NCBI GenBank assembly: GCA_947626285.1
Contig: CANQRR010000022.1
Coordinates: 1 to 54,977, forward strand
Direction of reading: 5' to 3'
Source: an uncultured Lachnospiraceae bacterium
GTDB taxonomy: Bacteria > Bacillota > Clostridia > Lachnospirales > Lachnospiraceae
Length of the DNA stretch: 54,977 nt
In this document: in pieces, positions 1-54,977 of the stretch
Layout: each line of letters begins with the position of its first letter
Numbering within the stretch: the stretch's first letter is position 1
Made by a program: the position numbers and the translations under genes
The notes under the pieces: generated by a model
Database searches by the model: none
Told to the model about the DNA's origin: nothing
Seen by the model: only the letters and a program-made list of their open reading frames with translations

Positions 1-242
1 GCTTCCGTTATCTCTTCGGTCGGTGCTTCCGTCGGCGCTTCCGTTATCTCTTCGGTCGGTGCTTCCGTCGGCGCTTCTGTCACTTCTTCGGTCGGCGCCT
101 CCGTCGTCTTCTCCGTCACGGCTTCTGTCTTCTTCTCAGTCGCCGGAGCTTCCGTCTCCTTCTCGCCACCGCTGCAGCCAACCAGTGATACTGTCATAGC
201 CGCTGCAAGCGCAAGGGCAAGAAACTTTCTTGCTTTTGTCAT
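1..242 (-). CDS. Lipoprotein, N-terminal part (runs off the window)
   Basis: The frame opens with a lipoprotein signal peptide: Lys/Arg start, an Ala/Leu-rich core and a lipobox LVGC at about residues 20-23, so the mature protein should be lipid-anchored at Cys23. What follows is low-complexity sequence built of Thr-Glu-Ala-Pro units (TEAPTEE, TEAPTEAPTEE) that continues to the window edge; it looks like a flexible wall-spanning linker. The start at 242 has AAGGAGG a few bases upstream and a strong promoter. The functional domain lies outside the window, so no substrate can be named. It may be a solute-binding protein or a surface-anchored enzyme. Confidence 0.85.
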   Translation of the reverse strand, partial: MTKARKFLALALAAAMTVSLVGCSGGEKETEAPATEKKTEAVTEKTTEAPTEEVTEAPTEAPTEEITEAPTEAPTEEITE

Positions 243-288
243 GTTTTAACCTCCTTTGAATATTTTACACAAAAAAACACTACAATTT

Positions 289-317
289 ATTTTACCTTTT
301 TACCCAGAAGGTGTCAA
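289..317 (-). promoter_or_regulatory. Sigma-A type promoter for the lipoprotein
   Basis: On the minus strand TTGACA (312-317) is separated by 17 bases from TAAAAT (289-294). It lies about 50 bases upstream of the lipoprotein start. Confidence 0.75.
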
Positions 318-390
318 TCATAAATACAATTTTGTGGATTATATCCAAACGTTCAGGTACGCTCTGCGCCCCTTTCTCTTCTCCGCCATA

Positions 391-2094
391 TCAACAAATC
401 CCGCTCAGGTCAAACGCTTCCAGCCAGGCGTTCGCCTTCTCGCAGACGCCCTGCAGGCACTGTTCATCGAATGGGCTGTCGAGATCCGCATGCGCCAGAA
501 GCCCTGTAAACACGCGGCTCCCGCCCTGCTTTGTGTACGCCATATAGTGTTCCCAGGCGTCTTTCGGGTTGTCCTGTATCTTTGCCCAGAACTGCAGGGA
601 AACCGTCTGCGCCAGGCAGTAGTCGATGTAATAGAACGGCGAAGAATAAATGTGGTGCTGCCGCTGCCAGCCCTCGCCCTCGCTGTAGAACGGGATCTCG
701 CCGTCCAGCTTCATCCACGGCATGTACATGCCAAGCAACTCCTTCCAGACGTCGTGACGTTCCCGCGGCGTCATCTGCGGTTTCTCGTAGACGACGTGCT
801 GGAAATGGTCGACCATCGTCCCATAAGGGATGAACGTCAGCGCTCCCGCCAAGTGGCTGTAATAGAATTTGCGGGTGTCCTCCCCGAAAAATCCCTCCGC
901 CCAGGGCCAGGCAAAGAATTCCATCGACATCGAGTGGACCTCGCAGGCCTCCAGACCCGGCCAGACATTCTCAAGCGGCACACGGTCGCGGTTCATCCAC
1001 GCGGCGAACGCATGTCCCGCCTCGTGCGTGATGACCTCCACGTCGTGCTGCGTCCCGTTGAAGTTCGCGAAGATGAACGGCACCCGGTAGTCCGGAATGC
1101 TCGTACAGTAGCCGCCGCCAGCCTTTCCGGTCGTCGAGAGCACGTCGAGTAGCTCGCAGTTCAGCATCGTGTCAAAGAATTCCTTTGTCTCCGGCGAGAG
1201 CTCCCCGTAGAACTTTTTCCCCTGCGCGAGTATCTCCTGCGGCGTTCCCTGCGGCTTCGGGTTGCCGGAGCGGAACTCCAGCGCATTGTCCGCGAAGCTC
1301 ATCGGGTAGGTCTTCCCGAGACGTTTCGCCTGCTCCCGGTAGATCGCGTCCGCGACCGGCACCAGATATTTCACGACCGCCGCGCGGAACTTCTCGACGT
1401 CCACCTTCGTATAACAGTTGCGTTCCATGCGGTAATAGCCGAGCTGCGTGTAACCATCGTAGCCCAGCTTCCTGCCCATCGCGTCGCGCAGCTTCACAAG
1501 CTGATCGTAGAGATCGTCAAATTCCTTCTGATTGTCCTTGTACCACCGTCCTTCCGCCTTCCATGCGGCAAGGCGGCGCGTGTCGTCCGGGTCATTCTTG
1601 AACGGCGACATCTGCGAGAGCGTGAACGTGCCATCCTCGAACGGGATCTGCGCCGACGCGAGCAGTTTCTCATAGCGCGTTTTCAACTCGTTCTCCTTCT
1701 GCAGCTCCGGGATGATCTCCGGCGAGAACGTCTTCAGAGCCATCTCCGCCTTCACGAACATCAGGTCGCCGTACTCCCCGGAAAAATCCTTTCGGTATGG
1801 GCTCTCCAGCATCGCCTTTGTCCAGACCTGCCGGTATTCTTCAAGCTCCGGCATCGCGCCGTCCCAGAACTTCATCTCCCCATCGTAAAACGCGTCGTGC
1901 GTGTCGATGTCGTGCCGAATATTCGCGAGCGTACTCAGCGTGACGATATGCTTTTCAAACTCTTCTTTCGCCAGAAAGACCTTCTTCGCCTCCGCATAGT
2001 CCTCCGCGGCACGTAGCTTTTCCGTCAGTCCGGCGATCTGCCCCTTCATCTCTTCGAGATCCGGGCGCTCATAGGCCATCTCTGAAAATTTCAA
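391..2094 (-). CDS. pepF: M3B family oligoendopeptidase (PepF-like)
   Basis: The 567-residue product is a cytoplasmic zinc metallopeptidase of family M3 that degrades short peptides. The zinc motif HEAGH is at residues 357-361, within ITHEAGHAFAAW, and further conserved acidic and aromatic residues follow, as in M3B enzymes. Length is typical (560-600). The start is a TTG at 2094, chosen because AGGAGG lies nine bases upstream. The next ATG, at codon 6, has no such spacing. It stands as a single gene between the lipoprotein and the BspA-like gene. The family call is secure; the exact peptide preference is not visible. Confidence 0.93.
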   Translation of the reverse strand: MKFSEMAYERPDLEEMKGQIAGLTEKLRAAEDYAEAKKVFLAKEEFEKHIVTLSTLANIRHDIDTHDAFYDGEMKFWDGAMPELEEYRQVWTKAMLESPYRKDFSGEYGDLMFVKAEMALKTFSPEIIPELQKENELKTRYEKLLASAQIPFEDGTFTLSQMSPFKNDPDDTRRLAAWKAEGRWYKDNQKEFDDLYDQLVKLRDAMGRKLGYDGYTQLGYYRMERNCYTKVDVEKFRAAVVKYLVPVADAIYREQAKRLGKTYPMSFADNALEFRSGNPKPQGTPQEILAQGKKFYGELSPETKEFFDTMLNCELLDVLSTTGKAGGGYCTSIPDYRVPFIFANFNGTQHDVEVITHEAGHAFAAWMNRDRVPLENVWPGLEACEVHSMSMEFFAWPWAEGFFGEDTRKFYYSHLAGALTFIPYGTMVDHFQHVVYEKPQMTPRERHDVWKELLGMYMPWMKLDGEIPFYSEGEGWQRQHHIYSSPFYYIDYCLAQTVSLQFWAKIQDNPKDAWEHYMAYTKQGGSRVFTGLLAHADLDSPFDEQCLQGVCEKANAWLEAFDLSGIC

Positions 2095-2252
2095 TTTTAC
2101 ATACCTCCTGTCGTGCTTTGTTTTTGTTCCACTTCTATTTTGTCTCTGTTTCTTCTTTCTCTGCGCTTTACTTTACCCGAATGCTTTCCCCGTGTCAAAC
2201 AGTTCCCGCTGCAGTCCTGCCCCGCTCTGGCTACTTTGCTTTGCACTTTCTT

Positions 2253-3386
2253 TTACAGCTCCAGCCGCCGCCTGCGCGCGGGGCGCCCCGCCTGTTCCAC
2301 ATGCCCGTATTCCATCAGAAAGCTCACCGCCTCCATGTACTGCATGCGCGACGCCTCCTCAAGCAGCGTCTGAACCAGCGTGTCCGGTATCCTCCGCTCT
2401 CTTTGTCCCGGCGTGCTTGGCGTACTCTCGTCCGTCTTCCCGGCAGCACCATCCTTCGCTTCGCCGTCCCCGCCAGTCCCCCTGCCACTTTTTCCTTGCT
2501 CGGCAAGGCTCAACAGGAACTGCACGCCTTCCAGATCCCTCTGCCCGAGCAGCCAGCTTCCAGCTTCCGCCGCGTGTTCCGTCAGATACTGCTCATACTG
2601 CTCTTTCGACTTTTGCGTCAGTCCCTGTCCGGAGCGCAGACGGGCGAGCGCCATGCGCAGCACCAGCTCCCCGCTCTCCCACGCCTTCGCGTGCGGGAAC
2701 AGCGCGTCGTACTGCGCAAAGTCAAGCGCGCGTCCCCGGAAACAGTTGCGGTACAGGATCCCGCTCCCATGTACATGGTTCTCCAGGATCCGAGCCGGCG
2801 TGTTCTCAACGCCCTCCTCATAAAACTCCGGGAAGATCAGGCGGGCGAAACCAGAAGCGCTATGGGTGCCGGACAGCCCTCCGTCCCGATCGCCCGATAT
2901 CCGATCGATTGCCCGGTCTTCCCCCGCAGTTCCGGTGAAATACTCCACTTCCAGTTCCTCGCGCAGCTCGTCCAGCACATCCTTCAGATGCGCGCGCCCG
3001 TCCGCATCCGTATACACGCGCAGGTTCCGCACCCCATGGCAGCCCGTGAACGCCCCGCTACCCCAGTCCGACAACTCCCCGTGAAATTCGATTCGCCGCA
3101 GGTTCCCGCAGTTATAAAAACAGTAGCGCCCGACCCGCCGAATCGTCGCCGGCAACGCGATCTCCTCCAGCTGTTCTCCGCACAGAGCCGGCGGAAACAC
3201 AACCTGCTTCTCCTCGAAATGCGCCGAAAACGCGTAGGCGCCCAGCTCTGTCACCGGATATCCCCCGATGTGCTCCGGAATCTCCACCCTGCCGTCACGC
3301 AAAAAACAGCGCAGAATTACCGCGCTGTTTCCCCTGATCTCATATGCAAATGACTGCGCCGTCTGTACGGCTTCATATCCGGACAT
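2253..3386 (-). CDS. BspA-type leucine-rich repeat protein, cytoplasmic
   Basis: This 377-residue protein has no signal peptide. Residues about 25-130 carry BspA-like (LRR_5) units: VTELGAYAF, LEEIALPATIRRVGRYCFYNCGNLRRIEF, and GAFTGC-type turns. The C-terminal half is helical and charged, with a Gly/Arg-rich tail (RPARRRRLEL) and no recognised catalytic motif. GGAGGAACCGGTAT precedes the ATG at 3386. Many Lachnospiraceae encode secreted BspA proteins, but this one appears intracellular. Function is unknown; a binding or scaffold role is only an inference from the repeats. Confidence 0.75.
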   Translation of the reverse strand: MSGYEAVQTAQSFAYEIRGNSAVILRCFLRDGRVEIPEHIGGYPVTELGAYAFSAHFEEKQVVFPPALCGEQLEEIALPATIRRVGRYCFYNCGNLRRIEFHGELSDWGSGAFTGCHGVRNLRVYTDADGRAHLKDVLDELREELEVEYFTGTAGEDRAIDRISGDRDGGLSGTHSASGFARLIFPEFYEEGVENTPARILENHVHGSGILYRNCFRGRALDFAQYDALFPHAKAWESGELVLRMALARLRSGQGLTQKSKEQYEQYLTEHAAEAGSWLLGQRDLEGVQFLLSLAEQGKSGRGTGGDGEAKDGAAGKTDESTPSTPGQRERRIPDTLVQTLLEEASRMQYMEAVSFLMEYGHVEQAGRPARRRRLEL

Positions 3387-3503
3387 ATACCGGTTCCTCC
3401 GTTTATCGTCCCATCTTCATATCCGGGATATACAGGACATGGCGCCGCCCTCTGTGACTGATCCACAGCCGACACACAGGACTCGAAAGCATCTGTACGT
3501 CGT

Positions 3504-4823
3504 TTACAGATGCGTCAGCACAAAAATATCATAGATCGCCCGCACCGCGCGCTCGAAATCGTCGTCCTTCACGCCGATGATGATGTTCAGCTCGCTGGAA
3601 CCCTGGTCGATCATCTTGACATTGATGTGCGCATGCGAGAGCGCCGCAAAAATCCGAGCCGCAGTGCCGCGCATCGCCCGCATTCCACGCCCCACGACCG
3701 CAATCAGCGCCAGATCGGACTCCAGATCGATCGTATCCGGCTCAACAGCCCGATGCAGTCCGGAGATCACGCTCTGCTCCTTCTCCATAAACTCCGTCTG
3801 GTGCACGATCACGGTAAACGTGTCGATCCCGGACGGCACATGTTCGAACGAAATGCCGTTCTCCTCAAACACCTGAAGGACCTTGCGGCCGAAGCCGATC
3901 TCGGAGTTCATCATATCCTTCTCGATGTTGATCGCGCAAAACCCCTTCTTGCCCGCGATGCCGGTGATCGTATACTTCGGCTGGCGGCAGGTGTTCTCCA
4001 CGATCAGCGTGCCCGCGTCCTGCGGACGGTTCGTGTTCTTGATGTTGATCGGGATTCCCTCTTTGCGCAGCGGAAAGATCGCGTCCGCATGCAGCACGGT
4101 CGCACCCATGTAGGATAGCTCGCGGAGCTCCCGGTAAGTGATCGTCTCGATCGTCTCAGGATCCTCGACGATGTGCGGATCCGTCACCAGGAAACCGGAC
4201 ACATCCGTCCAGTTCTCGTAGAGATCGGCGTGCACGGCGCGCGCCACGATCGAGCCGGTGATGTCGGAACCCCCGCGCGAGAAGGTCTTGATCCTACCGT
4301 CCTCATACGCCCCGTAAAATCCCGGGACGACCGCGCGCTCCACGTCTGCGAGCCGTTTGCTTAAGATCGTGTTCGTTGTCTCCGCATCAAACTCGCCGTC
4401 CTCGTCGAAACGGATCACCTCCGCCGCATCTATGAATTCATATTCCAGATACGCCGCCATGATGATGCCGTTCAAGTATTCCCCGCGGGATGCCGCGTAA
4501 TCGCTGCCCGCCTGCGCTGCGAATGCCTCCTTCATCTTGGCAAATTCCTCATCCAGGGAAAGCTCCAGACACAATCCCTCGATGATCTCCTGATAGCGCT
4601 GCGCGATTGCCTCCATCTTCTGCTCCAGCTCTTTCGCATCGCCCGCCGACTGGTAGCAGTCGTAAAGCATATCCGTCACTTTCGTATCGTCGGAAAAGCG
4701 CTTGCCCGGCGCGGACGGCACCACGTACCTGCGCCCCCTGTCCGCGTGGATGATCTCCGCGACCTTGCGGAACTGCTCCGCGTTCGCGAGCGAACTCCCG
4801 CCAAACTTCACCACTTTTTTCAT
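3504..4823 (-). CDS. lysC: Aspartate kinase
   Basis: It phosphorylates aspartate to aspartyl-4-phosphate, the first committed step to lysine, threonine and methionine. The N-terminal KFGGSSLANA is the kinase signature. SRGGSDITG lies mid-protein, and two ACT-like regulatory modules fill the C-terminal third (ITGIAGKKGFCAINIEKD and LIAVVGRGMR). At 439 residues it matches the monofunctional class with tandem ACT domains, so allosteric control by an amino acid is expected. It is the last gene of dapA-dapB-lysC, 37 bases after dapB, under the lysine riboswitch ahead of dapA. Confidence 0.95.
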   Translation of the reverse strand: MKKVVKFGGSSLANAEQFRKVAEIIHADRGRRYVVPSAPGKRFSDDTKVTDMLYDCYQSAGDAKELEQKMEAIAQRYQEIIEGLCLELSLDEEFAKMKEAFAAQAGSDYAASRGEYLNGIIMAAYLEYEFIDAAEVIRFDEDGEFDAETTNTILSKRLADVERAVVPGFYGAYEDGRIKTFSRGGSDITGSIVARAVHADLYENWTDVSGFLVTDPHIVEDPETIETITYRELRELSYMGATVLHADAIFPLRKEGIPINIKNTNRPQDAGTLIVENTCRQPKYTITGIAGKKGFCAINIEKDMMNSEIGFGRKVLQVFEENGISFEHVPSGIDTFTVIVHQTEFMEKEQSVISGLHRAVEPDTIDLESDLALIAVVGRGMRAMRGTAARIFAALSHAHINVKMIDQGSSELNIIIGVKDDDFERAVRAIYDIFVLTHL

Positions 4824-4860
4824 AATCTCTCTCCTCGTCTCCTCGTTACTGTATGAATTT

Positions 4861-5619
4861 TTATATAGAGATCACATCTGCCATATCATAGATCCCAGCG
4901 GGCTTGCCCGTGAGATACTTTGCCGCCTGCACTGCGCCCTTCGCGAACACACCACGCGAGTACGCCGTATGTTTGAACTCGATCACCTCGTCGAATCCGG
5001 CGAAGATCACCTCATGCTCCCCGACGATATTGCCGCCGCGCACCGCGCTGATGCCGATCTCCTTCTTGTCCCGGCTCTGCCTGCGGCCGCTCCGGTCATA
5101 AATATATTCATATTGATTATCCAGCGCCTCGTTCAGGCTGTCCGCCAGCGCGAGCGCCGTCCCGCTGGGCGCGTCCACCTTGCGGTTGTGGTGCTTCTCC
5201 ACGATCTCCATGTCAAACCCCGCCGGAGCCAACAGCTTCGCCGCCTCCTGCACAAGCTTCAGCAGCATGTTGATGCCAAGCGACATGTTCGCGGACTTCA
5301 TGACAGCCGTCTTCGCACCCGCCGCGCGAATCTGCTCCATCTGCTCCTGCGTGTAACCGGTCGTGCAGAATACCGCCGCCACCTGTTTCTCCGTGCAGTA
5401 CGCAAGCAGGGAATCCAGCGCGCCGGGAGCAGAAAAATCGATCACAACGTCCGCCTCGACGTCGCAGTCCGCAATGTTCGTAAACACCGGATAGTCCTTA
5501 TCGCCCTTGTCCTCCAGGTCGACGCCCGCTACGATCTGCGCGTCCGCGTCCGCCTCCACGATGTCCGTCACCACACGGCCCATGTAACCATTGCAGCCGC
5601 TCATAATGATTCTTGTCAT
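4861..5619 (-). CDS. dapB: 4-hydroxy-tetrahydrodipicolinate reductase
   Basis: It reduces the DapA product with NAD(P)H in the diaminopimelate/lysine pathway. The 252-residue product begins with the dinucleotide motif SGCNGYMGR. It carries the catalytic stretch EKHHNRKVDAPSGTA, whose His-His and Lys are the DapB active-site residues. Length is usual (240-270). It lies between dapA (112-base gap) and lysC (37-base gap) on the same strand. The operon layout says its product feeds peptidoglycan cross-links and lysine. Confidence 0.96.
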   Translation of the reverse strand: MTRIIMSGCNGYMGRVVTDIVEADADAQIVAGVDLEDKGDKDYPVFTNIADCDVEADVVIDFSAPGALDSLLAYCTEKQVAAVFCTTGYTQEQMEQIRAAGAKTAVMKSANMSLGINMLLKLVQEAAKLLAPAGFDMEIVEKHHNRKVDAPSGTALALADSLNEALDNQYEYIYDRSGRRQSRDKKEIGISAVRGGNIVGEHEVIFAGFDEVIEFKHTAYSRGVFAKGAVQAAKYLTGKPAGIYDMADVISI

Positions 5620-5731
5620 CTTCTCATCCTCTTCCCGATTATTCTATACTTCCAGATTTCTCTGTATTGCCATTTCCCATGATGATCGACACACTCTCAC
5701 TGCAAAGCATTTGAAACGGTGTCAGGTTCCA

Positions 5732-6616
5732 TCACAGAATCCCATAATCACGCATCGCCGTCTCCAGCCGCTTTGCGTTCGCCTCCTCCATCTCGGAGAG
5801 CGGACTGCGCAGCGGACCCGCGTTCCTGCCCTGCAGATTCAACGCTTTCTTCACCGGAATCGGGTTAACCTCGCAGAACAGAGCCTCGATCAGCTCAATT
5901 GCCGCGAGCTGCAGCTCACAGCTCTTCTTCACATCGCCCGCCAGATAAGACGCCACGATCTCGTGCGTCTGCCTCGGCGCAATGTTTGAGAGCACCGAGA
6001 TCACGCCGCAGCCGCCAAGCGAGAGGATCGGTACGATCTGGTCGTCGTTTCCGGAATACAGCTCGATCTCGTCCCCGGCGAGGCTCATCAGCTTCGCCAC
6101 CTGCGAGATGTTGCCGGACGCTTCTTTCACGCCCACGATGTTCTTCACATTTTTCACCAGGTACGCGGCAGTCTCCGGCAGGATGTTGCAGCCGGTCCTG
6201 CTCGGCACGTTGTACAGGATGATCGGCAGGCTCACCGACTCCGCAATCTTCGTGTAATGCTGCTTCAAGCCATTCTGCGTCGCCTTATTATAGTATGGCG
6301 TCACGAGCAACAGCGCGTCCGCGCCGTCCTTCTCCGCCTCCTGCGAGAGCTGGATCGCGGTCTGCGTGCAGTTCGAGCCCGTGCCCGCGATCACCGGGAT
6401 GCGCTTCGCCACTTTTTCGATTGCAAAGCGGATCACCTTCGAGTGCTCCTCCATCGTCAGCGTGGCCGACTCTCCCGTCGTCCCGCAGATAATGATCGCA
6501 TCCGTCCCCCCCGCGATCTGGTACTCCAGAAGCTCCGCGAGCGCGTCGTAATTCACATCCCCGTTCTCATACATCGGCGTGACGATTGCCACACCGGCCC
6601 CCTTGAAAATAGCCAT
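5732..6616 (-). CDS. dapA: 4-hydroxy-tetrahydrodipicolinate synthase
   Basis: It condenses pyruvate with aspartate semialdehyde, the branch point to lysine and diaminopimelate. The 294-residue TIM-barrel shows GTTGES (residues 45-50), Tyr135 in LYNVPSRTG and the Schiff-base Lys164 in VGVKEASGN. AAGGAGGATAAGGGC precedes the ATG at 6616. It is the first gene of the operon. Its transcript carries a lysine riboswitch far upstream (6864-7029) and a pair of 54-base repeats in the remaining leader. Confidence 0.96.
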   Translation of the reverse strand: MAIFKGAGVAIVTPMYENGDVNYDALAELLEYQIAGGTDAIIICGTTGESATLTMEEHSKVIRFAIEKVAKRIPVIAGTGSNCTQTAIQLSQEAEKDGADALLLVTPYYNKATQNGLKQHYTKIAESVSLPIILYNVPSRTGCNILPETAAYLVKNVKNIVGVKEASGNISQVAKLMSLAGDEIELYSGNDDQIVPILSLGGCGVISVLSNIAPRQTHEIVASYLAGDVKKSCELQLAAIELIEALFCEVNPIPVKKALNLQGRNAGPLRSPLSEMEEANAKRLETAMRDYGIL

Positions 6617-6664
6617 GCCCTTATCCTCCTTCTTTTTCTACATAAATACTATTGATGCCTGGTT

Positions 6665-6769
6665 TCTGAAATCGAGCGGGAAAGCTTTTCTCCCTGCTCG
6701 CTGCGCGACCCGCGCGGGTCTGAAATCGAGCGGGAAAGCTTCTCTCCCTGCTCGCTGCGCGACCCGCGT
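6665..6769. repeat. Two tandem copies of a 54-bp GC-rich unit in the dapA leader
   Basis: Copy 1 starts at 6665 and copy 2 at 6719. Each begins TCTGAAATCGAGCGGGAAAG and ends in CTGCTCGCTGCGCGACCCGC, with one or two differences between them. The unit contains partly self-complementary blocks (AGCGGGAAAGCTTTTCTCCCTGCT). It lies between the riboswitch and the dapA start, so it is transcribed with the operon. Short open frames through it appear to be by-products of the repeat. Confidence 0.85.
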
Positions 6770-6799
6770 GCTGCGACAGCAGCTGATTTCCGCGCGCGG

Positions 6800-6850
6800 G
6801 TCTGCGCATAAAATAAGACTGTCGACAGACAGCCCCAAAGAATATGCAAG
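6800..6850 (-). terminator. Probable expression platform of the lysine riboswitch
   Basis: Just after the aptamer, the minus strand reads a hairpin of about six pairs (GCTGTC-TGTC-GACAGT) followed by CTTATTTTATG. This would be a weak intrinsic terminator. The stem is short, so this assignment is tentative; the platform may instead involve the downstream repeat. Confidence 0.4.
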
Positions 6851-6863
6851 ATCTCTTTCTCCA

Positions 6864-7029
6864 GATAGCTCTCCATCGCATCCCGATGACAGTCATACGG
6901 TTCTTCACCGTACGCCCAAGAAAACGGCCTGCGGGAACCGCTTTCTTTCGGCGCTCTTCCCTTTCCACGGCCTTCCTCTGTGCCCGAACACATCCAGCCG
7001 CCTACTCATGAATCGCGCAACCTCTATCG
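6864..7029 (-). promoter_or_regulatory. Lysine riboswitch (L box)
   Basis: The minus strand shows the L-box hallmarks in order: GATAGAGGTTGCGCG, TTCATGAGTAGG, an AGAGGAAGG/GGAAAGGG stretch, GCGCCGAAAG, then CGTATGACTGTCATCGGG, closing with GAGAGCTATC. The ends GATAG (7024-7028) and CTATC (6864-6868) pair as P1. It sits between a strong promoter and dapA. Lysine binding is therefore expected to reduce dapA-dapB-lysC expression. The short open frames in this stretch are not genes. Confidence 0.9.
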
Positions 7030-7043
7030 CTCAGATTTCTCTT

Positions 7044-7072
7044 ACTATAGCATTATTAAATTGGATTGTCAA
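7044..7072 (-). promoter_or_regulatory. Promoter of the dapA-dapB-lysC operon
   Basis: TTGACA (7067-7072) and TATAGT (7044-7049) are separated by 17 bases on the minus strand. The box ends about 15 bases before the riboswitch P1 stem. Confidence 0.88.
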
Positions 7073-7082
7073 CGCTTTCCTC

Positions 7083-7589
7083 CTAAGCCTCACTCTCCGA
7101 CCGATGTTGGGTCGAAAGCTCCGTCACCTCATCCACATACGGCCAAAGCTCCCGGCACTTGCTGGTGCCGGTCAGATACAACTCGGTGCCCTCCCCGACC
7201 GCGTCGATCAGCCCGCGCAGCTCCTCGATCGTCACGATGCCCTTGTCCGTCAGGCCGAGGATCTCGTCGAGGATCACCACATCCGCCTCTTCCGTCACCA
7301 GGACCTTCTTGGCAAAATTCAGGCCATTCTTAATATTGTGGATCTCGTCCTCCTTCTCGCGATCCGTCAGATTCTCGTAATTCTCCGGGAACCTCTGGAA
7401 GCGAAACAGCTTGATCTCCGGCTCCAGACGTTTGAAGAACTCCATACTCTCTCCGGACTGCTGCTCTTTCAAGAACTGAATCAGCACAACTTCCTTTCCC
7501 TCGGCAGCCGCACGGACGCCCTTTCCGAGCGCCGCGGAGGTCTTCCCTACGCCTGTCCCACAGAAAATGTGTATATATCGTCCGCTCAT
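7083..7589 (-). CDS. cobO: Corrinoid adenosyltransferase (CobO/BtuR family)
   Basis: It transfers the adenosyl group of ATP to cob(I)alamin or cobyrinate derivatives. The 168-residue product starts with the family P-loop CGTGVGKTSAALG (residues 10-22). It also has VVILDEILGLTDKG and LTGTSKCRELW, which match CobO (the usual motif there is LTGR). No other cobalamin gene is near, so it probably serves corrinoid salvage. It ends just upstream of the dap operon promoter and is read in the same direction. Confidence 0.9.
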   Translation of the reverse strand: MSGRYIHIFCGTGVGKTSAALGKGVRAAAEGKEVVLIQFLKEQQSGESMEFFKRLEPEIKLFRFQRFPENYENLTDREKEDEIHNIKNGLNFAKKVLVTEEADVVILDEILGLTDKGIVTIEELRGLIDAVGEGTELYLTGTSKCRELWPYVDEVTELSTQHRSESEA

Positions 7590-7792
7590 CGCACACCTCG
7601 CTATTTTCCTGATTTTTCTATATTACTATATTTTCCGGCAGAATGCAAACCAATCCGCAAATCTTAATCTTTTCTACTGAAAATTTTAAGTTTTCACGGA
7701 GCGCGTTCCACGTATCTTCGGACGAAGCACTGTTTATGCGGCAAAAGGGAATTTTACGTTTTGGCGTAGCGAGGTATTTCCTGCCACGCGAA

Positions 7793-7820
7793 AAAATGGA
7801 CCCCGAAGGATCCATTTTTA
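7793..7820 (-). terminator. Intrinsic terminator after the SSB-like gene
   Basis: The minus strand reads ATGGATCC, loop TTCG, GGGTCCAT, then TTTTTT. It lies immediately after the stop codon at 7827. Confidence 0.85.
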
Positions 7821-7826
7821 TCCACT

Positions 7827-8456
7827 CTACACTTCCAGGTATTCCAGCTTGCTCACAGAGACTTCGTAGGCGATGCGCCGCTCTGTCGACTCATCGTCCA
7901 GCCTTTTCACATACTCCCTGCTCTGAATCCGTCCCCACACCTGCACATGCCCGCCTACCTCAAAGCTCGAAGTGAAACGCGCGTTCCTCCCCCAGCAGAT
8001 GCACGGTATATAGTCCGACTTTCCATACGGCCGGTTGACGGCCAGCAGCATATCCGCGATCTCCCTCCCGAGAGGCGTCCTGCGGTACACCGGCGTCTTG
8101 CAGATATAGCCGTCCAGAAAAATCTGGTTGCTCTTCACTTTGTCGCCATCCTCTTCCACAAAGCTGACTTCCCGCGCAAACACAGAGAGCACCAGCTTGT
8201 TTTTCTTCTCCTCATGTCTGTTGTACGAGCGGAACTGCCCGAAGACCTGTATGTATTCTCCCTCATAATCTTTGGTAACGTCAATCAGCCGTTCCGAGAT
8301 CATCACCGGAATGATATCCGAGGAATCGCTCAGCCTCTGAACGGAAATATCCACCATGTAAAAACCTTCTCCGAACACCTCGTGGCTGAACCCAAAACCG
8401 GAAACGATCTTTCCCATGATGGATACCTGATTGTTTTCAATGATCTTATCTGTCAT
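7827..8456 (-). CDS. Single-stranded DNA-binding (OB-fold) protein, SSB-like
   Basis: The product has 209 residues from the chosen start (MTDKIIENN). It appears to contain two OB-fold halves: NQVSIMGKIVSGFGFSHE to VFGQFRSYNR, then NQIFLDGYICKTPVYRRTPLGREIADMLLAVNR to VQVWGRIQSRE. The second half matches primosomal PriB/SSB-type sequences (GREIADMLLAVNR, YIPCICWGRNAR). There is no acidic SSB C-terminal tail (DDDIPF), so it may not recruit repair partners as SSB does. GGGAG lies upstream of the ATG at 8456; an ATG at 8504 lacks such a site. Single gene with its own terminator. Confidence 0.8.
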   Translation of the reverse strand: MTDKIIENNQVSIMGKIVSGFGFSHEVFGEGFYMVDISVQRLSDSSDIIPVMISERLIDVTKDYEGEYIQVFGQFRSYNRHEEKKNKLVLSVFAREVSFVEEDGDKVKSNQIFLDGYICKTPVYRRTPLGREIADMLLAVNRPYGKSDYIPCICWGRNARFTSSFEVGGHVQVWGRIQSREYVKRLDDESTERRIAYEVSVSKLEYLEV

Positions 8457-8580
8457 AAAGCGTTGTTCTCCCTTCTTCGTACGAAGCATCTTCTCGTATT
8501 TCAACTATTTCATATTTATGCGGAAGAACTTCCTAATATGTCTGGTTTTCCCAAAAAAATAAAAAATTTCATGGCGAGAC

Positions 8581-8608
8581 TTGTAATCTCCCAAAATTGT
8601 GGTAAACT
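8581..8608 (+). promoter_or_regulatory. Promoter of typA
   Basis: TTGTAA (8581-8586) and TAAACT (8603-8608) lie 16 bases apart, about 40 bases upstream of the typA start. Confidence 0.6.
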
Positions 8609-8646
8609 GAACGGGATTTTAACAGTAGAGAGGGAAGAGAAATTTT

Positions 8647-10473
8647 ATGATCAGAGAAGATGTCAGAAATATCGCGATCATCGCGCATGTCGACCACGGC
8701 AAGACAACGCTCGTGGACGAGCTTTTGAAACAGAGCGGCGTGTTCCGCGAGAACCAGGAAGTCGCCGAGCGCGTCATGGACTCCAACGATCTGGAGCGTG
8801 AGCGCGGCATCACGATCCTGTCCAAGAACACCGCTGTTTTTTATAAGAATACAAAGATCAACATCATCGACACCCCGGGCCACGCCGATTTCGGCGGCGA
8901 AGTGGAGCGCGTGCTCAAGATGGTGAACGGCGTCATCCTCGTCGTGGACGCGTTCGAGGGCGCGATGCCGCAGACCAAATTCGTGCTGCGCAAGGCGCTC
9001 GAGCTCGACCTTCCGGTCATCGTCTGCATTAACAAGATCGACCGCCCGGAGGCGCGGCCGAGCGAGGTTATCGATGAAGTGCTTGAGCTTTTCATCGATC
9101 TGGACGCCTCCGACGATCAGCTCGACTGCCCGTTCGTCTACGCCTCCGCAAAGGCAGGCTACGCGGTGCTCGACCCGAAGGACGAGCCGAAGAACATGGC
9201 GCCGCTCTTCGACACGATTCTGAACTACATTCCCGCACCGCAGGGCGACGAGAACGGCCCGACACAGGTCCTCATCAGCACGATCGATTACAATGAATAC
9301 GTGGGACGCATCGGCGTCGGCAAGGTGGACCGCGGCACGATCTCCGTAAACCAGGAGGCCATCCTCGTCAACCATCACGACCCGGACAAGAAACAGAAAG
9401 TCAAGATCAGCAAGCTCTATGAGTTTGACGGTTTAAATAAGGTAGATGTGAATTCCGCGACGATCGGCTCCATCGTCGCGATCTCCGGCATCGCGGATCT
9501 GCACATCGGCGACACGATCTGCGCTGTGGACGCGCCGGATCCGATCCCGTTCCAGAAGATCTCCGAGCCAACGATCTCCATGAATTTCATCGTCAACGAC
9601 AGTCCGCTCGCCGGGCAGGAAGGCAAATATGTGACCTCCCGCCACATCCGCGACCGCCTGATGCGCGAGCTGAACACGGACGTCAGTCTGCGCGTTGAAG
9701 ACACGGAAGACACCGATACGTTCAAGGTCTCCGGGCGCGGCGAGCTGCACCTTTCGATCCTGATCGAGACGATGCGCCGCGAGGGCTACGAATTCGCGGT
9801 CAGCAAGGCCGAGGTCATCTACAAGACGGACGAGCGCGGCAAGAAGCTCGAGCCGATGGAGCTCGCCTACATCGATGTGCCTGAGGAATTTTCCGGCAGC
9901 GTCATCCAGAAGCTCAGCCTCAGAAAAGGCGAGCTGCAAGGCATGAGCGTCGGGCAAGGCGGCTACTCCCGTCTGGAGTTCTCGATTCCGTCCCGCGGCC
10001 TGATCGGCTACCGCGGCGAGTTTCTGACCGACACGAAGGGCAACGGTATCATGAACACGATCTTCGACGGCTACGGCCCCTACAAGGGCGACCTGCAGTA
10101 CCGCAGCCAGGGCTCGCTGATCGCGTTTGAGTCCGGAGAATCCGTCGCTTACGGGTTGTTCAATGCGCAGGACCGCGGCACCCTCTTCATCGGCCCGGGC
10201 GAGAAGGTCTACTCCGGCATGGTCATCGGCCAGAGCGCGAAGCCGGAAGACATCGAGCTGAACGTCTGTAAGACAAAGCATCTGACGAACACGCGCGCCT
10301 CCGGCTCCGACGAAGCGCTGAAGCTGACTCCGCCGAAGATCCTGAGTCTGGAGCAGGCGCTCGAATTCATCGACACGGACGAGCTGCTCGAGGTCACGCC
10401 GAAGAGTCTGCGCATCCGCAAGAAGATCCTGGATCCGACGCTGCGCAAGAGGGCGTCCTTCAAGAAAAACTAA
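8647..10473 (+). CDS. typA: Ribosome-associated translational GTPase TypA/BipA
   Basis: This 608-residue GTPase of the EF-G superfamily binds the ribosome and helps assembly and stress adaptation. All G motifs are visible: [10 protein letters not shown] (G1), RERGITI (G2), [12 protein letters not shown] (G3), [10 protein letters not shown] (G4) and a YASAKAG stretch (G5). The C-terminal BipA-specific part has [37 protein letters not shown] and a basic tail ([16 protein letters not shown]). GAGAGGGAAGAG precedes the ATG. It is monocistronic and converges on spoIIR. Confidence 0.97.
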
Positions 10474-10612
10474 ATTCGTGTTTAGTAAACTTCGGACGGA
10501 ACCGCACGGTACCCTTCCTGGGAACTTTCCCGGCAAAACCGATATTGAACGGTTTGTGCCGGAAAAGCCCCGGAAATCCCTGCGGTTCCTGTTTACTTAA
10601 ACACGAATTCTT
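10473..10612. repeat. Near full-length palindrome between typA and spoIIR
   Basis: The gap between the two convergent genes is one imperfect inverted repeat. The left arm starts AATTCGTGTTTAGTAAAC (10473-10490) and the right arm ends GTTTACTTAAACACGAATT (10591-10609). Pairing continues inward (GGAACCGC, TTTCCCGGCAAAACCG against CGGTTTGTGCCGGAAA) to a small loop near 10545. No T-run follows either arm. It could act as a two-way terminator or be a MITE-like element. Confidence 0.8.
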
Positions 10613-10616
10613 ACAT

Positions 10617-11273
10617 TCAGAACCAGCGGAACGCAATCTTCCACTTCTTTGGCTTGCGCAGGAGGCTTTCATATTCCTCCACGGTCAATACTTCCTTGAG
10701 GTCTGCGAGCTCACCGTCGTCTACGACCGCATGCAGGCAGTCGGAAAAGCACAGGCTGGGATAGAGCACGCACCACCAGTTGTGACCTTTCGCTGCGCCC
10801 AGCCGGATGCGCAGCGCGTCGTACCAGCCTGCCGGAAATGTACAGTTTCCGTATGTTCGCTCCGGGAAATAGCAGTTCTCGACGGAGGCCTGCGCGCGAT
10901 AGGGCATCCCTTGCTCTTCCAGCACCCGGTTTGCGGTCTCCTCGATCCCGGAAAGGTGTTCAGAGAGGAAACGAAGTTCGGATTCTTTCCCGCTGTCTGT
11001 ATCCTTTTGCTCAGCTTGTCCTTCTCCTTGTTTCACATTCTTAATCCACTCCAGCACCGCATCGCGCACCAATAGCTTGACCGACTGGTCCTCCTCGCTG
11101 TCGCTGTTCGCTAATACATGGAAGCGCAGCACTTCCTCCGCGATCCCCTGCTGCAAAAAAGTCCGATGCGCGGCGGACACGCCGAGATTCAGCACAAGCG
11201 CGCAGACAAGCACACAAATGATCGTACCTCCCAAATTCCCTGTTTTTCGCAGGCTTATTGTTCGTCCCGGCAT
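10617..11273 (-). CDS. spoIIR: Stage II sporulation protein R
   Basis: SpoIIR is made in the forespore, secreted into the intermembrane space and triggers SpoIIGA to process pro-sigma-E in the mother cell. From the chosen ATG (11273) the product has 218 residues. It has an N-terminal membrane segment (GGTIICVLVCALVLNLGVSA), then the hallmark LRFHVLANSDSEEDQSVKL, and near the end FPAGWYDALRIRLGAAKGHNWWCVLYPSLCF. Upstream in-frame starts exist at 11354 and 11381 and would add a basic extension. The start is therefore uncertain, the identity is not. It shows that the organism forms spores. Confidence 0.93.
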   Translation of the reverse strand: MPGRTISLRKTGNLGGTIICVLVCALVLNLGVSAAHRTFLQQGIAEEVLRFHVLANSDSEEDQSVKLLVRDAVLEWIKNVKQGEGQAEQKDTDSGKESELRFLSEHLSGIEETANRVLEEQGMPYRAQASVENCYFPERTYGNCTFPAGWYDALRIRLGAAKGHNWWCVLYPSLCFSDCLHAVVDDGELADLKEVLTVEEYESLLRKPKKWKIAFRWF

Positions 11274-11381
11274 TGTGCTTTCCCGCTTTTTTCCATCCGA
11301 TCTCACCCTTCCATACTCTCTGACTGCAGCCTGTCTTACCTTTCCCTGTTTCATTTTTAACCGATCACTTTTGCACAACAT

Positions 11382-11425
11382 AAAAGGCAACCCTCCCTTG
11401 TATCAGGAGTGTTGCCTTATTTTTC
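11382..11425 (-). terminator. Terminator after mrp
   Basis: On the minus strand AAGGCAACACTCC, a loop, then GGGAGGGTTGCCTT and TTATG form a 12-13 pair stem with one mismatch. It lies about 90 bases past the mrp stop. On the plus strand the same stem is followed by ATTTTT, so it may work both ways. Confidence 0.7.
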
Positions 11426-11512
11426 CATTTATAATCATGAATCCCACATGGCAGGCTGCGCAGGCGACCTTTTTCCGAATCACAGTGTCTGCAAGGGCAG
11501 CCGCTTTGTGCA

Positions 11513-12361
11513 CTAACGCGTATCCAGCACCCGCAGCGCCTGCACTGCCTTCTCAAGGTGCGGGTTCTTCACCTCATCGAACGCTCCCGCATCCGCCAGC
11601 CGCGCGACCTCCGGATCGATCGGAAGTTTGCCGAGCACAAGAGAGCCAAGCTCTCCCGCCACCGCATCGATCTTACTCTCCCCGAACACCGCAATCTCTT
11701 TCCCGCAGTCCGGGCACTTCAGATAGCTGTAATTCTCGATCATACCGAGCACCGGGATCTTCATCGTCGCGGCCATGTTGTAAGCCTTCTTCACGATCAG
11801 CTTCACGAGATCCTGCGGAGAAGTCACGATGACGATGCCGTCCACCGGGATCGACTGGAACACCGTGAGCGGCACATCGCCTGTTCCCGGCGGCAGATCC
11901 ACGAGCAGATAATCCAGCTCGCCCCAGATCACATCCGTCCAGAACTGCTTCACCACCCCGGCGAGCACCGGTCCGCGCCAGATCACCGGCGCCTCCGGAT
12001 CCGGCATCAGCAGGTTGATCGACATCACCTTGATGTCATTCTTCGTCAGCACCGGGTACATGCCCTGATCGTCCGCCATCGCGGGCCCGTCAAGCCCGTA
12101 CATCCGCGGGATCGAAGGTCCGGTGATGTCCGCGTCCATGATCCCGACACGGTATCCCTGCGCGGCCAGCAGATTCGCCAGCGACGCGGTCACCATGGAT
12201 TTGCCCACGCCGCCCTTTCCGCTGACGACGCCGATCACATGTTTGATCTCCGAATAAATGTTGAGTTCCTCCAAAAAACTCTGCGGCTGATTTGCGCTCG
12301 GACAGCCCTCACAACTCTCCTTGCTGCAGCTCGCCGCACTGCTGCATGATTTCTCTGCCAT
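11513..12361 (-). CDS. mrp: Mrp/NBP35 family Fe-S carrier ATPase
   Basis: This cytosolic P-loop ATPase is thought to bind and deliver iron-sulfur clusters. The product is 282 residues from the ATG at 12361, which is preceded by GGAGGTGCCGGA. The N-terminus is Cys-rich (SCSSAASCSKESCEGCPS), as in NBP35-like proteins. The deviant Walker A motif GKGGVGKS follows, then DADITGPSIPRM, LVDLPPGTGD and a CxxC (YLKCPDCGKE) that holds the bridging cluster at the dimer interface. A longer reading from 12550 overlaps the upstream gene and is rejected. Confidence 0.93.
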   Translation of the reverse strand: MAEKSCSSAASCSKESCEGCPSANQPQSFLEELNIYSEIKHVIGVVSGKGGVGKSMVTASLANLLAAQGYRVGIMDADITGPSIPRMYGLDGPAMADDQGMYPVLTKNDIKVMSINLLMPDPEAPVIWRGPVLAGVVKQFWTDVIWGELDYLLVDLPPGTGDVPLTVFQSIPVDGIVIVTSPQDLVKLIVKKAYNMAATMKIPVLGMIENYSYLKCPDCGKEIAVFGESKIDAVAGELGSLVLGKLPIDPEVARLADAGAFDEVKNPHLEKAVQALRVLDTR

Positions 12362-12420
12362 TCCGGCACCTCCTATATCCCAGCATCCGCAACGCCCCGG
12401 CGCAAAGCCCGCGCCGCCGC

Positions 12421-13575
12421 TTAAAGCTTGCTTACAGCAAGCGCATACTCCAGAACATACCTGCTCTTGTAGGCCGGGAACATCTTTATGCGGTACTGAT
12501 ATAATTTTTTCAGGAATTTTTTGTCCGTCATCGTGCTCTTGAGCTTGCACGCCCGCACTGCGGCGATCGCCGACGTCTGCCCGTGCTGGATCGCGTAGCT
12601 GTACACCGCGCCCTTCACGGCATCCGAACGGCTCGCAATGTCGTAACCGGATGCGGTAAGTCTAGTCTCAACCGGATCATAATATTCGCTCTTGGCAAAC
12701 TCATCCTGCAGCTCTGCAAACGCCTGCGGATTGCGCGCATAGATCTTATGCCACGCCTTGTAAAACTTCTTGTTGCTCTTCAGCTTTGTGCCTTTCTTAA
12801 AAGCGGCAAACTTCTTGAACTCCGCGCAGAGCGTGCTGTTCTTCGCATACGCGTATTTCACAAACGGAAGCAGCGAATAGCGGTTGTCGAACTGGTACGC
12901 GCCGCAGGCGTTTCCGTTATCGCCGCCGGTCTGATCATACGCCGCCGAACCGGACTCAAACGTCAGGAAAAACAGCATATCCCTGCTCGCTGCCACAGTC
13001 GGAGTCGGGGTGACGGCCTCAGTCGATCCTCCCGCCGGAACGCAGACGCCATTTTCGTCTGCTATGTACACAACACCGTTGTAAGTAAGCTCCCGATTCG
13101 TCACCCGCACGCCGTTGGATTCAAAATAGTACAGCTTTCCATTGATACCGCAAAACCCTGTCACGCGCGTCATGGTCGTCTTGTCCACGTAGAACACTTC
13201 GCCGTCCTTGCTCTTGATCCAGCCGGAGATCATCTTGCCCGCCGCGGTGTAATAATAATACTCTCCGTTGATCTTCTGCCAGCCTTCCTTAAAATTCTTG
13301 ACCCATTTTCCGTCGTCCCTGACAAAGACCTTTTTGGATACGCCGTTTACCTTCCTCACCACCCAGGTGTTTCGATCCATGTATCCGTTCGCATTCAGGT
13401 GCTTCTTCCCGACCCAGGCGTTCTTCACAAGCGTCGTTCCGTTTTTATAGCACTGCATGTCGCCGTTCCCGACCGACTTCCAGGTGTAGGACGCAGCGCT
13501 CGCGCCAAGCGGCACGGCAAGCAGCAAAAGAACCGTGAAAAGAAGTATCTTCCCTGCCATCCGTTTCATCTTCAT
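12421..13575 (-). CDS. Secreted protein with cell-wall-binding repeats and a lysozyme-like domain
   Basis: The 384-residue product begins with a signal peptide (MKMKRMAGKILLF, cleavage near ASAAS). Residues about 30-180 carry aromatic and glycine-rich units of the choline-binding/cell-wall-binding type (WQKINGEYYYYTAAGKMISGWIK, GINGKLYYFESNGVRVT). A Thr/Pro linker follows. The C-terminal 180 residues contain FLTFESGSAAYDQTGGDNGNACGAYQFD, which resembles lysozyme-like domains; the Glu of FESGS could be catalytic. Such a protein would bind and cut or remodel peptidoglycan outside the cell. The catalytic call is inference. AGGGGGAGC precedes the start. Confidence 0.75.
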   Translation of the reverse strand: MKMKRMAGKILLFTVLLLLAVPLGASAASYTWKSVGNGDMQCYKNGTTLVKNAWVGKKHLNANGYMDRNTWVVRKVNGVSKKVFVRDDGKWVKNFKEGWQKINGEYYYYTAAGKMISGWIKSKDGEVFYVDKTTMTRVTGFCGINGKLYYFESNGVRVTNRELTYNGVVYIADENGVCVPAGGSTEAVTPTPTVAASRDMLFFLTFESGSAAYDQTGGDNGNACGAYQFDNRYSLLPFVKYAYAKNSTLCAEFKKFAAFKKGTKLKSNKKFYKAWHKIYARNPQAFAELQDEFAKSEYYDPVETRLTASGYDIASRSDAVKGAVYSYAIQHGQTSAIAAVRACKLKSTMTDKKFLKKLYQYRIKMFPAYKSRYVLEYALAVSKL

Positions 13576-13755
13576 AATATGCTCCCCCTTATACTTTATC
13601 TCCTGTGCTCTTATGACTCAGCTCCTATTTTATAGCATATGTGGTAATTCTGCAAGGAAAAAGAGCTACAATATTGTTTCCGAATTCTGGAATATGTGAT
13701 AAAATACTCCCGAATCAGGCGAGCCATCCCTGCCTGGAAAGGATAACGCACAATT

Positions 13756-15645
13756 ATGGACAAAATATGTTTTGGCAAGAAAATCTGGCGAAAGATCTTT
13801 GATCTGCTTCCCTCCAGGCAAAAGCTTCGCTTCCTCTGGATCCTGCTCATACTGGTATGTTCCGCAGCGCTGAGCCAGCTCACGCCGCTCGCGGTCGGCT
13901 ATCTGACCGACCATGTCCTCACAGACCAGAACGTCTCTTTCCCGTCGGTGCTCCCCGTGCTTCTGCTGATCCTTCTGGTGAATGTCGTCAACGAAGTGAT
14001 CAAGGTGGCCCGCCGTCTGATCGTTGAGGACACCGCGACGCAGGCGGAGAAGACCGCGCGCCGGAAAGCGGCCGACTCCCTGCTGAGGGCGCCCCTGTCC
14101 TACTTTCGGAACAACATGACCGGAAACATCCACGGGCGGCTGAACCGCAGCCTTGAGGGAACTGTCAAGCTGGTCAAACTGCTGTTCATGGATTTCGCTC
14201 CCGCCGTCACCACCGGACTTGCCGCGATCGTGACGATCTTTCTGCGGCTCCCTGTGCCGGTCGCCTGTCTCGTCGTTCTGGTGATCCCGGTCGGCACGTT
14301 CATCGTGTTCCGCCAGATCAGCACCCAGAAGGGAATCCGCGTCGAACTCATGGAGACGCGCGCCGACATGGACGGCACGATGGTCGAACTTCTGGGCGGC
14401 ATCGAGACGATCCGGGCGCTTGATAGCGCGCAGGCAGAGGGCGAACGCATCCTAGACCGCTCCGAACAGCTCCGCCTGAAAGAGATGCGCCATCACAGGG
14501 CAATGGCGTTTTACGACTGTCTGAAATTCATCAACGAGGCGTTCTTCAGCGTCCTCGTCATCGGCATCTCCGTCCTGCTGGCCTCGCACAAGGTCATCTC
14601 GATCGGCACGGTGCTCACAGCCTACCTCTGCTTCACACAGCTGACGGGACCGCTGCGCGAACTGCACCGCATCCTGGATGAGTTTTCGGAGTGCGTCGTG
14701 CTGGCGAACGACTATTTCCGGCTGCTGGAGCTGCCGACGGATTTCTCCTATCAGACGTCAGCGCCTGCCGGGAACCATCCGACAAACATGCCGGCCAATT
14801 CCACTCAGTCCTCTTTGCAGAGGGCGTTCGGACAGCCGAAGCAATCCCGGCTCCCGGCACAGGCGGGATCGGATTCTCCGGCACAGGTTTCATCAGACAC
14901 TCCTGCTGCCAATGATATACAGATTCACAGGGTTTGCTTCGCCTACCCGGAGAAACCGGAACAGACAATTCTTGACAATATCGATCTGGAAATTCCCGCA
15001 GGGAGCTTCATAGGGATCGCCGGCCCAAGCGGCTGCGGCAAGTCCACGCTGATCAAAGTCATCGACAAGCTTGAACAGGCGGAAGGCGAAGTGCTTCTGG
15101 GCGGCCAGCCGCTGTCCGCTCTCGACCGGTCGGCGCTCGCCGAGTCTGTCGCGCTTGTGCCGCAGACTCCGTTCCTGACCGCGGACAGCGTATACAGCAA
15201 CATCTGTTACGGAATGAAGCGTGAGGTATCCCCGGAAGAAGTGGGGGAAGCCGCGCGGAAGGCCAACATCGCCGCCGACATTGAACAGTTCCCCGGCGGA
15301 TATGACTTCGCAATCGCGGAGGGCGGCGCCAATCTCTCCGGCGGCCAGCGCCAGCGCATCGCTCTGGCGCGCGTCTTCCTGCGCAAGCCCCGGATCCTGA
15401 TCCTCGACGAGGCGACCTCAGCGCTGGACAACACTTCGGAGAAGCTGATCCAGGCTGAGATTGAGAAGCTGAAAGAAGAATACGGCACGACCGTCCTCTC
15501 GATCGCGCATCGTCTGACGACGCTGAAGAACTGCGATGAGATCGTCGTCATGGACAAGGGACAGATCGTCCAGAGAGGGAAGTTCGACGAGTTGGAGGCC
15601 ACGCCCGGCATCTTCCGGGACATGGCGCTGGGGATATTGAAGTGA
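13756..15645 (+). CDS. ABC exporter half-transporter (membrane and ATPase domains fused)
   Basis: The 629-residue protein has about six membrane helices in residues 20-310 and a C-terminal ATPase from about 390. The ATPase has Walker A GPSGCGKST, Q-loop VPQTPF, signature LSGGQRQR, Walker B ILILDEATSALD and the switch His in IAHRLT. A polar, Pro/Ser/Gln-rich linker of about 50 residues (near 330-380) separates the halves, which is longer than usual. There is no C39 peptidase domain, so nothing in the sequence ties it to peptide export. It stands alone; it would work as a homodimer. The substrate is unknown. Confidence 0.9.
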   Translation: MDKICFGKKIWRKIFDLLPSRQKLRFLWILLILVCSAALSQLTPLAVGYLTDHVLTDQNVSFPSVLPVLLLILLVNVVNEVIKVARRLIVEDTATQAEKTARRKAADSLLRAPLSYFRNNMTGNIHGRLNRSLEGTVKLVKLLFMDFAPAVTTGLAAIVTIFLRLPVPVACLVVLVIPVGTFIVFRQISTQKGIRVELMETRADMDGTMVELLGGIETIRALDSAQAEGERILDRSEQLRLKEMRHHRAMAFYDCLKFINEAFFSVLVIGISVLLASHKVISIGTVLTAYLCFTQLTGPLRELHRILDEFSECVVLANDYFRLLELPTDFSYQTSAPAGNHPTNMPANSTQSSLQRAFGQPKQSRLPAQAGSDSPAQVSSDTPAANDIQIHRVCFAYPEKPEQTILDNIDLEIPAGSFIGIAGPSGCGKSTLIKVIDKLEQAEGEVLLGGQPLSALDRSALAESVALVPQTPFLTADSVYSNICYGMKREVSPEEVGEAARKANIAADIEQFPGGYDFAIAEGGANLSGGQRQRIALARVFLRKPRILILDEATSALDNTSEKLIQAEIEKLKEEYGTTVLSIAHRLTTLKNCDEIVVMDKGQIVQRGKFDELEATPGIFRDMALGILK

Positions 15646-15648
15646 TTA

Positions 15649-15710
15649 AGCGCATTTTGCGCGCACTTTGCGCGTATTTAAGCGCACTTTGAACGCACTT
15701 TGCGCGCACT
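15649..15710. repeat. Short repeated GCGCACTTT motifs between convergent genes
   Basis: Five copies of GCGCACTTT or close variants (GCGCATTTT, GCGCGTATTT, AACGCACTTT) follow each other with a period of about 12-13 bases. They fill the gap between the ABC exporter stop and the VWA gene stop. Confidence 0.7.
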
Positions 15711-17500
15711 CAAAAGTTCGCGCTATCGTCCTCCAGGAGCTTTCTCAGGTAGCGGCTGACGACGCGTGAAAAACTCTCAAGGCTGCGGATATAGGCGAAA
15801 TCCTTGCCAAAGATCTTCTTCTCCGCCATCAGTTCTTTCTCCCGACCGGTGAACACGCCGAGCACACAGACGCCTTTCCCGCGCAGTTTGCGCACCTCAA
15901 AGGCCGTGTCGGTCACCGCGTATTCCCCGTAATACGGTCTCGGATTGCGGCTGTTCGGGCGGTTCACGATGATGTCGTTCGGCTTGCCGTCGCTCAATAC
16001 GATCAATATCTTTCCTTCCTCTGGGCGCTGCAGCAGCCCGTCGCCCGCGGCGCGAATTGCCAGTCCGTCCCGGTTGTTCGAGGATGTCACGTACTCCAGC
16101 ACGCGCAGATTCTCTTCGCGCGGCGCGTCGTACTCGCGGAACCGCTGCAGGATCGTGTAATCCCAAAAACTGCAAAAGCTCATGATCCGGTGCGGCACAC
16201 GGTTGTTCGAGAGCGCCTCGCTGATGATGTACGCCTGTAGCGCCACCTGGCTCTGCCGGTCGCGCTGGGAGCCGCTCGCGTCCATCAGGATGTCGACCGC
16301 GAACTCCGACACATTGCGCTTCATCGTCTTCACAAAAAGCCTGCCGGGATCCTCCATCCTGTCCACTTTCCAGAGAAGCCGCGGGACGATCTGTCCCGAC
16401 CACGCCGTGCTCTCCTCCGGCTCGCTGCGCCGGTGCAGGGAGCGCTTCAATTCATCGGTGAGCTGCTCAATGTTGCGCGCGAGCATATTTTTGCTGTTGC
16501 GGAACAAAGTGCGGTTTTTCTCCGCGTGCCGTCTCGCGTTCACGAACTGCGCGTTCGCGAGCACCGGGTTTTGGAGGACGCCGTCCGTAAAATAGAGGCT
16601 GCAGTCCGCGTGCGCGCCGCGGCACAGCCGCTGGTTCAGCCGTTTCTGTTCCAGCTCCGAAAGGTATGACCTGCCGTAGTTCAGCTCGATATAGGAATGC
16701 ATCTTCGCCGCAGCCTCCGGGGAGATCAGCGTCACCTTGCGCTTTCCCGGATCCCTGGGCACATCCTCCTTCTCGTCCTGCTCCTCCTGCAGCGTCGTCA
16801 CCTGGCTGTTCATCTTGTTCATGTAGCGCTCGAGCAGATCTTCTCCCATCTCCTCTTCCAGAAAATCGCTCCAGTCAAATTCCTGCAAGTCCTCCGGCGT
16901 CACGGCGAGCACATGCGCCAGATCCCCGTGTTTGCGCACAAAGCTCTTGTCGATCAAAGTGTTGTAGAGTTCGTCCGTCACGCGGATCAGCTCCATCGTA
17001 TCATCCGCATCCTCCAGAGCCCTGATCTGCTGCACCGCGTCCCCGATCTGCTTTTCGCAATGCCAGTCGCCCAGCAGATATCCGCGCAGCAGCGCGATCT
17101 TGATCCTGCCGGGCAAGGACGCGCTCATCCGCTTGAAGGACAAGTCCAAAAGGTCTGAGAACGCTCTCTGCCGCAGCTCCGGCACGCCGGGCCGCTCTAC
17201 CGCAATCTTCCGGTACACTGCCGCGTCCACGCAGAGCTGCGCAAGCTCCGTCAGCGGCTGCTCCTGCGCCCCGTAGTACACCTTTTTCACGAGGTAGAGC
17301 CCCAGTTCATCCCGATCAAAAAAGCGCGCAAAAGCGCCCTGCTTCACCGCGTCGTACATCGAAATGTACTTCGAGCGGTGCCAGGACTCCATGTCGATCT
17401 TCGTGTCCAGCCGGTAATCTCCGCTGACCGTCCACATCAGATTGCGTATTCGGTTTTCGGCCTCCGTCATGAGGTCGTCGGGTTCGTATAGCTCGTCCAT
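15710..17500 (-). CDS. von Willebrand factor A domain protein, NorD/CobT-like
   Basis: From the ATG at 17500 (GGAGAAAAA directly upstream) the product has 596 residues. An ATG at 17521 has a poorer site. A helical N-terminal part leads to a VWA domain. The metal (MIDAS) motif DASGS starts at Asp407, and SSNNRDG and VLSDGKPND complete the site. This is the layout of NorD/CobT-type proteins, which work with an AAA+ ATPase to insert metal or remodel a partner protein. The adjacent upstream gene encodes just such an ATPase. No nitric-oxide reductase or cobaltochelatase is nearby, so the client is unknown. Confidence 0.82.
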   Translation of the reverse strand: MDELYEPDDLMTEAENRIRNLMWTVSGDYRLDTKIDMESWHRSKYISMYDAVKQGAFARFFDRDELGLYLVKKVYYGAQEQPLTELAQLCVDAAVYRKIAVERPGVPELRQRAFSDLLDLSFKRMSASLPGRIKIALLRGYLLGDWHCEKQIGDAVQQIRALEDADDTMELIRVTDELYNTLIDKSFVRKHGDLAHVLAVTPEDLQEFDWSDFLEEEMGEDLLERYMNKMNSQVTTLQEEQDEKEDVPRDPGKRKVTLISPEAAAKMHSYIELNYGRSYLSELEQKRLNQRLCRGAHADCSLYFTDGVLQNPVLANAQFVNARRHAEKNRTLFRNSKNMLARNIEQLTDELKRSLHRRSEPEESTAWSGQIVPRLLWKVDRMEDPGRLFVKTMKRNVSEFAVDILMDASGSQRDRQSQVALQAYIISEALSNNRVPHRIMSFCSFWDYTILQRFREYDAPREENLRVLEYVTSSNNRDGLAIRAAGDGLLQRPEEGKILIVLSDGKPNDIIVNRPNSRNPRPYYGEYAVTDTAFEVRKLRGKGVCVLGVFTGREKELMAEKKIFGKDFAYIRSLESFSRVVSRYLRKLLEDDSANF

Positions 17501-17539
17501 TTTTTCTCCATAAGACATCAAGCTTTCGGACGGAACCGC

Positions 17540-18460
17540 CTACCCAAAAAGCTCCGCCGCCGTCCAGCTTTCCGGAATGCGCGTCATCACGATGTCCTCC
17601 ACAATCTCCCGCTCGAACAGGTCGAAGCTCTTGTTGACGATGCCCATGCGGATCGCAAGTCGCGGGTTAAGTCCTGCTCGCACCGTCTTCAGCGCGCCGA
17701 TCAGGCCGCGCAGGTCAAGCGGCTTCGTGGAGATCTCATTGTTGTTCGCTTTCGTCTGCAGATCGAGGAACAGCCCGCAGATCTGCTCCAGGCCTTCCTT
17801 CCGAAAATCCGGGAAAAGCTGTCCCAGGATATAGTGCAGGGTGTCCTCCGTCGCCATCGGCATCTCGATCACCAGAAAGCGCGACACCAGCGCCTCGTTG
17901 AGTTCGCGCGTGCCTGCGTAGCCGTAGTTCATCGTGCCGATAAATCTGGTCGCGTCGTGCAGGTTCACCTTCTCATAACCCGGAATGTCCAGGATCCGGC
18001 GGTAGTCAAGCGTCGCGTGAAGCACGGAGACCGCGTCGTTTTTCGCCATGTTCACCTCGTCAAAGATGCCGAAGCCCCCGCCGACCGCACAGTCGTAGAC
18101 AGGGCCGGTGCGCAGCTGCACCTCGCCCGCGCGGAAAGTGTCCGTGCCGATCAGCGCGCTGCTGTCCATGTTCACATGGAACGAAATATTCCACGACGGC
18201 CTGCCGAACACATAGGCCAGATTTTCCGCAAGAATGTTTTTTCCGGTCGCCTTCGTGCCGGTTAAGAGGATATTTTCTCCCTGCAGCAGCGCGGACGCCG
18301 CCATCTCGAACGTCTCCCGCCCGTAGTACGGCAGCATCGGCCGAATGATCCTCGGCTTCAGCTTCTCCTCCACCGGATACTTCTCCTGGAATTCCGTAAT
18401 CGCGCCCAGAAGCTCTCTGCTCACCTGCTGTTCTTCCAGTGCTTTCAAAATAGAATCCAT
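17540..18460 (-). CDS. MoxR/NorQ-type AAA+ ATPase with unusual Walker A
   Basis: The 306-residue product has the MoxR-family layout: LLTGTKATGKNILAENLA (residues 65-82), Walker B GFGIFDEVNMAK, sensor stretch RFIGTMNYGYAGTRELNEALVSRF and a C-terminal lid. The Walker A reads GTKATGKN (68-75), with Asn in place of the Thr/Ser that follows the Lys in nearly all P-loops. ATP turnover may be altered. It is 39 bases upstream of the VWA gene and 20 bases downstream of a small gene on the same strand, forming a three-gene unit. The family call is firm; the role is unknown. Confidence 0.85.
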   Translation of the reverse strand: MDSILKALEEQQVSRELLGAITEFQEKYPVEEKLKPRIIRPMLPYYGRETFEMAASALLQGENILLTGTKATGKNILAENLAYVFGRPSWNISFHVNMDSSALIGTDTFRAGEVQLRTGPVYDCAVGGGFGIFDEVNMAKNDAVSVLHATLDYRRILDIPGYEKVNLHDATRFIGTMNYGYAGTRELNEALVSRFLVIEMPMATEDTLHYILGQLFPDFRKEGLEQICGLFLDLQTKANNNEISTKPLDLRGLIGALKTVRAGLNPRLAIRMGIVNKSFDLFEREIVEDIVMTRIPESWTAAELFG

Positions 18461-18480
18461 GACAAATGTCTCTCCTGTCT

Positions 18481-18708
18481 CTATATCTCCGTAAACGAAT
18501 ACCGCTCCTTGATTCCGGAGGCGATGATGTCGTAGACGATCGTTCCGTCCGGCTGCACGGTCTTGTCGAACGTGACCTCTTTGCCCTTGAATTTCTCCTG
18601 AAGGAACGCGTCGATGTCCTCGATCTCAAGCTCCTCGATGAACACGTCGCGCATCTGGTTGTTCGCGCATTTGTTGAAGATCTCCCACACGGTCTCGTAA
18701 CACTTCAT
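18481..18708 (-). CDS. Small conserved-looking protein of the ATPase/VWA operon
   Basis: From the ATG at 18708 (MKCYETVWEI) the product has 75 residues and is acidic. It contains NKCANNQMRDVFIEELEIEDIDAF and no known motif, membrane segment or signal. AGGAG lies about 11 bases upstream; a longer start at 18747 is possible. It is first in a unit with the MoxR ATPase and VWA protein. It may therefore be their adaptor or client, but that rests on position only. Confidence 0.7.
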   Translation of the reverse strand: MKCYETVWEIFNKCANNQMRDVFIEELEIEDIDAFLQEKFKGKEVTFDKTVQPDGTIVYDIIASGIKERYSFTEI

Positions 18709-18816
18709 ACGTCTCGGCACTCCTCTCTTCCCGCAGACCTCTGACACATTCCACAGCCTTCTCCGCCATGTTCCGGACGTGCCGGTCTGCCCTATTCTCT
18801 ATCCATTCGAATCATG

Positions 18817-20025
18817 TCATTTCGATGCTTTCTTCGCGCGAATTTTCAGCAGCTCGTCCGTCAGCTTCACTGCGACGTCCTCTTTGCTCATCAACTCCAG
18901 CTCCTGTGTGTCCTCCGCGGAAATCAGCGTCACCACGTTCGTGTCAGTCTCAAAGCCCGCGCCCGCCACCTTGACGTTGTTCGCCGCGATCAGGTCCAGA
19001 TTCTTGCGCGCGAGCTTCTCCCGCGCGTGCTCGACCATGTGCTCGGTCTCCATCGCGAAACCGCAGAGGATCTGTCGCGCGCCTTTGTGCTCCCCAAGCC
19101 ACGCCAAGATGTCCTGCGTCCGCTCCAGCGCAATGTTCAGCTCGTCGTCGGACTTTTTCACCTTCTCATCCGCCACACTTGCGGGGCGGTAATCTGCCAC
19201 GGCCGCCGCCTTGATGATCATGTCCTGCTGCCCGGCGCGCTCAGTCACTTCCTCAAACATCTCCTGCGCCGAGCCCACCGGAACCACGGCCACGCCGACC
19301 GGCGCGGCAAGGCTCGTCCGCCCGCTCACCAGCGTCACCTCCGCCCCGCGCATCCGGCAGACATGCGCGATCGCGTAACCCATCTTCCCGCTCGAATGGT
19401 TGGACAGGAAGCGCACCGGATCGATCGGCTCGATCGTCGGCCCCGCCGTCACAAGCACATGAAGCCCCTCCATATCCTTTGCAAAAGCGATCTCGTTCAA
19501 CACGTGCCCGACGATCAGGCTCTCGTCCGGGAATTTTCCTTTTCCGCTGTCGCCGCAGGCCAAGTGTCCGACCGCAGGCTCGATGACTTTCCAGCCGTAT
19601 TTTTTCAAAAGCCGCTCGTTGTCCTGTGTCACCGGATTCTCGTACATGCGCGTGTTCATCGCCGGCGCGATCAGCCGCGGGCAGTCGCACGCCAGCAGCG
19701 TCGTCGTCAGCATATCGTCCGCCAGTCCGTGCGCCAGCTTCGCCATCACGTTGGCCGTCGCCGGAGCCACAAGCGCCAGATTCGCCCTCTTGGCAAGCTC
19801 CACATGCTCCACCTCGAACGGATGGTTCCGGTCGAACGTGTCCGTCAGACATTTGTTCCCGGTCAGCGTCTCGAACGTCACCGGCCCGATGAATTGCGCC
19901 GCGTTCTCTGTCAGGATCACATGCACGTCCGCATGCTGCTTTTTCAAAAGACTTGCCAGATTCGCCGCCTTATATGAGGCGATGCTCCCGGTCACGCCAA
20001 GGATCACTGTTTTTCCCTGTAACAT
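18817..20025 (-). CDS. coaBC: Bifunctional phosphopantothenoylcysteine decarboxylase/synthetase
   Basis: It joins cysteine to 4'-phosphopantothenate (CoaB) and decarboxylates the product (CoaC) in coenzyme A synthesis. The N-terminal flavoprotein half shows GVTGSIASYKAANL, the active His in HPFEVEHVELA, APAMNTRMYENP and the CoaC Cys in HLACGDSGKGKFP. The C-terminal half shows VTAGPTIEPIDPVRFLSNHSSGKMG, AAAVADYRP and the CoaB Lys-rich VKKSDDEL. At 402 residues it is full length. Together with the S component and coaX 2-3 kb away it forms a CoA-related neighbourhood, though it is not in one operon with them. Confidence 0.96.
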   Translation of the reverse strand: MLQGKTVILGVTGSIASYKAANLASLLKKQHADVHVILTENAAQFIGPVTFETLTGNKCLTDTFDRNHPFEVEHVELAKRANLALVAPATANVMAKLAHGLADDMLTTTLLACDCPRLIAPAMNTRMYENPVTQDNERLLKKYGWKVIEPAVGHLACGDSGKGKFPDESLIVGHVLNEIAFAKDMEGLHVLVTAGPTIEPIDPVRFLSNHSSGKMGYAIAHVCRMRGAEVTLVSGRTSLAAPVGVAVVPVGSAQEMFEEVTERAGQQDMIIKAAAVADYRPASVADEKVKKSDDELNIALERTQDILAWLGEHKGARQILCGFAMETEHMVEHAREKLARKNLDLIAANNVKVAGAGFETDTNVVTLISAEDTQELELMSKEDVAVKLTDELLKIRAKKASK

Positions 20026-20111
20026 ACGATCACCCTCTATATCTCTCTATTCCTACCCGATACAATTCCCGCTTCTTTTTCAGCGTTTTCTCACTTAGCT
20101 TTCCTGTCCGC

Positions 20112-20993
20112 CTAATTCACACTCTTCCACAGCAGCTGTCCGTCCTCGAACAGCGCCTCCAGCCGTCCGCCGTCCTTCAACCACGCCAGATAAGAGCGCA
20201 CCGTGCTCCCGACCAGCGCGTACTGTTCAAAGTTCATCACAAGTCCGTAGTCCCGGAACAGCCGCCGCAGCACCGCTTCAAACCCGATCGGCTCCCGGCA
20301 GAGTTCCACGATCTTATCCGCGATCTCATGCACCTTGTCGATGTTGTACTGCGCAAGCGGCGCGATGTCTTCCGTCGGCTCCGCATGCGCCGGGACAAAC
20401 AGCACCGCCCGCATCTCCTTCACCTGCTCCAGCGTCATCAGGTATGACGCCACGTCGTACAAAACCCCAATCTGGTATTTTTCAAGCGTCGTCTGACTAG
20501 ACAGGCAGTCCGCCAGATAGACGACGTCGTCCCGCGTGCGGAAACCGACCATGTCGAAAAAGTGCCCCGGCAGCGCGATCGACTCCAGCCCCTCCGGCAG
20601 GCAGTCCTCCCGCAGCGGCTCCGCCTGGCTCTCCTGCGCGAGCAGGAACTTGTGCCGCAGATCCTTCGGCGGAAATCCCCCGTACAGAAATGCCGGCTCC
20701 AGGATCGGGTGATTCGTGAAGTCGCAGTCGATCCCCGGGACATAGATTTTGCAGTTTGTCTGTCCCTGCAGGTACTTGTTGCCGCCGATGTGGTCCGCGT
20801 TTGAGTGCGTGTTGAAGATTGCCGTCAGCTTCCAAGCGTTCCTGTCAAGGATCTGCCGGACCTTCCGTCCCGCCTCCTTATCGCTCCCGCTGTCGATCAG
20901 ACATACCTCCGTCTCACTGATACGAAATAATCCAATCTTTGCCGGACTCTGGATATAAAAGCTGTCCTGCCCCACCTGCTCCAGTTCATACAT
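20112..20993 (-). CDS. MBL-fold metallo-hydrolase
   Basis: The 293-residue product has the metallo-beta-lactamase-fold motif THSNADHIGG (about residues 62-71), preceded by LIDSGSDKEAG and followed by ALPGHFFDMVGF (third metal His) and VVYLADCL (bridging Asp). It lacks a signal peptide. The C-terminal 90 residues are helical. Neighbours (coaBC, add) do not point to a substrate; a thioesterase or glyoxalase-II-like hydrolase is possible. The start at 20993 (MYELEQVG) has GAGAGGAA about 14 bases upstream. Confidence 0.85.
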   Translation of the reverse strand: MYELEQVGQDSFYIQSPAKIGLFRISETEVCLIDSGSDKEAGRKVRQILDRNAWKLTAIFNTHSNADHIGGNKYLQGQTNCKIYVPGIDCDFTNHPILEPAFLYGGFPPKDLRHKFLLAQESQAEPLREDCLPEGLESIALPGHFFDMVGFRTRDDVVYLADCLSSQTTLEKYQIGVLYDVASYLMTLEQVKEMRAVLFVPAHAEPTEDIAPLAQYNIDKVHEIADKIVELCREPIGFEAVLRRLFRDYGLVMNFEQYALVGSTVRSYLAWLKDGGRLEALFEDGQLLWKSVN

Positions 20994-21026
20994 AATGAAT
21001 CACCCGTTCCTCTCTCTATCTGCTTT

Positions 21027-22007
21027 TTATCCTTCAAACCGCCCAAGCAGCTCATGCTTCAACTCATCCGGCGCGAAGGAGACCTCCACCGCATTCCGCA
21101 TCATACGCGCCACGTCCTCGTCCGTGATCCCGCAGCGCTCCCGGGCCGTCCGGATCTCCCGCGCCAGCGTCGTGCCGCTGATCGTCCGGTTGTCCGTGTT
21201 GAGCGTCACCAGCAGACCGTTGTCTAAGAACTCGCGCATCGGATACACGGAGAAATCCGCAACCGCCCTGGTCTGAATGTTGCTCGTCGGACACATCTCG
21301 ATCCCGATACGCCGGTCGCGGCACAGCTCCATCACATCCGCGCGGCCGCTCATCGCCACGCCGTGCCCGATGCGGCTCGCCCCGCACTCCACAGCCTCCG
21401 CGATATTCTCCGCGTCCCCGCACTCACCGGCGTGCAGCGTGAACGGCATGCCCATCCGCTTCACTTCCCGGAAAAGCTCCGTAAACTGCCGCATCGGATA
21501 CAAAGCCTCGTCGCCCGCCAGATCCGCCGCGCAGACGCCTTCTCCCAGAAACTCCCGCGCCACGCGCAGCATATTCCGGTTCTGCTCCTCGCTGTGGTTG
21601 CGCATCGCGCAGACGATCACACCGCAGGCGACGCCAAATTCTTCCTCCCCGCGGCGGATCCCCGCCAGCACCGACTCGATCACCGTCCGGACGTCCAGTC
21701 CCTCCATGCAACTGGAGACCGGCGCGAAGCGAACCTCCACATAGTCCAAGGCATCCGCCTTCGCGCTCCTCATAAAGTCATACCCTGCAAGCTTCAGATT
21801 CTCCGCCGACTGGATGCCCTCGAACGGCAGCGCAAACTTCGCCAGATACTCGGCCAGATTTCGGCAGTCCGGCTCCACCTGCAGCTCCGCCAGCTTTACC
21901 TCGCGCCCTAACGTCTTCTCAAAAAAGCGCTGGGACAGCGAACCGTCGAGATGACAGTGCAGATCCAGCCTCGGCATCCCTTTTTCGCATCCTGATCTCG
22001 CTTCCAT
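21027..22007 (-). CDS. add: Adenosine deaminase family protein
   Basis: It hydrolyses adenosine to inosine (purine salvage). From the ATG at 22007, with GGAGGTGGCGCG upstream, the product is 326 residues. A longer frame from 22088 is rejected because it extends into the promoter. Zinc motif DLHCHLDGSL is near the start, then FTLHAGECGD (His, catalytic Glu), SRIGHGVAM (His) and VTLNTDNRTISGT (Asp). All metal and catalytic residues are present. Related enzymes act on adenine or on modified nucleosides, so the exact substrate is not certain. It is single, and divergent from the S-component gene. Confidence 0.92.
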   Translation of the reverse strand: MEARSGCEKGMPRLDLHCHLDGSLSQRFFEKTLGREVKLAELQVEPDCRNLAEYLAKFALPFEGIQSAENLKLAGYDFMRSAKADALDYVEVRFAPVSSCMEGLDVRTVIESVLAGIRRGEEEFGVACGVIVCAMRNHSEEQNRNMLRVAREFLGEGVCAADLAGDEALYPMRQFTELFREVKRMGMPFTLHAGECGDAENIAEAVECGASRIGHGVAMSGRADVMELCRDRRIGIEMCPTSNIQTRAVADFSVYPMREFLDNGLLVTLNTDNRTISGTTLAREIRTARERCGITDEDVARMMRNAVEVSFAPDELKHELLGRFEG

Positions 22008-22074
22008 CGCGCCACCTCCACCGGCATCCGGGGCAAAACCGCCCCAGGCACGCCGCTTTTCCTTTCGTCTTCCA

Positions 22075-22103
22075 ATTTTATCATACAAAACATTTTATCT
22101 CAA
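22075..22103 (-). promoter_or_regulatory. Promoter of the adenosine deaminase gene
   Basis: TTGAGA (22098-22103) and TAAAAT (22075-22080) are 17 bases apart on the minus strand. It lies back to back with the promoter at 22131-22160. Confidence 0.6.
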
Positions 22104-22130
22104 TACGTCTTTTTTCGGTCAATTTTTTCA

Positions 22131-22160
22131 TTGTGCAAATTCGGGAAATGTGCTATAGTG
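22131..22160 (+). promoter_or_regulatory. Promoter of the S-component/coaX genes
   Basis: TTGTGC and TATAGT are separated by 17 bases on the plus strand. The transcript would have a leader of about 245 bases before the S-component start. Confidence 0.65.
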
Positions 22161-22164
22161 CAGC

Positions 22165-22411
22165 TGTGATTGTATTGTATCCCAATCGGGGACAAGCAGA
22201 TTTGCCTTACATACGCAAGGTCAGCAAGCCTACCGGTCATGCCGCGTTTCATAGTTCATGGCTTTGGCTCCGGCATCCTGACATTGCTGCTCTCGGGTTT
22301 TTACAAGCGCCCGCGGTACTGCACCTTCTCAGGGCAATAACCGCCTGCGCCGCCCATATCCGGCTTTCTGCGCACCGTCACCCGGGGAATAATAACAAGG
22401 AGGATTTTCAC
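22165..22411 (+). other. Long structured leader ahead of the S-component gene
   Basis: No gene is supported here. Nested complementary blocks CAGCAA (near 22224) with TTGCTG (near 22285), and ATGCCG (near 22240) with CGGCAT (near 22272), suggest a folded RNA. I do not recognise a known riboswitch class. An in-frame upstream extension of the S-component gene crosses it but lacks a ribosome site. Confidence 0.4.
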
Positions 22412-23041
22412 ATGAAAACAAAATTTACTGTCTCGCAACTCGTCATTCTCGGCCTTATGACAGCGATCCTGCTACTCATGGCCTACACCCCGCTCGGTTA
22501 TCTGAATATCGGACCCCTCGCCATCACGTTCAACGTGATTCCGGTGGCGATCTCCGCGATCACGCTCGGCCCTGCAGGCGGTGCGATCGTCGGCGCGGTG
22601 TTCGGGCTCACCAGCTTTCTGCAGTGCATCGGCGTGGGCGGCACAAGCGCGATGGGAGCCGTCCTGTTCGGCATCAACCCGGTGCTTGCGTTCATTCAGC
22701 GCTTTGTCCCGCGCGTGCTCGACGGCTTCCTGCTCGGCTACATTTTCCGGGGCATGAGGAAGCTGACGAACGTCTCCGTCGCCTGCCTGGCGACCGGCTT
22801 CTGCTCGGCGTTCCTGAACACGCTGTTCTTCATGAGCGCGCTCATTCTGCTCTTCGGCAATACCGAATACATGCAGGGGCTGATCGGCGGCAAAAACGTG
22901 ATCCTGTTCGTCTGCGGCTTTGTCGGTGTCAACGCGGTCTTTGAGATGATCTCGTCGACGATCATCACGGGCGCGGTCGGGCTGGCCCTGTACAAGGCGC
23001 GCTTCGTGCCCGCCACAGCGGCGAAAAATGCGGCGGCCTGA
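22412..23041 (+). CDS. ECF transporter S component, probably for pantothenate
   Basis: This 209-residue membrane protein is the substrate-binding subunit of an energy-coupling-factor transporter. It has about six hydrophobic segments: QLVILGLMTAILLLMAYTPLG, AITFNVIPVAISAITLGPAGGAIVGAVFGL, SVACLATGFCSAFLNTLFFMSALILLFG and a C-terminal pair. AACAAGGAGGATTTTCAC precedes the ATG. The EcfA/A'/T subunits must be encoded elsewhere (group II type). coaX, 88 bases downstream, phosphorylates pantothenate, so pantothenate is the best guess for substrate. That is context, not a residue-level call. An 89-bp internal piece (22809-22897) reappears at 27864-27952. Confidence 0.85.
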   Translation: MKTKFTVSQLVILGLMTAILLLMAYTPLGYLNIGPLAITFNVIPVAISAITLGPAGGAIVGAVFGLTSFLQCIGVGGTSAMGAVLFGINPVLAFIQRFVPRVLDGFLLGYIFRGMRKLTNVSVACLATGFCSAFLNTLFFMSALILLFGNTEYMQGLIGGKNVILFVCGFVGVNAVFEMISSTIITGAVGLALYKARFVPATAAKNAAA

Positions 23042-23129
23042 CCCGCCGTTCTGTTTTATTTCTAAGGACAGCTTCTGTTCAGGCGCTGTGCTTACCTGCA
23101 GAACATAAAGAAAAATAAGGAGATTTGCC

Positions 23130-23909
23130 ATGATCCTGGCTGTAGACATCGGAAATTCAAATATCGTGCTGGGCTGTTTTGAGGGAGAGCAGATCCATTT
23201 TATCGAACGGCTCTCGACGAACCAGGACTCCACCTCGCTCGAATATACGGTTCTGATCAAAAATATCCTTGAGCTCAACCACTTGAGCAATCTTTCGTTC
23301 CAGGGCGGCATCATCTCGTCGGTGGTGCCCTCAGTGACGCAAACCATCAAAGACGCGATGATCCGGTTGACGAACGCGCCCGTGATGGTCGTCGGTCCTG
23401 GCATCCGCACGGGGCTTAAAATCATGCTGGATAATCCGGCTCAGCTCGGCAGCGACCGTGTAGCGGACGCGATCGCCGCGATCCACGAGTATCCCTGCCC
23501 GCTCATCATCATCGATATGGGCACAGCCACGACGATCTCCGTCATCGGCCGGGACAAAAGCTTTCTCGGCGGCATGATCATTCCGGGGCTCAAGGTCTCG
23601 CTTGAATCACTCTCGATGCGAACCTCGCAACTCCCGAAGATCAGTCTGGACCCACCGAAGAAAGTCATCGGCTCCAACACCGTCGACTGTATGCGCAGCG
23701 GTATTCTCTATGGCACCGCCGCCGGCCTCGACGGCTCCATTGAACGCATTGAGGAAGAGCTCGGCGAGCCGTGCACGGTCATCTCCACAGGCGGCATGGC
23801 GAAGACCGTCATCCCCTTCTGCCGGCATAAGATCATCATCGACGACCTGCTGCTGTTAAAGGGGCTCATGCTGATCTACAACAAAAATCGGAAGGAAAAC
23901 GGGACGTGA
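23130..23909 (+). CDS. coaX: Type III pantothenate kinase
   Basis: It phosphorylates pantothenate, the first step of coenzyme A synthesis. The 259-residue product starts with LAVDIGNSNIVLGCF. It shows GPGIRTGLKIMLDNPAQLGSDRVADAIAA, IDMGTATTISVI and FLGGMIIPGLKVSLESL, all CoaX signatures of the ASKHA fold. AAGGAGATTTGCC precedes the ATG. It follows the S-component gene on the same strand and is likely co-transcribed. Confidence 0.96.
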   Translation: MILAVDIGNSNIVLGCFEGEQIHFIERLSTNQDSTSLEYTVLIKNILELNHLSNLSFQGGIISSVVPSVTQTIKDAMIRLTNAPVMVVGPGIRTGLKIMLDNPAQLGSDRVADAIAAIHEYPCPLIIIDMGTATTISVIGRDKSFLGGMIIPGLKVSLESLSMRTSQLPKISLDPPKKVIGSNTVDCMRSGILYGTAAGLDGSIERIEEELGEPCTVISTGGMAKTVIPFCRHKIIIDDLLLLKGLMLIYNKNRKENGT

Positions 23910-23933
23910 ACAAGTCGCTCGCGCCCCGCTTCC

Positions 23934-24074
23934 TTATTCTAACCGCCGCCGCCGCAGGCGCTCCTCTTTCCTCCTGGACGAACAACTATCTTCTCCGCCG
24001 GCAACTGTCTCCAGCTCTTTCTCTTCCAGCTCTTTTTCTTTTCCTAAAATTTCTTCTTTCTTTTCTTCTGACAT
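23934..24074 (-). CDS. Short double-glycine precursor peptide (46 residues)
   Basis: GGAGGAAAGTAAAA precedes an ATG at 24074. The product starts MSEEKKEEIL, is almost all Glu/Lys/Leu to residue 22, then reads LETVAGG (21-27). After the Gly-Gly comes a 19-residue tail, EDSCSSRRKEERLRRRRLE, with one Cys and eight Arg. The LExVAGG ending matches the leader ends of the two Nif11-type precursors nearby (LEAVAGG, LGAVAGG), although the Nif11 domain is absent. It lies 99 bases after the radical SAM gene on the same strand, so it is probably the last gene of that operon. Whether the basic tail is modified is unknown. Confidence 0.65.
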   Translation of the reverse strand: MSEEKKEEILGKEKELEEKELETVAGGEDSCSSRRKEERLRRRRLE

Positions 24075-24173
24075 TTTTACTTTCCTCCTTTTACCTTTTC
24101 CTTTTTCCATTCATGTGTTTTCTTTGCGTCCGGCGGCCCATCCGCCTCCGGAAATTTTCGTTTCCTTTCTTCC

Positions 24174-25565
24174 TCACCTCCCTTCCGGCAGTGTGATGGT
24201 CTCCATGACCTTACTGATCTTGTCCGCCCATCCTCCTCTTAAGAGGGTGCATGCCGCCATATCGCGTCCCATGATGTCGTCCGGGCTGGTCTCCAGCGCG
24301 CCGGCGCGGCAGCCGCCCAGACAGTATCCGGCGTGCTCGCAGCCGCGGCATTCCGGGTTGTGCGCCAGCACTTCCGATGCCCTGGTCTCGATGAGCCGCA
24401 TATAGGACGAGTCGGTAATGCACTGTTTCAAGCCAACCTGCGTGATGAACGGATAATTCTCCTGAATGGGCATGCCGGATAAGGACATGCAGGGCAGTGC
24501 CCGCCCTTCCGCGGAGATATACATCACCATGCGCGCGTGCCCGCAGACGCACTCCCGCGACGGGTCTTTGCACCAGCTTTTCTTCATGGGGATGCTCCAC
24601 TCCTTCGGGCTCCCCGGCGAGGCGCTGAAAAAACCGCCCAGCTGCAGCGACAGGGGCATACCGTCCTCATAGTACTGCGGGATATAGTCCAGGTAGACCT
24701 GGAACAGGTCTTCTATCTGAATGGCCGGACCATACCCTCCCTCTTTCCATGCGCCCACATCCGAGATGGGGTTGGTCTTTAAGGAACTGCAGCCCACGCC
24801 CGCCAGAAACCGGACCGTTTCCCGCAGGGTGTGCTTGTTCTGCTCGTGAATGCACATTTCCGAGCTTGTGGGAAAGCCATGCTCACGGCAGCGCAGGAAC
24901 GCGTCCGTCACATATTTTTCCGCGCCCGGCACGCCGCGCAGCCAATCATGCCAGCCCACGCCGTCGAAGCTCATATTGAACACAGGGCGGATGCCCCGGT
25001 CCTCCAGCTTTTTCAGCAGATCGTCCGTTACCAGACGGCCGTTTGAATAGATCTGGGAAATGCGCACGCCGCCGTCCAGCAGCACGTCCACGAGGTCGAA
25101 GAAATCCGGGCGGACCAGCGGCTCCCCGCCGGTCAGGGTAACTTCCGCGATTCCGCAGTCCACGATCTGATGGGCAATGCTCATCGCCGTCTCATGATCC
25201 AGCTCCCCGTATTTGGCATCCGGCGCGGACATGTAGCAGTGCTTGCAGCGGTAGTTACAGCGCCCCGTCACGGACCAGTGCGCCATGCGGATGTAGCGGT
25301 TGTCATAGGACTTGTATATCTGGTCGTCCTTCAGCTTCGTCCCCGGCTCGCAGGCGTGTATGACGCCTTCTTCTTCCAGCTTTTTCAGTGCTTTTTTCTG
25401 CTGCCCGGACGCGCCCTCCAGGTCTGTGCAACCGTCCATGTCGAGGAGCAGCTCTATGTCCGCTTTCTTCAGGAACGTAGTCCGCCCGCTGCGCCGGTCC
25501 AGCAGCGCGAACGGCAGCTTCTGCCAGCCGCGCAGCGCATAACGCTCATCCAGTATGTAGTACAT
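24174..25565 (-). CDS. Radical SAM/SPASM peptide maturase
   Basis: The 463-residue product (ATG at 25565, AAGGAGAAGGGAAAC upstream) has three parts. Residues 1-85 look like a winged-helix leader-binding (RRE-like) domain. The radical SAM core has CNYRCKHC (Cys103, 107, 110) and the SAM-binding LTGGEPL. The SPASM region holds Cys at 332, 339, 341, 359, 382, 406, 409, 415 and 419 (ECRGCEHAGYCLGGC) for auxiliary Fe-S clusters. SPASM maturases install thioether, C-C or C-O cross-links or epimers in RiPP precursors. It lies 37 bases after a Nif11-type precursor and before a second short precursor. The chemistry cannot be read from sequence; the Cys-free core of the first precursor argues against a thioether there. 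Confidence 0.9.
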   Translation of the reverse strand: MYYILDERYALRGWQKLPFALLDRRSGRTTFLKKADIELLLDMDGCTDLEGASGQQKKALKKLEEEGVIHACEPGTKLKDDQIYKSYDNRYIRMAHWSVTGRCNYRCKHCYMSAPDAKYGELDHETAMSIAHQIVDCGIAEVTLTGGEPLVRPDFFDLVDVLLDGGVRISQIYSNGRLVTDDLLKKLEDRGIRPVFNMSFDGVGWHDWLRGVPGAEKYVTDAFLRCREHGFPTSSEMCIHEQNKHTLRETVRFLAGVGCSSLKTNPISDVGAWKEGGYGPAIQIEDLFQVYLDYIPQYYEDGMPLSLQLGGFFSASPGSPKEWSIPMKKSWCKDPSRECVCGHARMVMYISAEGRALPCMSLSGMPIQENYPFITQVGLKQCITDSSYMRLIETRASEVLAHNPECRGCEHAGYCLGGCRAGALETSPDDIMGRDMAACTLLRGGWADKISKVMETITLPEGR

Positions 25566-25602
25566 GTTTCCCTTCTCCTTTTGTCTGTTACACCCTGGCA
25601 TT

Positions 25603-25890
25603 TTACCTGTCAAAAAGGGCTCCGACCCGACTCCTGATGGTGTCGACGATACCGACTCTTCTGTCCTCATCACTCTTCATGTTTCCACCCAGGTTCTTGG
25701 TGGTGTCGACAATACCCCCGGCGACTGCCTCAAGCGCGTCGTCCGAGAGCTCGCCGACGGTGCCGCCAAGCTGACCGAGCAGCTCCTGAGCCTTCTCTGC
25801 CGTCACTTCCTCGCCGTACTCCTTCGCGGTGGCGATGATCTCCTCCACCGTCCTGGCTTTCTGCAGCTTCGCAAGCATTTCCTCGTTCAT
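25603..25890 (-). CDS. Nif11-type leader RiPP precursor, Cys-free core
   Basis: The 95-residue product has a Nif11-like leader (LAKLQKARTVEEIIATAKEY, then LSDDALEAVAGG with the Gly-Gly at 58-59). The 36-residue core has no Cys. It contains GIVDT twice, at residues 59-63 (GIVDTTKN) and 80-84 (GIVDTIRS), as though two modification sites had been duplicated. The ATG has AGGAGGAGAAACATA upstream. A promoter with LytTR-like repeats lies in front of it, and the radical SAM maturase follows 37 bases later. The repeated VDT[TI][KR] blocks are the likely substrate of that enzyme (inference). Confidence 0.88.
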   Translation of the reverse strand: MNEEMLAKLQKARTVEEIIATAKEYGEEVTAEKAQELLGQLGGTVGELSDDALEAVAGGIVDTTKNLGGNMKSDEDRRVGIVDTIRSRVGALFDR

Positions 25891-26015
25891 TATGTTTCTC
25901 CTCCTTTTCTTGTTCGATATACAGGAAACGCGCTTGCGTCGTTTCCCGGATTTTTGCTTTCCTGATCATTGATACGCCGCAATATGGATTATGTTATAAT
26001 AGTTTTTCTGTTGAT

Positions 26016-26021
26016 ATTATA
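26016..26021 (-). promoter_or_regulatory. -10 box of the Cys-free precursor operon
   Basis: TATAAT on the minus strand, about 125 bases upstream of the precursor start and 34 bases from the proximal LytTR-like repeat. There is no good -35 box, as expected for an activated promoter. Confidence 0.65.
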
Positions 26022-26035
26022 CCACATTTCCCGCT

Positions 26036-26091
26036 GCCTTTGTGAAAGCCGAATTGACGTTTGTGAAATCAAACCTGCCGTTTGTGAAATC
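26036..26091. promoter_or_regulatory. LytTR-type direct repeats upstream of the Cys-free precursor
   Basis: GACGTTTGTGAAATC (26056-26070) and GCCGTTTGTGAAATC (26077-26091) start 21 bases apart. A weaker third copy, GCCTTTGTGAAAGC, starts at 26036. Two 9-bp half-sites with a 12-bp spacer are the arrangement bound by LytTR response regulators. The same pair occurs at 27101-27136 in front of the other precursor. Confidence 0.75.
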
Positions 26092-26177
26092 GAAATGAAA
26101 TTGAGACAAGAACAAGCTACTGCTAGTAGTTAGACTTTAGGCAGCAATTTTCATAGCTTGTCCTTTCTTAATCTGAC

Positions 26178-26855
26178 TTAAAAGAACAGAAATACTTCAG
26201 CAATCGATATTGTGTTTCCGAGAATATGCGAAAAGGTGCTGATCACGCAATTGCCCGATTTATGATAGATCACCGAGAAGATCAGACTGTCGATGAATAC
26301 ACAGGCGACATCATAAAGCACCACTCCTATATTTCCTGCGGCGATATGTCCGGCGGCAAAGACAACCGATGACGCCACTGCGCAGAGCCAAAACGGGAAC
26401 AGTTTCATTCCCTTCCCAAGAAAAAATCCCCGATATGCGATTTCTTCGCCAAATGCCGCAATGATAACCTGACCGATCAGCAGTGCTGTTCTATCAAAGG
26501 ACAGAATAGAACCCGCCCGCCCCATTACATGGGCGACAAATTCTCCGCTGAAGATCAAATTTCCAACAACACTCGTTGCGATAGCACTCACACCTGGCAG
26601 CAAGGCCCAGACGATCACATCCGGCTTTTTAAGATCCTCCATGATCGTATGAAAACGCAATCCCGATTCAGATCGTGGCGTTTTGGCGACCGCCTCTGTA
26701 ATAAAGAAAAACGCGATCCCCACAAACACAGAATAACCCGCGATATTCGAGGACGGCACAGCTTTTGTTACCGTCAATAATATCATGATCGCCACGCCTG
26801 TCATCGTGAGGGCAACACTCTTCCTATTATTTTCCATAACTTGCTGACCTCTCAT
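26178..26855 (-). CDS. CPBP family intramembrane metalloprotease
   Basis: The 225-residue protein has about six to seven membrane helices and the CPBP (Abi) motifs: FGEEIAYRGFFLGKG (Glu-Glu, Arg) near residues 127-141 and FAAGHIAAGN (metal His). A late helix carries SHILGN. AGGAGGAAACGAA precedes the ATG at 26855, whose ATGA overlaps the stop of the truncated TetR frame. CPBP proteins occur in bacteriocin loci as immunity or leader-processing factors. Here, between two double-glycine precursors and with no C39 peptidase in sight, either role fits (inference). Confidence 0.85.
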   Translation of the reverse strand: MRGQQVMENNRKSVALTMTGVAIMILLTVTKAVPSSNIAGYSVFVGIAFFFITEAVAKTPRSESGLRFHTIMEDLKKPDVIVWALLPGVSAIATSVVGNLIFSGEFVAHVMGRAGSILSFDRTALLIGQVIIAAFGEEIAYRGFFLGKGMKLFPFWLCAVASSVVFAAGHIAAGNIGVVLYDVACVFIDSLIFSVIYHKSGNCVISTFSHILGNTISIAEVFLFF

Positions 26856-26995
26856 TTCGTTTCCTCCTGCACTGCCGATATTGTGCCCCTGTATGTCTCT
26901 TTCAAATGGGATTTATTCTCTGCGCCTGTCTCACGGGCAAGCGTAAAGGCGGCATCAACAACCATATCTTTTGTGATCTTCGGTTTTGGCTGCAT
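26852..26995 (-). pseudogene. Truncated TetR-family regulator (47 residues)
   Basis: The frame starts MQPKPKITKDMVVDAAFTLARETGAEN, which is the first helix of a TetR-type DNA-binding domain. The expected helix-turn-helix residues do not follow. Instead an unrelated stretch (KSHLKETYRGTISAVQEETK) runs to a TGA that overlaps the CPBP start as ATGA. It keeps a strong promoter and a palindrome typical of TetR autoregulation. It looks like an in-frame deletion remnant that still serves to couple translation into the protease gene. Confidence 0.65.
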
Positions 26996-27020
26996 AGTTT
27001 TCCCTTTTTATAATTTTCGT

Positions 27021-27049
27021 TATATAACAATAGTTATATTATAAGTCAA
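27021..27049 (-). promoter_or_regulatory. Promoter with palindromic operator for the TetR remnant/protease unit
   Basis: TTGACT (27044-27049) and TATATA (27021-27026) are 17 bases apart on the minus strand. The palindrome TATAACAATAGTTATA (27023-27038) lies across the spacer and -10, a usual place for a TetR operator. Confidence 0.75.
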
Positions 27050-27100
27050 AATGCTGGTTACGTCAATTCCTTCGAAATAAACTTTCTCCCAATAAGGGAC

Positions 27101-27136
27101 GATTTCATAAACGTCAAGTTTGATTTCACAAACGTC
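27101..27136. promoter_or_regulatory. LytTR-type direct repeats upstream of the Cys-rich precursor
   Basis: GATTTCATAAACGTC (27101-27115) and GATTTCACAAACGTC (27122-27136) start 21 bases apart. Read from the gene, they have the same orientation as the pair at 26056-26091, and the spacer AAGTTT is almost the same too. Confidence 0.78.
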
Positions 27137-27171
27137 AGTCCATCGGTCTTAAAGAGCGGTGAAAAACATGT

Positions 27172-27177
27172 TATAAT
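27172..27177 (+). promoter_or_regulatory. -10 box of the Cys-rich precursor
   Basis: TATAAT, 35 bases after the proximal LytTR-like repeat and about 110 bases before the start codon. Confidence 0.65.
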
Positions 27178-27286
27178 ACAACAGGAAATGAAATATAGAA
27201 CAATTCCTAACAAAAAGGACGGACCGGCGTATCAAATAGAAAAGGTAACATTAAAACCAAAATACATAACTTAAGGAGGTAACACT

Positions 27287-27607
27287 ATGAACCAGAAAGA
27301 ACTTTTGGAAAAGGTAAAGGCGGCGAAGTCCGTGGAGGAGATCATTGAGATCTCGAAAGAGACAGGCAAAGAGATCGCGGCCGAAGAGGCAAAGAAGCTT
27401 TATGACGAGCTCCAGAAAGCCGGGGAGCTCTCAGACGAGGATCTGGGTGCTGTCGCGGGAGGCGGGGTACGTACAGAGGACGGTTTTCTTATCGTGTCGC
27501 CGTTTTATGGCTGCGGCGACAGCACCTCTTTTTTTAAGACCTGCACCGGCTGCAGTCACTGTGGCTGGCACCAGGGCGCAATGGTATGTTGGCTCAATGT
27601 TGCGTAA
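27287..27607 (+). CDS. Nif11-type leader RiPP precursor, Cys-rich core
   Basis: The 106-residue product begins with a Nif11-like leader (LLEKVKAAKSVEEIIEISKETG) ending GELSDEDLGAVAGG (Gly-Gly at 58-59). It is clearly homologous to the leader encoded at 25603-25890. The 47-residue core has five Cys (76, 86, 89, 92, 101) in the pattern YGC...KTCTGCSHC...MVC and many Gly, Phe and Trp. TAAGGAGGTAACACT precedes the ATG and a terminator follows. No lanthionine synthetase or second maturase is in the window. The core may be a substrate of the radical SAM enzyme on the other strand or of enzymes elsewhere. Confidence 0.88.
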   Translation: MNQKELLEKVKAAKSVEEIIEISKETGKEIAAEEAKKLYDELQKAGELSDEDLGAVAGGGVRTEDGFLIVSPFYGCGDSTSFFKTCTGCSHCGWHQGAMVCWLNVA

Positions 27608-27640
27608 AGACCGGTGATCCTATTTTAGCTGTGAAAATGG

Positions 27641-27675
27641 AAAGCCTGTAAACAGTATTGTTTGCGGGCTTTTTG
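27641..27675 (+). terminator. Terminator after the Cys-rich precursor
   Basis: AAAGCCTGTAAAC, loop AGTATT, GTTTGCGGGCTTTTT: a 12-pair stem with G-U pairs, then a T-run. Confidence 0.85.
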
Positions 27676-27734
27676 CTGCTTCGATCTTGCCCCGCCCGGT
27701 GAAACCACACACCGCCAGACACACAAGGCGCAAA

Positions 27735-27955
27735 GAAATGTCCGGGGGCGGAATACAAGTGGAAATTTCTACAGATCCTTCCGACAATAATTCAGATACG
27801 CCGCGGCAACGCCGGCCCCTGCAAACAGCAGCCCGATCGCAAGCATCGCCGGATTCAGCCTCTCGTTCCTGAACACGCTGTTCTTCATGAGCGCGCTCAT
27901 TCTGCTCTTCGGCAATACCGAATACATGCAGGGGCTGATTGGCGGCAAAAACAAG
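27735..27955. pseudogene. Chimeric scar: ABC permease tail joined to a piece of the S-component gene
   Basis: 27735-27868 is about 92% identical to 29702-29836, the 3' end of the ABC permease gene and its downstream flank (minus strand, including the codons for LNYCRKDL and the TAG). 27864-27952 is identical to 22809-22897 inside the S-component gene except for one base at 27940. The two blocks share CGTTCC at the junction, which points to joining at microhomology. Neither piece has a start, so nothing functional is expected. It lies between the Cys-rich precursor and the hipA remnant. Confidence 0.85.
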
Positions 27956-27960
27956 AAAAA

Positions 27961-28543
27961 TTAAATTTGGCAGGCGCTAAATGCCGGACGCATCTCTTCT
28001 ATCTGCCTGCGGGAAAGTCCATACCCCGAAGCCAACGGACACCAGTTGTCTCTTACCCTTCCAAGAATCTCGCCAGCGTACCTCTCGGCATCTGCCTGCG
28101 TGATCCCGAATCGCGGAGCCGTCTGAATCGCCAGATTGACAGAAATGCGGTTATCATTCTCATCTACATTCAAAGACAATTCATCCCCATACGGCACCGG
28201 GTTGACGTCGTATAAAGGCGAGAGAGTCCAACCTCTTTCCGTCAAAAGAAATGCGTGATTCCTAAGGTGGTCGTCCGTCCGTATTGGAGACCGCCATATT
28301 GAACACGATGCGTTTCCACAGCTCAAGCAGATCCGTCTTCGGACTCGCACCGTTCGACTTGATGAAAGACACAAGATCCAGATAGCTGTCCCCGTCCGCC
28401 GCAGAAGCCCCGTCGTCTCTCCCAAGCAGCGTCATTGCCGAGGCAAAATGAATCCGCCGCTTTCCTTCCCGGTCAAATCTCTTCACCAGAAAGGTGTTGC
28501 CGGATTTTGAAAATCTTTCCAGTCTCGATTCCTGCATAAACAA
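27961..28543 (-). pseudogene. hipA-like kinase gene, 5'-truncated and frameshifted
   Basis: Two minus-strand frames together read as the C-terminal half of a HipA-type serine/threonine kinase: MQESRLERF, NTFLVKRFDREG, RIHFASAMTLLGRDD, LELWKRIVFNMAVSNTD, then after the shift DDHLRNHAFLLT and GWTLSPLYDVNPVPYG. The break is an extra GGAC: GGACGGACGACC stands where GGACGACC is expected (plus strand 28273-28282). The N-terminal third and any HipB partner are missing. It is a dead remnant unless the four bases are lost again. Confidence 0.85.
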
Positions 28544-28573
28544 AAGCTATTTTAATGTCAATAATAGAAAGTA

Positions 28574-28615
28574 TAAAAATTCCGCAGACACGTGTTCTCA
28601 CGCATCTGCGGAATT
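28574..28615. terminator. Perfect hairpin upstream of the hipA remnant
   Basis: AATTCCGCAGA (28578-28588) pairs exactly with TCTGCGGAATT (28605-28615). On the minus strand a TTTTTATAC tract follows, so it could end transcription of the toxin-antitoxin operon. A copy lacking the right arm is at 29561-29591. Confidence 0.65.
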
Positions 28616-28739
28616 CAAAGGGGAGGAGGATTCTGTACATATAATCACAGGTTCGGCCCTGATTAAATATTGAGATTTACATGAAGAAAGGACGTTTGGG
28701 CAACGGATAAAACAGATTGCCAGAATTCCTTGCTTCTTT

Positions 28740-29144
28740 TTATTTTAATTGCAAAAATTCTGCAGGAGTCATAATAGTTGGTTTTTCTACACCAGATTCA
28801 AGAAAATCCTTATCTCCGGTTAACAGAATGTCTGCTTTGGCGGCAATCGCAGCGCGCAGTATGGGTCTGTCCTTTGTATCCCTAATCTGCACTTCTATAG
28901 TAAATTCATTTTCCGGAACAGGAACTAATTCTATAGTCAGAAGTGCAACCGATAAAAACTTGTCCAGAGAGCTCAACCGAAGAGGAAATTTCTTGTTGAA
29001 TATCCGCTTTATCTCATCTACATTCTGTTCGCATATCATGCCATGATTCGGATATGAAGCGGCCTTCTGGTATGCCTGCCACGGGATACCGTCTGCTCGC
29101 AATGCTGCAGATATGAGTACATTGGTATCAATTAATATTCTCAT
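28740..29144 (-). CDS. PIN-domain toxin
   Basis: The 134-residue product is a PIN-domain ribonuclease of the kind found in type II toxin-antitoxin pairs. It starts MRILIDTNVLISAAL (first catalytic Asp). It has a Glu in NVDEIKRIF, RDTKDRPILRAAIAAKADILLTGDKDFL (further acidic residues) and IMTPAEFL at the end, matching the putative PIN toxin family. Its ATG overlaps the antitoxin stop as ATGA, so the two are translationally coupled. Confidence 0.9.
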   Translation of the reverse strand: MRILIDTNVLISAALRADGIPWQAYQKAASYPNHGMICEQNVDEIKRIFNKKFPLRLSSLDKFLSVALLTIELVPVPENEFTIEVQIRDTKDRPILRAAIAAKADILLTGDKDFLESGVEKPTIMTPAEFLQLK

Positions 29145-29416
29145 CCATTATCGTCCTCGCTTCTCAACTCCTTGACAAGTGCAATGATATCGTCGTCATT
29201 AGTAAGCCCGGAACGTTCCGCTTCTCCGGCCATCTCACTCTGTAGAACCTGCATAGCATATATAGCGGAATTTACGATACGTACATTGCTGCCTTCAACA
29301 ATAAAAGTAATCCGATCCCCGCATGTTATCCCCAATGCTTCCCTGACATCCTTTGGAATGGTGACCTGTCCCTTAGCCATTACCTTTGCGTTATCAATAA
29401 AAGCGTTTACAGCCAT
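29141..29416 (-). CDS. AbrB/SpoVT-type antitoxin
   Basis: From the ATG at 29416, preceded by AAAGGAGTGTTCATT, the product is 91 residues. A longer frame to 29578 runs through the promoter and is rejected. Residues 7-50 form a swapped-hairpin AbrB domain (AKVMAKGQVTIPKDVREALGITCGDRITFIVEG). The C-terminal tail is acidic and should wrap the PIN toxin. A perfect palindrome at its promoter is the likely site of autorepression. Confidence 0.9.
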   Translation of the reverse strand: MAVNAFIDNAKVMAKGQVTIPKDVREALGITCGDRITFIVEGSNVRIVNSAIYAMQVLQSEMAGEAERSGLTNDDDIIALVKELRSEDDNG

Positions 29417-29450
29417 AATGAACACTCCTTTGCTATTTGTTAGTCCAAAA

Positions 29451-29477
29451 GTAGGGATTTCCCTACTCTTATTATAT
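29451..29477 (-). promoter_or_regulatory. Promoter and operator of the AbrB/PIN operon
   Basis: TATAAT (29472-29477) is followed by the perfect palindrome AGTAGGGATTTCCCTACT (29451-29468) over the expected start of transcription. Confidence 0.8.
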
Positions 29478-29560
29478 GCAATATTGCTTAGGGAATCAAC
29501 TGGAAAATCTTTAAAATGCTTCCGCCCAATGTTTTCTGTGATCTCCCTCAACAATTGACA

Positions 29561-29591
29561 TAAAAATTCCGCAGACACATATTCTCACGCA
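29561..29591. repeat. Half copy of the hairpin at 28574
   Basis: TAAAAATTCCGCAGACAC and TTCTCACGCA match 28574-28604 with two differences over 31 bases. The copy stops before the right arm of the hairpin and continues as unrelated sequence. Confidence 0.8.
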
Positions 29592-29710
29592 AAACGCGCC
29601 GATGATGCCTTGCGCCATGACAAAGGCGGTAAGTTCCATACCGTTGAAAAACCCGATAAAGCAAAACAGGAAAAATGCAAATTCTGTCAATGCTTTTCCA
29701 CGAAATGTCC
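29592..29710 (-). pseudogene. Fragment of an unidentified membrane protein
   Basis: A minus-strand stretch reads FRGKALTEFAFFLFCFIGFF then NGMELTAFVMAQGIIGAF, one or two hydrophobic segments. There is no plausible start or ribosome site, and it breaks at the half hairpin. It looks like a leftover of a transporter gene; the family is not recognisable. Confidence 0.4.
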
Positions 29711-29734
29711 GGTTCGGAACACAAATGGAAATTT

Positions 29735-30517
29735 CTACAGATCCTTCCGACAATAATTCAGATACGCCGCGGCAACGCCTACCCCCGCGAACAGCAGCCC
29801 AATCGCAAGCATCGTCGGATTCAGCCTCCCGTTCCGGAGAATGTCCGCGCCTTCACAGTATCCGAACGGAGTGATGTACTTAAAAAAATTCAGCTTTTCA
29901 CTCATGTTTGCGATCAGATTCAGGAAATAGAGCACCGTAGTGGTCCCCAGACCGATGCCGAAGCCGCCGCGGCGCAGAAAGGAGGATATCCCGAAGCAGA
30001 CCGCCGCCAATTCGACCTGCGCCAGAAAGCAGGCCGCATGCATCAACAGAAGTTCCTTCCATGGGATTGCCTCGCCGATCGCGCAGATAGAAAAAAGCGC
30101 CGTCAGAAAAACGATCAGGTTCAAGACCACGATCTGAAGCAGGAGCGCCGCCAGTTTCTCTGTCACCACGCGCGTCCGCGATACCGGATGTGTCAGCAGA
30201 AACTCCGCCGTCCCGTTCTGTTCCTCCTTTGACAGAATCGAACTGCCGATGAGCGCGGCAAAAAAGGCGCCGCCCAGTCCGACCACGTTTTCGCACTCAA
30301 TCGCGTAAAATCCGGTCAGCGAACCGAAATCCAGGCGGTCCATGCCAAACGCCGCCGCAAAACTCCCCATCGCAGCGAACAGATGGCCAATCGACTCCAT
30401 CTCTCCTTTCATCTCCGGGAACACCAGAAGGCAGATCACAAGCAGGACCGCGATCGCGGCCGTCCATATCGCAAAGGAATTTCTGCCCTGCCGCAGTTCA
30501 TGTTTTGTGAGCGTCAT
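29735..30517 (-). CDS. ABC-2 type transporter permease
   Basis: The 260-residue protein has six membrane segments (FAIWTAAIAVLLVICLLVF, VGLGGAFFAALIGSSIL, LQIVVLNLIVFLTALFSICAI and three more). It carries the loop SKEEQNGTAEFLLTHPVSRTRVV that marks ABC-2 permeases. Its ATG overlaps the stop of the ATPase gene by four bases. A diverged partial copy of its 3' end lies at 27735-27868. It may protect against, or export, a peptide from the adjacent RiPP locus, but general drug or lipid export is equally possible. Confidence 0.88.
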   Translation of the reverse strand: MTLTKHELRQGRNSFAIWTAAIAVLLVICLLVFPEMKGEMESIGHLFAAMGSFAAAFGMDRLDFGSLTGFYAIECENVVGLGGAFFAALIGSSILSKEEQNGTAEFLLTHPVSRTRVVTEKLAALLLQIVVLNLIVFLTALFSICAIGEAIPWKELLLMHAACFLAQVELAAVCFGISSFLRRGGFGIGLGTTTVLYFLNLIANMSEKLNFFKYITPFGYCEGADILRNGRLNPTMLAIGLLFAGVGVAAAYLNYCRKDL

Positions 30518-31401
30518 CGCTGTCCCTCCTCGTAGTAATTTAGGAATATCTCCTCCAGGTCCGGCTCAGAGATCGAGAGGTCGCGAACCTCTCCCGCCGC
30601 CAGCACTGCCAGCAAAGCCTTCATGTCCCCACTGTAAAGGAAACTGCATCCGTCCTGCGTTTCCTGCAGGTCCTTCACTCCGTCAAGCGAACCATGAGAA
30701 ATCCATCCGCGCAGCGTGACCCGCTTCGCGCTCGTGCGGGACAATGCCTCCACGCTGTCACAGGCGATGATGCGTCCCTCGCGAATGATCGCCGCCCGCG
30801 TGCAGTTGTGCTGCACCTCTGAGAGAATATGGCTGGACAGGAAAACGGTCGTTCCTCTTTTATTCCGCTCCTGAAGGATCTCGAAAAACTCCCTCTGCAT
30901 CAGAGGGTCCAGACCGCTGGTCGGCTCGTCCAGGATCAGCAGCTCCGGCTCGTGCTGCAGCGCGCAGACGATCGCGACCTTCTTGCGGTTGCCGAAAGAC
31001 AGCTCCTCCACCTTGCGGGCGGTATCCAGCTGAAGCCGTTCACACAGGGCATCCGCCTCTCTTTTGCAGTCCTTTTTCCGCAGATCGGCAGAGAGTTTCA
31101 GCAAGTCGCGCACCCGCATACCCGGGTAAAACATGGCCTCCGACGGCAGATAGCCCGTCCGCGCCAGAATCTTCTCCTTCTCCGTCTCAATGTCCAGTCC
31201 CAGCACCTGCGCACTGCCGCCAGTCGGATGGATCAGCCCCAGAAGTGTCCTTATCGTCGTGCTCTTGCCTGCCCCGTTCGGACCGATGAACCCGCAGAAT
31301 TCACCCTGTTCCACACTCAGGCTCACCTTCTCGATGCCGCGCGCCGTCCCGTGAGATGTCCTGTAATATTTTGTAAGTTCAACTGTTCTGATCGCGTCCA
31401 T
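30514..31401 (-). CDS. ABC transporter ATP-binding protein
   Basis: The 295-residue ATPase energises the permease encoded next to it. Walker A is GPNGAGKST, Walker B LLILDEPTSGLD and the switch His lies in LSSHIL. The signature reads LSFGNRKKV rather than LSGGQ. The C-terminal 80 residues form the extra domain common in CcmA/NatA-like exporters (RVTLRGW, DLSISEPDLEEIFLNYY). It begins 40 bases after the hicB stop, possibly as part of one transcript. Confidence 0.92.
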   Translation of the reverse strand: MDAIRTVELTKYYRTSHGTARGIEKVSLSVEQGEFCGFIGPNGAGKSTTIRTLLGLIHPTGGSAQVLGLDIETEKEKILARTGYLPSEAMFYPGMRVRDLLKLSADLRKKDCKREADALCERLQLDTARKVEELSFGNRKKVAIVCALQHEPELLILDEPTSGLDPLMQREFFEILQERNKRGTTVFLSSHILSEVQHNCTRAAIIREGRIIACDSVEALSRTSAKRVTLRGWISHGSLDGVKDLQETQDGCSFLYSGDMKALLAVLAAGEVRDLSISEPDLEEIFLNYYEEGQR

Positions 31402-31441
31402 AGAATCCGCCTTTTCCTTTTTCCTGCGAACTTTTCGTATT

Positions 31442-31861
31442 TCAAAAATTTCGTTCCACTTTCAGAACACGCATAAGAGCCTCCTGCAACACTCTGGAGA
31501 CATTGATCCCCGCATGTTCCGCCTCATAATTCAGCCAGCTTGGCAAAGCAACATTGCGCCTCACCGTTTTCGTGTCAATCTTTCTTCTGTATTCTGTGGA
31601 ATCAATATCAACAAAAGAAATTATTGTCTCGCCGTCATCAAAAAATGTTCCATTCTTTATATTCAAATCCGTAATGGCCGACGGTTCCGGAATCGTAATA
31701 CCTTCATCCTCCAGCGATACACATTTCAACTCTATCGCATCTCTTGCCATTTTGATGGCATCCGTCATATCTTTCCCTTCTGTCAATATTTCTAAATCCG
31801 GCACTTCAATTAAGATAACCTCTTCTGCTTTCGTGAAAAAAACAGGATATACATTTTTCAT
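31442..31861 (-). CDS. HicB-like antitoxin without a visible HicA
   Basis: From the ATG at 31861 (TTGGAGGAACGATT upstream) the product is 139 residues. It has a HicB N-terminal domain (YPVFFTKAEEVILIEVPDLEILTEGKDMTDAIKMARDAIELK) and a C-terminal ribbon-helix-helix-like segment (SWLNYEAEHAGINVSRVLQEALMRVL). HicB normally neutralises the HicA mRNA interferase and represses the operon. No HicA frame is seen on either side, only a promoter upstream and an ABC operon downstream. It may be an orphan regulator. Confidence 0.85.
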   Translation of the reverse strand: MKNVYPVFFTKAEEVILIEVPDLEILTEGKDMTDAIKMARDAIELKCVSLEDEGITIPEPSAITDLNIKNGTFFDDGETIISFVDIDSTEYRRKIDTKTVRRNVALPSWLNYEAEHAGINVSRVLQEALMRVLKVERNF

Positions 31862-31931
31862 AATCGTTCCTCCAATCCAATTATTATAAATACATACTCC
31901 GATGATTATAATAATCTTCCTCACACCTGTC

Positions 31932-31959
31932 ATTATACACAATAATTACACAATGTCAA
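31932..31959 (-). promoter_or_regulatory. Promoter of the hicB-like gene
   Basis: TTGACA (31954-31959) and TATAAT (31932-31937) are 16 bases apart on the minus strand. GATTATTATAATC just downstream is a near-palindrome that could be the operator. Confidence 0.8.
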
Positions 31960-32010
31960 TAGGGCGATACTCTGATCAGAGATTCTCTTGAAATGGTTTG
32001 ATAGATCAGT

Positions 32011-32052
32011 AAAAAAAATCTGAAAACCCGTTTAGATGGGTTTTCAGATTTT
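32011..32052 (-). terminator. Terminator after tRNA-Glu
   Basis: On the minus strand AATCTGAAAACCC, loop ATCTAAAC, GGGTTTTCAGATT, then TTTTTT: a 13-pair stem with a T-run. Confidence 0.92.
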
Positions 32053-32059
32053 TCTGATA

Positions 32060-32131
32060 TAGTCCCTAGGGGAATCGAACCCCTGTTTCCGCCGTGAGAG
32101 GGCGGCGTCTTAACCGCTTGACCAAGGAACC
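32060..32131 (-). tRNA. tRNA-Glu (CUC anticodon)
   Basis: The minus strand folds as a cloverleaf: acceptor GGTTCCT with AGGGACT (with G-U pairs, including G1-U72 usual for tRNA-Glu), D arm GGTCAAGCGGTTAAGAC, anticodon stem CCGCC/GGCGG around CTCTCAC, and T arm CAGGGGTTCGATTCCCCT. The anticodon CTC reads GAG. The discriminator is A and CCA is not encoded. A terminator follows directly. Confidence 0.95.
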
Positions 32132-32216
32132 ATGCTCAGTCAGTATAACAGGAGTCAACAGAAAAAGCAAGCCCTTTTTAAAAAAATTCGGGGAAATAGG
32201 ATTCCGACGAAAGATG

Positions 32217-32798
32217 TCAAACACCTGCACTGGCATTTTCGCACATACGCAGAAAATAACGATGCACGCTCGTATCTCCGGACACTTCCGGGTGGAAGGA
32301 CAGGGCAAGTTGGTTTTTGTATTGCACGGCCACGATCCGTCCGTCCACCTCTGAGAGCACTTCGACGCCGTCTCCGGTCTTCTCTACGTAAGGCGCGCGG
32401 ATGAAATGCATGGGAACTGTCCCGATATGCTTCATCTCAGCCTCCGTGTAAAAGCTGCCGAGCTGCCTCCCGTAGGCGTTGCGTTTCACCGTGACCGGGA
32501 GCGTCCCGAGATGGCGTCCATCCTCCCCGCTGATCTTCTCAGCAAGCAGGATCAGTCCGGCGCAGGTCGCCAGGACGGGAAGTCCGCCCTCGATTTTCTC
32601 CCACAGCGGCTGAAAAAGCCCGAGCTCCCGCAAAAGTTTCCCCATCACCGTGCTCTCCCCGCCCGGAAGCACCAGACCGTCCATCTGCCCGGACAGATCA
32701 GACAGCTGCCGGATCTCAAAGCACTCCGCGCCGAGCGCGCGAAGCATCTGCTCATGCTCCTCAAACGCGCCCTGCACGGCAAGTACGCCTACTCTCAT
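32217..32798 (-). CDS. pdxT: Pyridoxal 5'-phosphate synthase glutaminase subunit
   Basis: PdxT frees ammonia from glutamine and passes it to PdxS for vitamin B6 synthesis. The 193-residue class I amidotransferase shows GVLAVQGAFEEH, LPGGEST, the nucleophile Cys79 in LATCAGLILL and the His/Glu of SFHPEVSGD. It lies 114 bases downstream of pdxS on the same strand, so the two form one operon. Confidence 0.96.
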   Translation of the reverse strand: MRVGVLAVQGAFEEHEQMLRALGAECFEIRQLSDLSGQMDGLVLPGGESTVMGKLLRELGLFQPLWEKIEGGLPVLATCAGLILLAEKISGEDGRHLGTLPVTVKRNAYGRQLGSFYTEAEMKHIGTVPMHFIRAPYVEKTGDGVEVLSEVDGRIVAVQYKNQLALSFHPEVSGDTSVHRYFLRMCENASAGV

Positions 32799-32912
32799 TC
32801 CTATCCTTCCTCCCGTCTTCTCTCTTCTCCGCCTGCCGGCGTCACAGCGCCACGCTGTCCGCTGACATCTCTTTCCCGAAATTTGACCGCTCTGAAGCGT
32901 CTGACCGCAGCC

Positions 32913-33800
32913 CTACTTCCCCCGCTCCGCCATCAGAAGCGCGATCTCCTGCTCGTTGATGCCGACCATCGCCTCGCCCAGATTCGCCGAAAGCTCCGCC
33001 AGCAGTTTCGCGTCCTTATAGTTCGTGACCGCCTTGACAATCGCGGCGGCACGCTTCTGCGGGTCGCCCGACTTGAAGATGCCGGAGCCGACGAACACGC
33101 CCTCCGCGCCGAGCTGCATCATGAGCGCCGCGTCCGCCGGGGTCGCCACGCCGCCCGCCGCGAAGTTCACGACCGGCAGCCTGCCATTCTCGTGGACATA
33201 CTTTACCAGCTCATAAGAGACCTGCAGCTCTTTCGCACACTCGAACAGTTCATCCTCCCGCATCGAACGGACCCTCGCGATCTCACGGTTCATCTGACGC
33301 ATGTGCCGCACCGCCTGAATCACGTCGCCCGTTCCCGGTTCGCCCTTTGTGCGTATCATCGAAGCGCCTTCCTCGATCCTGCGTAGCGCCTCTCCAAGAT
33401 CGCGCGCCCCGCAGACAAACGGTACCTTGAACTGCGTCTTGTCGATGTGGTAGACGTCGTCTGCCGGGGAGAGCACTTCGCTCTCATCGATGTAGTCGAT
33501 CTCGATCGCCTCGAGGATCTGTGCCTCCGCGAAATGACCGATGCGGCACTTCGCCATGACCGGAATCGACACGGCCTCCTGAATTCCCCGTATCATCGCG
33601 GGATCGCTCATCCGTGAGACTCCTCCCGCCGCGCGGATGTCCGCGGGAATACGCTCCAGCGCCATAACCGCGCACGCGCCGGCTTCCTGCGCGATTCGCG
33701 CCTGCTCCGGCGTCGTCACATCCATGATCACGCCACCCTTGAGCATCTGCGCCAGCTCTTTGTTCAATTCATATCTTGATCTTTCTGTCTGCTTTTCCAT
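32913..33800 (-). CDS. pdxS: Pyridoxal 5'-phosphate synthase lyase subunit
   Basis: PdxS builds PLP from ribose 5-phosphate, glyceraldehyde 3-phosphate and PdxT-derived ammonia. From the ATG at 33800 (AAGGAGGAGTGCAGAG upstream) it has 295 residues. The family signatures are [66 protein letters not shown] and [16 protein letters not shown] frame extended to 33920 lies in the promoter region. The divergent gene is the regulator pdxR. Confidence 0.97.
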
Positions 33801-33988
33801 CTCTGCACTCCTCCTTTTTTCCTGTTGTCCGTTCGCTGTCAGCCTCTCCATTCGGACAGAGCAAACAGATATGTCTTCATATACCCGCTCATGTTCGACA
33901 TTTCCCTTTATGTGGTTCACTCCCGGCTGTACAACAGCATGCTCTGCAAAAGCACTCCGATTTCCTCTTTACAAACCGGATATGTGCT

Positions 33989-34029
33989 ATTATAATAACA
34001 TCTGACCATTTTGAAATATCCATTTTGAA
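33989..34029. promoter_or_regulatory. pdxST promoter with direct repeats (probable PdxR site)
   Basis: On the minus strand TATAAT lies at 33989-33994 with no good -35. CCATTTTGAA occurs twice, at 34006-34015 and 34020-34029, 14 bases apart and across the -35 position. MocR-type PdxR activators bind direct repeats at such places. Confidence 0.6.
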
Positions 34030-34066
34030 TATATTTAATAAGTTCAGAATTGAGGCGATTCGCGAA

Positions 34067-35608
34067 ATGCTTACCTATTCTTTCTCCGACGCAGGGTCAG
34101 ATTCCCTGTACCAGCATCTGTACAAATGCATCAAAAACGACATACTTGCGCGCAATCTCCGCGCCGGGGAGAAGCTTCCCTCCAAGCGCAGTTTCGCAAA
34201 AAATCTGGGCATAAGCGTCATCACCGTGGAAAACGCCTACGCCCAGCTTATTTCGGAAGGGTATCTTTATTCCGTTCCAAAGAAAGGGTTTTTCGTCTCT
34301 GACATCAGCATGCTCCCGCCAGAAGCGGCTTTCAGCCAAAACGTCTCGATTCGGTCTCTTTCTGACGCGATAAAGCGGGCAGATATGACAGACTATACCG
34401 AAAAAGCATATCCCGCGGACGCCGGGGAGACGGCCGGACTGGCAAGCCCATTCGGCGCAGCTCATCTGCCGGGAAAGATAGATCCGGCAGGACTCGTCGG
34501 CACAGGCGGCAACCTTGCCCCGCTCATCGATCTGACCAGCAACCAGACCGATATCCGAAATTTTCCGTTCTCCATCTGGGCGAAGCTCGTGCGTGAGATC
34601 CTGAATGAGAACCAGCAGGAGCTCGTCACAAACCCTCCCTGCGGGGGCGTCCTGAAGCTCCGCGCCTCCATCGCCAGACATTTGAAAGACTTTCGCGGCA
34701 TCAGCGTCGCGCCGGAGCAGATCATCATGGGCGCCGGCACCGAATATCTCTACAGCCTGCTGATCCAGCTGCTCGGCTTTGACAAGACTTATGCCGTCGA
34801 GGATCCCGGCTATCAAAAGATCGCCCGGATCTACGAGAAGCATAAAGTCGCCTGCCGCCATATCCCTCTGGACGAGAGCGGTGTCTGTGTCCCGGCCCTC
34901 GAGGAATCCGGAGCCGACGTGCTCCATCTCTCTCCCTCGCACCACTTCCCGACCGGACTCGTCACGCCGATCAGCCGCAGGTACGAACTGCTCGGCTGGG
35001 CCGCCCGCGCGGAAGGCCGCTACATCATAGAGGACGATTACGACAGCGAATTCCGCATGTCCGGAAACCCGATTCCCGCCATGCAGAGCATCGACCTGTC
35101 TGAGAAAGTCATCTACATCAACACGTTCACGAAGACGCTTGCCTCTACGGTCCGGATCAGCTACATGATCCTCCCTCGGCACCTCGCCGACCGCTTTTAC
35201 CGGGAGCTTTCGTTCTACTCCTGCACGGTGTCCAATTTTGAGCAGTACACGCTCGCGCGCTTCATCGAGAACGGTTCCTTCGAAAAGCACCTCAACCGCA
35301 TGCGCAGCTACTATCACAGGAAGCGGGATCTGCTGATCAGCCGGATCCGCGGAAGCGAGCTGAATCCGCGCGCGGTCATCCGCGAGGAAAACGCCGGACT
35401 GCATTTCATTCTGGAGCTTCAGACCGGCCTGTCCGACAAGGAGGTCTGCGAACAAGCGCTGCAAAAGGGGCTCAAGATTGCCGCGCTCTCCGGGTTCTAT
35501 CTGCGCGATACACCGGAAATCGAGCACCGCTTCGTCGTCAACTATTCCGCTCTCCGGGAGGAACAGATCGACGAGGCGATCCGCATTCTCTGTGAGAGTA
35601 TCGACTGA
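34067..35608 (+). CDS. pdxR: MocR/GntR-type regulator, PdxR-like
   Basis: From the ATG at 34067 the product has 513 residues. Residues 10-80 are a GntR winged helix (LYQHLYKCIKNDILARNLRAGEKLPSKRSFAKNLGISVITVENAYAQL). From about 140 on it is an aminotransferase-like fold with the PLP lysine in TFTKTLAST and the IIEDDYDSEFR motif. This MocR layout, divergent from pdxST, fits PdxR, which senses PLP and controls its synthesis. The ribosome site (GAGG) is weakly spaced, and a longer upstream frame exists, but homology begins here. Confidence 0.9.
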   Translation: MLTYSFSDAGSDSLYQHLYKCIKNDILARNLRAGEKLPSKRSFAKNLGISVITVENAYAQLISEGYLYSVPKKGFFVSDISMLPPEAAFSQNVSIRSLSDAIKRADMTDYTEKAYPADAGETAGLASPFGAAHLPGKIDPAGLVGTGGNLAPLIDLTSNQTDIRNFPFSIWAKLVREILNENQQELVTNPPCGGVLKLRASIARHLKDFRGISVAPEQIIMGAGTEYLYSLLIQLLGFDKTYAVEDPGYQKIARIYEKHKVACRHIPLDESGVCVPALEESGADVLHLSPSHHFPTGLVTPISRRYELLGWAARAEGRYIIEDDYDSEFRMSGNPIPAMQSIDLSEKVIYINTFTKTLASTVRISYMILPRHLADRFYRELSFYSCTVSNFEQYTLARFIENGSFEKHLNRMRSYYHRKRDLLISRIRGSELNPRAVIREENAGLHFILELQTGLSDKEVCEQALQKGLKIAALSGFYLRDTPEIEHRFVVNYSALREEQIDEAIRILCESID

Positions 35609-35709
35609 TTTCTCTCATACTATTCTTCCCATCATATTTCAGGGCTGTCAGGAATACTTTTGTCTTCCCATCAGCCCTATTCTTTGTTCTGTCTTTGTTT
35701 TGTCCTTCT

Positions 35710-37755
35710 CTACTCCACCTCGTACACCGCTGTCCCGAACGGCTGCAGCGTCTGTCTGCCGGAGCAGCTCTCTCCCGTGTACATCAGCCGCATCGGAAGT
35801 TTCAGGGTGATCTCTCGCTCGGCGTCCATGAAGTTGAGCGCGAAATAATACCGTTTCCCGTCTTTTTCGCGCCGGACGAGCTGCACATCCGAAGGCGCTT
35901 CGATCTCCGCCGCGAACGGCTCGCAGATTCCGACGTAGCGGAACAACGCCGCGGCCAGCTCCCGGCTGAACGTGCTGCCGCAGTGGATCACACGCCCCTG
36001 CCCCAGCATGCGCTCCGTCAGCGAAGCCTTCCCCGCGTAATAGCTGTTCCGGTAGCGCGCGAGCACCTCCGTCCCCGCAAGCGGCTCCAGAATGTCGTTG
36101 AACACCGGCGCCTCCAGCGCCTGCCCTTCCCAGTCCATCATCACCGCGTCCTCATTCGGACTCGTGAAAGTGAAATCGCGCACGTCCGTCCCGGTCAGTT
36201 CCTGCAAGAGTCCGGGCTGCGGCAACATGACAAATCTTCCCTGCATATCCTTTGTCCCGGCGCGGCAGCCGAGGACCAGCGTGCCGCCCTGCGCGACATA
36301 CTGTTTCAACAGTTCCGCCCTCCGCTCATCCATAAGCATCGGATGCGGATAAAACAGCAACGGATACTTCCGCAGTGCCTCCACAGTCAGGTTCTCCCTC
36401 ATATAAATGATGTCGCAAGGCGTGTGGCAAAGTTCCGAGGCGCAGAAGATCTCGCTCTCACTCTTCCAGGCGATACGCTCGTGCCAGACATCCGCCTGCG
36501 CGTCCCACACATTGTCATAGTCCTTCAGCAGCCCGAACGCCGCGAAGTTCTCCGCGCCGCACAATGAATCCAGCGTCTTAAACTTCCTATAGAAATCCTT
36601 CACCTCGGCAAGCTTGCGGTTGTCGCGGTTGTCGTAGTCCAATATCCCGTGCCAGTACATCTCTGTCCCGAACGTGCACGTCCGCCAGCGGAAGAACGAG
36701 ACAAAGTCCGCCCCCTGCGCAACGCTCTGCATCGCCCACAGCGTCAGCTGCCCCGGCCGCGGCGCGGGTCCTTCCATGCGCGTCGTCCATCCGTTCGCCC
36801 CGGACTGCTGCTCCATAATGCCGAAATGAGGACAGACAGAGCGTGTTTCGAGCAGATTCCGCGTCCATTTCCGGTCGTTCAGGTCGTCCGACTCCCGCGG
36901 ATTCCGGTCCAGCCCGAACGCAAAGCTCGGGTAGGAATCATACATATAGGTGTTCAGACTCTCCTCCATCATCCGGTGATTGTCCAGATTCCCGAAAATG
37001 CCGTTCGTCATGATGAAATCGCCCGGCTTTTTGTACTTCTCCAGAATCTCCGATTGCATCCTGCAGAAATCCCGCGCGCTGCGTGAGATGAAACGATAAT
37101 AGTCGAGCCGCATGTGCGGATTCCACCCCTGGTTCGCCACTTGCCGCGGCACGTCCACCTGCTCCCAGTCCGTGTAGGTCTGGTTCCAGAAGACCGTACC
37201 CCACGCCTCGTTCAGCGCGTCCAGCGTCCCATACTTTTCCCTTAAGAATACGCGAAACGCCGCCGCATCCGCATCCGAATAGAACTCCCAGATCTCACAG
37301 TTGAGCTCGTTGTCAATCTGCCAGCCCGCGACCGCCGGGTGCGGCCCATAGTGCCGTGCCAGCTCCTCCACGATTCGTGCGCATAGCTCCCGGTACTTTG
37401 GCGAATTGTAGTTGTAATGCCGGCGGCCGCCATGCCGGTACGGCACGCCCTCCATCGTGCAGTTGAGCACCTCCGGATACTTCTGCGTCAGCCAGGCCGG
37501 CGGCGTGGCGGTCGGCGTCCCGAAGACCACCTTCATGTCCTTTTGCGCACAGAGTTCCAGAAACTCGTCGAAAAACGCGAACGTGAACACGCCCTCCTCC
37601 GGCTCAAATTTGTTCCATGCAAACTCCGCGATGCGAATCAGAGTGATCCCTGCCTCTTTCATGCGGTCAAGATCGCTCTCCCAGAGTCCGCGCGGCCAGT
37701 GCTCCGGATAATAGCAGACGCCCATCGTCATCTCGGGCCACAAAAATTGCTTCAT
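35710..37755 (-). CDS. GH42 beta-galactosidase
   Basis: It hydrolyses beta-galactosides such as plant or host oligosaccharides, in the cytoplasm (no signal peptide). The 681-residue product has the usual three parts: a TIM barrel with acid/base Glu150 (GWQIDNELN) and nucleophile Glu315 (GIMEQQSG), a trimerisation domain (LLFYPHPMLMDERRAELLKQYV) and a small beta domain. YYPEHWPR at the N-terminus is typical. No transporter is adjacent. It has its own promoter. Confidence 0.95.
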   Translation of the reverse strand: MKQFLWPEMTMGVCYYPEHWPRGLWESDLDRMKEAGITLIRIAEFAWNKFEPEEGVFTFAFFDEFLELCAQKDMKVVFGTPTATPPAWLTQKYPEVLNCTMEGVPYRHGGRRHYNYNSPKYRELCARIVEELARHYGPHPAVAGWQIDNELNCEIWEFYSDADAAAFRVFLREKYGTLDALNEAWGTVFWNQTYTDWEQVDVPRQVANQGWNPHMRLDYYRFISRSARDFCRMQSEILEKYKKPGDFIMTNGIFGNLDNHRMMEESLNTYMYDSYPSFAFGLDRNPRESDDLNDRKWTRNLLETRSVCPHFGIMEQQSGANGWTTRMEGPAPRPGQLTLWAMQSVAQGADFVSFFRWRTCTFGTEMYWHGILDYDNRDNRKLAEVKDFYRKFKTLDSLCGAENFAAFGLLKDYDNVWDAQADVWHERIAWKSESEIFCASELCHTPCDIIYMRENLTVEALRKYPLLFYPHPMLMDERRAELLKQYVAQGGTLVLGCRAGTKDMQGRFVMLPQPGLLQELTGTDVRDFTFTSPNEDAVMMDWEGQALEAPVFNDILEPLAGTEVLARYRNSYYAGKASLTERMLGQGRVIHCGSTFSRELAAALFRYVGICEPFAAEIEAPSDVQLVRREKDGKRYYFALNFMDAEREITLKLPMRLMYTGESCSGRQTLQPFGTAVYEVE

Positions 37756-37798
37756 ATGCTTCCTCCCGTCTTCTGCGTTTTTCTCTTATTTTAAAACT

Positions 37799-37826
37799 AC
37801 TATATCATAATTTGCGCGTATTACAA
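37799..37826 (-). promoter_or_regulatory. Promoter of the beta-galactosidase gene
   Basis: TTGTAA (37821-37826) and TATAGT (37799-37804) are 16 bases apart on the minus strand. Confidence 0.6.
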
Positions 37827-37999
37827 TCGCCTTTTCCCGACATCTCCGTGAAAAAACGCTTGCAAAACACGCGCAGTTCTGGTAAATATGGTATGGGTAC
37901 ATGTAAAACCTTTGTAAAAGTTATGTAAATCACAGTTCTCTGCGAAACAAAAGCTGTCCCAGGTGCCGTCAACGACAAGACGGCGGAATGGAGATTAGA

Positions 38000-39784
38000 A
38001 TGGACATTTTCGATATCATCACGCTGCTCGGCGGTCTCGCCATGTTCCTGTACGGGATGCGCATCATGGGAGACGGGCTGAAGGAAAGCTCCTCCGGCAC
38101 GCTGAAGACGGCGTTGGAGAAACTCACGAACAAACCGGTCAAGGCATTTCTTCTCGGCCTGGCGATGACGGCGCTGATCCAGTCGTCCACGGCAACCATC
38201 GTCATCACCTCCGGACTCGTCGGCGCGGGGATCATCTCCCTGCACCAGTCGCTCGGCATCATCGTCGGCGCGAACGTCGGTACGACCGTCACCGGACAGA
38301 TCATCCGTCTGCTCGACCTGGACGCTTCCGGCACATCCTTTCTGCAGTTTTTCAAACCGTCCACGCTGGCGCCGCTCGCCCTGATCATCGGCATCGTCAT
38401 CATCATGGGCAGGAAGAGTAAAAATTCCAGCAAGATCGGGCAGATCGTCATCGGATTCGGCATTCTGTTCTCCGGGCTGATGAGCATGACCGACGCGGTG
38501 AGCGCGCTCACCGAAGGCGGGATGATCGAGCAGCTGTTCTCCAGCCTCGGGGACAATCCGTTCCTCGGCTATCTGATCGGCGCAGGCGTCGCTTTCGTCC
38601 TGCAGAGTTCTTCCGCGACGATCGGTATCCTGCAGGCGTTCTCTACCTCCGGGCTGCTCACCTTCAGCGCCATCTACGCGGTCCTGGTGGGCGTTTACCT
38701 CGGCGACTGCGTGACGACCGCCATCGTGTGCAACATCGGCGCGAAGCCGGAGGCCAAGCGCGTCGGTATCGTCAACATCCTGTACAACCTCGGAAAGTCT
38801 GTGCTGATCCTTGTGGCAGTCACAGTCATCCATCAGCTTGGTCTGCTCGACGGACTCTGGGACCGCGTCATGTACTCCGGCGGCATCGCCAACATGAACA
38901 CGGTCTTCAACCTCGCCTGCGCGATCCTGCTCTTCCCGACGCTCGGCATCTACGAAAAGCAGAGCCATCGCCTGGTGAAGGACGAGCCCTCTGAGACCGG
39001 GAAATACGACGAGCTGCTGGACGCGCTCAGCCCGGTATTCTTCAGCACGCCGGCGCTCGCGTTCGGGCGCTGCTACGACGCGCTCCTTGTGATGCAGGAG
39101 CTGGCGCGCAAAAGCATTGAACGCGCCTTCGCGCTGATCACCGACTACGACGAAAAAGCCGCCGCGAAGATCGTGGAGGATGAGAATTACATAGACATCA
39201 TGGCGGACCAGATCAGCAATTACCTGATGCAGCTCTCCGCGCACATCACGGCTCCGATGCATCTGGAGATCATGAACCACTACTATTCCGTGACGACGGA
39301 GTTTGAGCGGCTGAGCGACCACGCCATGAACATTGAGGAGATCGCCACCGACCTGCACGAGCACGAGGCCTCCTTCTCAGACGCGGCGATGGCTGAGCTG
39401 AAAGTCCTGCGGGGACTGCTGGAAACGATCCTTGACTACAGCGATGAGACCTTTAAGAACCGCGATGTGGCTGCAGCTCGTCACATCGAACCGCTCGAAG
39501 AGGTGGTTGACGATATGGTGAGCACGCTGAAGGATCATCATCTGGAGCGCCTGCGCGCCGGGAAATGTTCGATCTTCGCAGGCACGGAATTTTTGAACCT
39601 GCTCACCGAGATCGAGCGCATCTCCGACATCTGCTCAAACATCGGCGTGGCGACCATCGCGCGGATCAATCCGCAGATCATGCACCAGGTACACGACTAC
39701 ATTTCCGTTCTGCACTCAGGGCGCGACGCAAAGTTCAACCGGGAGTACCAGGAAGCACACGATCATTATTTCAATCTGCTGTAA
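38000..39784 (+). CDS. Na+/phosphate cotransporter with PhoU domain
   Basis: The 594-residue protein moves phosphate with sodium across the membrane. Residues 1-310 hold two inverted repeats of the Na/Pi family, each with the QSS motif (ALIQSSTATIVITSGLVGAG and FVLQSSSATIGILQAFSTSG). The C-terminal 230 residues form a PhoU-like helical bundle (DEKAAAKIVEDENYIDIMADQ, EFERLSDHAMNIEEIA, EIERISDICSNIG). The ATG at 38000 has GGAGATTAGA upstream; an ATG at 37988 is possible. It is monocistronic. Confidence 0.93.
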   Translation: MDIFDIITLLGGLAMFLYGMRIMGDGLKESSSGTLKTALEKLTNKPVKAFLLGLAMTALIQSSTATIVITSGLVGAGIISLHQSLGIIVGANVGTTVTGQIIRLLDLDASGTSFLQFFKPSTLAPLALIIGIVIIMGRKSKNSSKIGQIVIGFGILFSGLMSMTDAVSALTEGGMIEQLFSSLGDNPFLGYLIGAGVAFVLQSSSATIGILQAFSTSGLLTFSAIYAVLVGVYLGDCVTTAIVCNIGAKPEAKRVGIVNILYNLGKSVLILVAVTVIHQLGLLDGLWDRVMYSGGIANMNTVFNLACAILLFPTLGIYEKQSHRLVKDEPSETGKYDELLDALSPVFFSTPALAFGRCYDALLVMQELARKSIERAFALITDYDEKAAAKIVEDENYIDIMADQISNYLMQLSAHITAPMHLEIMNHYYSVTTEFERLSDHAMNIEEIATDLHEHEASFSDAAMAELKVLRGLLETILDYSDETFKNRDVAAARHIEPLEEVVDDMVSTLKDHHLERLRAGKCSIFAGTEFLNLLTEIERISDICSNIGVATIARINPQIMHQVHDYISVLHSGRDAKFNREYQEAHDHYFNLL

Positions 39785-39864
39785 ACCGGAGCATCGCCCT
39801 GCTTGGAACATTTTTATCCGGATCATTCAAAAACAGGAATCAAATCATTTCGTGAAACAATGCT

Positions 39865-41001
39865 TTAATCTTTTTCAAAGTACGCCGCCACTGTCTTCAG
39901 ATAGTCCGTGATCGGCAGATGCTGCGGACAGACGCCCTCGCACTGGCGGCACTCGATACAGTCGCTCGCCTTTCCGGTATTCTTTGTCAGATTTTCATAG
40001 TATTCGCCCTGCGGCTTCCAGCCCTTCGTCTCGACCTCCTGCCGGTCCGCGTTGTAGAGGGAAAAGCACTTCGGGATCGGGATCTGCTGCGGGCAGCCCG
40101 GCATGCAGTACTCGCAGCCGGTGCAGGGAATCGCAATGCTGGAGTTGATGATCCCGACCGCTTTCGCGATCAGCGCCTTCTCCTCCTCGTTCACCGGCAC
40201 AAAATCGGTCATGAAAGCGGTGTTGTCCAGTACCTGCTCCAGCGTGCTCATTCCGCTTAAGACCTTGAACACGCCGTCCAAGCTCGCGACATAGCGGATC
40301 GCCCAGGACGGGATCGAAGCGTTCGGGTCGTAATCTTTGAACAGGCGCTCCGCCTCCTCCGGAATATTGGCGAGCGTCCCGCCTTTCACCGGTTCCATGA
40401 CGATCACGGGCTTGCCGTGTTTCACCGCCGTCTCATAGCATTTCCGCGACTGGATCGCGTTGCTCTCCCAGTCCAGATAATTGATCTGCAGCTGCACGTA
40501 CTCGAATTCCGGGTGCTCCGTCAGCACCTTGTCCAACAGCTCCGGGCTGTCGTGGAAGGAAAATCCGATGTGCCGCACAAGTCCCTGCTCCTTCTTCTCC
40601 TGCAGCCAGCGGAAACAGTCGAGCTTCTCAAAGGTCTCCAGGCTGTGCGAATTCACGTCATGCAGCCAGTAGTAATCGAAGAAGGTCACCCCGGTCTTCT
40701 CCATCTGCGCCTGGAAGATTCTGTCCCGGTCCTCTTTGGTCTTGACGAATTCCGCGTGCAGCTTCGTCGTGAGTGTGAACCTGTCCCGCGGATAGCGGTC
40801 GACCAGCGCCTCCTTCGCGGCGTTCTCGCTCTTGAAGCCGCAGTACATCCATGCGGTGTCGAAGTAGGTGAAGCCTCTCTCGATAAAGGCGTCCACCATC
40901 TCCTTCACGCGCTCGATGTCGATCTTCGACGGATCGTTCGGGTCGAGCGACGGAAGCCGCATCAGGCCGAAACCCAGTTTCTTGGTCCATTTCTCTGCCA
41001 T
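39865..41001 (-). CDS. Aldo/keto reductase with C-terminal 4Fe-4S domain
   Basis: From the ATG at 41001 (AAAGGAGAGGATTTT upstream) the product has 378 residues. The barrel part begins LGFGLMRLP and has FTYFDTAWMYCG with the catalytic Asp/Tyr, then TKLHAEF (Lys) and DYYWLHDVNSH. The C-terminal 90 residues have two cluster motifs, CTGCEYCMPGCP and CIECRQCEGVCP. Such ferredoxin-type AKRs are common in anaerobes; substrates are mostly unknown. It is the downstream partner of the DUF3237-like gene. Confidence 0.92.
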   Translation of the reverse strand: MAEKWTKKLGFGLMRLPSLDPNDPSKIDIERVKEMVDAFIERGFTYFDTAWMYCGFKSENAAKEALVDRYPRDRFTLTTKLHAEFVKTKEDRDRIFQAQMEKTGVTFFDYYWLHDVNSHSLETFEKLDCFRWLQEKKEQGLVRHIGFSFHDSPELLDKVLTEHPEFEYVQLQINYLDWESNAIQSRKCYETAVKHGKPVIVMEPVKGGTLANIPEEAERLFKDYDPNASIPSWAIRYVASLDGVFKVLSGMSTLEQVLDNTAFMTDFVPVNEEEKALIAKAVGIINSSIAIPCTGCEYCMPGCPQQIPIPKCFSLYNADRQEVETKGWKPQGEYYENLTKNTGKASDCIECRQCEGVCPQHLPITDYLKTVAAYFEKD

Positions 41002-41074
41002 AAAATCCTCTCCTTTTCTTTTCTCTGTTTCGTGTTCGTTCTCTGACTTCTGCAAAAGATCAGCGCTTTCCGCC

Positions 41075-41467
41075 TCAGCCTCTCCGGATGCGGATCAGCA
41101 CCCCGTCTTCTGTCCCGTCCACCGTACCCCACAGATCCGCCTCCTCCATCCAGCGCAGGGAAACGCTGTCCGTGACGATCGTCGGCACAGTGCGCATCTT
41201 TCCTTCGGTCTCCGTGCCGTTGTTCTCTATGAACAATCTGCAGGGTTTTCCCCTGTCGTCCACGCCCTCCAGCATATAGCGCGCGGAGAGCGCCGCGGGC
41301 TCTCCCTTCTTGTACGTCTGGGTGTCGATTCCGCCCGGCAGGATCCTCCCCTGAAAATACGGCCCGTCCGCCGTGCCGGAGAACGCCACCATGCATACGG
41401 TCTTTCCCGCGCCCTCCACCATATCGCTTTGCTCCACCTTCACATGGACCCGCAGAATCTCATCCAT
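41075..41467 (-). CDS. DUF3237-like small beta-barrel protein
   Basis: From the ATG at 41467 (AAGAGGCGTAAG upstream) the product is 130 residues. It is almost all beta: VHVKVEQSDMVEGAGKTVCMVAFSGTADGPYFQGRILPGGIDTQT, YMLEGVDDRGKPCRLFIENNG. This resembles the DUF3237/UPF0311 family, which has no known biochemical role. It lies 73 bases upstream of the aldo/keto reductase and is probably co-transcribed. Confidence 0.75.
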   Translation of the reverse strand: MDEILRVHVKVEQSDMVEGAGKTVCMVAFSGTADGPYFQGRILPGGIDTQTYKKGEPAALSARYMLEGVDDRGKPCRLFIENNGTETEGKMRTVPTIVTDSVSLRWMEEADLWGTVDGTEDGVLIRIRRG

Positions 41468-41601
41468 CTTACGCCTCTTTTCTTTGCCTGCAAAAGGAAT
41501 CCCCGTTGCTTTTACTATAGCTGTTTTTTCCCAAAATGGCAACGTTCATTTTTTCTGCCGAAAAAATAGCCCTTTCCGCTGAAAGGACTATTTTATGTCA
41601 T

Positions 41602-43281
41602 TCACCCCACGGGGATCCGAAGCACCTGCCCGACCAGGATCGTATCGCCGATCAGCCCGTTCGCCTGCTTGATCGCCTGCACCGTCGTCCCGTAGCGCCT
41701 GGCGATCTTCCAGAGCGAATCGCCCGCCTGGACCGTGTATGCGATCGTGTCCGCGCCCGGTCCGGGAGACGGGACGTTCTCCCCGATCCCCAGGTAACGG
41801 TCGTACAGCGCCCTCCAGGTCTTCGCCCCGACGATCCCGTCCGGGATCAGCCCCATCTGCCGCTGGAACGCAAGAACGGAGTTCCTGGTCTCGCTGCCGA
41901 AGATGCCGTCCTGCGCCGGAGCCGGGACCGACGGATAATACCGCGCGATCACGTTCAGCAGGTATTGCAGCGTCACCACGTCCTGCCCGCGTGAGCCCTG
42001 TCGCAGGATCGTGTTTGGCGGAACTGTCCCGATGCCGAGGCTCGTACCCTCGCTGTCCAGATCCGCCAGCTTCGTCACCGCCGTGTAGATGCCGGACAGC
42101 TTATACCAGGTCGCCTTCCCCACGATGCCGTCGACAGCCAGGTTGAAAATGCTCTGGAATTTCCGCACCGCCTCGCGCGTGCTCTCTCCGAATATGCCCG
42201 GCGGATCCGTGATCGCCGGGATCGCCGGATAATTTTGCCGAACCCTTGACAGCCAGGCCTGCATGGTCTGAACATCCAGTCCGCTGCTCCCGACGCGCAG
42301 CGCCGTTCCCGGGTAGGACGACAGCGCGTTCGTGACGATGTTCGTCCTCGCGATCTCGATGTCGTCCGGGTAATAGTACCGCAGAATCTGCTCCGCCGAA
42401 TAGCCCTGGTTGGCGAGGGAGACGCTCCCCCACTGGGACAGTCCCCCGCAGGTCACTGTCGTCCCGTTGCAGAAGGACGCGAAATAGGGCGCGTCCTGTC
42501 CGCGCCTGCGGATATATTCCCCGTACGCCTCATCGACTACGGCGCTGATCGATTGATAGATCGGCCGCCCGGGCACGTAATACTGGTCGTACGCCGTGCT
42601 GTTCGTGATGTCGAAATTGTAGCCGCGGTTCCGGTACCACTCCGTGTAGACACGGTTCAGCGCGAAGCTCATGATCGCGTAGACATTCGCCTTCAGCGCC
42701 TCTCTCGGCCAGGTCGGATAGACCTCGCTGCTTGCGACATTTTTGACATAGTCCAGAAACGGCACCTGCACATTCGCCGCCTGCGCGTCCGGCGCGCCCA
42801 GATGTACGGTGATCGGATTCGGGATCACCACCTGGCGCAGTACGATCGGCGCCACGAAAGATCCCACCTGCTCCTGCCCCTGTTCCAGATCCCGCCTGCT
42901 CCCAAACGCCACCGCGGGCTCCCCGACATTGATCTCCTCCATGGTCTGGGAGTACTGCCGGTCTTCAAGCGGGGTAAGCGCGACCGGCAGTACCGCCGTC
43001 TCCCCGTCAAAGATGGGAATGTCCTCGACTGAGACCGGCTCAAATCCCTCCGCGTCCACAAACACGCCGTACTCCGCGTACGGTTTTCCCGTATAATCCG
43101 GATCCTGTGAATAGCTCGCGTCCAGCGTCTCCAGCGAGACCTCCTGCGTCTCCCCGCTCTCATCCGTGGTAAGGCGATGAAGGATATTCCCCTCTTCATC
43201 CAGCACCCACACCCGGGCGCCCTCAAGCGGGACGGCGTCCTGCGCAGTCCTCGCCTCTACCTGCAAATATCCGATAGCCAT
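41602..43281 (-). CDS. SpoIID-like / peptidoglycan-binding / LysM protein
   Basis: The 559-residue protein (ATG at 43281) has a beta-sandwich N-terminus (PLEGARVWVLDEEGNIL). A SpoIID/LytB-like domain follows (LDYVKNVASSEVYPTWPREALKANVYAIMSFALN, GLSQWGSVSLANQGYSAEQILRYYYPDDI). Then come two PG_binding_1 modules (GIFGESTREAVRKFQ, GIFGSETRNSVLAFQ) and a C-terminal LysM (YTVQAGDSLWKIARRYGTTVQAIKQAN). The parts point to a glycan-strand hydrolase or transglycosylase on spore or wall peptidoglycan. There is no signal peptide; a mother-cell spore protein would fit. The start has only a moderate ribosome site. Confidence 0.85.
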   Translation of the reverse strand: MAIGYLQVEARTAQDAVPLEGARVWVLDEEGNILHRLTTDESGETQEVSLETLDASYSQDPDYTGKPYAEYGVFVDAEGFEPVSVEDIPIFDGETAVLPVALTPLEDRQYSQTMEEINVGEPAVAFGSRRDLEQGQEQVGSFVAPIVLRQVVIPNPITVHLGAPDAQAANVQVPFLDYVKNVASSEVYPTWPREALKANVYAIMSFALNRVYTEWYRNRGYNFDITNSTAYDQYYVPGRPIYQSISAVVDEAYGEYIRRRGQDAPYFASFCNGTTVTCGGLSQWGSVSLANQGYSAEQILRYYYPDDIEIARTNIVTNALSSYPGTALRVGSSGLDVQTMQAWLSRVRQNYPAIPAITDPPGIFGESTREAVRKFQSIFNLAVDGIVGKATWYKLSGIYTAVTKLADLDSEGTSLGIGTVPPNTILRQGSRGQDVVTLQYLLNVIARYYPSVPAPAQDGIFGSETRNSVLAFQRQMGLIPDGIVGAKTWRALYDRYLGIGENVPSPGPGADTIAYTVQAGDSLWKIARRYGTTVQAIKQANGLIGDTILVGQVLRIPVG

Positions 43282-43402
43282 ATGATCCCTGTTCCCATTT
43301 TTTGATCGTTCTATCATATGCAGAGAAACGGGATCTGACAGCATCGGATTGAAAAGAGCGCCCACAGGGACGCTCTCTTAACTGACGGATCTTCTGTATT
43401 TT

Positions 43403-45076
43403 TCAAATTCCTTCCGTCTCCGACAAGGCCGAAGTCCCCGAAGACTCCTGCGTCTCCGACGCCTCCGGGCTGCCAGTGGGATCTGACTGCGCCATCTGCG
43501 TGATAAGTCCCGCCACCTGCGCAATAAAGTCGTCCGGCACTCCGGCTTTCCGGCAGTTCTCCATGATCGTCCCCGGAGTGATCTCCGAGATATACTTCTG
43601 CATGTCCTCCGGATCGTTCGCGTCATACAGGACGTCGTCTCCGCCATCTTCGCTCAGCAGATCCTCGCCCACGCCATCCGCAAGATGCAGCGCCGCGACC
43701 GGTTCATCGTTCCACAGCAGGCTCAGGGAGACATTGTCAGTCTTTTCCTGCGCTCTCCGCTCGACGTCAAAGATCAGCGCGAAGTCGTCAAGCGAGAACA
43801 GAGCCTGAGCGTCGTCCGTCCCCTCTGTGGCGCAAGTCAGCCTGTAAGTGCCGACAAAGTCGCCCATCTCAGCGTCCGCCTCATAATCGCTCACCTCAAT
43901 GTTAAGCTGCGGAGACACGCTGCTCGTCACCGTGTATTCCCCGTTCAGCTTTCCGTCCGTGATCGTGCCTATGCCTGAGAGAGCAACGCTTTCGCCGCTC
44001 CCAAAGTCGCGAGTGCGGTCGTCTGACATAATGTCCATGCGCAGCGCAGCCTGATCGCCTTCTCTGACATTGAGCCATGCGAGCTGCATCCTCTTCTCGC
44101 CGTCCGCGACAAGCGAAAACTCCCGGCCCGCACACCTGCCATCCGCATCCAGCCAGACCTTCGACGAAATATAGTTCTCTTCGTCTTCAAGTTCCAGCTC
44201 TGCCAGCTTCGACATATCTGCCTCCATGTCGCTGATCGTGTCGTCCATCGCCTTCTGGTACTCCTCATAGAGATTTTCCTGCGAGGAGAACGTCCCCAGA
44301 TTCTCGATCAGCTCTTTCAGCTGCTCATCGTCCCGCGCCTGCTTCGTCATCTCCAGTATGACCTCTGCCAGATCCACCGCGCAGAGACGTCCTTCCTCCA
44401 CGGTGAAGGCCTGTTCGAGGCCCTCCAGCGTCTCCGTCTTCTCCTCTGAGCTGGCGTCCGTCACCGCGTCAAACAGGATATCGCCATATCGCTTCAGAAG
44501 CTCCGCGATCGTATCTCCATCCGGCGCAAGCTCCCCCACAGATTCCGGGCTTATCACTTCCTTAAAGCGCTGCCACTGCTGCTTTGCCTCCTCCGACTCA
44601 AACTCAAGCGGCGCCCCGAGATAGCTTTCGCTGAGTTCCGGCACACGGAATTTCACAACATCCTCTCCAAGATCAAGCGGCAGCTCCAGCCTGGCGAGCA
44701 CGACGTCGTTCAGGCAAAGCCCGAGCGCCGCGTCGATGACATCGCTCTCCTCCTTGGCCGCCGCGACCCTCAGCCCGATGCTCTCAAGCCAAGAGAAATC
44801 CATCGGCTCCTCGTCCGTCGTCGTGAGGATACTGCTCAGCATGCTGCGCACGATATCCCCAAGCTCAAGCCTGATCTCCCCGGCGGAAGTCCCGCTCTCC
44901 TGATAGGCCGCCATCTCCTGGTCCCACGCCTCCGCGTAACTGTCCGCAAACGTCGACCAGTTCGCGCGCTCCATGTCGACATAAGCCGCTGAGACGGTCA
45001 TCGGACAGACCGCTGTGAGCGCAACCGCACCCGCCGCAAATATCGCCGTCGCCTTCTTTCTGAATCCTGTTCTCAT
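43403..45076 (-). CDS. Secreted protein of unknown function
   Basis: The 557-residue product starts with a signal peptide (MRTGFRKKATAIFAAGAVALTAVCPMTVSAAY). The mature part is very acidic and mixes helices (residues 30-290) with beta-rich stretches (about 300-480: VWLDADGRCAGREFSLVADGEKRMQLAWLNV, LNGEYTVTSSVSPQLNIEVSDY). It ends in a Ser/Glu-rich tail (SETQESSGTSALSETEGI). There are no catalytic motifs I recognise. It is divergent from the small membrane protein at 45353. Confidence 0.8.
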   Translation of the reverse strand: MRTGFRKKATAIFAAGAVALTAVCPMTVSAAYVDMERANWSTFADSYAEAWDQEMAAYQESGTSAGEIRLELGDIVRSMLSSILTTTDEEPMDFSWLESIGLRVAAAKEESDVIDAALGLCLNDVVLARLELPLDLGEDVVKFRVPELSESYLGAPLEFESEEAKQQWQRFKEVISPESVGELAPDGDTIAELLKRYGDILFDAVTDASSEEKTETLEGLEQAFTVEEGRLCAVDLAEVILEMTKQARDDEQLKELIENLGTFSSQENLYEEYQKAMDDTISDMEADMSKLAELELEDEENYISSKVWLDADGRCAGREFSLVADGEKRMQLAWLNVREGDQAALRMDIMSDDRTRDFGSGESVALSGIGTITDGKLNGEYTVTSSVSPQLNIEVSDYEADAEMGDFVGTYRLTCATEGTDDAQALFSLDDFALIFDVERRAQEKTDNVSLSLLWNDEPVAALHLADGVGEDLLSEDGGDDVLYDANDPEDMQKYISEITPGTIMENCRKAGVPDDFIAQVAGLITQMAQSDPTGSPEASETQESSGTSALSETEGI

Positions 45077-45352
45077 AATGATCCCCCTTGTATATCTGCT
45101 GTGTACTCGTTAAGATCATACCGGCCGGAGCGTGTTCCCGGGATAAGTATGTGTGAGACCGGACACCTCCGATACGGACAAGCCGCACTCCTCCCCGGAA
45201 CCGATATGACAGCTTTATTATAAAATTGTACGGTGGAAAATGCAAGCGACAAAAATCTTTCAGAATCTGGCCGGAAGGCTCTTCCTTTCCGCGAAAAAAA
45301 GGAATATAATAGAAGCTGTTCTTGCGGGTTCGGAAATCGGAAAGGAAATGCG

Positions 45353-46132
45353 ATGGACAGCAAATACATTAAATTCAAAAAGACGGCGCTGGACGACGAC
45401 GCCATGATCTACCAGCGGTCCAAGGACACGATCACAAAGGAAGAGATCAAAAATCTTCCGTTCCGGCAACGGCTGGGCTATTACAAGGATTATTATCTGA
45501 AGATCACGCTCGTGGTGATCGCCGCTGCGGTGCTCATTTTTTCCGTTCTGAACACGGCTGTCTTCAACCGCTCCGAATGCCGTCTTTCCCTCTGCTTTCT
45601 GGACGGCGCGCTGCCGGAACGAAGTGAGGAGATGGACAGCTTCTTCGAGGAGCAGATCGGTCTGGAAAGCAAGAATGATTTCATGCGCTCCGACACCTAC
45701 GCGCTGGACAATTACCAGATGGACATGGCGTACAGGACAAGGCTTTTCGCGGGCGCGATCGATCTGATCGTCTGCCCTTACGATCTGTTTCTGGAACAGT
45801 CCGAACAGGGGCTGTTCTGCGATCTGCGGGAACTCCTGCCGGAAGAAATGTGCCTTCAGCTTTCCGATCTTCTGCTGGAAAATAAGGTGGCGGAAACCGA
45901 CGATATGGGCGAGACTGTCTCCTATTCGGATCCTGTCCCGATGGGCATCGATCTGTCCGGCAGCGAATTCTATCTGGAATACGGCGGCGCGATCGAAGAC
46001 CCCGTACTCTGCGCCGCGTGGAATCCGTCGAACAGAGAGAACTCCCTCAAGGCGATCGCCTATTTCACCGGGATCGACCCGGCCCTTGCCGAGACGGAAA
46101 ACATTTCCACGGAAACGGAATCCCGCAAGTGA
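45353..46132 (+). CDS. Single-pass membrane protein of unknown function
   Basis: From the ATG at 45353 (GGAAAGGAAATGCG upstream) the product has 259 residues. A basic cytoplasmic N-terminus (about 50 residues) is followed by one membrane segment (ITLVVIAAAVLIFSVL) and an acidic extracellular domain of about 185 residues. In it, FAGAIDLIVCPYDLFLEQSEQGLFCDLRELLP resembles periplasmic-binding-fold loops, but I cannot assign a family. The divergent neighbour is also an acidic exported protein; the two might work together (inference). TATAAT near 45304 may be the promoter. Confidence 0.75.
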   Translation: MDSKYIKFKKTALDDDAMIYQRSKDTITKEEIKNLPFRQRLGYYKDYYLKITLVVIAAAVLIFSVLNTAVFNRSECRLSLCFLDGALPERSEEMDSFFEEQIGLESKNDFMRSDTYALDNYQMDMAYRTRLFAGAIDLIVCPYDLFLEQSEQGLFCDLRELLPEEMCLQLSDLLLENKVAETDDMGETVSYSDPVPMGIDLSGSEFYLEYGGAIEDPVLCAAWNPSNRENSLKAIAYFTGIDPALAETENISTETESRK

Positions 46133-46172
46133 TTCTCCATACCCGCTCCGGTTTCAAACGTTGCCAAAAGCA

Positions 46173-46511
46173 TCACTTCATAAGCTTCTGGATCGTGCCG
46201 CAGAGTTCGTCCACGGCCTCATGTCTGCCGTCCTCAATGTCCTGCACCACGCAGGTCTTGATGTGGTTCGACAGCAGCTCCTTATTGAAACTGTTCAGCG
46301 CGGACTGAACCGCCATCACCTGCGTCAGGATATCCACACAGTAGCGGTCGTCCTCCACCATCCCCTGAATGCCCCTGATCTGCCCTTCGATGCGCTTCAG
46401 CCGGTTCATAAGGTTCCGGTACTCTTCATCGTCGCGATGCTTCATCCGGCAGCAGCATTCTGCCTCTCCCGCATTTTCTATTTCTTCTATACCCTGTTTT
46501 TTTTCTTCCAT
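46173..46511 (-). CDS. csoR: CsoR-family copper-sensing repressor
   Basis: The 112-residue product (ATG at 46511, GGAGGAAAT upstream; 46544 also possible) has the CsoR/RcnR fold: RLKRIEGQIRGIQGMVEDDRYCVDILTQVMAVQSALN. The copper ligands Cys, His and Cys are visible in YCVDIL and NHIKTCV. An extra N-terminal CCC motif (AECCCRMKH) precedes the domain. Apo-protein should repress copA, whose promoter at 54.84 kb carries a matching operator; copper binding releases it. Confidence 0.9.
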   Translation of the reverse strand: MEEKKQGIEEIENAGEAECCCRMKHRDDEEYRNLMNRLKRIEGQIRGIQGMVEDDRYCVDILTQVMAVQSALNSFNKELLSNHIKTCVVQDIEDGRHEAVDELCGTIQKLMK

Positions 46512-46615
46512 ATTTCCTCCGATGCCTGCTTCATTCTTCTTCATTTTTCTCCATCAAGACTAACACAAACTATTTTCAACGTCAACTTTACATTCCGGCG
46601 GTTTTGGGTTATACT

Positions 46616-46806
46616 CCTGTTTATTAGCACAGCCCGTACAGTGAATTGGCAATACCTAAGGCAAACCGTAGAGGTCTGCCGGCACTTAGCGAATGCGTAG
46701 CATGAGCTTAGTACCGTTGCGTGACCGTAACGAGCGGAAGCGGGTTTGCCGTGGTATTGACCAATTCCTGTGATGGCGTACGGATAGCCGTAGTTAATTA
46801 AACAGG
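46616..46806. repeat. 191-bp palindromic element ending in the PHP gene ribosome site
   Basis: The left end CCTGTTTATTAG and right end TTAATTAAACAGG are inverted. Inside, CCGTACAG, GAATTGGCAATACC and GGCAAACC pair with GGTTTGCC, GGTATTGACCAATTCC and CGTACGG. A central hairpin-like part contains CGGCACTTAGCG and GAGCTTAGTACCG. This resembles a MITE or large repeat hairpin. Its last bases form part of AACAGGAGG, the ribosome site of the next gene. No other gene is seen in 46512-46819. Confidence 0.75.
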
Positions 46807-46819
46807 AGGAACCCCCACT

Positions 46820-47689
46820 ATGAAATACATCGACCTTCACGTCCACTCCAACCGTTCTGACGGAACGATACCGCCGCGCGAACTTGTGCGTATGGCCGCC
46901 GAGCGCGGCCTATCAGCCTTTGCTCTCACCGACCACGACAACACGGACGGCGTTGCCGAAGCGCGCGCCGCCTCCGCCGAATACGGCGTTGAAGTCATTC
47001 CGGGGGTGGAGTTCTCCACCGAATACCTTGGAATGGACATCCATATCGTCGGCCTGGAATATGAGCTGGAGAATCCGGAATTCCAGCGGCACGTCGCCGA
47101 GTACCGCGACGAGCGCCTTTTCCGCAACCACAAGATGATCGACCGCATGTCGGCGGACGGCATCGACATCAGCTGGGAAAAGATGGAGCAGTCTTTCGGA
47201 CAGATCGCATGGACGCGGGCCCATTTCGGACGCTACCTGCTCGACCACGGATACGTGAAAGACATCAGCGAAGCCTTCAGCACCTACATTGGCGAGGACT
47301 GCAAATATTTCGTTCCGCGTGAGAAGAGCACCCCGTTTGACGCGGCGCGCCTGATCCGCAGATTTGGCGGGATTCCGATCCTTGCGCATCCGTTTCAATA
47401 CCACTTATCCGAAGAGCAGCTGGAAGAGCTGATCCGCGGACTCAAGGACGCCGGACTCATCGGCATGGAGGTCTACTACTCCACCTACAGCGAAGAACAG
47501 AGCGCCCGCCTGCTTGCACTGGCCGAAAAATATGATCTTGCCCCTTCCGGCGGATCGGACTTCCACGGATCGAACAAGCCTTCCATCGCTCTTGGCACGG
47601 GGATAGAGGATAATCTGAAAATCCCTTACTCCATTCTGGACGAGCTGCACGCAAAACAGAAGGAGGCGGACAATCTTGCCGACAAATAA
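46820..47689 (+). CDS. PHP-domain phosphoesterase (RNase AM/YciV-like)
   Basis: The 289-residue product is a polymerase-and-histidinol-phosphatase type hydrolase. Metal motifs are HVHSNRSDG (residues 7-15), TDHDNTDG, a Glu in PGVEFS, ILAHPFQ and SGGSDFHGSNKP. Relatives hydrolyse nucleoside 3',5'-bisphosphates or trim RNA 5' ends. GGAGG precedes the ATG. The HAD gene starts inside its last codons, so both are co-transcribed. Confidence 0.9.
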   Translation: MKYIDLHVHSNRSDGTIPPRELVRMAAERGLSAFALTDHDNTDGVAEARAASAEYGVEVIPGVEFSTEYLGMDIHIVGLEYELENPEFQRHVAEYRDERLFRNHKMIDRMSADGIDISWEKMEQSFGQIAWTRAHFGRYLLDHGYVKDISEAFSTYIGEDCKYFVPREKSTPFDAARLIRRFGGIPILAHPFQYHLSEEQLEELIRGLKDAGLIGMEVYYSTYSEEQSARLLALAEKYDLAPSGGSDFHGSNKPSIALGTGIEDNLKIPYSILDELHAKQKEADNLADK

Positions 47690-48500
47690 AGACAGGAAAA
47701 TACTGTTCACAGACCTTGACGGTACGCTCCTGAACGATGCGAAACAGATCTCCGCGGGCAATCAGGCTTCCATCGACGAGGCGCTTGCCCAGGGGCACGC
47801 AATCGTGATCTCTACGGGGCGCTCTCTGCCAAGCGCGCTCGCGTTGGCCGAACGTCTCGGCTTTTCCGGGGAGGGCTGCTATGTCATCGCCTGGAACGGC
47901 GGAGAGATCTATGACCTGTACCATCAGAGGAGCATCTACAGCAGGACGCTGCCCCGCTCTCTGGCGCGACCGCTGTTTGACATGGCTACCGCGCGGAAGA
48001 TCCATATCCAGACCTACGACCGCACGCATGTGCTCTCCGAGCACGACAACCAAATGCTCCGCGACTATGAGCATTTCACGGGGCACCATTTTCGTGTCGT
48101 CTCAGATATCGCAAGCGCGCTGCCCGAGGATCCCCACAAAATCCTCGCGATCTGCTACGATTCCCACGAACGGCTGGAAACGTTCCGCCAAGACGTGCTC
48201 TCGCTCTACCCGGATCTCCTTTCAAGCTTCTTTTCCAGCGACACTTATCTGGAGATCGTGCCGAAGGACGTCTCCAAGGGATCTGCGATCCGCTGGATGT
48301 GCGCGCGCATGGAGATTCCGCTTGAGAACTCCATCGCCGCCGGAGACGCCCCAAACGACATCTCCATGCTGGAGACCGCGCACATTGGCGCCGTCATGCG
48401 AAACGCCCTTCCGGGCGTCGCCGAGCACGGCGATTACATCACACAGTCTGACAACAACCACGACGGTCTCGCCGAGATCATACGCAAGTTTATGCTCTGA
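47676..48500 (+). CDS. Cof-type HAD hydrolase
   Basis: This 274-residue phosphatase has DLDGTLLND (nucleophile and general acid Asp), STGRSLPSAL, Lys in KDVSKGSAI and AGDAPNDISML (metal Asp). A C2B cap makes it a Cof/YidA-type sugar or nucleotide phosphatase. The start is a TTG at 47676 with AGGAGG nine bases upstream; the gene overlaps the PHP gene by 14 bases. The two phosphatases may act on one substrate in turn (inference). Confidence 0.88.
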   Translation: MPTNKDRKILFTDLDGTLLNDAKQISAGNQASIDEALAQGHAIVISTGRSLPSALALAERLGFSGEGCYVIAWNGGEIYDLYHQRSIYSRTLPRSLARPLFDMATARKIHIQTYDRTHVLSEHDNQMLRDYEHFTGHHFRVVSDIASALPEDPHKILAICYDSHERLETFRQDVLSLYPDLLSSFFSSDTYLEIVPKDVSKGSAIRWMCARMEIPLENSIAAGDAPNDISMLETAHIGAVMRNALPGVAEHGDYITQSDNNHDGLAEIIRKFML

Positions 48501-48561
48501 GCACATTTGCCCTGATTCCGCAGATGCCGCACTCTCCTGTTTTCTCTCAATAACGCTAAAA

Positions 48562-48618
48562 ATGCTCCCCTTCCGGTGGCAGGTTTCCAACATTTCCCGC
48601 CTCCCGGAAGGGGAGCAT
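48562..48618 (-). terminator. Terminator after the surface-protein gene
   Basis: ATGCTCCCCTTCCGG (48562-48576) pairs perfectly with CCGGAAGGGGAGCAT (48604-48618). On the minus strand TTTTTAGCG follows. It also lies just after the HAD gene and may serve both. Confidence 0.85.
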
Positions 48619-48694
48619 ACTGTTTCACTTATTTCACAAATTCTGTCATCCGTTCAGTGACGTATTGCTCATGCCAATGCTGGTCATGTCACGC

Positions 48695-51600
48695 TTAGAA
48701 ATTCTTTCTTCTGCGGAGGAACACGCTCAGGAGCAGGAGGAACATCAGGCAGGACGCGCCCGCAAGTGTCACCATCATCGCAATCGGCGTCTCATCCCCT
48801 GTCTTCACCGCTTCCGCCGGCGTCAGCACCCGGAAGGAAACGCTTCTGGTATCAGAGGTACCGTCCGCCGCCCAGGTGTTTCCATCGAACACTTCCTTAT
48901 TGTAGGTCACCTTCAGCGTATAATCGCCACGCGCCTTAATCGACATGGAAGTCGTGTACGGCGACTCCTGCCAGGATCCCGTCACATTGCCGATCTGGTA
49001 TCCGGACGGACGATAACGGTAATCGCCCGGGTTCGGGTTGGAGTTGTCCATTCCCGCGCCCGCTGCCGTAAAGCGGATCGTGCTGTCCGTGATATACTCT
49101 CCGCCTTCTGCAAGTTCCTGGATCTGATTGCTCTCCGGGGACGGTCCGTCCTTGTAGGTCGCGCTGACCGTCACATCGCGCGCCGGCATCGTGAAGGTCG
49201 TCTTCCATCTGGAAGCGTCCGCGAAGGATACTTTTCCTTCAACTTTTTCCCACTGATCGAACTCTCTGCCGCTCGACGGATAGTTCGAGTAGACCGTAAC
49301 CTCGTCTCCCATGTAATAGACTTCCTCGTCGGAATATCCGTTCTGTACCGTCACATGGTATTCTTTCATCTTATAGTTGGCGCTCACCGTCACTTCCGCC
49401 GTCGGCATCGCGAAAGTCGTCGTCGCACCGTAAGCGTTCTGCAGTGATACGTTTCCGGTGTCCACCTTCCAGTAATCAAACTCCATTCCTTTCGGCGCTT
49501 CGCCTGCCGTGAGCGTGACTACCGTCCCTCCGGCGGCCTTCTCATAGTTGGCGCTTCCGCTGTTCACCCGGATCTGATATTCGATCGGCTTATAGTTCGC
49601 CGTAAAGTTCAGGTTCTGATTTACAGTCACCGTAATTGTCGGGTTGACTGCATTTGCACCGAGGTCAAGCCCCTCTGCCACCGTCCAGTTTGAGAATACC
49701 TGTCCGGCCGGAGCCGCGTTCGCCGTGAGCGTGACCTGAGTTCCGCTGTCAACCGCCATTGTGTTCGTGCCGTTGTTTGTCAACCCATTTGTCACCGTCA
49801 CCGTGCACTGCGGGGTAAAGTTCGCTGTAAGCGTAATGGCGTTCACGCCCGCGGCCGCTTCCGGCAGAATAAACGTAGTGGTCTGTGCTTTTGGATCCCC
49901 AAAAGTCGTAATCACTTCATTTGCACCGTCAGTCTTTGTCCCTGTCGCTGTCCACCCTGTAAACTGCTGTCCGGCCGGAACAGAAGTCGTAATGTTGATC
50001 GTACCGCCCAATGGGTATGTTCCACTCGCTGCCGCTGTGGACGGGTTTTCATTTGTACCTGTGGTCGTACCGCCGACTACCGTCACAGTGACATCCGCCG
50101 CGCTCTCGGTGCCATCTCCGTAAAGCGAAACGTCAACCGTCTGCTCGCCCGACTGGCTGATCTCTGTCGGTGTCGGCTCTGTCTCTGCCGAAGTCTCCGG
50201 CTGTACCGGCTCTGTCTCGGTTTCCACCGGTGCTTCTGTCTGTGTCGTATCCGGCTGGGTCTCTGGCTGGGTCTCTGGCTGAGTCTCCGCCTCTGCCTGC
50301 GGCTGAGTCGGATCGTTCACCGGAATTCCATTTCCGTCTATATACTGTGCCGTGAGCAGGACATCGCCCGCCGGCATCGCAAAGCTTGTCGTCGCGCTGC
50401 TGCTGTCCGTCAGGATCAGCTCCGCATTCTGCGGCCCTGCGGCCCAACCGCTGAACGTATAGCCGTTTGCCGAGTAGTCGTTCGCGGTAACTGTGAGCAC
50501 AGTCCCTGCTGTAAAGCCCTGCGAAGCGTTTACGCCCTCAGAGTTCTCTGCGGTCACCGTCCCATAATCCACATTCAGCATATAGCGGATCGCGTTGTCT
50601 GCAGCGGGCGGATCCGTTTCATCCCCATTCGACTCAGCCGGCACAGACATGATCGGATCATTGGAATCATAGCTGTCATTGATCGTAATATTGATCTCTT
50701 CCTCATCGACGCCCGACAAGATGGAATCTCCAGCTCCCATATTCGGATCGATCGTAATCTCCGGCGCTGTTCCCATATCGATCTCCGGTGCCGGAGCAAC
50801 CGGGTCACCCGATCCTTCCGGGTATGTCATATCGGTCGGTTCGCCTGTATCTTCCGAATACGCCGGGTCAGTCGGCTCCCCTGCGCCTTCCGAATACGTC
50901 GGGTCGGTCGGCTCCCCCGTTCCTTCCGAATACGTCGGATCGATCGGCTCCCCCGTTCCTTCTGAGTACGTCGGGTCGGTCGGCTCTCCCGTTCCTTCCG
51001 AGTATGTCGGGTCGGTCGGCTCTCCCGTTCCTTCCGAATATTCCGGCTCCACCGGCGCATCGGTCTGCGCCTCAGTCTGCGGAGGCTGAGTCGGATCAGC
51101 CACCGGGTTCCCCTCCGCATCTACGTATGTCGCCGCAAGCTGAACGTCGCCTTCCGGCATCACAAAGCTCGTCGTCGGGCTCCCAATGTCTGCCAATTCT
51201 ACATTCTGTGATACGACCGTCCAACCATTAAATGCATAGCCGTTTGACGAACAGTCGTCCGCAGTGACAGTGATGGGCGTTCCCGCCGTATAGGTCCCCG
51301 TTCCATCCTCATTCTCGGCGATCGCGATTCCGTAAGCGACACTGAGCGCATGCGGAGCCGCCTCGCGATAGTTCGCAGTGATCTTCACTTTCTCTTCCGG
51401 CATCGTCACGGTCGTCTCTCTGTTCGTCTCATCCTCGACAGTGACGATTGCGCCCGAGAGCGTCGGCTCTACCGTCCATTTGTCGAACATCATACCTTCC
51501 TTCGGCTCTTCCGCCTTAAGCTTCACCACCGTATAAGCCGGATAATACGCGCGATCCGTCTTCGGCGCCGCAGGATCAAGGGCCGCCTCTTCCTCTGGAG

Positions 51601-51979
51601 TCATCACATAGTGTCCGCCGATCGGACCTGTCGTCTCATCGCCCGCCTCGGACGTGCCGCCTGTGACGTCCAGCTCGTAGCCTGCCAGAGCAAGGACGAC
51701 CATACCTGTACCATCCTCCGCCAACCCTGCGCTGTACACCTTATTCTCATCCGCGTTCGTCCACGCCGCGGGTGCTTCTGGTACCCCGCCAAGGTCAGCC
51801 GGAATTCCGTCCAGCATGACCGGAGCTGCGATACCTGTCAGCACGTCTCCCGGAAACAGGATCGTCGGCTGAGCCATCACGTTCACATCGTAGGTCTGCG
51901 CGAGCGCCTGCATCGCAGGAAGACAAATCATCAGGCTTGCCATCAACAGTCCGAAAATCCTCTTCTTCATCTTTTTCAT
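48695..51979 (-). CDS. Large repeat-rich surface protein
   Basis: The 1094-residue product starts at 51979 with a signal peptide (MKKMKKRIFGLLMASLMICLPAMQALA). At least six Flg_new-type beta modules of about 70 residues are present, each with a W..V core and a TTF.MP..DV...A.Y ending (e.g. TTFAMPTAEVTVSANYK). Two acidic linkers interrupt them: seven 12-residue YSEGTGEPTDPT units and a QPETQPETQP/ETEP stretch. The end is AVKTGDETP, a membrane helix and RRRKNF, like a sortase substrate, but a canonical LPXTG is missing. It should be displayed on the wall, perhaps as an adhesin or spacer. The partner is unknown. Confidence 0.85.
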   Translation of the reverse strand: MKKMKKRIFGLLMASLMICLPAMQALAQTYDVNVMAQPTILFPGDVLTGIAAPVMLDGIPADLGGVPEAPAAWTNADENKVYSAGLAEDGTGMVVLALAGYELDVTGGTSEAGDETTGPIGGHYVMTPEEEAALDPAAPKTDRAYYPAYTVVKLKAEEPKEGMMFDKWTVEPTLSGAIVTVEDETNRETTVTMPEEKVKITANYREAAPHALSVAYGIAIAENEDGTGTYTAGTPITVTADDCSSNGYAFNGWTVVSQNVELADIGSPTTSFVMPEGDVQLAATYVDAEGNPVADPTQPPQTEAQTDAPVEPEYSEGTGEPTDPTYSEGTGEPTDPTYSEGTGEPIDPTYSEGTGEPTDPTYSEGAGEPTDPAYSEDTGEPTDMTYPEGSGDPVAPAPEIDMGTAPEITIDPNMGAGDSILSGVDEEEINITINDSYDSNDPIMSVPAESNGDETDPPAADNAIRYMLNVDYGTVTAENSEGVNASQGFTAGTVLTVTANDYSANGYTFSGWAAGPQNAELILTDSSSATTSFAMPAGDVLLTAQYIDGNGIPVNDPTQPQAEAETQPETQPETQPDTTQTEAPVETETEPVQPETSAETEPTPTEISQSGEQTVDVSLYGDGTESAADVTVTVVGGTTTGTNENPSTAAASGTYPLGGTINITTSVPAGQQFTGWTATGTKTDGANEVITTFGDPKAQTTTFILPEAAAGVNAITLTANFTPQCTVTVTNGLTNNGTNTMAVDSGTQVTLTANAAPAGQVFSNWTVAEGLDLGANAVNPTITVTVNQNLNFTANYKPIEYQIRVNSGSANYEKAAGGTVVTLTAGEAPKGMEFDYWKVDTGNVSLQNAYGATTTFAMPTAEVTVSANYKMKEYHVTVQNGYSDEEVYYMGDEVTVYSNYPSSGREFDQWEKVEGKVSFADASRWKTTFTMPARDVTVSATYKDGPSPESNQIQELAEGGEYITDSTIRFTAAGAGMDNSNPNPGDYRYRPSGYQIGNVTGSWQESPYTTSMSIKARGDYTLKVTYNKEVFDGNTWAADGTSDTRSVSFRVLTPAEAVKTGDETPIAMMVTLAGASCLMFLLLLSVFLRRRKNF
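50802..51056. repeat. 36-bp coding tandem repeats in the surface-protein gene
   Basis: Seven units of 36 bases encode YSEGTGEPTDPT and variants (IDPT, AGEPTDPA, DTGEPTDMT, YPEGSGDPVAPA). Units in the middle are nearly identical and those at one end are diverged, as expected for repeats that expand and contract by slippage. Confidence 0.9.
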
Positions 51980-52083
51980 AGTTACCCCTTCCTCTCCTTC
52001 TGTCACGATCGTTTGTACTGTAGAAACCGATCTTATCGCTGCCGTCCGCATCCGCTCGGCAGCGCTTCCTCTTTCGTACAATG

Positions 52084-52111
52084 ATTATAACACGTGCACA
52101 ATTAAAAACAA
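52084..52111 (-). promoter_or_regulatory. Promoter of the surface-protein gene
   Basis: TTGTTT (52106-52111) and TATAAT (52084-52089) are 16 bases apart on the minus strand, about 105 bases upstream of the start. Confidence 0.6.
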
Positions 52112-52154
52112 TGAATGCTTTCCGTGTAGTTTTCTTAAGAAATTCCTAAGAATG

Positions 52155-52222
52155 GAAAAGAGCCGACGCCGGATGGTCCGCCCGGAATCTTTCCGGGGCA
52201 GTCCCCATCCTGTGTCAGCTCC
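52155..52222 (-). terminator. Terminator after copA
   Basis: On the minus strand GAGCTGACACAGGATGG and CCATCCGGCGTCGGCTC form an imperfect long stem that holds an inner CCCGGAA/TTCCGGG hairpin. TTTTCC follows. Confidence 0.7.
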
Positions 52223-52246
52223 CTGTTTCGGTGGTACAAGTGTCTC

Positions 52247-54772
52247 CTAGCGGATCGCGGTCACCTCGTAGTCCTGATCCGTGACCGCCTTCTTCAGCGC
52301 ATCGTCGGCCACCGCCGCGCTCAGCTTCACGACCGCGGTGCCGTTCTCATGGCTCACGATCGCCTCCGCCACCTCCGGCAGAGCCTCGAGCGCCTTCTTC
52401 ACGCGCGCCTCGCAGTGTCCGCACATCATACCCTTGATCTCCATTGTCTTTTCCATTTCTTTTTGCTCCTTTCTCTTTTTCCGTTTTATTTTCCTGTCTC
52501 TCGACGTGTCATACATCGAAAACAGATTCAAACGCAGCGCGTTTGTCACAACACAAAAGCTCGACAGGCTCATCGCCGCCGCCCCGAACATCGGATTCAG
52601 CTTCCAGCCAAACAGAGGATACCACGCGCCCGCGGCGAGCGGAATCCCGATCACATTGTAGAAGAACGCCCAAAACAGATTCTCATGAATGTTGCGCAGA
52701 GTCGCGCGGCTCAAGCGAATCGCGGCCGCGACATCCGGCAGAGTGCTCTTCATCAGCACTACATCCGCCGCGTCGATCGCGACGTCCGTGCCCGCGCCGA
52801 TCGCGATGCCGATGTCCGCCCGCGTAAGCGCGGGGGCGTCGTTGATGCCGTCGCCGACCATCGCCGTCCTGCCCTGCCTCTGCAGCCTGCGGATCACGCT
52901 CTCCTTGCCGTCCGGGAGCACCCCGGCGATCACTTCATCCACGCCGGAGCGCGCGCCGATTGCCTTCGCTGTGCGCTCGTTGTCACCGGTGAGCATCACG
53001 ACGCGGATCCCCATATTCTGAAGCTCTCGCACCGCCTGCGGGCTGTCCTCCTTGACAACGTCAGCCACCGCGATGATTCCCAAAAGCCGTCCGTCCTCAC
53101 TGAAGAAAAGAGGCGTCTTTCCCTCTTCCGCCAACGCTGATGCCTTCGCCTCCATCGCCGCGGAAATCTCCGCCCGCGTGCGGATGAACGAAAGATTACC
53201 GCCCGCCAGACTGTTCCCGCCGCAGACGCCGCTCAGCCCGTTGCCCGGCAGCGCCTGAAACTGATCCGTCTCCCGGATCGGAAGCCCACGCTCCTCAGCC
53301 AGTGCGATCACTGCCTTCGCGAGCGGATGTTCGCTCCGTCTCTCCAGCGCAAACGCCGCCTCCAGCAGACGTTCTTCTTCTACCCCTTCCGCCGGGCAGA
53401 GATCCGTGACGCGCGGCTCTCCGCTCGTAATCGTCCCGGTCTTATCCAGCGCGACGATCTCCACCTTACCGGTCTCCTCCAGCGACACCGCCGTCTTGAA
53501 CAGAATCCCGTGCTTCGCGCCCATGCCGTTGCCCACCATGATCGCGACCGGCGTAGCCAGCCCGAGCGCGCACGGACAGCTGATCACCAGCACCGAGATC
53601 CCCCGCGCGAGCGCAAAGCCGACCGTCTGCCCCGCGAGCAGCCAGATCACGATCGTCACCGCCGCGATCGCGATTACCGCCGGCACGAACACGCCCGACA
53701 CCCGGTCCGCGATCTTGGCGATCGGCGCTTTCGTGGCGGCCGCGTCGCTCACCATCTGGATAATCTGCGCGAGCGTCGTGTCCTCTCCGACGCGCGTCGC
53801 CTCACAGGTAAGGAAGCCCGACTGATTCACCGTGGCCGCCGAGACGCTGTCCCCCTCCGCCTTGTCAACCGGAATGCTCTCCCCGGTCAGGGCGGATTCG
53901 TTGACCGCGCTGTTTCCCCCGACAACGACGCCGTCCACCGGAATATTCTCCCCGGGGCGCACCACAAAGCGGTCCCCGATACGCACCTGTTCGATCCCGA
54001 CCTCCACTTCCCTGCCATCACGCAGCACCGTGGCGGTCTTCGGCGCCAGCTTCATCAGACCCTTCAAAGCGTCCGTCGTCCGGCCCTTCGATCGCGCCTC
54101 CAGCATCTTCCCGACCGTGATCAGCGTCAGGATCATCGCCGCCGACTCAAAATAGAATTCATGCATGTAACCCATGGCCGCGGCTGCGTCTCCGCGCGCC
54201 TGCGCCCCGGTCATCGCGAACAGCGCGTACACGCTGTAGCCAAAGGATGCCCCTGCGCCCAGCGCCACCAGCGTATCCATGTTCGGCGCGCCGTGCAGCG
54301 TTCCCTTCGCCCCGTTCACGAAAAATTTCTGGTTGATCACCATGACCGCGGCCGTCAAGAGCAGCTGCAGCAGCCCCACCGCGATATGGTTTCCGTCGAA
54401 GAAGCGCGGCAGCGGCCAGCCCCACATCATATGCCCCATCGACACATACATCAGCGGAATCAGCAGGCACAGCGACGCGATCAGCCTGCGCTTCATCTTC
54501 GGCGTCTCCGTGTCGGCAAGCGCATTGTCATAATTCGGCATCGCGGAAGCAGAAGCGCCCCGCGCGCCTGCCGCTCCTTTTACCGAAGCCCCATAGCCTG
54601 CCTCCTCCACCGCCCGGATGATCGCCTCCGGGGACGCGGTTCCCTCCACGCCCATCGAATTCGTCAGAAGACTCACGGAGCACGCCGTGACGCCCTCCAC
54701 CTTCCGGACCGCTTTCTCCACTCTTGCGCTGCACGCCGCGCAGCTCATCCCGCTTACCAGATATTGCTCCAT
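52247..54772 (-). CDS. copA: Copper-exporting P1B-type ATPase with N- and C-terminal metal-binding domains
   Basis: The 841-residue pump exports Cu(I). It has an N-terminal HMA domain (MSCAAC, Cys11 and Cys14), eight membrane segments, the transport motif [12 protein letters not shown] and the phosphorylation site [20 protein letters not shown] (nucleotide-binding His) and [18 protein letters not shown] follow. After the last helix and a Lys/Arg/Glu-rich linker ([15 protein letters not shown]) comes a second HMA domain ([10 protein letters not shown]), a position usually filled by a separate CopZ chaperone. The linker looks like a fused gene boundary. CsoR control is expected from the promoter. 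Confidence 0.96.
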
Positions 54773-54838
54773 ATGCTCACTCCCTGTCGATTTCCGTATC
54801 TGCAGTTAAGATTTGCAGAAGCGGAAAAGAATATGCAC

Positions 54839-54858
54839 ATTATACCCCCATAGGGTAT
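54839..54858 (-). promoter_or_regulatory. CsoR-type operator in the copA promoter
   Basis: ATACCCCCATAGGGTAT (54842-54858) is the pseudo-palindrome typical of CsoR sites. It overlaps TATAAT (54839-54844) on the minus strand, so a bound repressor would block the promoter. Confidence 0.85.
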
Positions 54859-54902
54859 CTTTTCTGTATTATATACCTCCCCGCCATGGAATGCAAGCAT
54901 AA

Positions 54903-54922
54903 ATAAAAAAGTGCCTTCGGCA
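54903..54922 (-). terminator. Terminator of a gene beyond the window
   Basis: The minus strand reads GTGCCGAAGGCAC then TTTTTTATT. A second hairpin, CCCCTGCCCCTCA with TGAGGGGTTAGGGG (about 54931-54961), is followed by TTTCTTTTT on the plus strand. Confidence 0.7.
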
Positions 54923-54977
54923 CCTCAACTCCCCTGCCCCTCAATCTTGAGGGGTTAGGGGTTTCTTTTTGTGCCTC

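Follow-up and report, generated by a model that had tools for sequence, protein, structure and literature searches.

The window, by which we mean the whole 54,977-nucleotide stretch of DNA analysed here, appears to hold one arm of a split RiPP system: a radical SAM/SPASM maturase of the CxC-x3-GxG precursor-associated family stands beside the relic of such a precursor, the exporter and an ECF sigma factor lie on another contig of the same genome (C4), and a regulon read by that sigma factor would tie the parts together. We put the probability of this reading at roughly three in four. In relatives, a single cluster combines an NHLM exporter pair (a C39 peptidase-ABC protein and a second ABC protein), one or more CxC precursors and the maturase, and often also an ECF sigma gene and a gene for a 65-aa protein. 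The exporter would cut the modified peptide at the double glycine and secrete it. In the window strain the sigma factor most likely reads a dedicated promoter motif and would thereby turn on the P1-maturase unit, P2, their dispersed relatives and its own gene. The initial annotation had presented a puzzling locus of three cores around one enzyme; the present scheme replaces it with one that can be tested. The features concerned are collected in Table 1.

Table 1. Features of the locus and of the sigma factor gene on contig C4
Feature	Position	Strand	Basis
P3, decayed CxC-x3-GxG precursor (leader retained; deletion and frame change in the core)	23934..24110	-	DNA alignment with intact L015 and L025 genes
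rSAM/SPASM peptide maturase, CxC-x3-GxG precursor-associated family	24174..25565	-	PF04055; 28-member alignment; 80 neighbourhoods
P1, precursor with Nif11-like leader and core free of Cys, immediately upstream of maturase	25603..25890	-	TIGR03798 27.9 bits; G022 ortholog
Putative ECF-sigma promoter of P1-maturase, ATAACA-N15-CGTATCAA, one mismatch	25969..25997	-	Motif search
LytTR-like direct repeat before P1, two 15-bp boxes with 21-bp spacing	26055..26090	-	
CPBP-family membrane protease gene, probably outside the system	26178..26855	-	PF02517; no match in 80 loci
LytTR-like direct repeat before P2, two 15-bp boxes with 21-bp spacing	27102..27137	+	
Putative ECF-sigma promoter of P2, exact motif	27207..27235	+	Motif search
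P2, Nif11-leader precursor, five-Cys core, paralogs on C25 and C4	27287..27607	+	TIGR03798 33.7 bits
ECF sigma gene	C4:53242-53766		TIGR02937 120 bits vs 42.9 cut-off

The maturase family and its likely substrates

The maturase is read from the ATG at 25565 and comprises 463 aa; an alternative 499-aa frame from a GTG runs into P1. A profile search gave a radical SAM match (PF04055) of 78.4 bits, and the CxxxCxxC radical SAM motif and seven further cysteines (C341, C359, C406, C409, C415, C419 and C439) are invariant in all 28 aligned members of the family. We take the seven-cysteine pattern to be SPASM; the Pfam SPASM model matches 15 of the 28 members, the window protein not among them. Together with the open reading frames, these features bear out the earlier description of a RiPP locus with double-glycine leaders and a radical SAM/SPASM maturase. 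The RRE-like N-terminus ascribed to the enzyme, on the other hand, found no support: PqqD and RRE models are absent from the matches of the 28 members, and a comparison of the N-terminal 100 aa with the PDB returned no relevant relative. By sequence, its closest relative of solved structure is the sactipeptide maturase SkfB. The score against TIGR04103, the nif11-class peptide radical SAM maturase 3, is 75.2 bits with a cut-off of 725, and the top NCBIfam score among the best 25 of 80 matches is 92.8 bits with a cut-off of 400. Judged by its sequence, the maturase is a member of a large rSAM/SPASM family that lacks an NCBIfam equivalog, which agrees with the initial impression that the locus matches no named system.

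What could be the substrate of such an enzyme? From 183 related loci, 80 form our neighbourhood sample, and by a strict rule at least two C-x-C-x3-G-x-G units occur near the maturase in 53 of them. The association follows maturase identity: units are present in 11 of 11 loci at 70% identity or above (two of the 11 from one MAG), in 21 of 28 at 55-70%, in 21 of 31 at 47-55% and in none of the 10 below 47%. Stretches with at least two units number 116 in the 80 loci on the maturase strand, 2 on the opposite strand and 0 in the reversed sequence. The 27 loci without units by the strict rule are not all explained by short flanks, since six of them (L035, L039, L063, L077, L082 and L093) have 8 kb on both sides. 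Three units are found in 95 of 108 distinct GG-leader precursors, selected with a less strict pattern (C.C..G..G) that is biased towards Gly without fixing any position; Gly stands at unit position 7 in 93, 94 and 75 of the 95 and at position 9 in 94, 93 and 93, taking the units in order. The maturase most likely modifies the cysteines of these units, and we infer a cross-linking chemistry. The family now has a well-defined class of substrates, built on a strict repeat of two Cys and two Gly per unit, from which the number and spacing of cross-links can be predicted.

The CxC-x3-GxG peptides are apparently an unnamed class. Among 120 listed proteins of this kind, 5 bear a name given by the source, in each case the generic nif11-leader. 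Among the titles and abstract openings listed from the open-licence literature, none names such a Nif11 class, an absence that is weak because the coverage is that of open-licence papers. At somewhat below even odds, we tentatively propose an unnamed RiPP class: peptides with a GG leader, in most cases of Nif11 type, and a core of three C-x-C-x3-G-x-G units. One rSAM/SPASM enzyme would close two Cys-to-Gly thioethers in every unit, six in the whole peptide, and so give each unit a bicyclic form; the two links would either both span i to i+6 or be nested, at i+8 and i+4. Production and secretion would be the task of an NHLM cluster that has an ECF sigma factor of its own. In the genus of the window this sigma factor would have grown into the master regulator of a scattered set of peptide genes (Nif11, NHLP, zinc-ribbon-like and PoyD-linked), with strains differing in the precursors they have gained and lost.

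Precursor genes of the window

An intact CxC-x3-GxG precursor gene is absent from the window. The 46-residue precursor initially reported is real as an open reading frame with a leader ending in VAGG (58 aa in full, 46 aa if started at the second ATG), but it is not a third working precursor. Its DNA aligns with the intact L015 and L025 genes across the leader, after which the core is cut and shifted, and a GCGCCTGC/GGCGGCGGCGG remnant of the core persists in another frame; the Nif11 leader model TIGR03798 gives no match. On the strength of this alignment, P3 is a degraded relic of a CxC-x3-GxG precursor gene. The short frame is also present in L015, and it is therefore conceivable that it may have a new function. 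On contig C79 there is a short CxC gene in which one unit is complete, and on contig C99 a CxC fragment between stops; the substrates likely left for the window maturase are P1 and the gene on C79.

The remaining precursors, P1 (95 aa) and P2 (106 aa), both have leaders ending in VAGG, and their cores are unrelated as described initially, that of P1 being free of Cys and that of P2 containing five. The attribution of Nif11-like leaders to both holds for P2, which lies above the curated TIGR03798 cut-off of 32.3 bits (33.7 bits, with the GG end); P1 stays below it at 27.9 bits, though aligned to the GG end. P1-type cores could have been dismissed as noise, given the unrelated, frameshifted and read-through cores of relatives. 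This option was dropped and P1 kept as a real precursor because one relative, G022, carries an ortholog upstream of its maturase with the same core and few changes. Compared with G022, the P1 core has dN 0.062 and dS 0.242 over 36 codons; the leader has dN 0.062 and dS 0.075, indicating little constraint.

These comparisons bear on the possibility that the whole locus is decaying, with a maturase that has lost its substrates and precursors that are exported unmodified or are remnants. The P3 relic and the C99 fragment would be expected of such a locus, as would the frameshifted or read-through P1-type cores seen by eye in G005 and G009. The maturase, however, is intact (dN 0.046 and dS 0.179 over the first 115 codons, against the G022 fragment), the P1 core shows a similar excess of synonymous change, and the gene on C79 retains a full unit, so that we regard general decay as unlikely.

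P2 has 91 related proteins at E<=0.001, and its type occurs near the maturase in 2 of the 80 loci, L015 and L061. The latter could have supported P2 and the maturase as one system, but there the gene right behind the P2-like precursor encodes another rSAM enzyme, with 31% identity to the window maturase, which weakens this support. No copy of this second rSAM was found in the window's genome, and for this reason the window maturase may still act on P2 here. G005 (96% complete, 8% contamination) has P2-type precursors and the sigma factor, and neither a maturase of the window type (E<=1e-60) nor the second rSAM of L061 (E<=1e-30) was found in it.

Could a tolerant maturase, guided by shared Nif11 leaders, nonetheless modify P1, P2 and P3, as ProcM does with the prochlorosins? 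The position of P1 directly upstream of the maturase, its core kept in G022, the promoter motif common to P1 and P2 and the lack of an L061-type rSAM in this genome would all suit this explanation, and Nif11 precursors that are scattered yet served by a ProcM-type enzyme have been described (PMC10783134). In G005, however, P2-type precursors do not go with such a single enzyme, P2-type genes are near the maturase in two loci and in one of these have an rSAM of their own, and P3 is a relic; we consider the tolerant enzyme quite unlikely. The initial reading of one maturase acting on three cores is not supported: the maturase family goes with a different substrate class, the CxC peptides, of which P3 is a relic. 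These are largely the observations that the initial annotation had named as refuting it; the conserved P1 upstream of the maturase in G022 speaks in its favour.

Exporter, sigma factor and regulon

The lack of a C39 transporter, noted initially, is correct for the window but not for the genome, where C39 matches lie on C4 and on C17, two in all. The NHLM exporter pair on C4 is over both cut-offs (TIGR03796, 945.9 vs 853.3 bits; TIGR03797, 716.2 vs 709.4 bits), and NHLP-leader precursors lie on the same contig. Exporter, sigma, CxC precursor and maturase follow one another in this order in L029, L034, L061, L064, L079, L085 and L086; it is this single cluster in distant relatives that leads us to regard the system of the window strain as split. 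The sigma factor is present in 16 of the 80 maturase loci, in three of them at 25-28% identity. The conserved 65-aa protein beside it matches no family. No neighbour of the sigma gene could be assigned as an anti-sigma factor, and an RsbW-like HATPase at a distance of about 6 kb falls short of its cut-offs (43.7 vs 145). With the 15 best candidates per genome scored, NHLM ABC1 exceeds its cut-off in 5 of 5 genomes with the sigma factor and in 2 of 55 others (3.8e-6).

The motif YTAACA-N15-CGTATMAA has 7 exact sites in the window's genome, where about 0.11 would be expected by chance under even base use, and one site with a single mismatch, at P1; the reversed pattern used as control has 0 exact sites. 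The sites precede GG-leader precursors on five contigs and the ECF sigma gene. With two mismatches allowed, the control exceeds the pattern (81 matches vs 42), and we therefore count the eight best sites alone. Across 60 genomes there are 33 exact sites and 6 control matches. Six genomes of the genus have at least 3 sites each, 30 in total, of which all except G009:C230 were inspected: 23 of these 29 precede GG- or NHLP-leader precursors, and the others precede the 65-aa/sigma operon (2, in G000, the window's genome, and G022), a PoyD-type gene (2), a maturase relative (1) and an acyl carrier gene (1). By eye, the singleton sites in G026, G044 and G054 have no GG-leader frame within 600 nt downstream. 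P1 and P2 belong, as far as these sites can tell, to one regulon.

The sigma factor (E<=1e-20) is found in 5 of the 6 genomes with at least 3 sites and in 0 of the 54 others (Fisher 1.1e-6, relatedness ignored); the sixth, G028 (71% complete), has 5 sites and no sigma found. AAC and CGT boxes and autoregulation are given as hallmarks of ECF sigma factors in PMC8103513, and the motif lies upstream of the sigma gene itself as well as of its putative targets. The ECF sigma factor on C4 is the likely reader of the motif. The motif might instead be a part of the 5' leader that serves as an RNA or protein operator, a view that the Sigma-A-like TATAAT sequences seen by eye upstream of several sites would favour; given the ECF-type boxes (PMC8103513), the gap that is constant here, the sites before the 65-aa/sigma operon and the way the motif tracks the presence of the sigma factor, we consider this improbable. 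Distant clades in which the sigma factor has diverged yielded no exact copy of the motif. Conservation of its -10 half in 68 distant loci was also considered and was unconvincing, with 2 CGTATMAA matches in the 15,000 bp that precede GG ORFs and 31 in 860,710 bp elsewhere. An ECF sigma factor for Nif11 precursors is not named in the titles and abstract openings listed from the open-licence literature, where absence is a weak indication.

A LytTR two-component system probably acts together with the sigma factor, through the boxes with 21-bp spacing that precede several of these promoters; single boxes are a weak signal (45 matches vs 23 in the control). Cluster-based mining misses peptide genes scattered in this manner. 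A promoter word tied to one sigma factor offers a way to find the enzyme-less peptide genes of gut Clostridia, grouping them by shared control instead of neighbourhood.

The CPBP gene

The membrane protease of the initial annotation is a genuine CPBP gene (PF02517, 53.5 vs 22.4 bits), but its membership in the system is not sustained. No relative was found by tblastn (E<=1e-4) in the 80 maturase loci, nor in 14 further loci, several of them from the window's own genome; the gene was rejected as a system part and probably lies outside the peptide system. For the 47-aa ORF before it, the start of a TetR gene was considered and set aside, as a Pfam search gave no match.

Relation to known systems

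The lah system of Lachnospiraceae C6A11 (LahA1-9/LahT) combines Nif11-leader precursors with a C39 (AMS/PCAT) exporter whose protease tolerates a wide range of leaders, Nif11 and nitrile-hydratase types among them (PMC6363468). It shares with the present system the Nif11-type GG leaders with diverse cores and the C39 protease, but it is a lanthipeptide operon (PMC6363468), whereas the enzyme here is an rSAM/SPASM maturase and the precursors of the window strain lie on several contigs under one promoter motif. The prochlorosins likewise have Nif11 leaders and scattered precursor genes; ProcM, however, makes lanthipeptides (PMC10783134), and in G005 the dispersed P2-type precursors were seen where the maturase was not found. 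The exporter pair and NHLP-leader precursors on C4 correspond to NHLM/NHLP systems (TIGR03796, TIGR03797 and TIGR03793), the differences being the link to precursors of Nif11 type and to a CxC maturase, and the ECF sigma factor beside the exporter. With sactipeptide maturases the enzyme has in common the radical SAM core, the SPASM-type Cys pattern and usual substrates with Cys-containing cores; it differs in the three regular C-x-C-x3-G-x-G units, where Gly is the sole near-invariant possible partner for the putative thioethers.

In kind, the system is an ordinary one, a radical SAM RiPP with Nif11 leaders. What goes beyond the ordinary is an apparently unnamed core class, a relic behind the odd third precursor, and a testable regulatory link among scattered precursors.

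Features of the window locus and of related loci
Feature	Contig or locus	Coordinates	Strand	Remark
P1, GG-leader ORF	window	25603-25890	minus	
Maturase	window	25565 (ATG) to 24174	minus	463 aa
P3, GG-leader ORF	window	23934-24110	minus	relic
Type III pantothenate kinase gene	window	23130-23909		beside P3
CPBP gene	window	26178-26855	minus	
P2, GG-leader ORF	window	27287-27607	plus	
Frame	window	22738-23016		
Short frame	window	27769-27954	minus	next to P2
HipA C-terminal domain (PF07804)	window	27961-28543	minus	two frames, profile 135-213 and 52-136
PIN-domain protein	window	28740-29578	minus	PF13470, 58.7 bits
Gene	window	29735-30517		
GG-leader peptides	C99 (L202)	matches at 1196-1447, 2251-2316		zinc-ribbon-looking cores (CPNCG..CPECG)
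ECF sigma gene	C4 (L014)	11240-11767		65-aa gene upstream
Second rSAM/SPASM-like protein	L061	4946-6340	plus	464 aa
Relative of the latter (48%)	L050	5712-7064	plus	behind another GG precursor

Maturase family and adjoining precursors

The window maturase bears the radical SAM motif, and a seven-cysteine SPASM pattern is found in 28 aligned relatives. It scores far under the NCBIfam equivalog cut-offs (best among the matches listed, 92.8 bits versus 400) and belongs to a large family of at least 2150 proteins at E ≤ 0.001, with 8000 candidates scored. It is single-copy in its own genome (3.73 Mb, 147 contigs, the window being contig C22), the sole other match at E ≤ 0.001 being a 33% partial one on contig C64. 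Judged by the maturase, the nearest relatives with a name are 'Lapin'-labelled MAGs (French for rabbit) of Lachnospiraceae, Marvinbryantia and Oscillospiraceae; relatives' records are mostly MAG-based, and neighbourhoods were taken in for 80 of the 183 related loci (genome_contigs).

Small ORFs adjoining the relatives' maturases encode peptides with a GG leader, whose core is built from C-x-C-x3-G-x-G units (CxC precursors). On the maturase's strand, 53 of the 80 loci have stretches with at least two units; reversing the 80 sequences gives none. By maturase identity, they occur in 11/11 loci at 70% or more, 21/28 at 55–70%, 21/31 at 47–55% and 0/10 below 47%; the loci lacking them include some with hardly any flanking sequence and others with 8 kb on either side. 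A looser rule also selects 53 loci (50 common to both sets, 56 by either rule; reversed control 2/80); of its 114 ORFs, 112 run in the maturase's direction. Exactly three units are present in 95 of the 108 distinct precursors of this looser set. Across units 1, 2 and 3, Gly stands at position 7 in 93, 94 and 75 of these 95 and at position 9 in 94, 93 and 93, the rule's demand for two Gly anywhere after each CxC partly selecting their presence, not their fixed places. Only Cys and Gly are near-invariant in the nine-residue unit; Cys1–Gly7 and Cys3–Gly9 are each six apart, and the pairs Cys1–Gly9 and Cys3–Gly7 would be nested. We infer from these sequences that the units may carry Cys–Gly thioethers. 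Judged against the open-licence literature, the core class apparently has no name. In the branches below 47% identity the adjoining GG peptides that are visible carry other cores, which indicates that the wider maturase family has other substrates.

The third precursor

The initial annotation joined three precursors, one maturase and a CPBP protease into one RiPP locus. Its residue and cysteine counts for the precursors proved correct on re-reading; its view of P3 as a third precursor gives way to another. P3 DNA tracks the intact precursor genes of the relatives' loci L015 and L025 across the upstream region and leader. Past the leader the core is missing through deletion and the frame is shifted; the remnant GCGCCTGC-GGCGGCGGCGG, which encodes Ala-Cys-Gly-Gly-Gly-Gly in another frame, stands before a stop. 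By this alignment P3 is the relic of a CxC precursor gene, which accounts for its oddness. The same relic recurs in L015, where an intact gene comes after it. No stretch with two CxC units exists anywhere in the window. Searched with a profile built from nine CxC precursors, the own genome yielded six matches at E ≤ 10. They include P3, a 65-aa ORF on C79 that has one complete unit and a second, imperfect one, and several GG peptides of C99, a contig that also bears a CxC fragment between stops. GG peptides resembling those of C99 occur at L026, L029 and, behind the sigma motif, in the related genome G009 (L175); Pfam zinc-ribbon matches of such peptides stay under their cut-offs.

Candidate substrates among P1 and P2

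Which enzyme would then act on P1 and P2? The related genome G022 preserves the P1 core ahead of a fragment of the maturase gene (core dN 0.062, dS 0.242 over 36 codons; leader dN 0.062, dS 0.075). The P2 family is broad (91 proteins), and P2-type precursors occur in 2 of the 80 maturase loci, L015 and L061. In L061 a second rSAM gene, 31% identical to the window maturase, follows the P2-like gene by about 30 nt and is a candidate for the own maturase of P2-type peptides; the own genome offers nothing closer to it than the window maturase, and G005 carries no copy. Genome G005 (96% complete, 8% contamination) has P2-type precursors, the sigma gene and the exporter, with no maturase found. P2 may be unmodified, modified by another enzyme, or here modified by the window maturase; the first two options fit G005 better than the third. 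P1 is therefore the best local candidate substrate of the window maturase, and P2 would be a poor one. The P2 core is zinc-ribbon-like by eye; Pfam finds no zinc ribbon in it.

A split cluster and a scattered regulon

C39 domains in the own genome lie on C4 and C17. On C4 the two NHLM subunits each exceed their cut-off; the contig also encodes NHLP leaders, a PoyD epimerase and a radical SAM C-methyltransferase, and a P2-type precursor adjoins its second ABC gene, followed by the 65-aa/sigma operon. Of the relatives' maturase loci, 41 have flanks longer than 5 kb on either side; ABC1 is present in 25 of these, ABC2 in 25, sigma in 9 and CxC precursors in 31. L061 has the order ABC1, ABC2, P2-like precursor, second rSAM gene, 65-aa gene, sigma, two CxC precursors, maturase. 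Since exporter, sigma and maturase stand together in relatives, the cluster is whole there and split in the window's genome; the whole cluster would be the older state.

P1, P2 and the Nif11 precursors of contigs C1, C4, C25 and C51 share a word in their upstream sequence. The pattern YTAACA-N15-CGTATMAA has seven exact sites and one one-mismatch site (P1) in the own genome, against no exact site for the reversed pattern and an expectation of about 0.11 at even base use; the 34 further two-mismatch sites are fewer than in the reversed control (81) and thus attributable to chance. GG- or NHLP-leader genes follow all but one of the eight exact or one-mismatch sites; the exception stands before a 65-aa gene and the ECF sigma gene. 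Among 60 relatives including the own genome, nine have exact sites (33 in total versus 6 control hits). Three or more sites (30 in total) occur in only six genomes, which belong to one genus; the singletons in G026, G044 and G054 have no GG-leader frame downstream. Of the 29 sites read, 23 stand before precursors, two each before the sigma operon and a PoyD-type gene (assigned by visual comparison with the TIGR04517 gene on C4), and one each before a maturase relative and an acyl carrier gene. P1 and P2 thus appear to belong to a regulon of scattered precursors, and the regulatory link is strong. The acyl carrier protein gene (L184, G009) is followed by an apparent acyl-activating enzyme, which hints that the regulon takes in non-RiPP metabolism.

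The C4 sigma matches TIGR02937 and is present in 5/6 genomes with at least three sites and 0/54 others. This correlation in related genomes suggests that it pairs with the motif; ECF hallmarks, as passages of one source describe them, include AAC and CGT boxes and autoregulation (PMC8103513). The 65-aa protein (FDFQRF..., ELELNAAGD near the end) is conserved before this sigma and, in several maturase loci, before its relatives; it has no family in Pfam or NCBIfam, and its end resembles that of a GG leader. Box pairs 21 bp apart, a period that is a sign of LytTR, stand in front of P1 and of P2 and recur three times on C4, which also carries a GHKL-type kinase and a LytTR regulator (PF04397, 32.2 bits versus 22.6). 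LytTR regulators bind tandem repeats in a bacteriocin regulon, according to a passage of PMC2714321.

Possible rearrangement around the locus

By eye, two fragments are fused in the short frame next to P2: the first part repeats a piece of the 22738-23016 frame, and the end repeats the C-terminus of the 29735-30517 gene; the stretch resembles a rearrangement scar. The HipA-domain stretch is a broken HipA-like gene, and the PIN protein reads, with an adjoining ORF that is AbrB-like by eye, like a toxin-antitoxin pair. At L170 and L025, the cores behind P1-type leaders run, by eye, into apparent pantothenate kinase sequence, the gene's 3' end in opposite sense, which suggests repeated deletions at this island.
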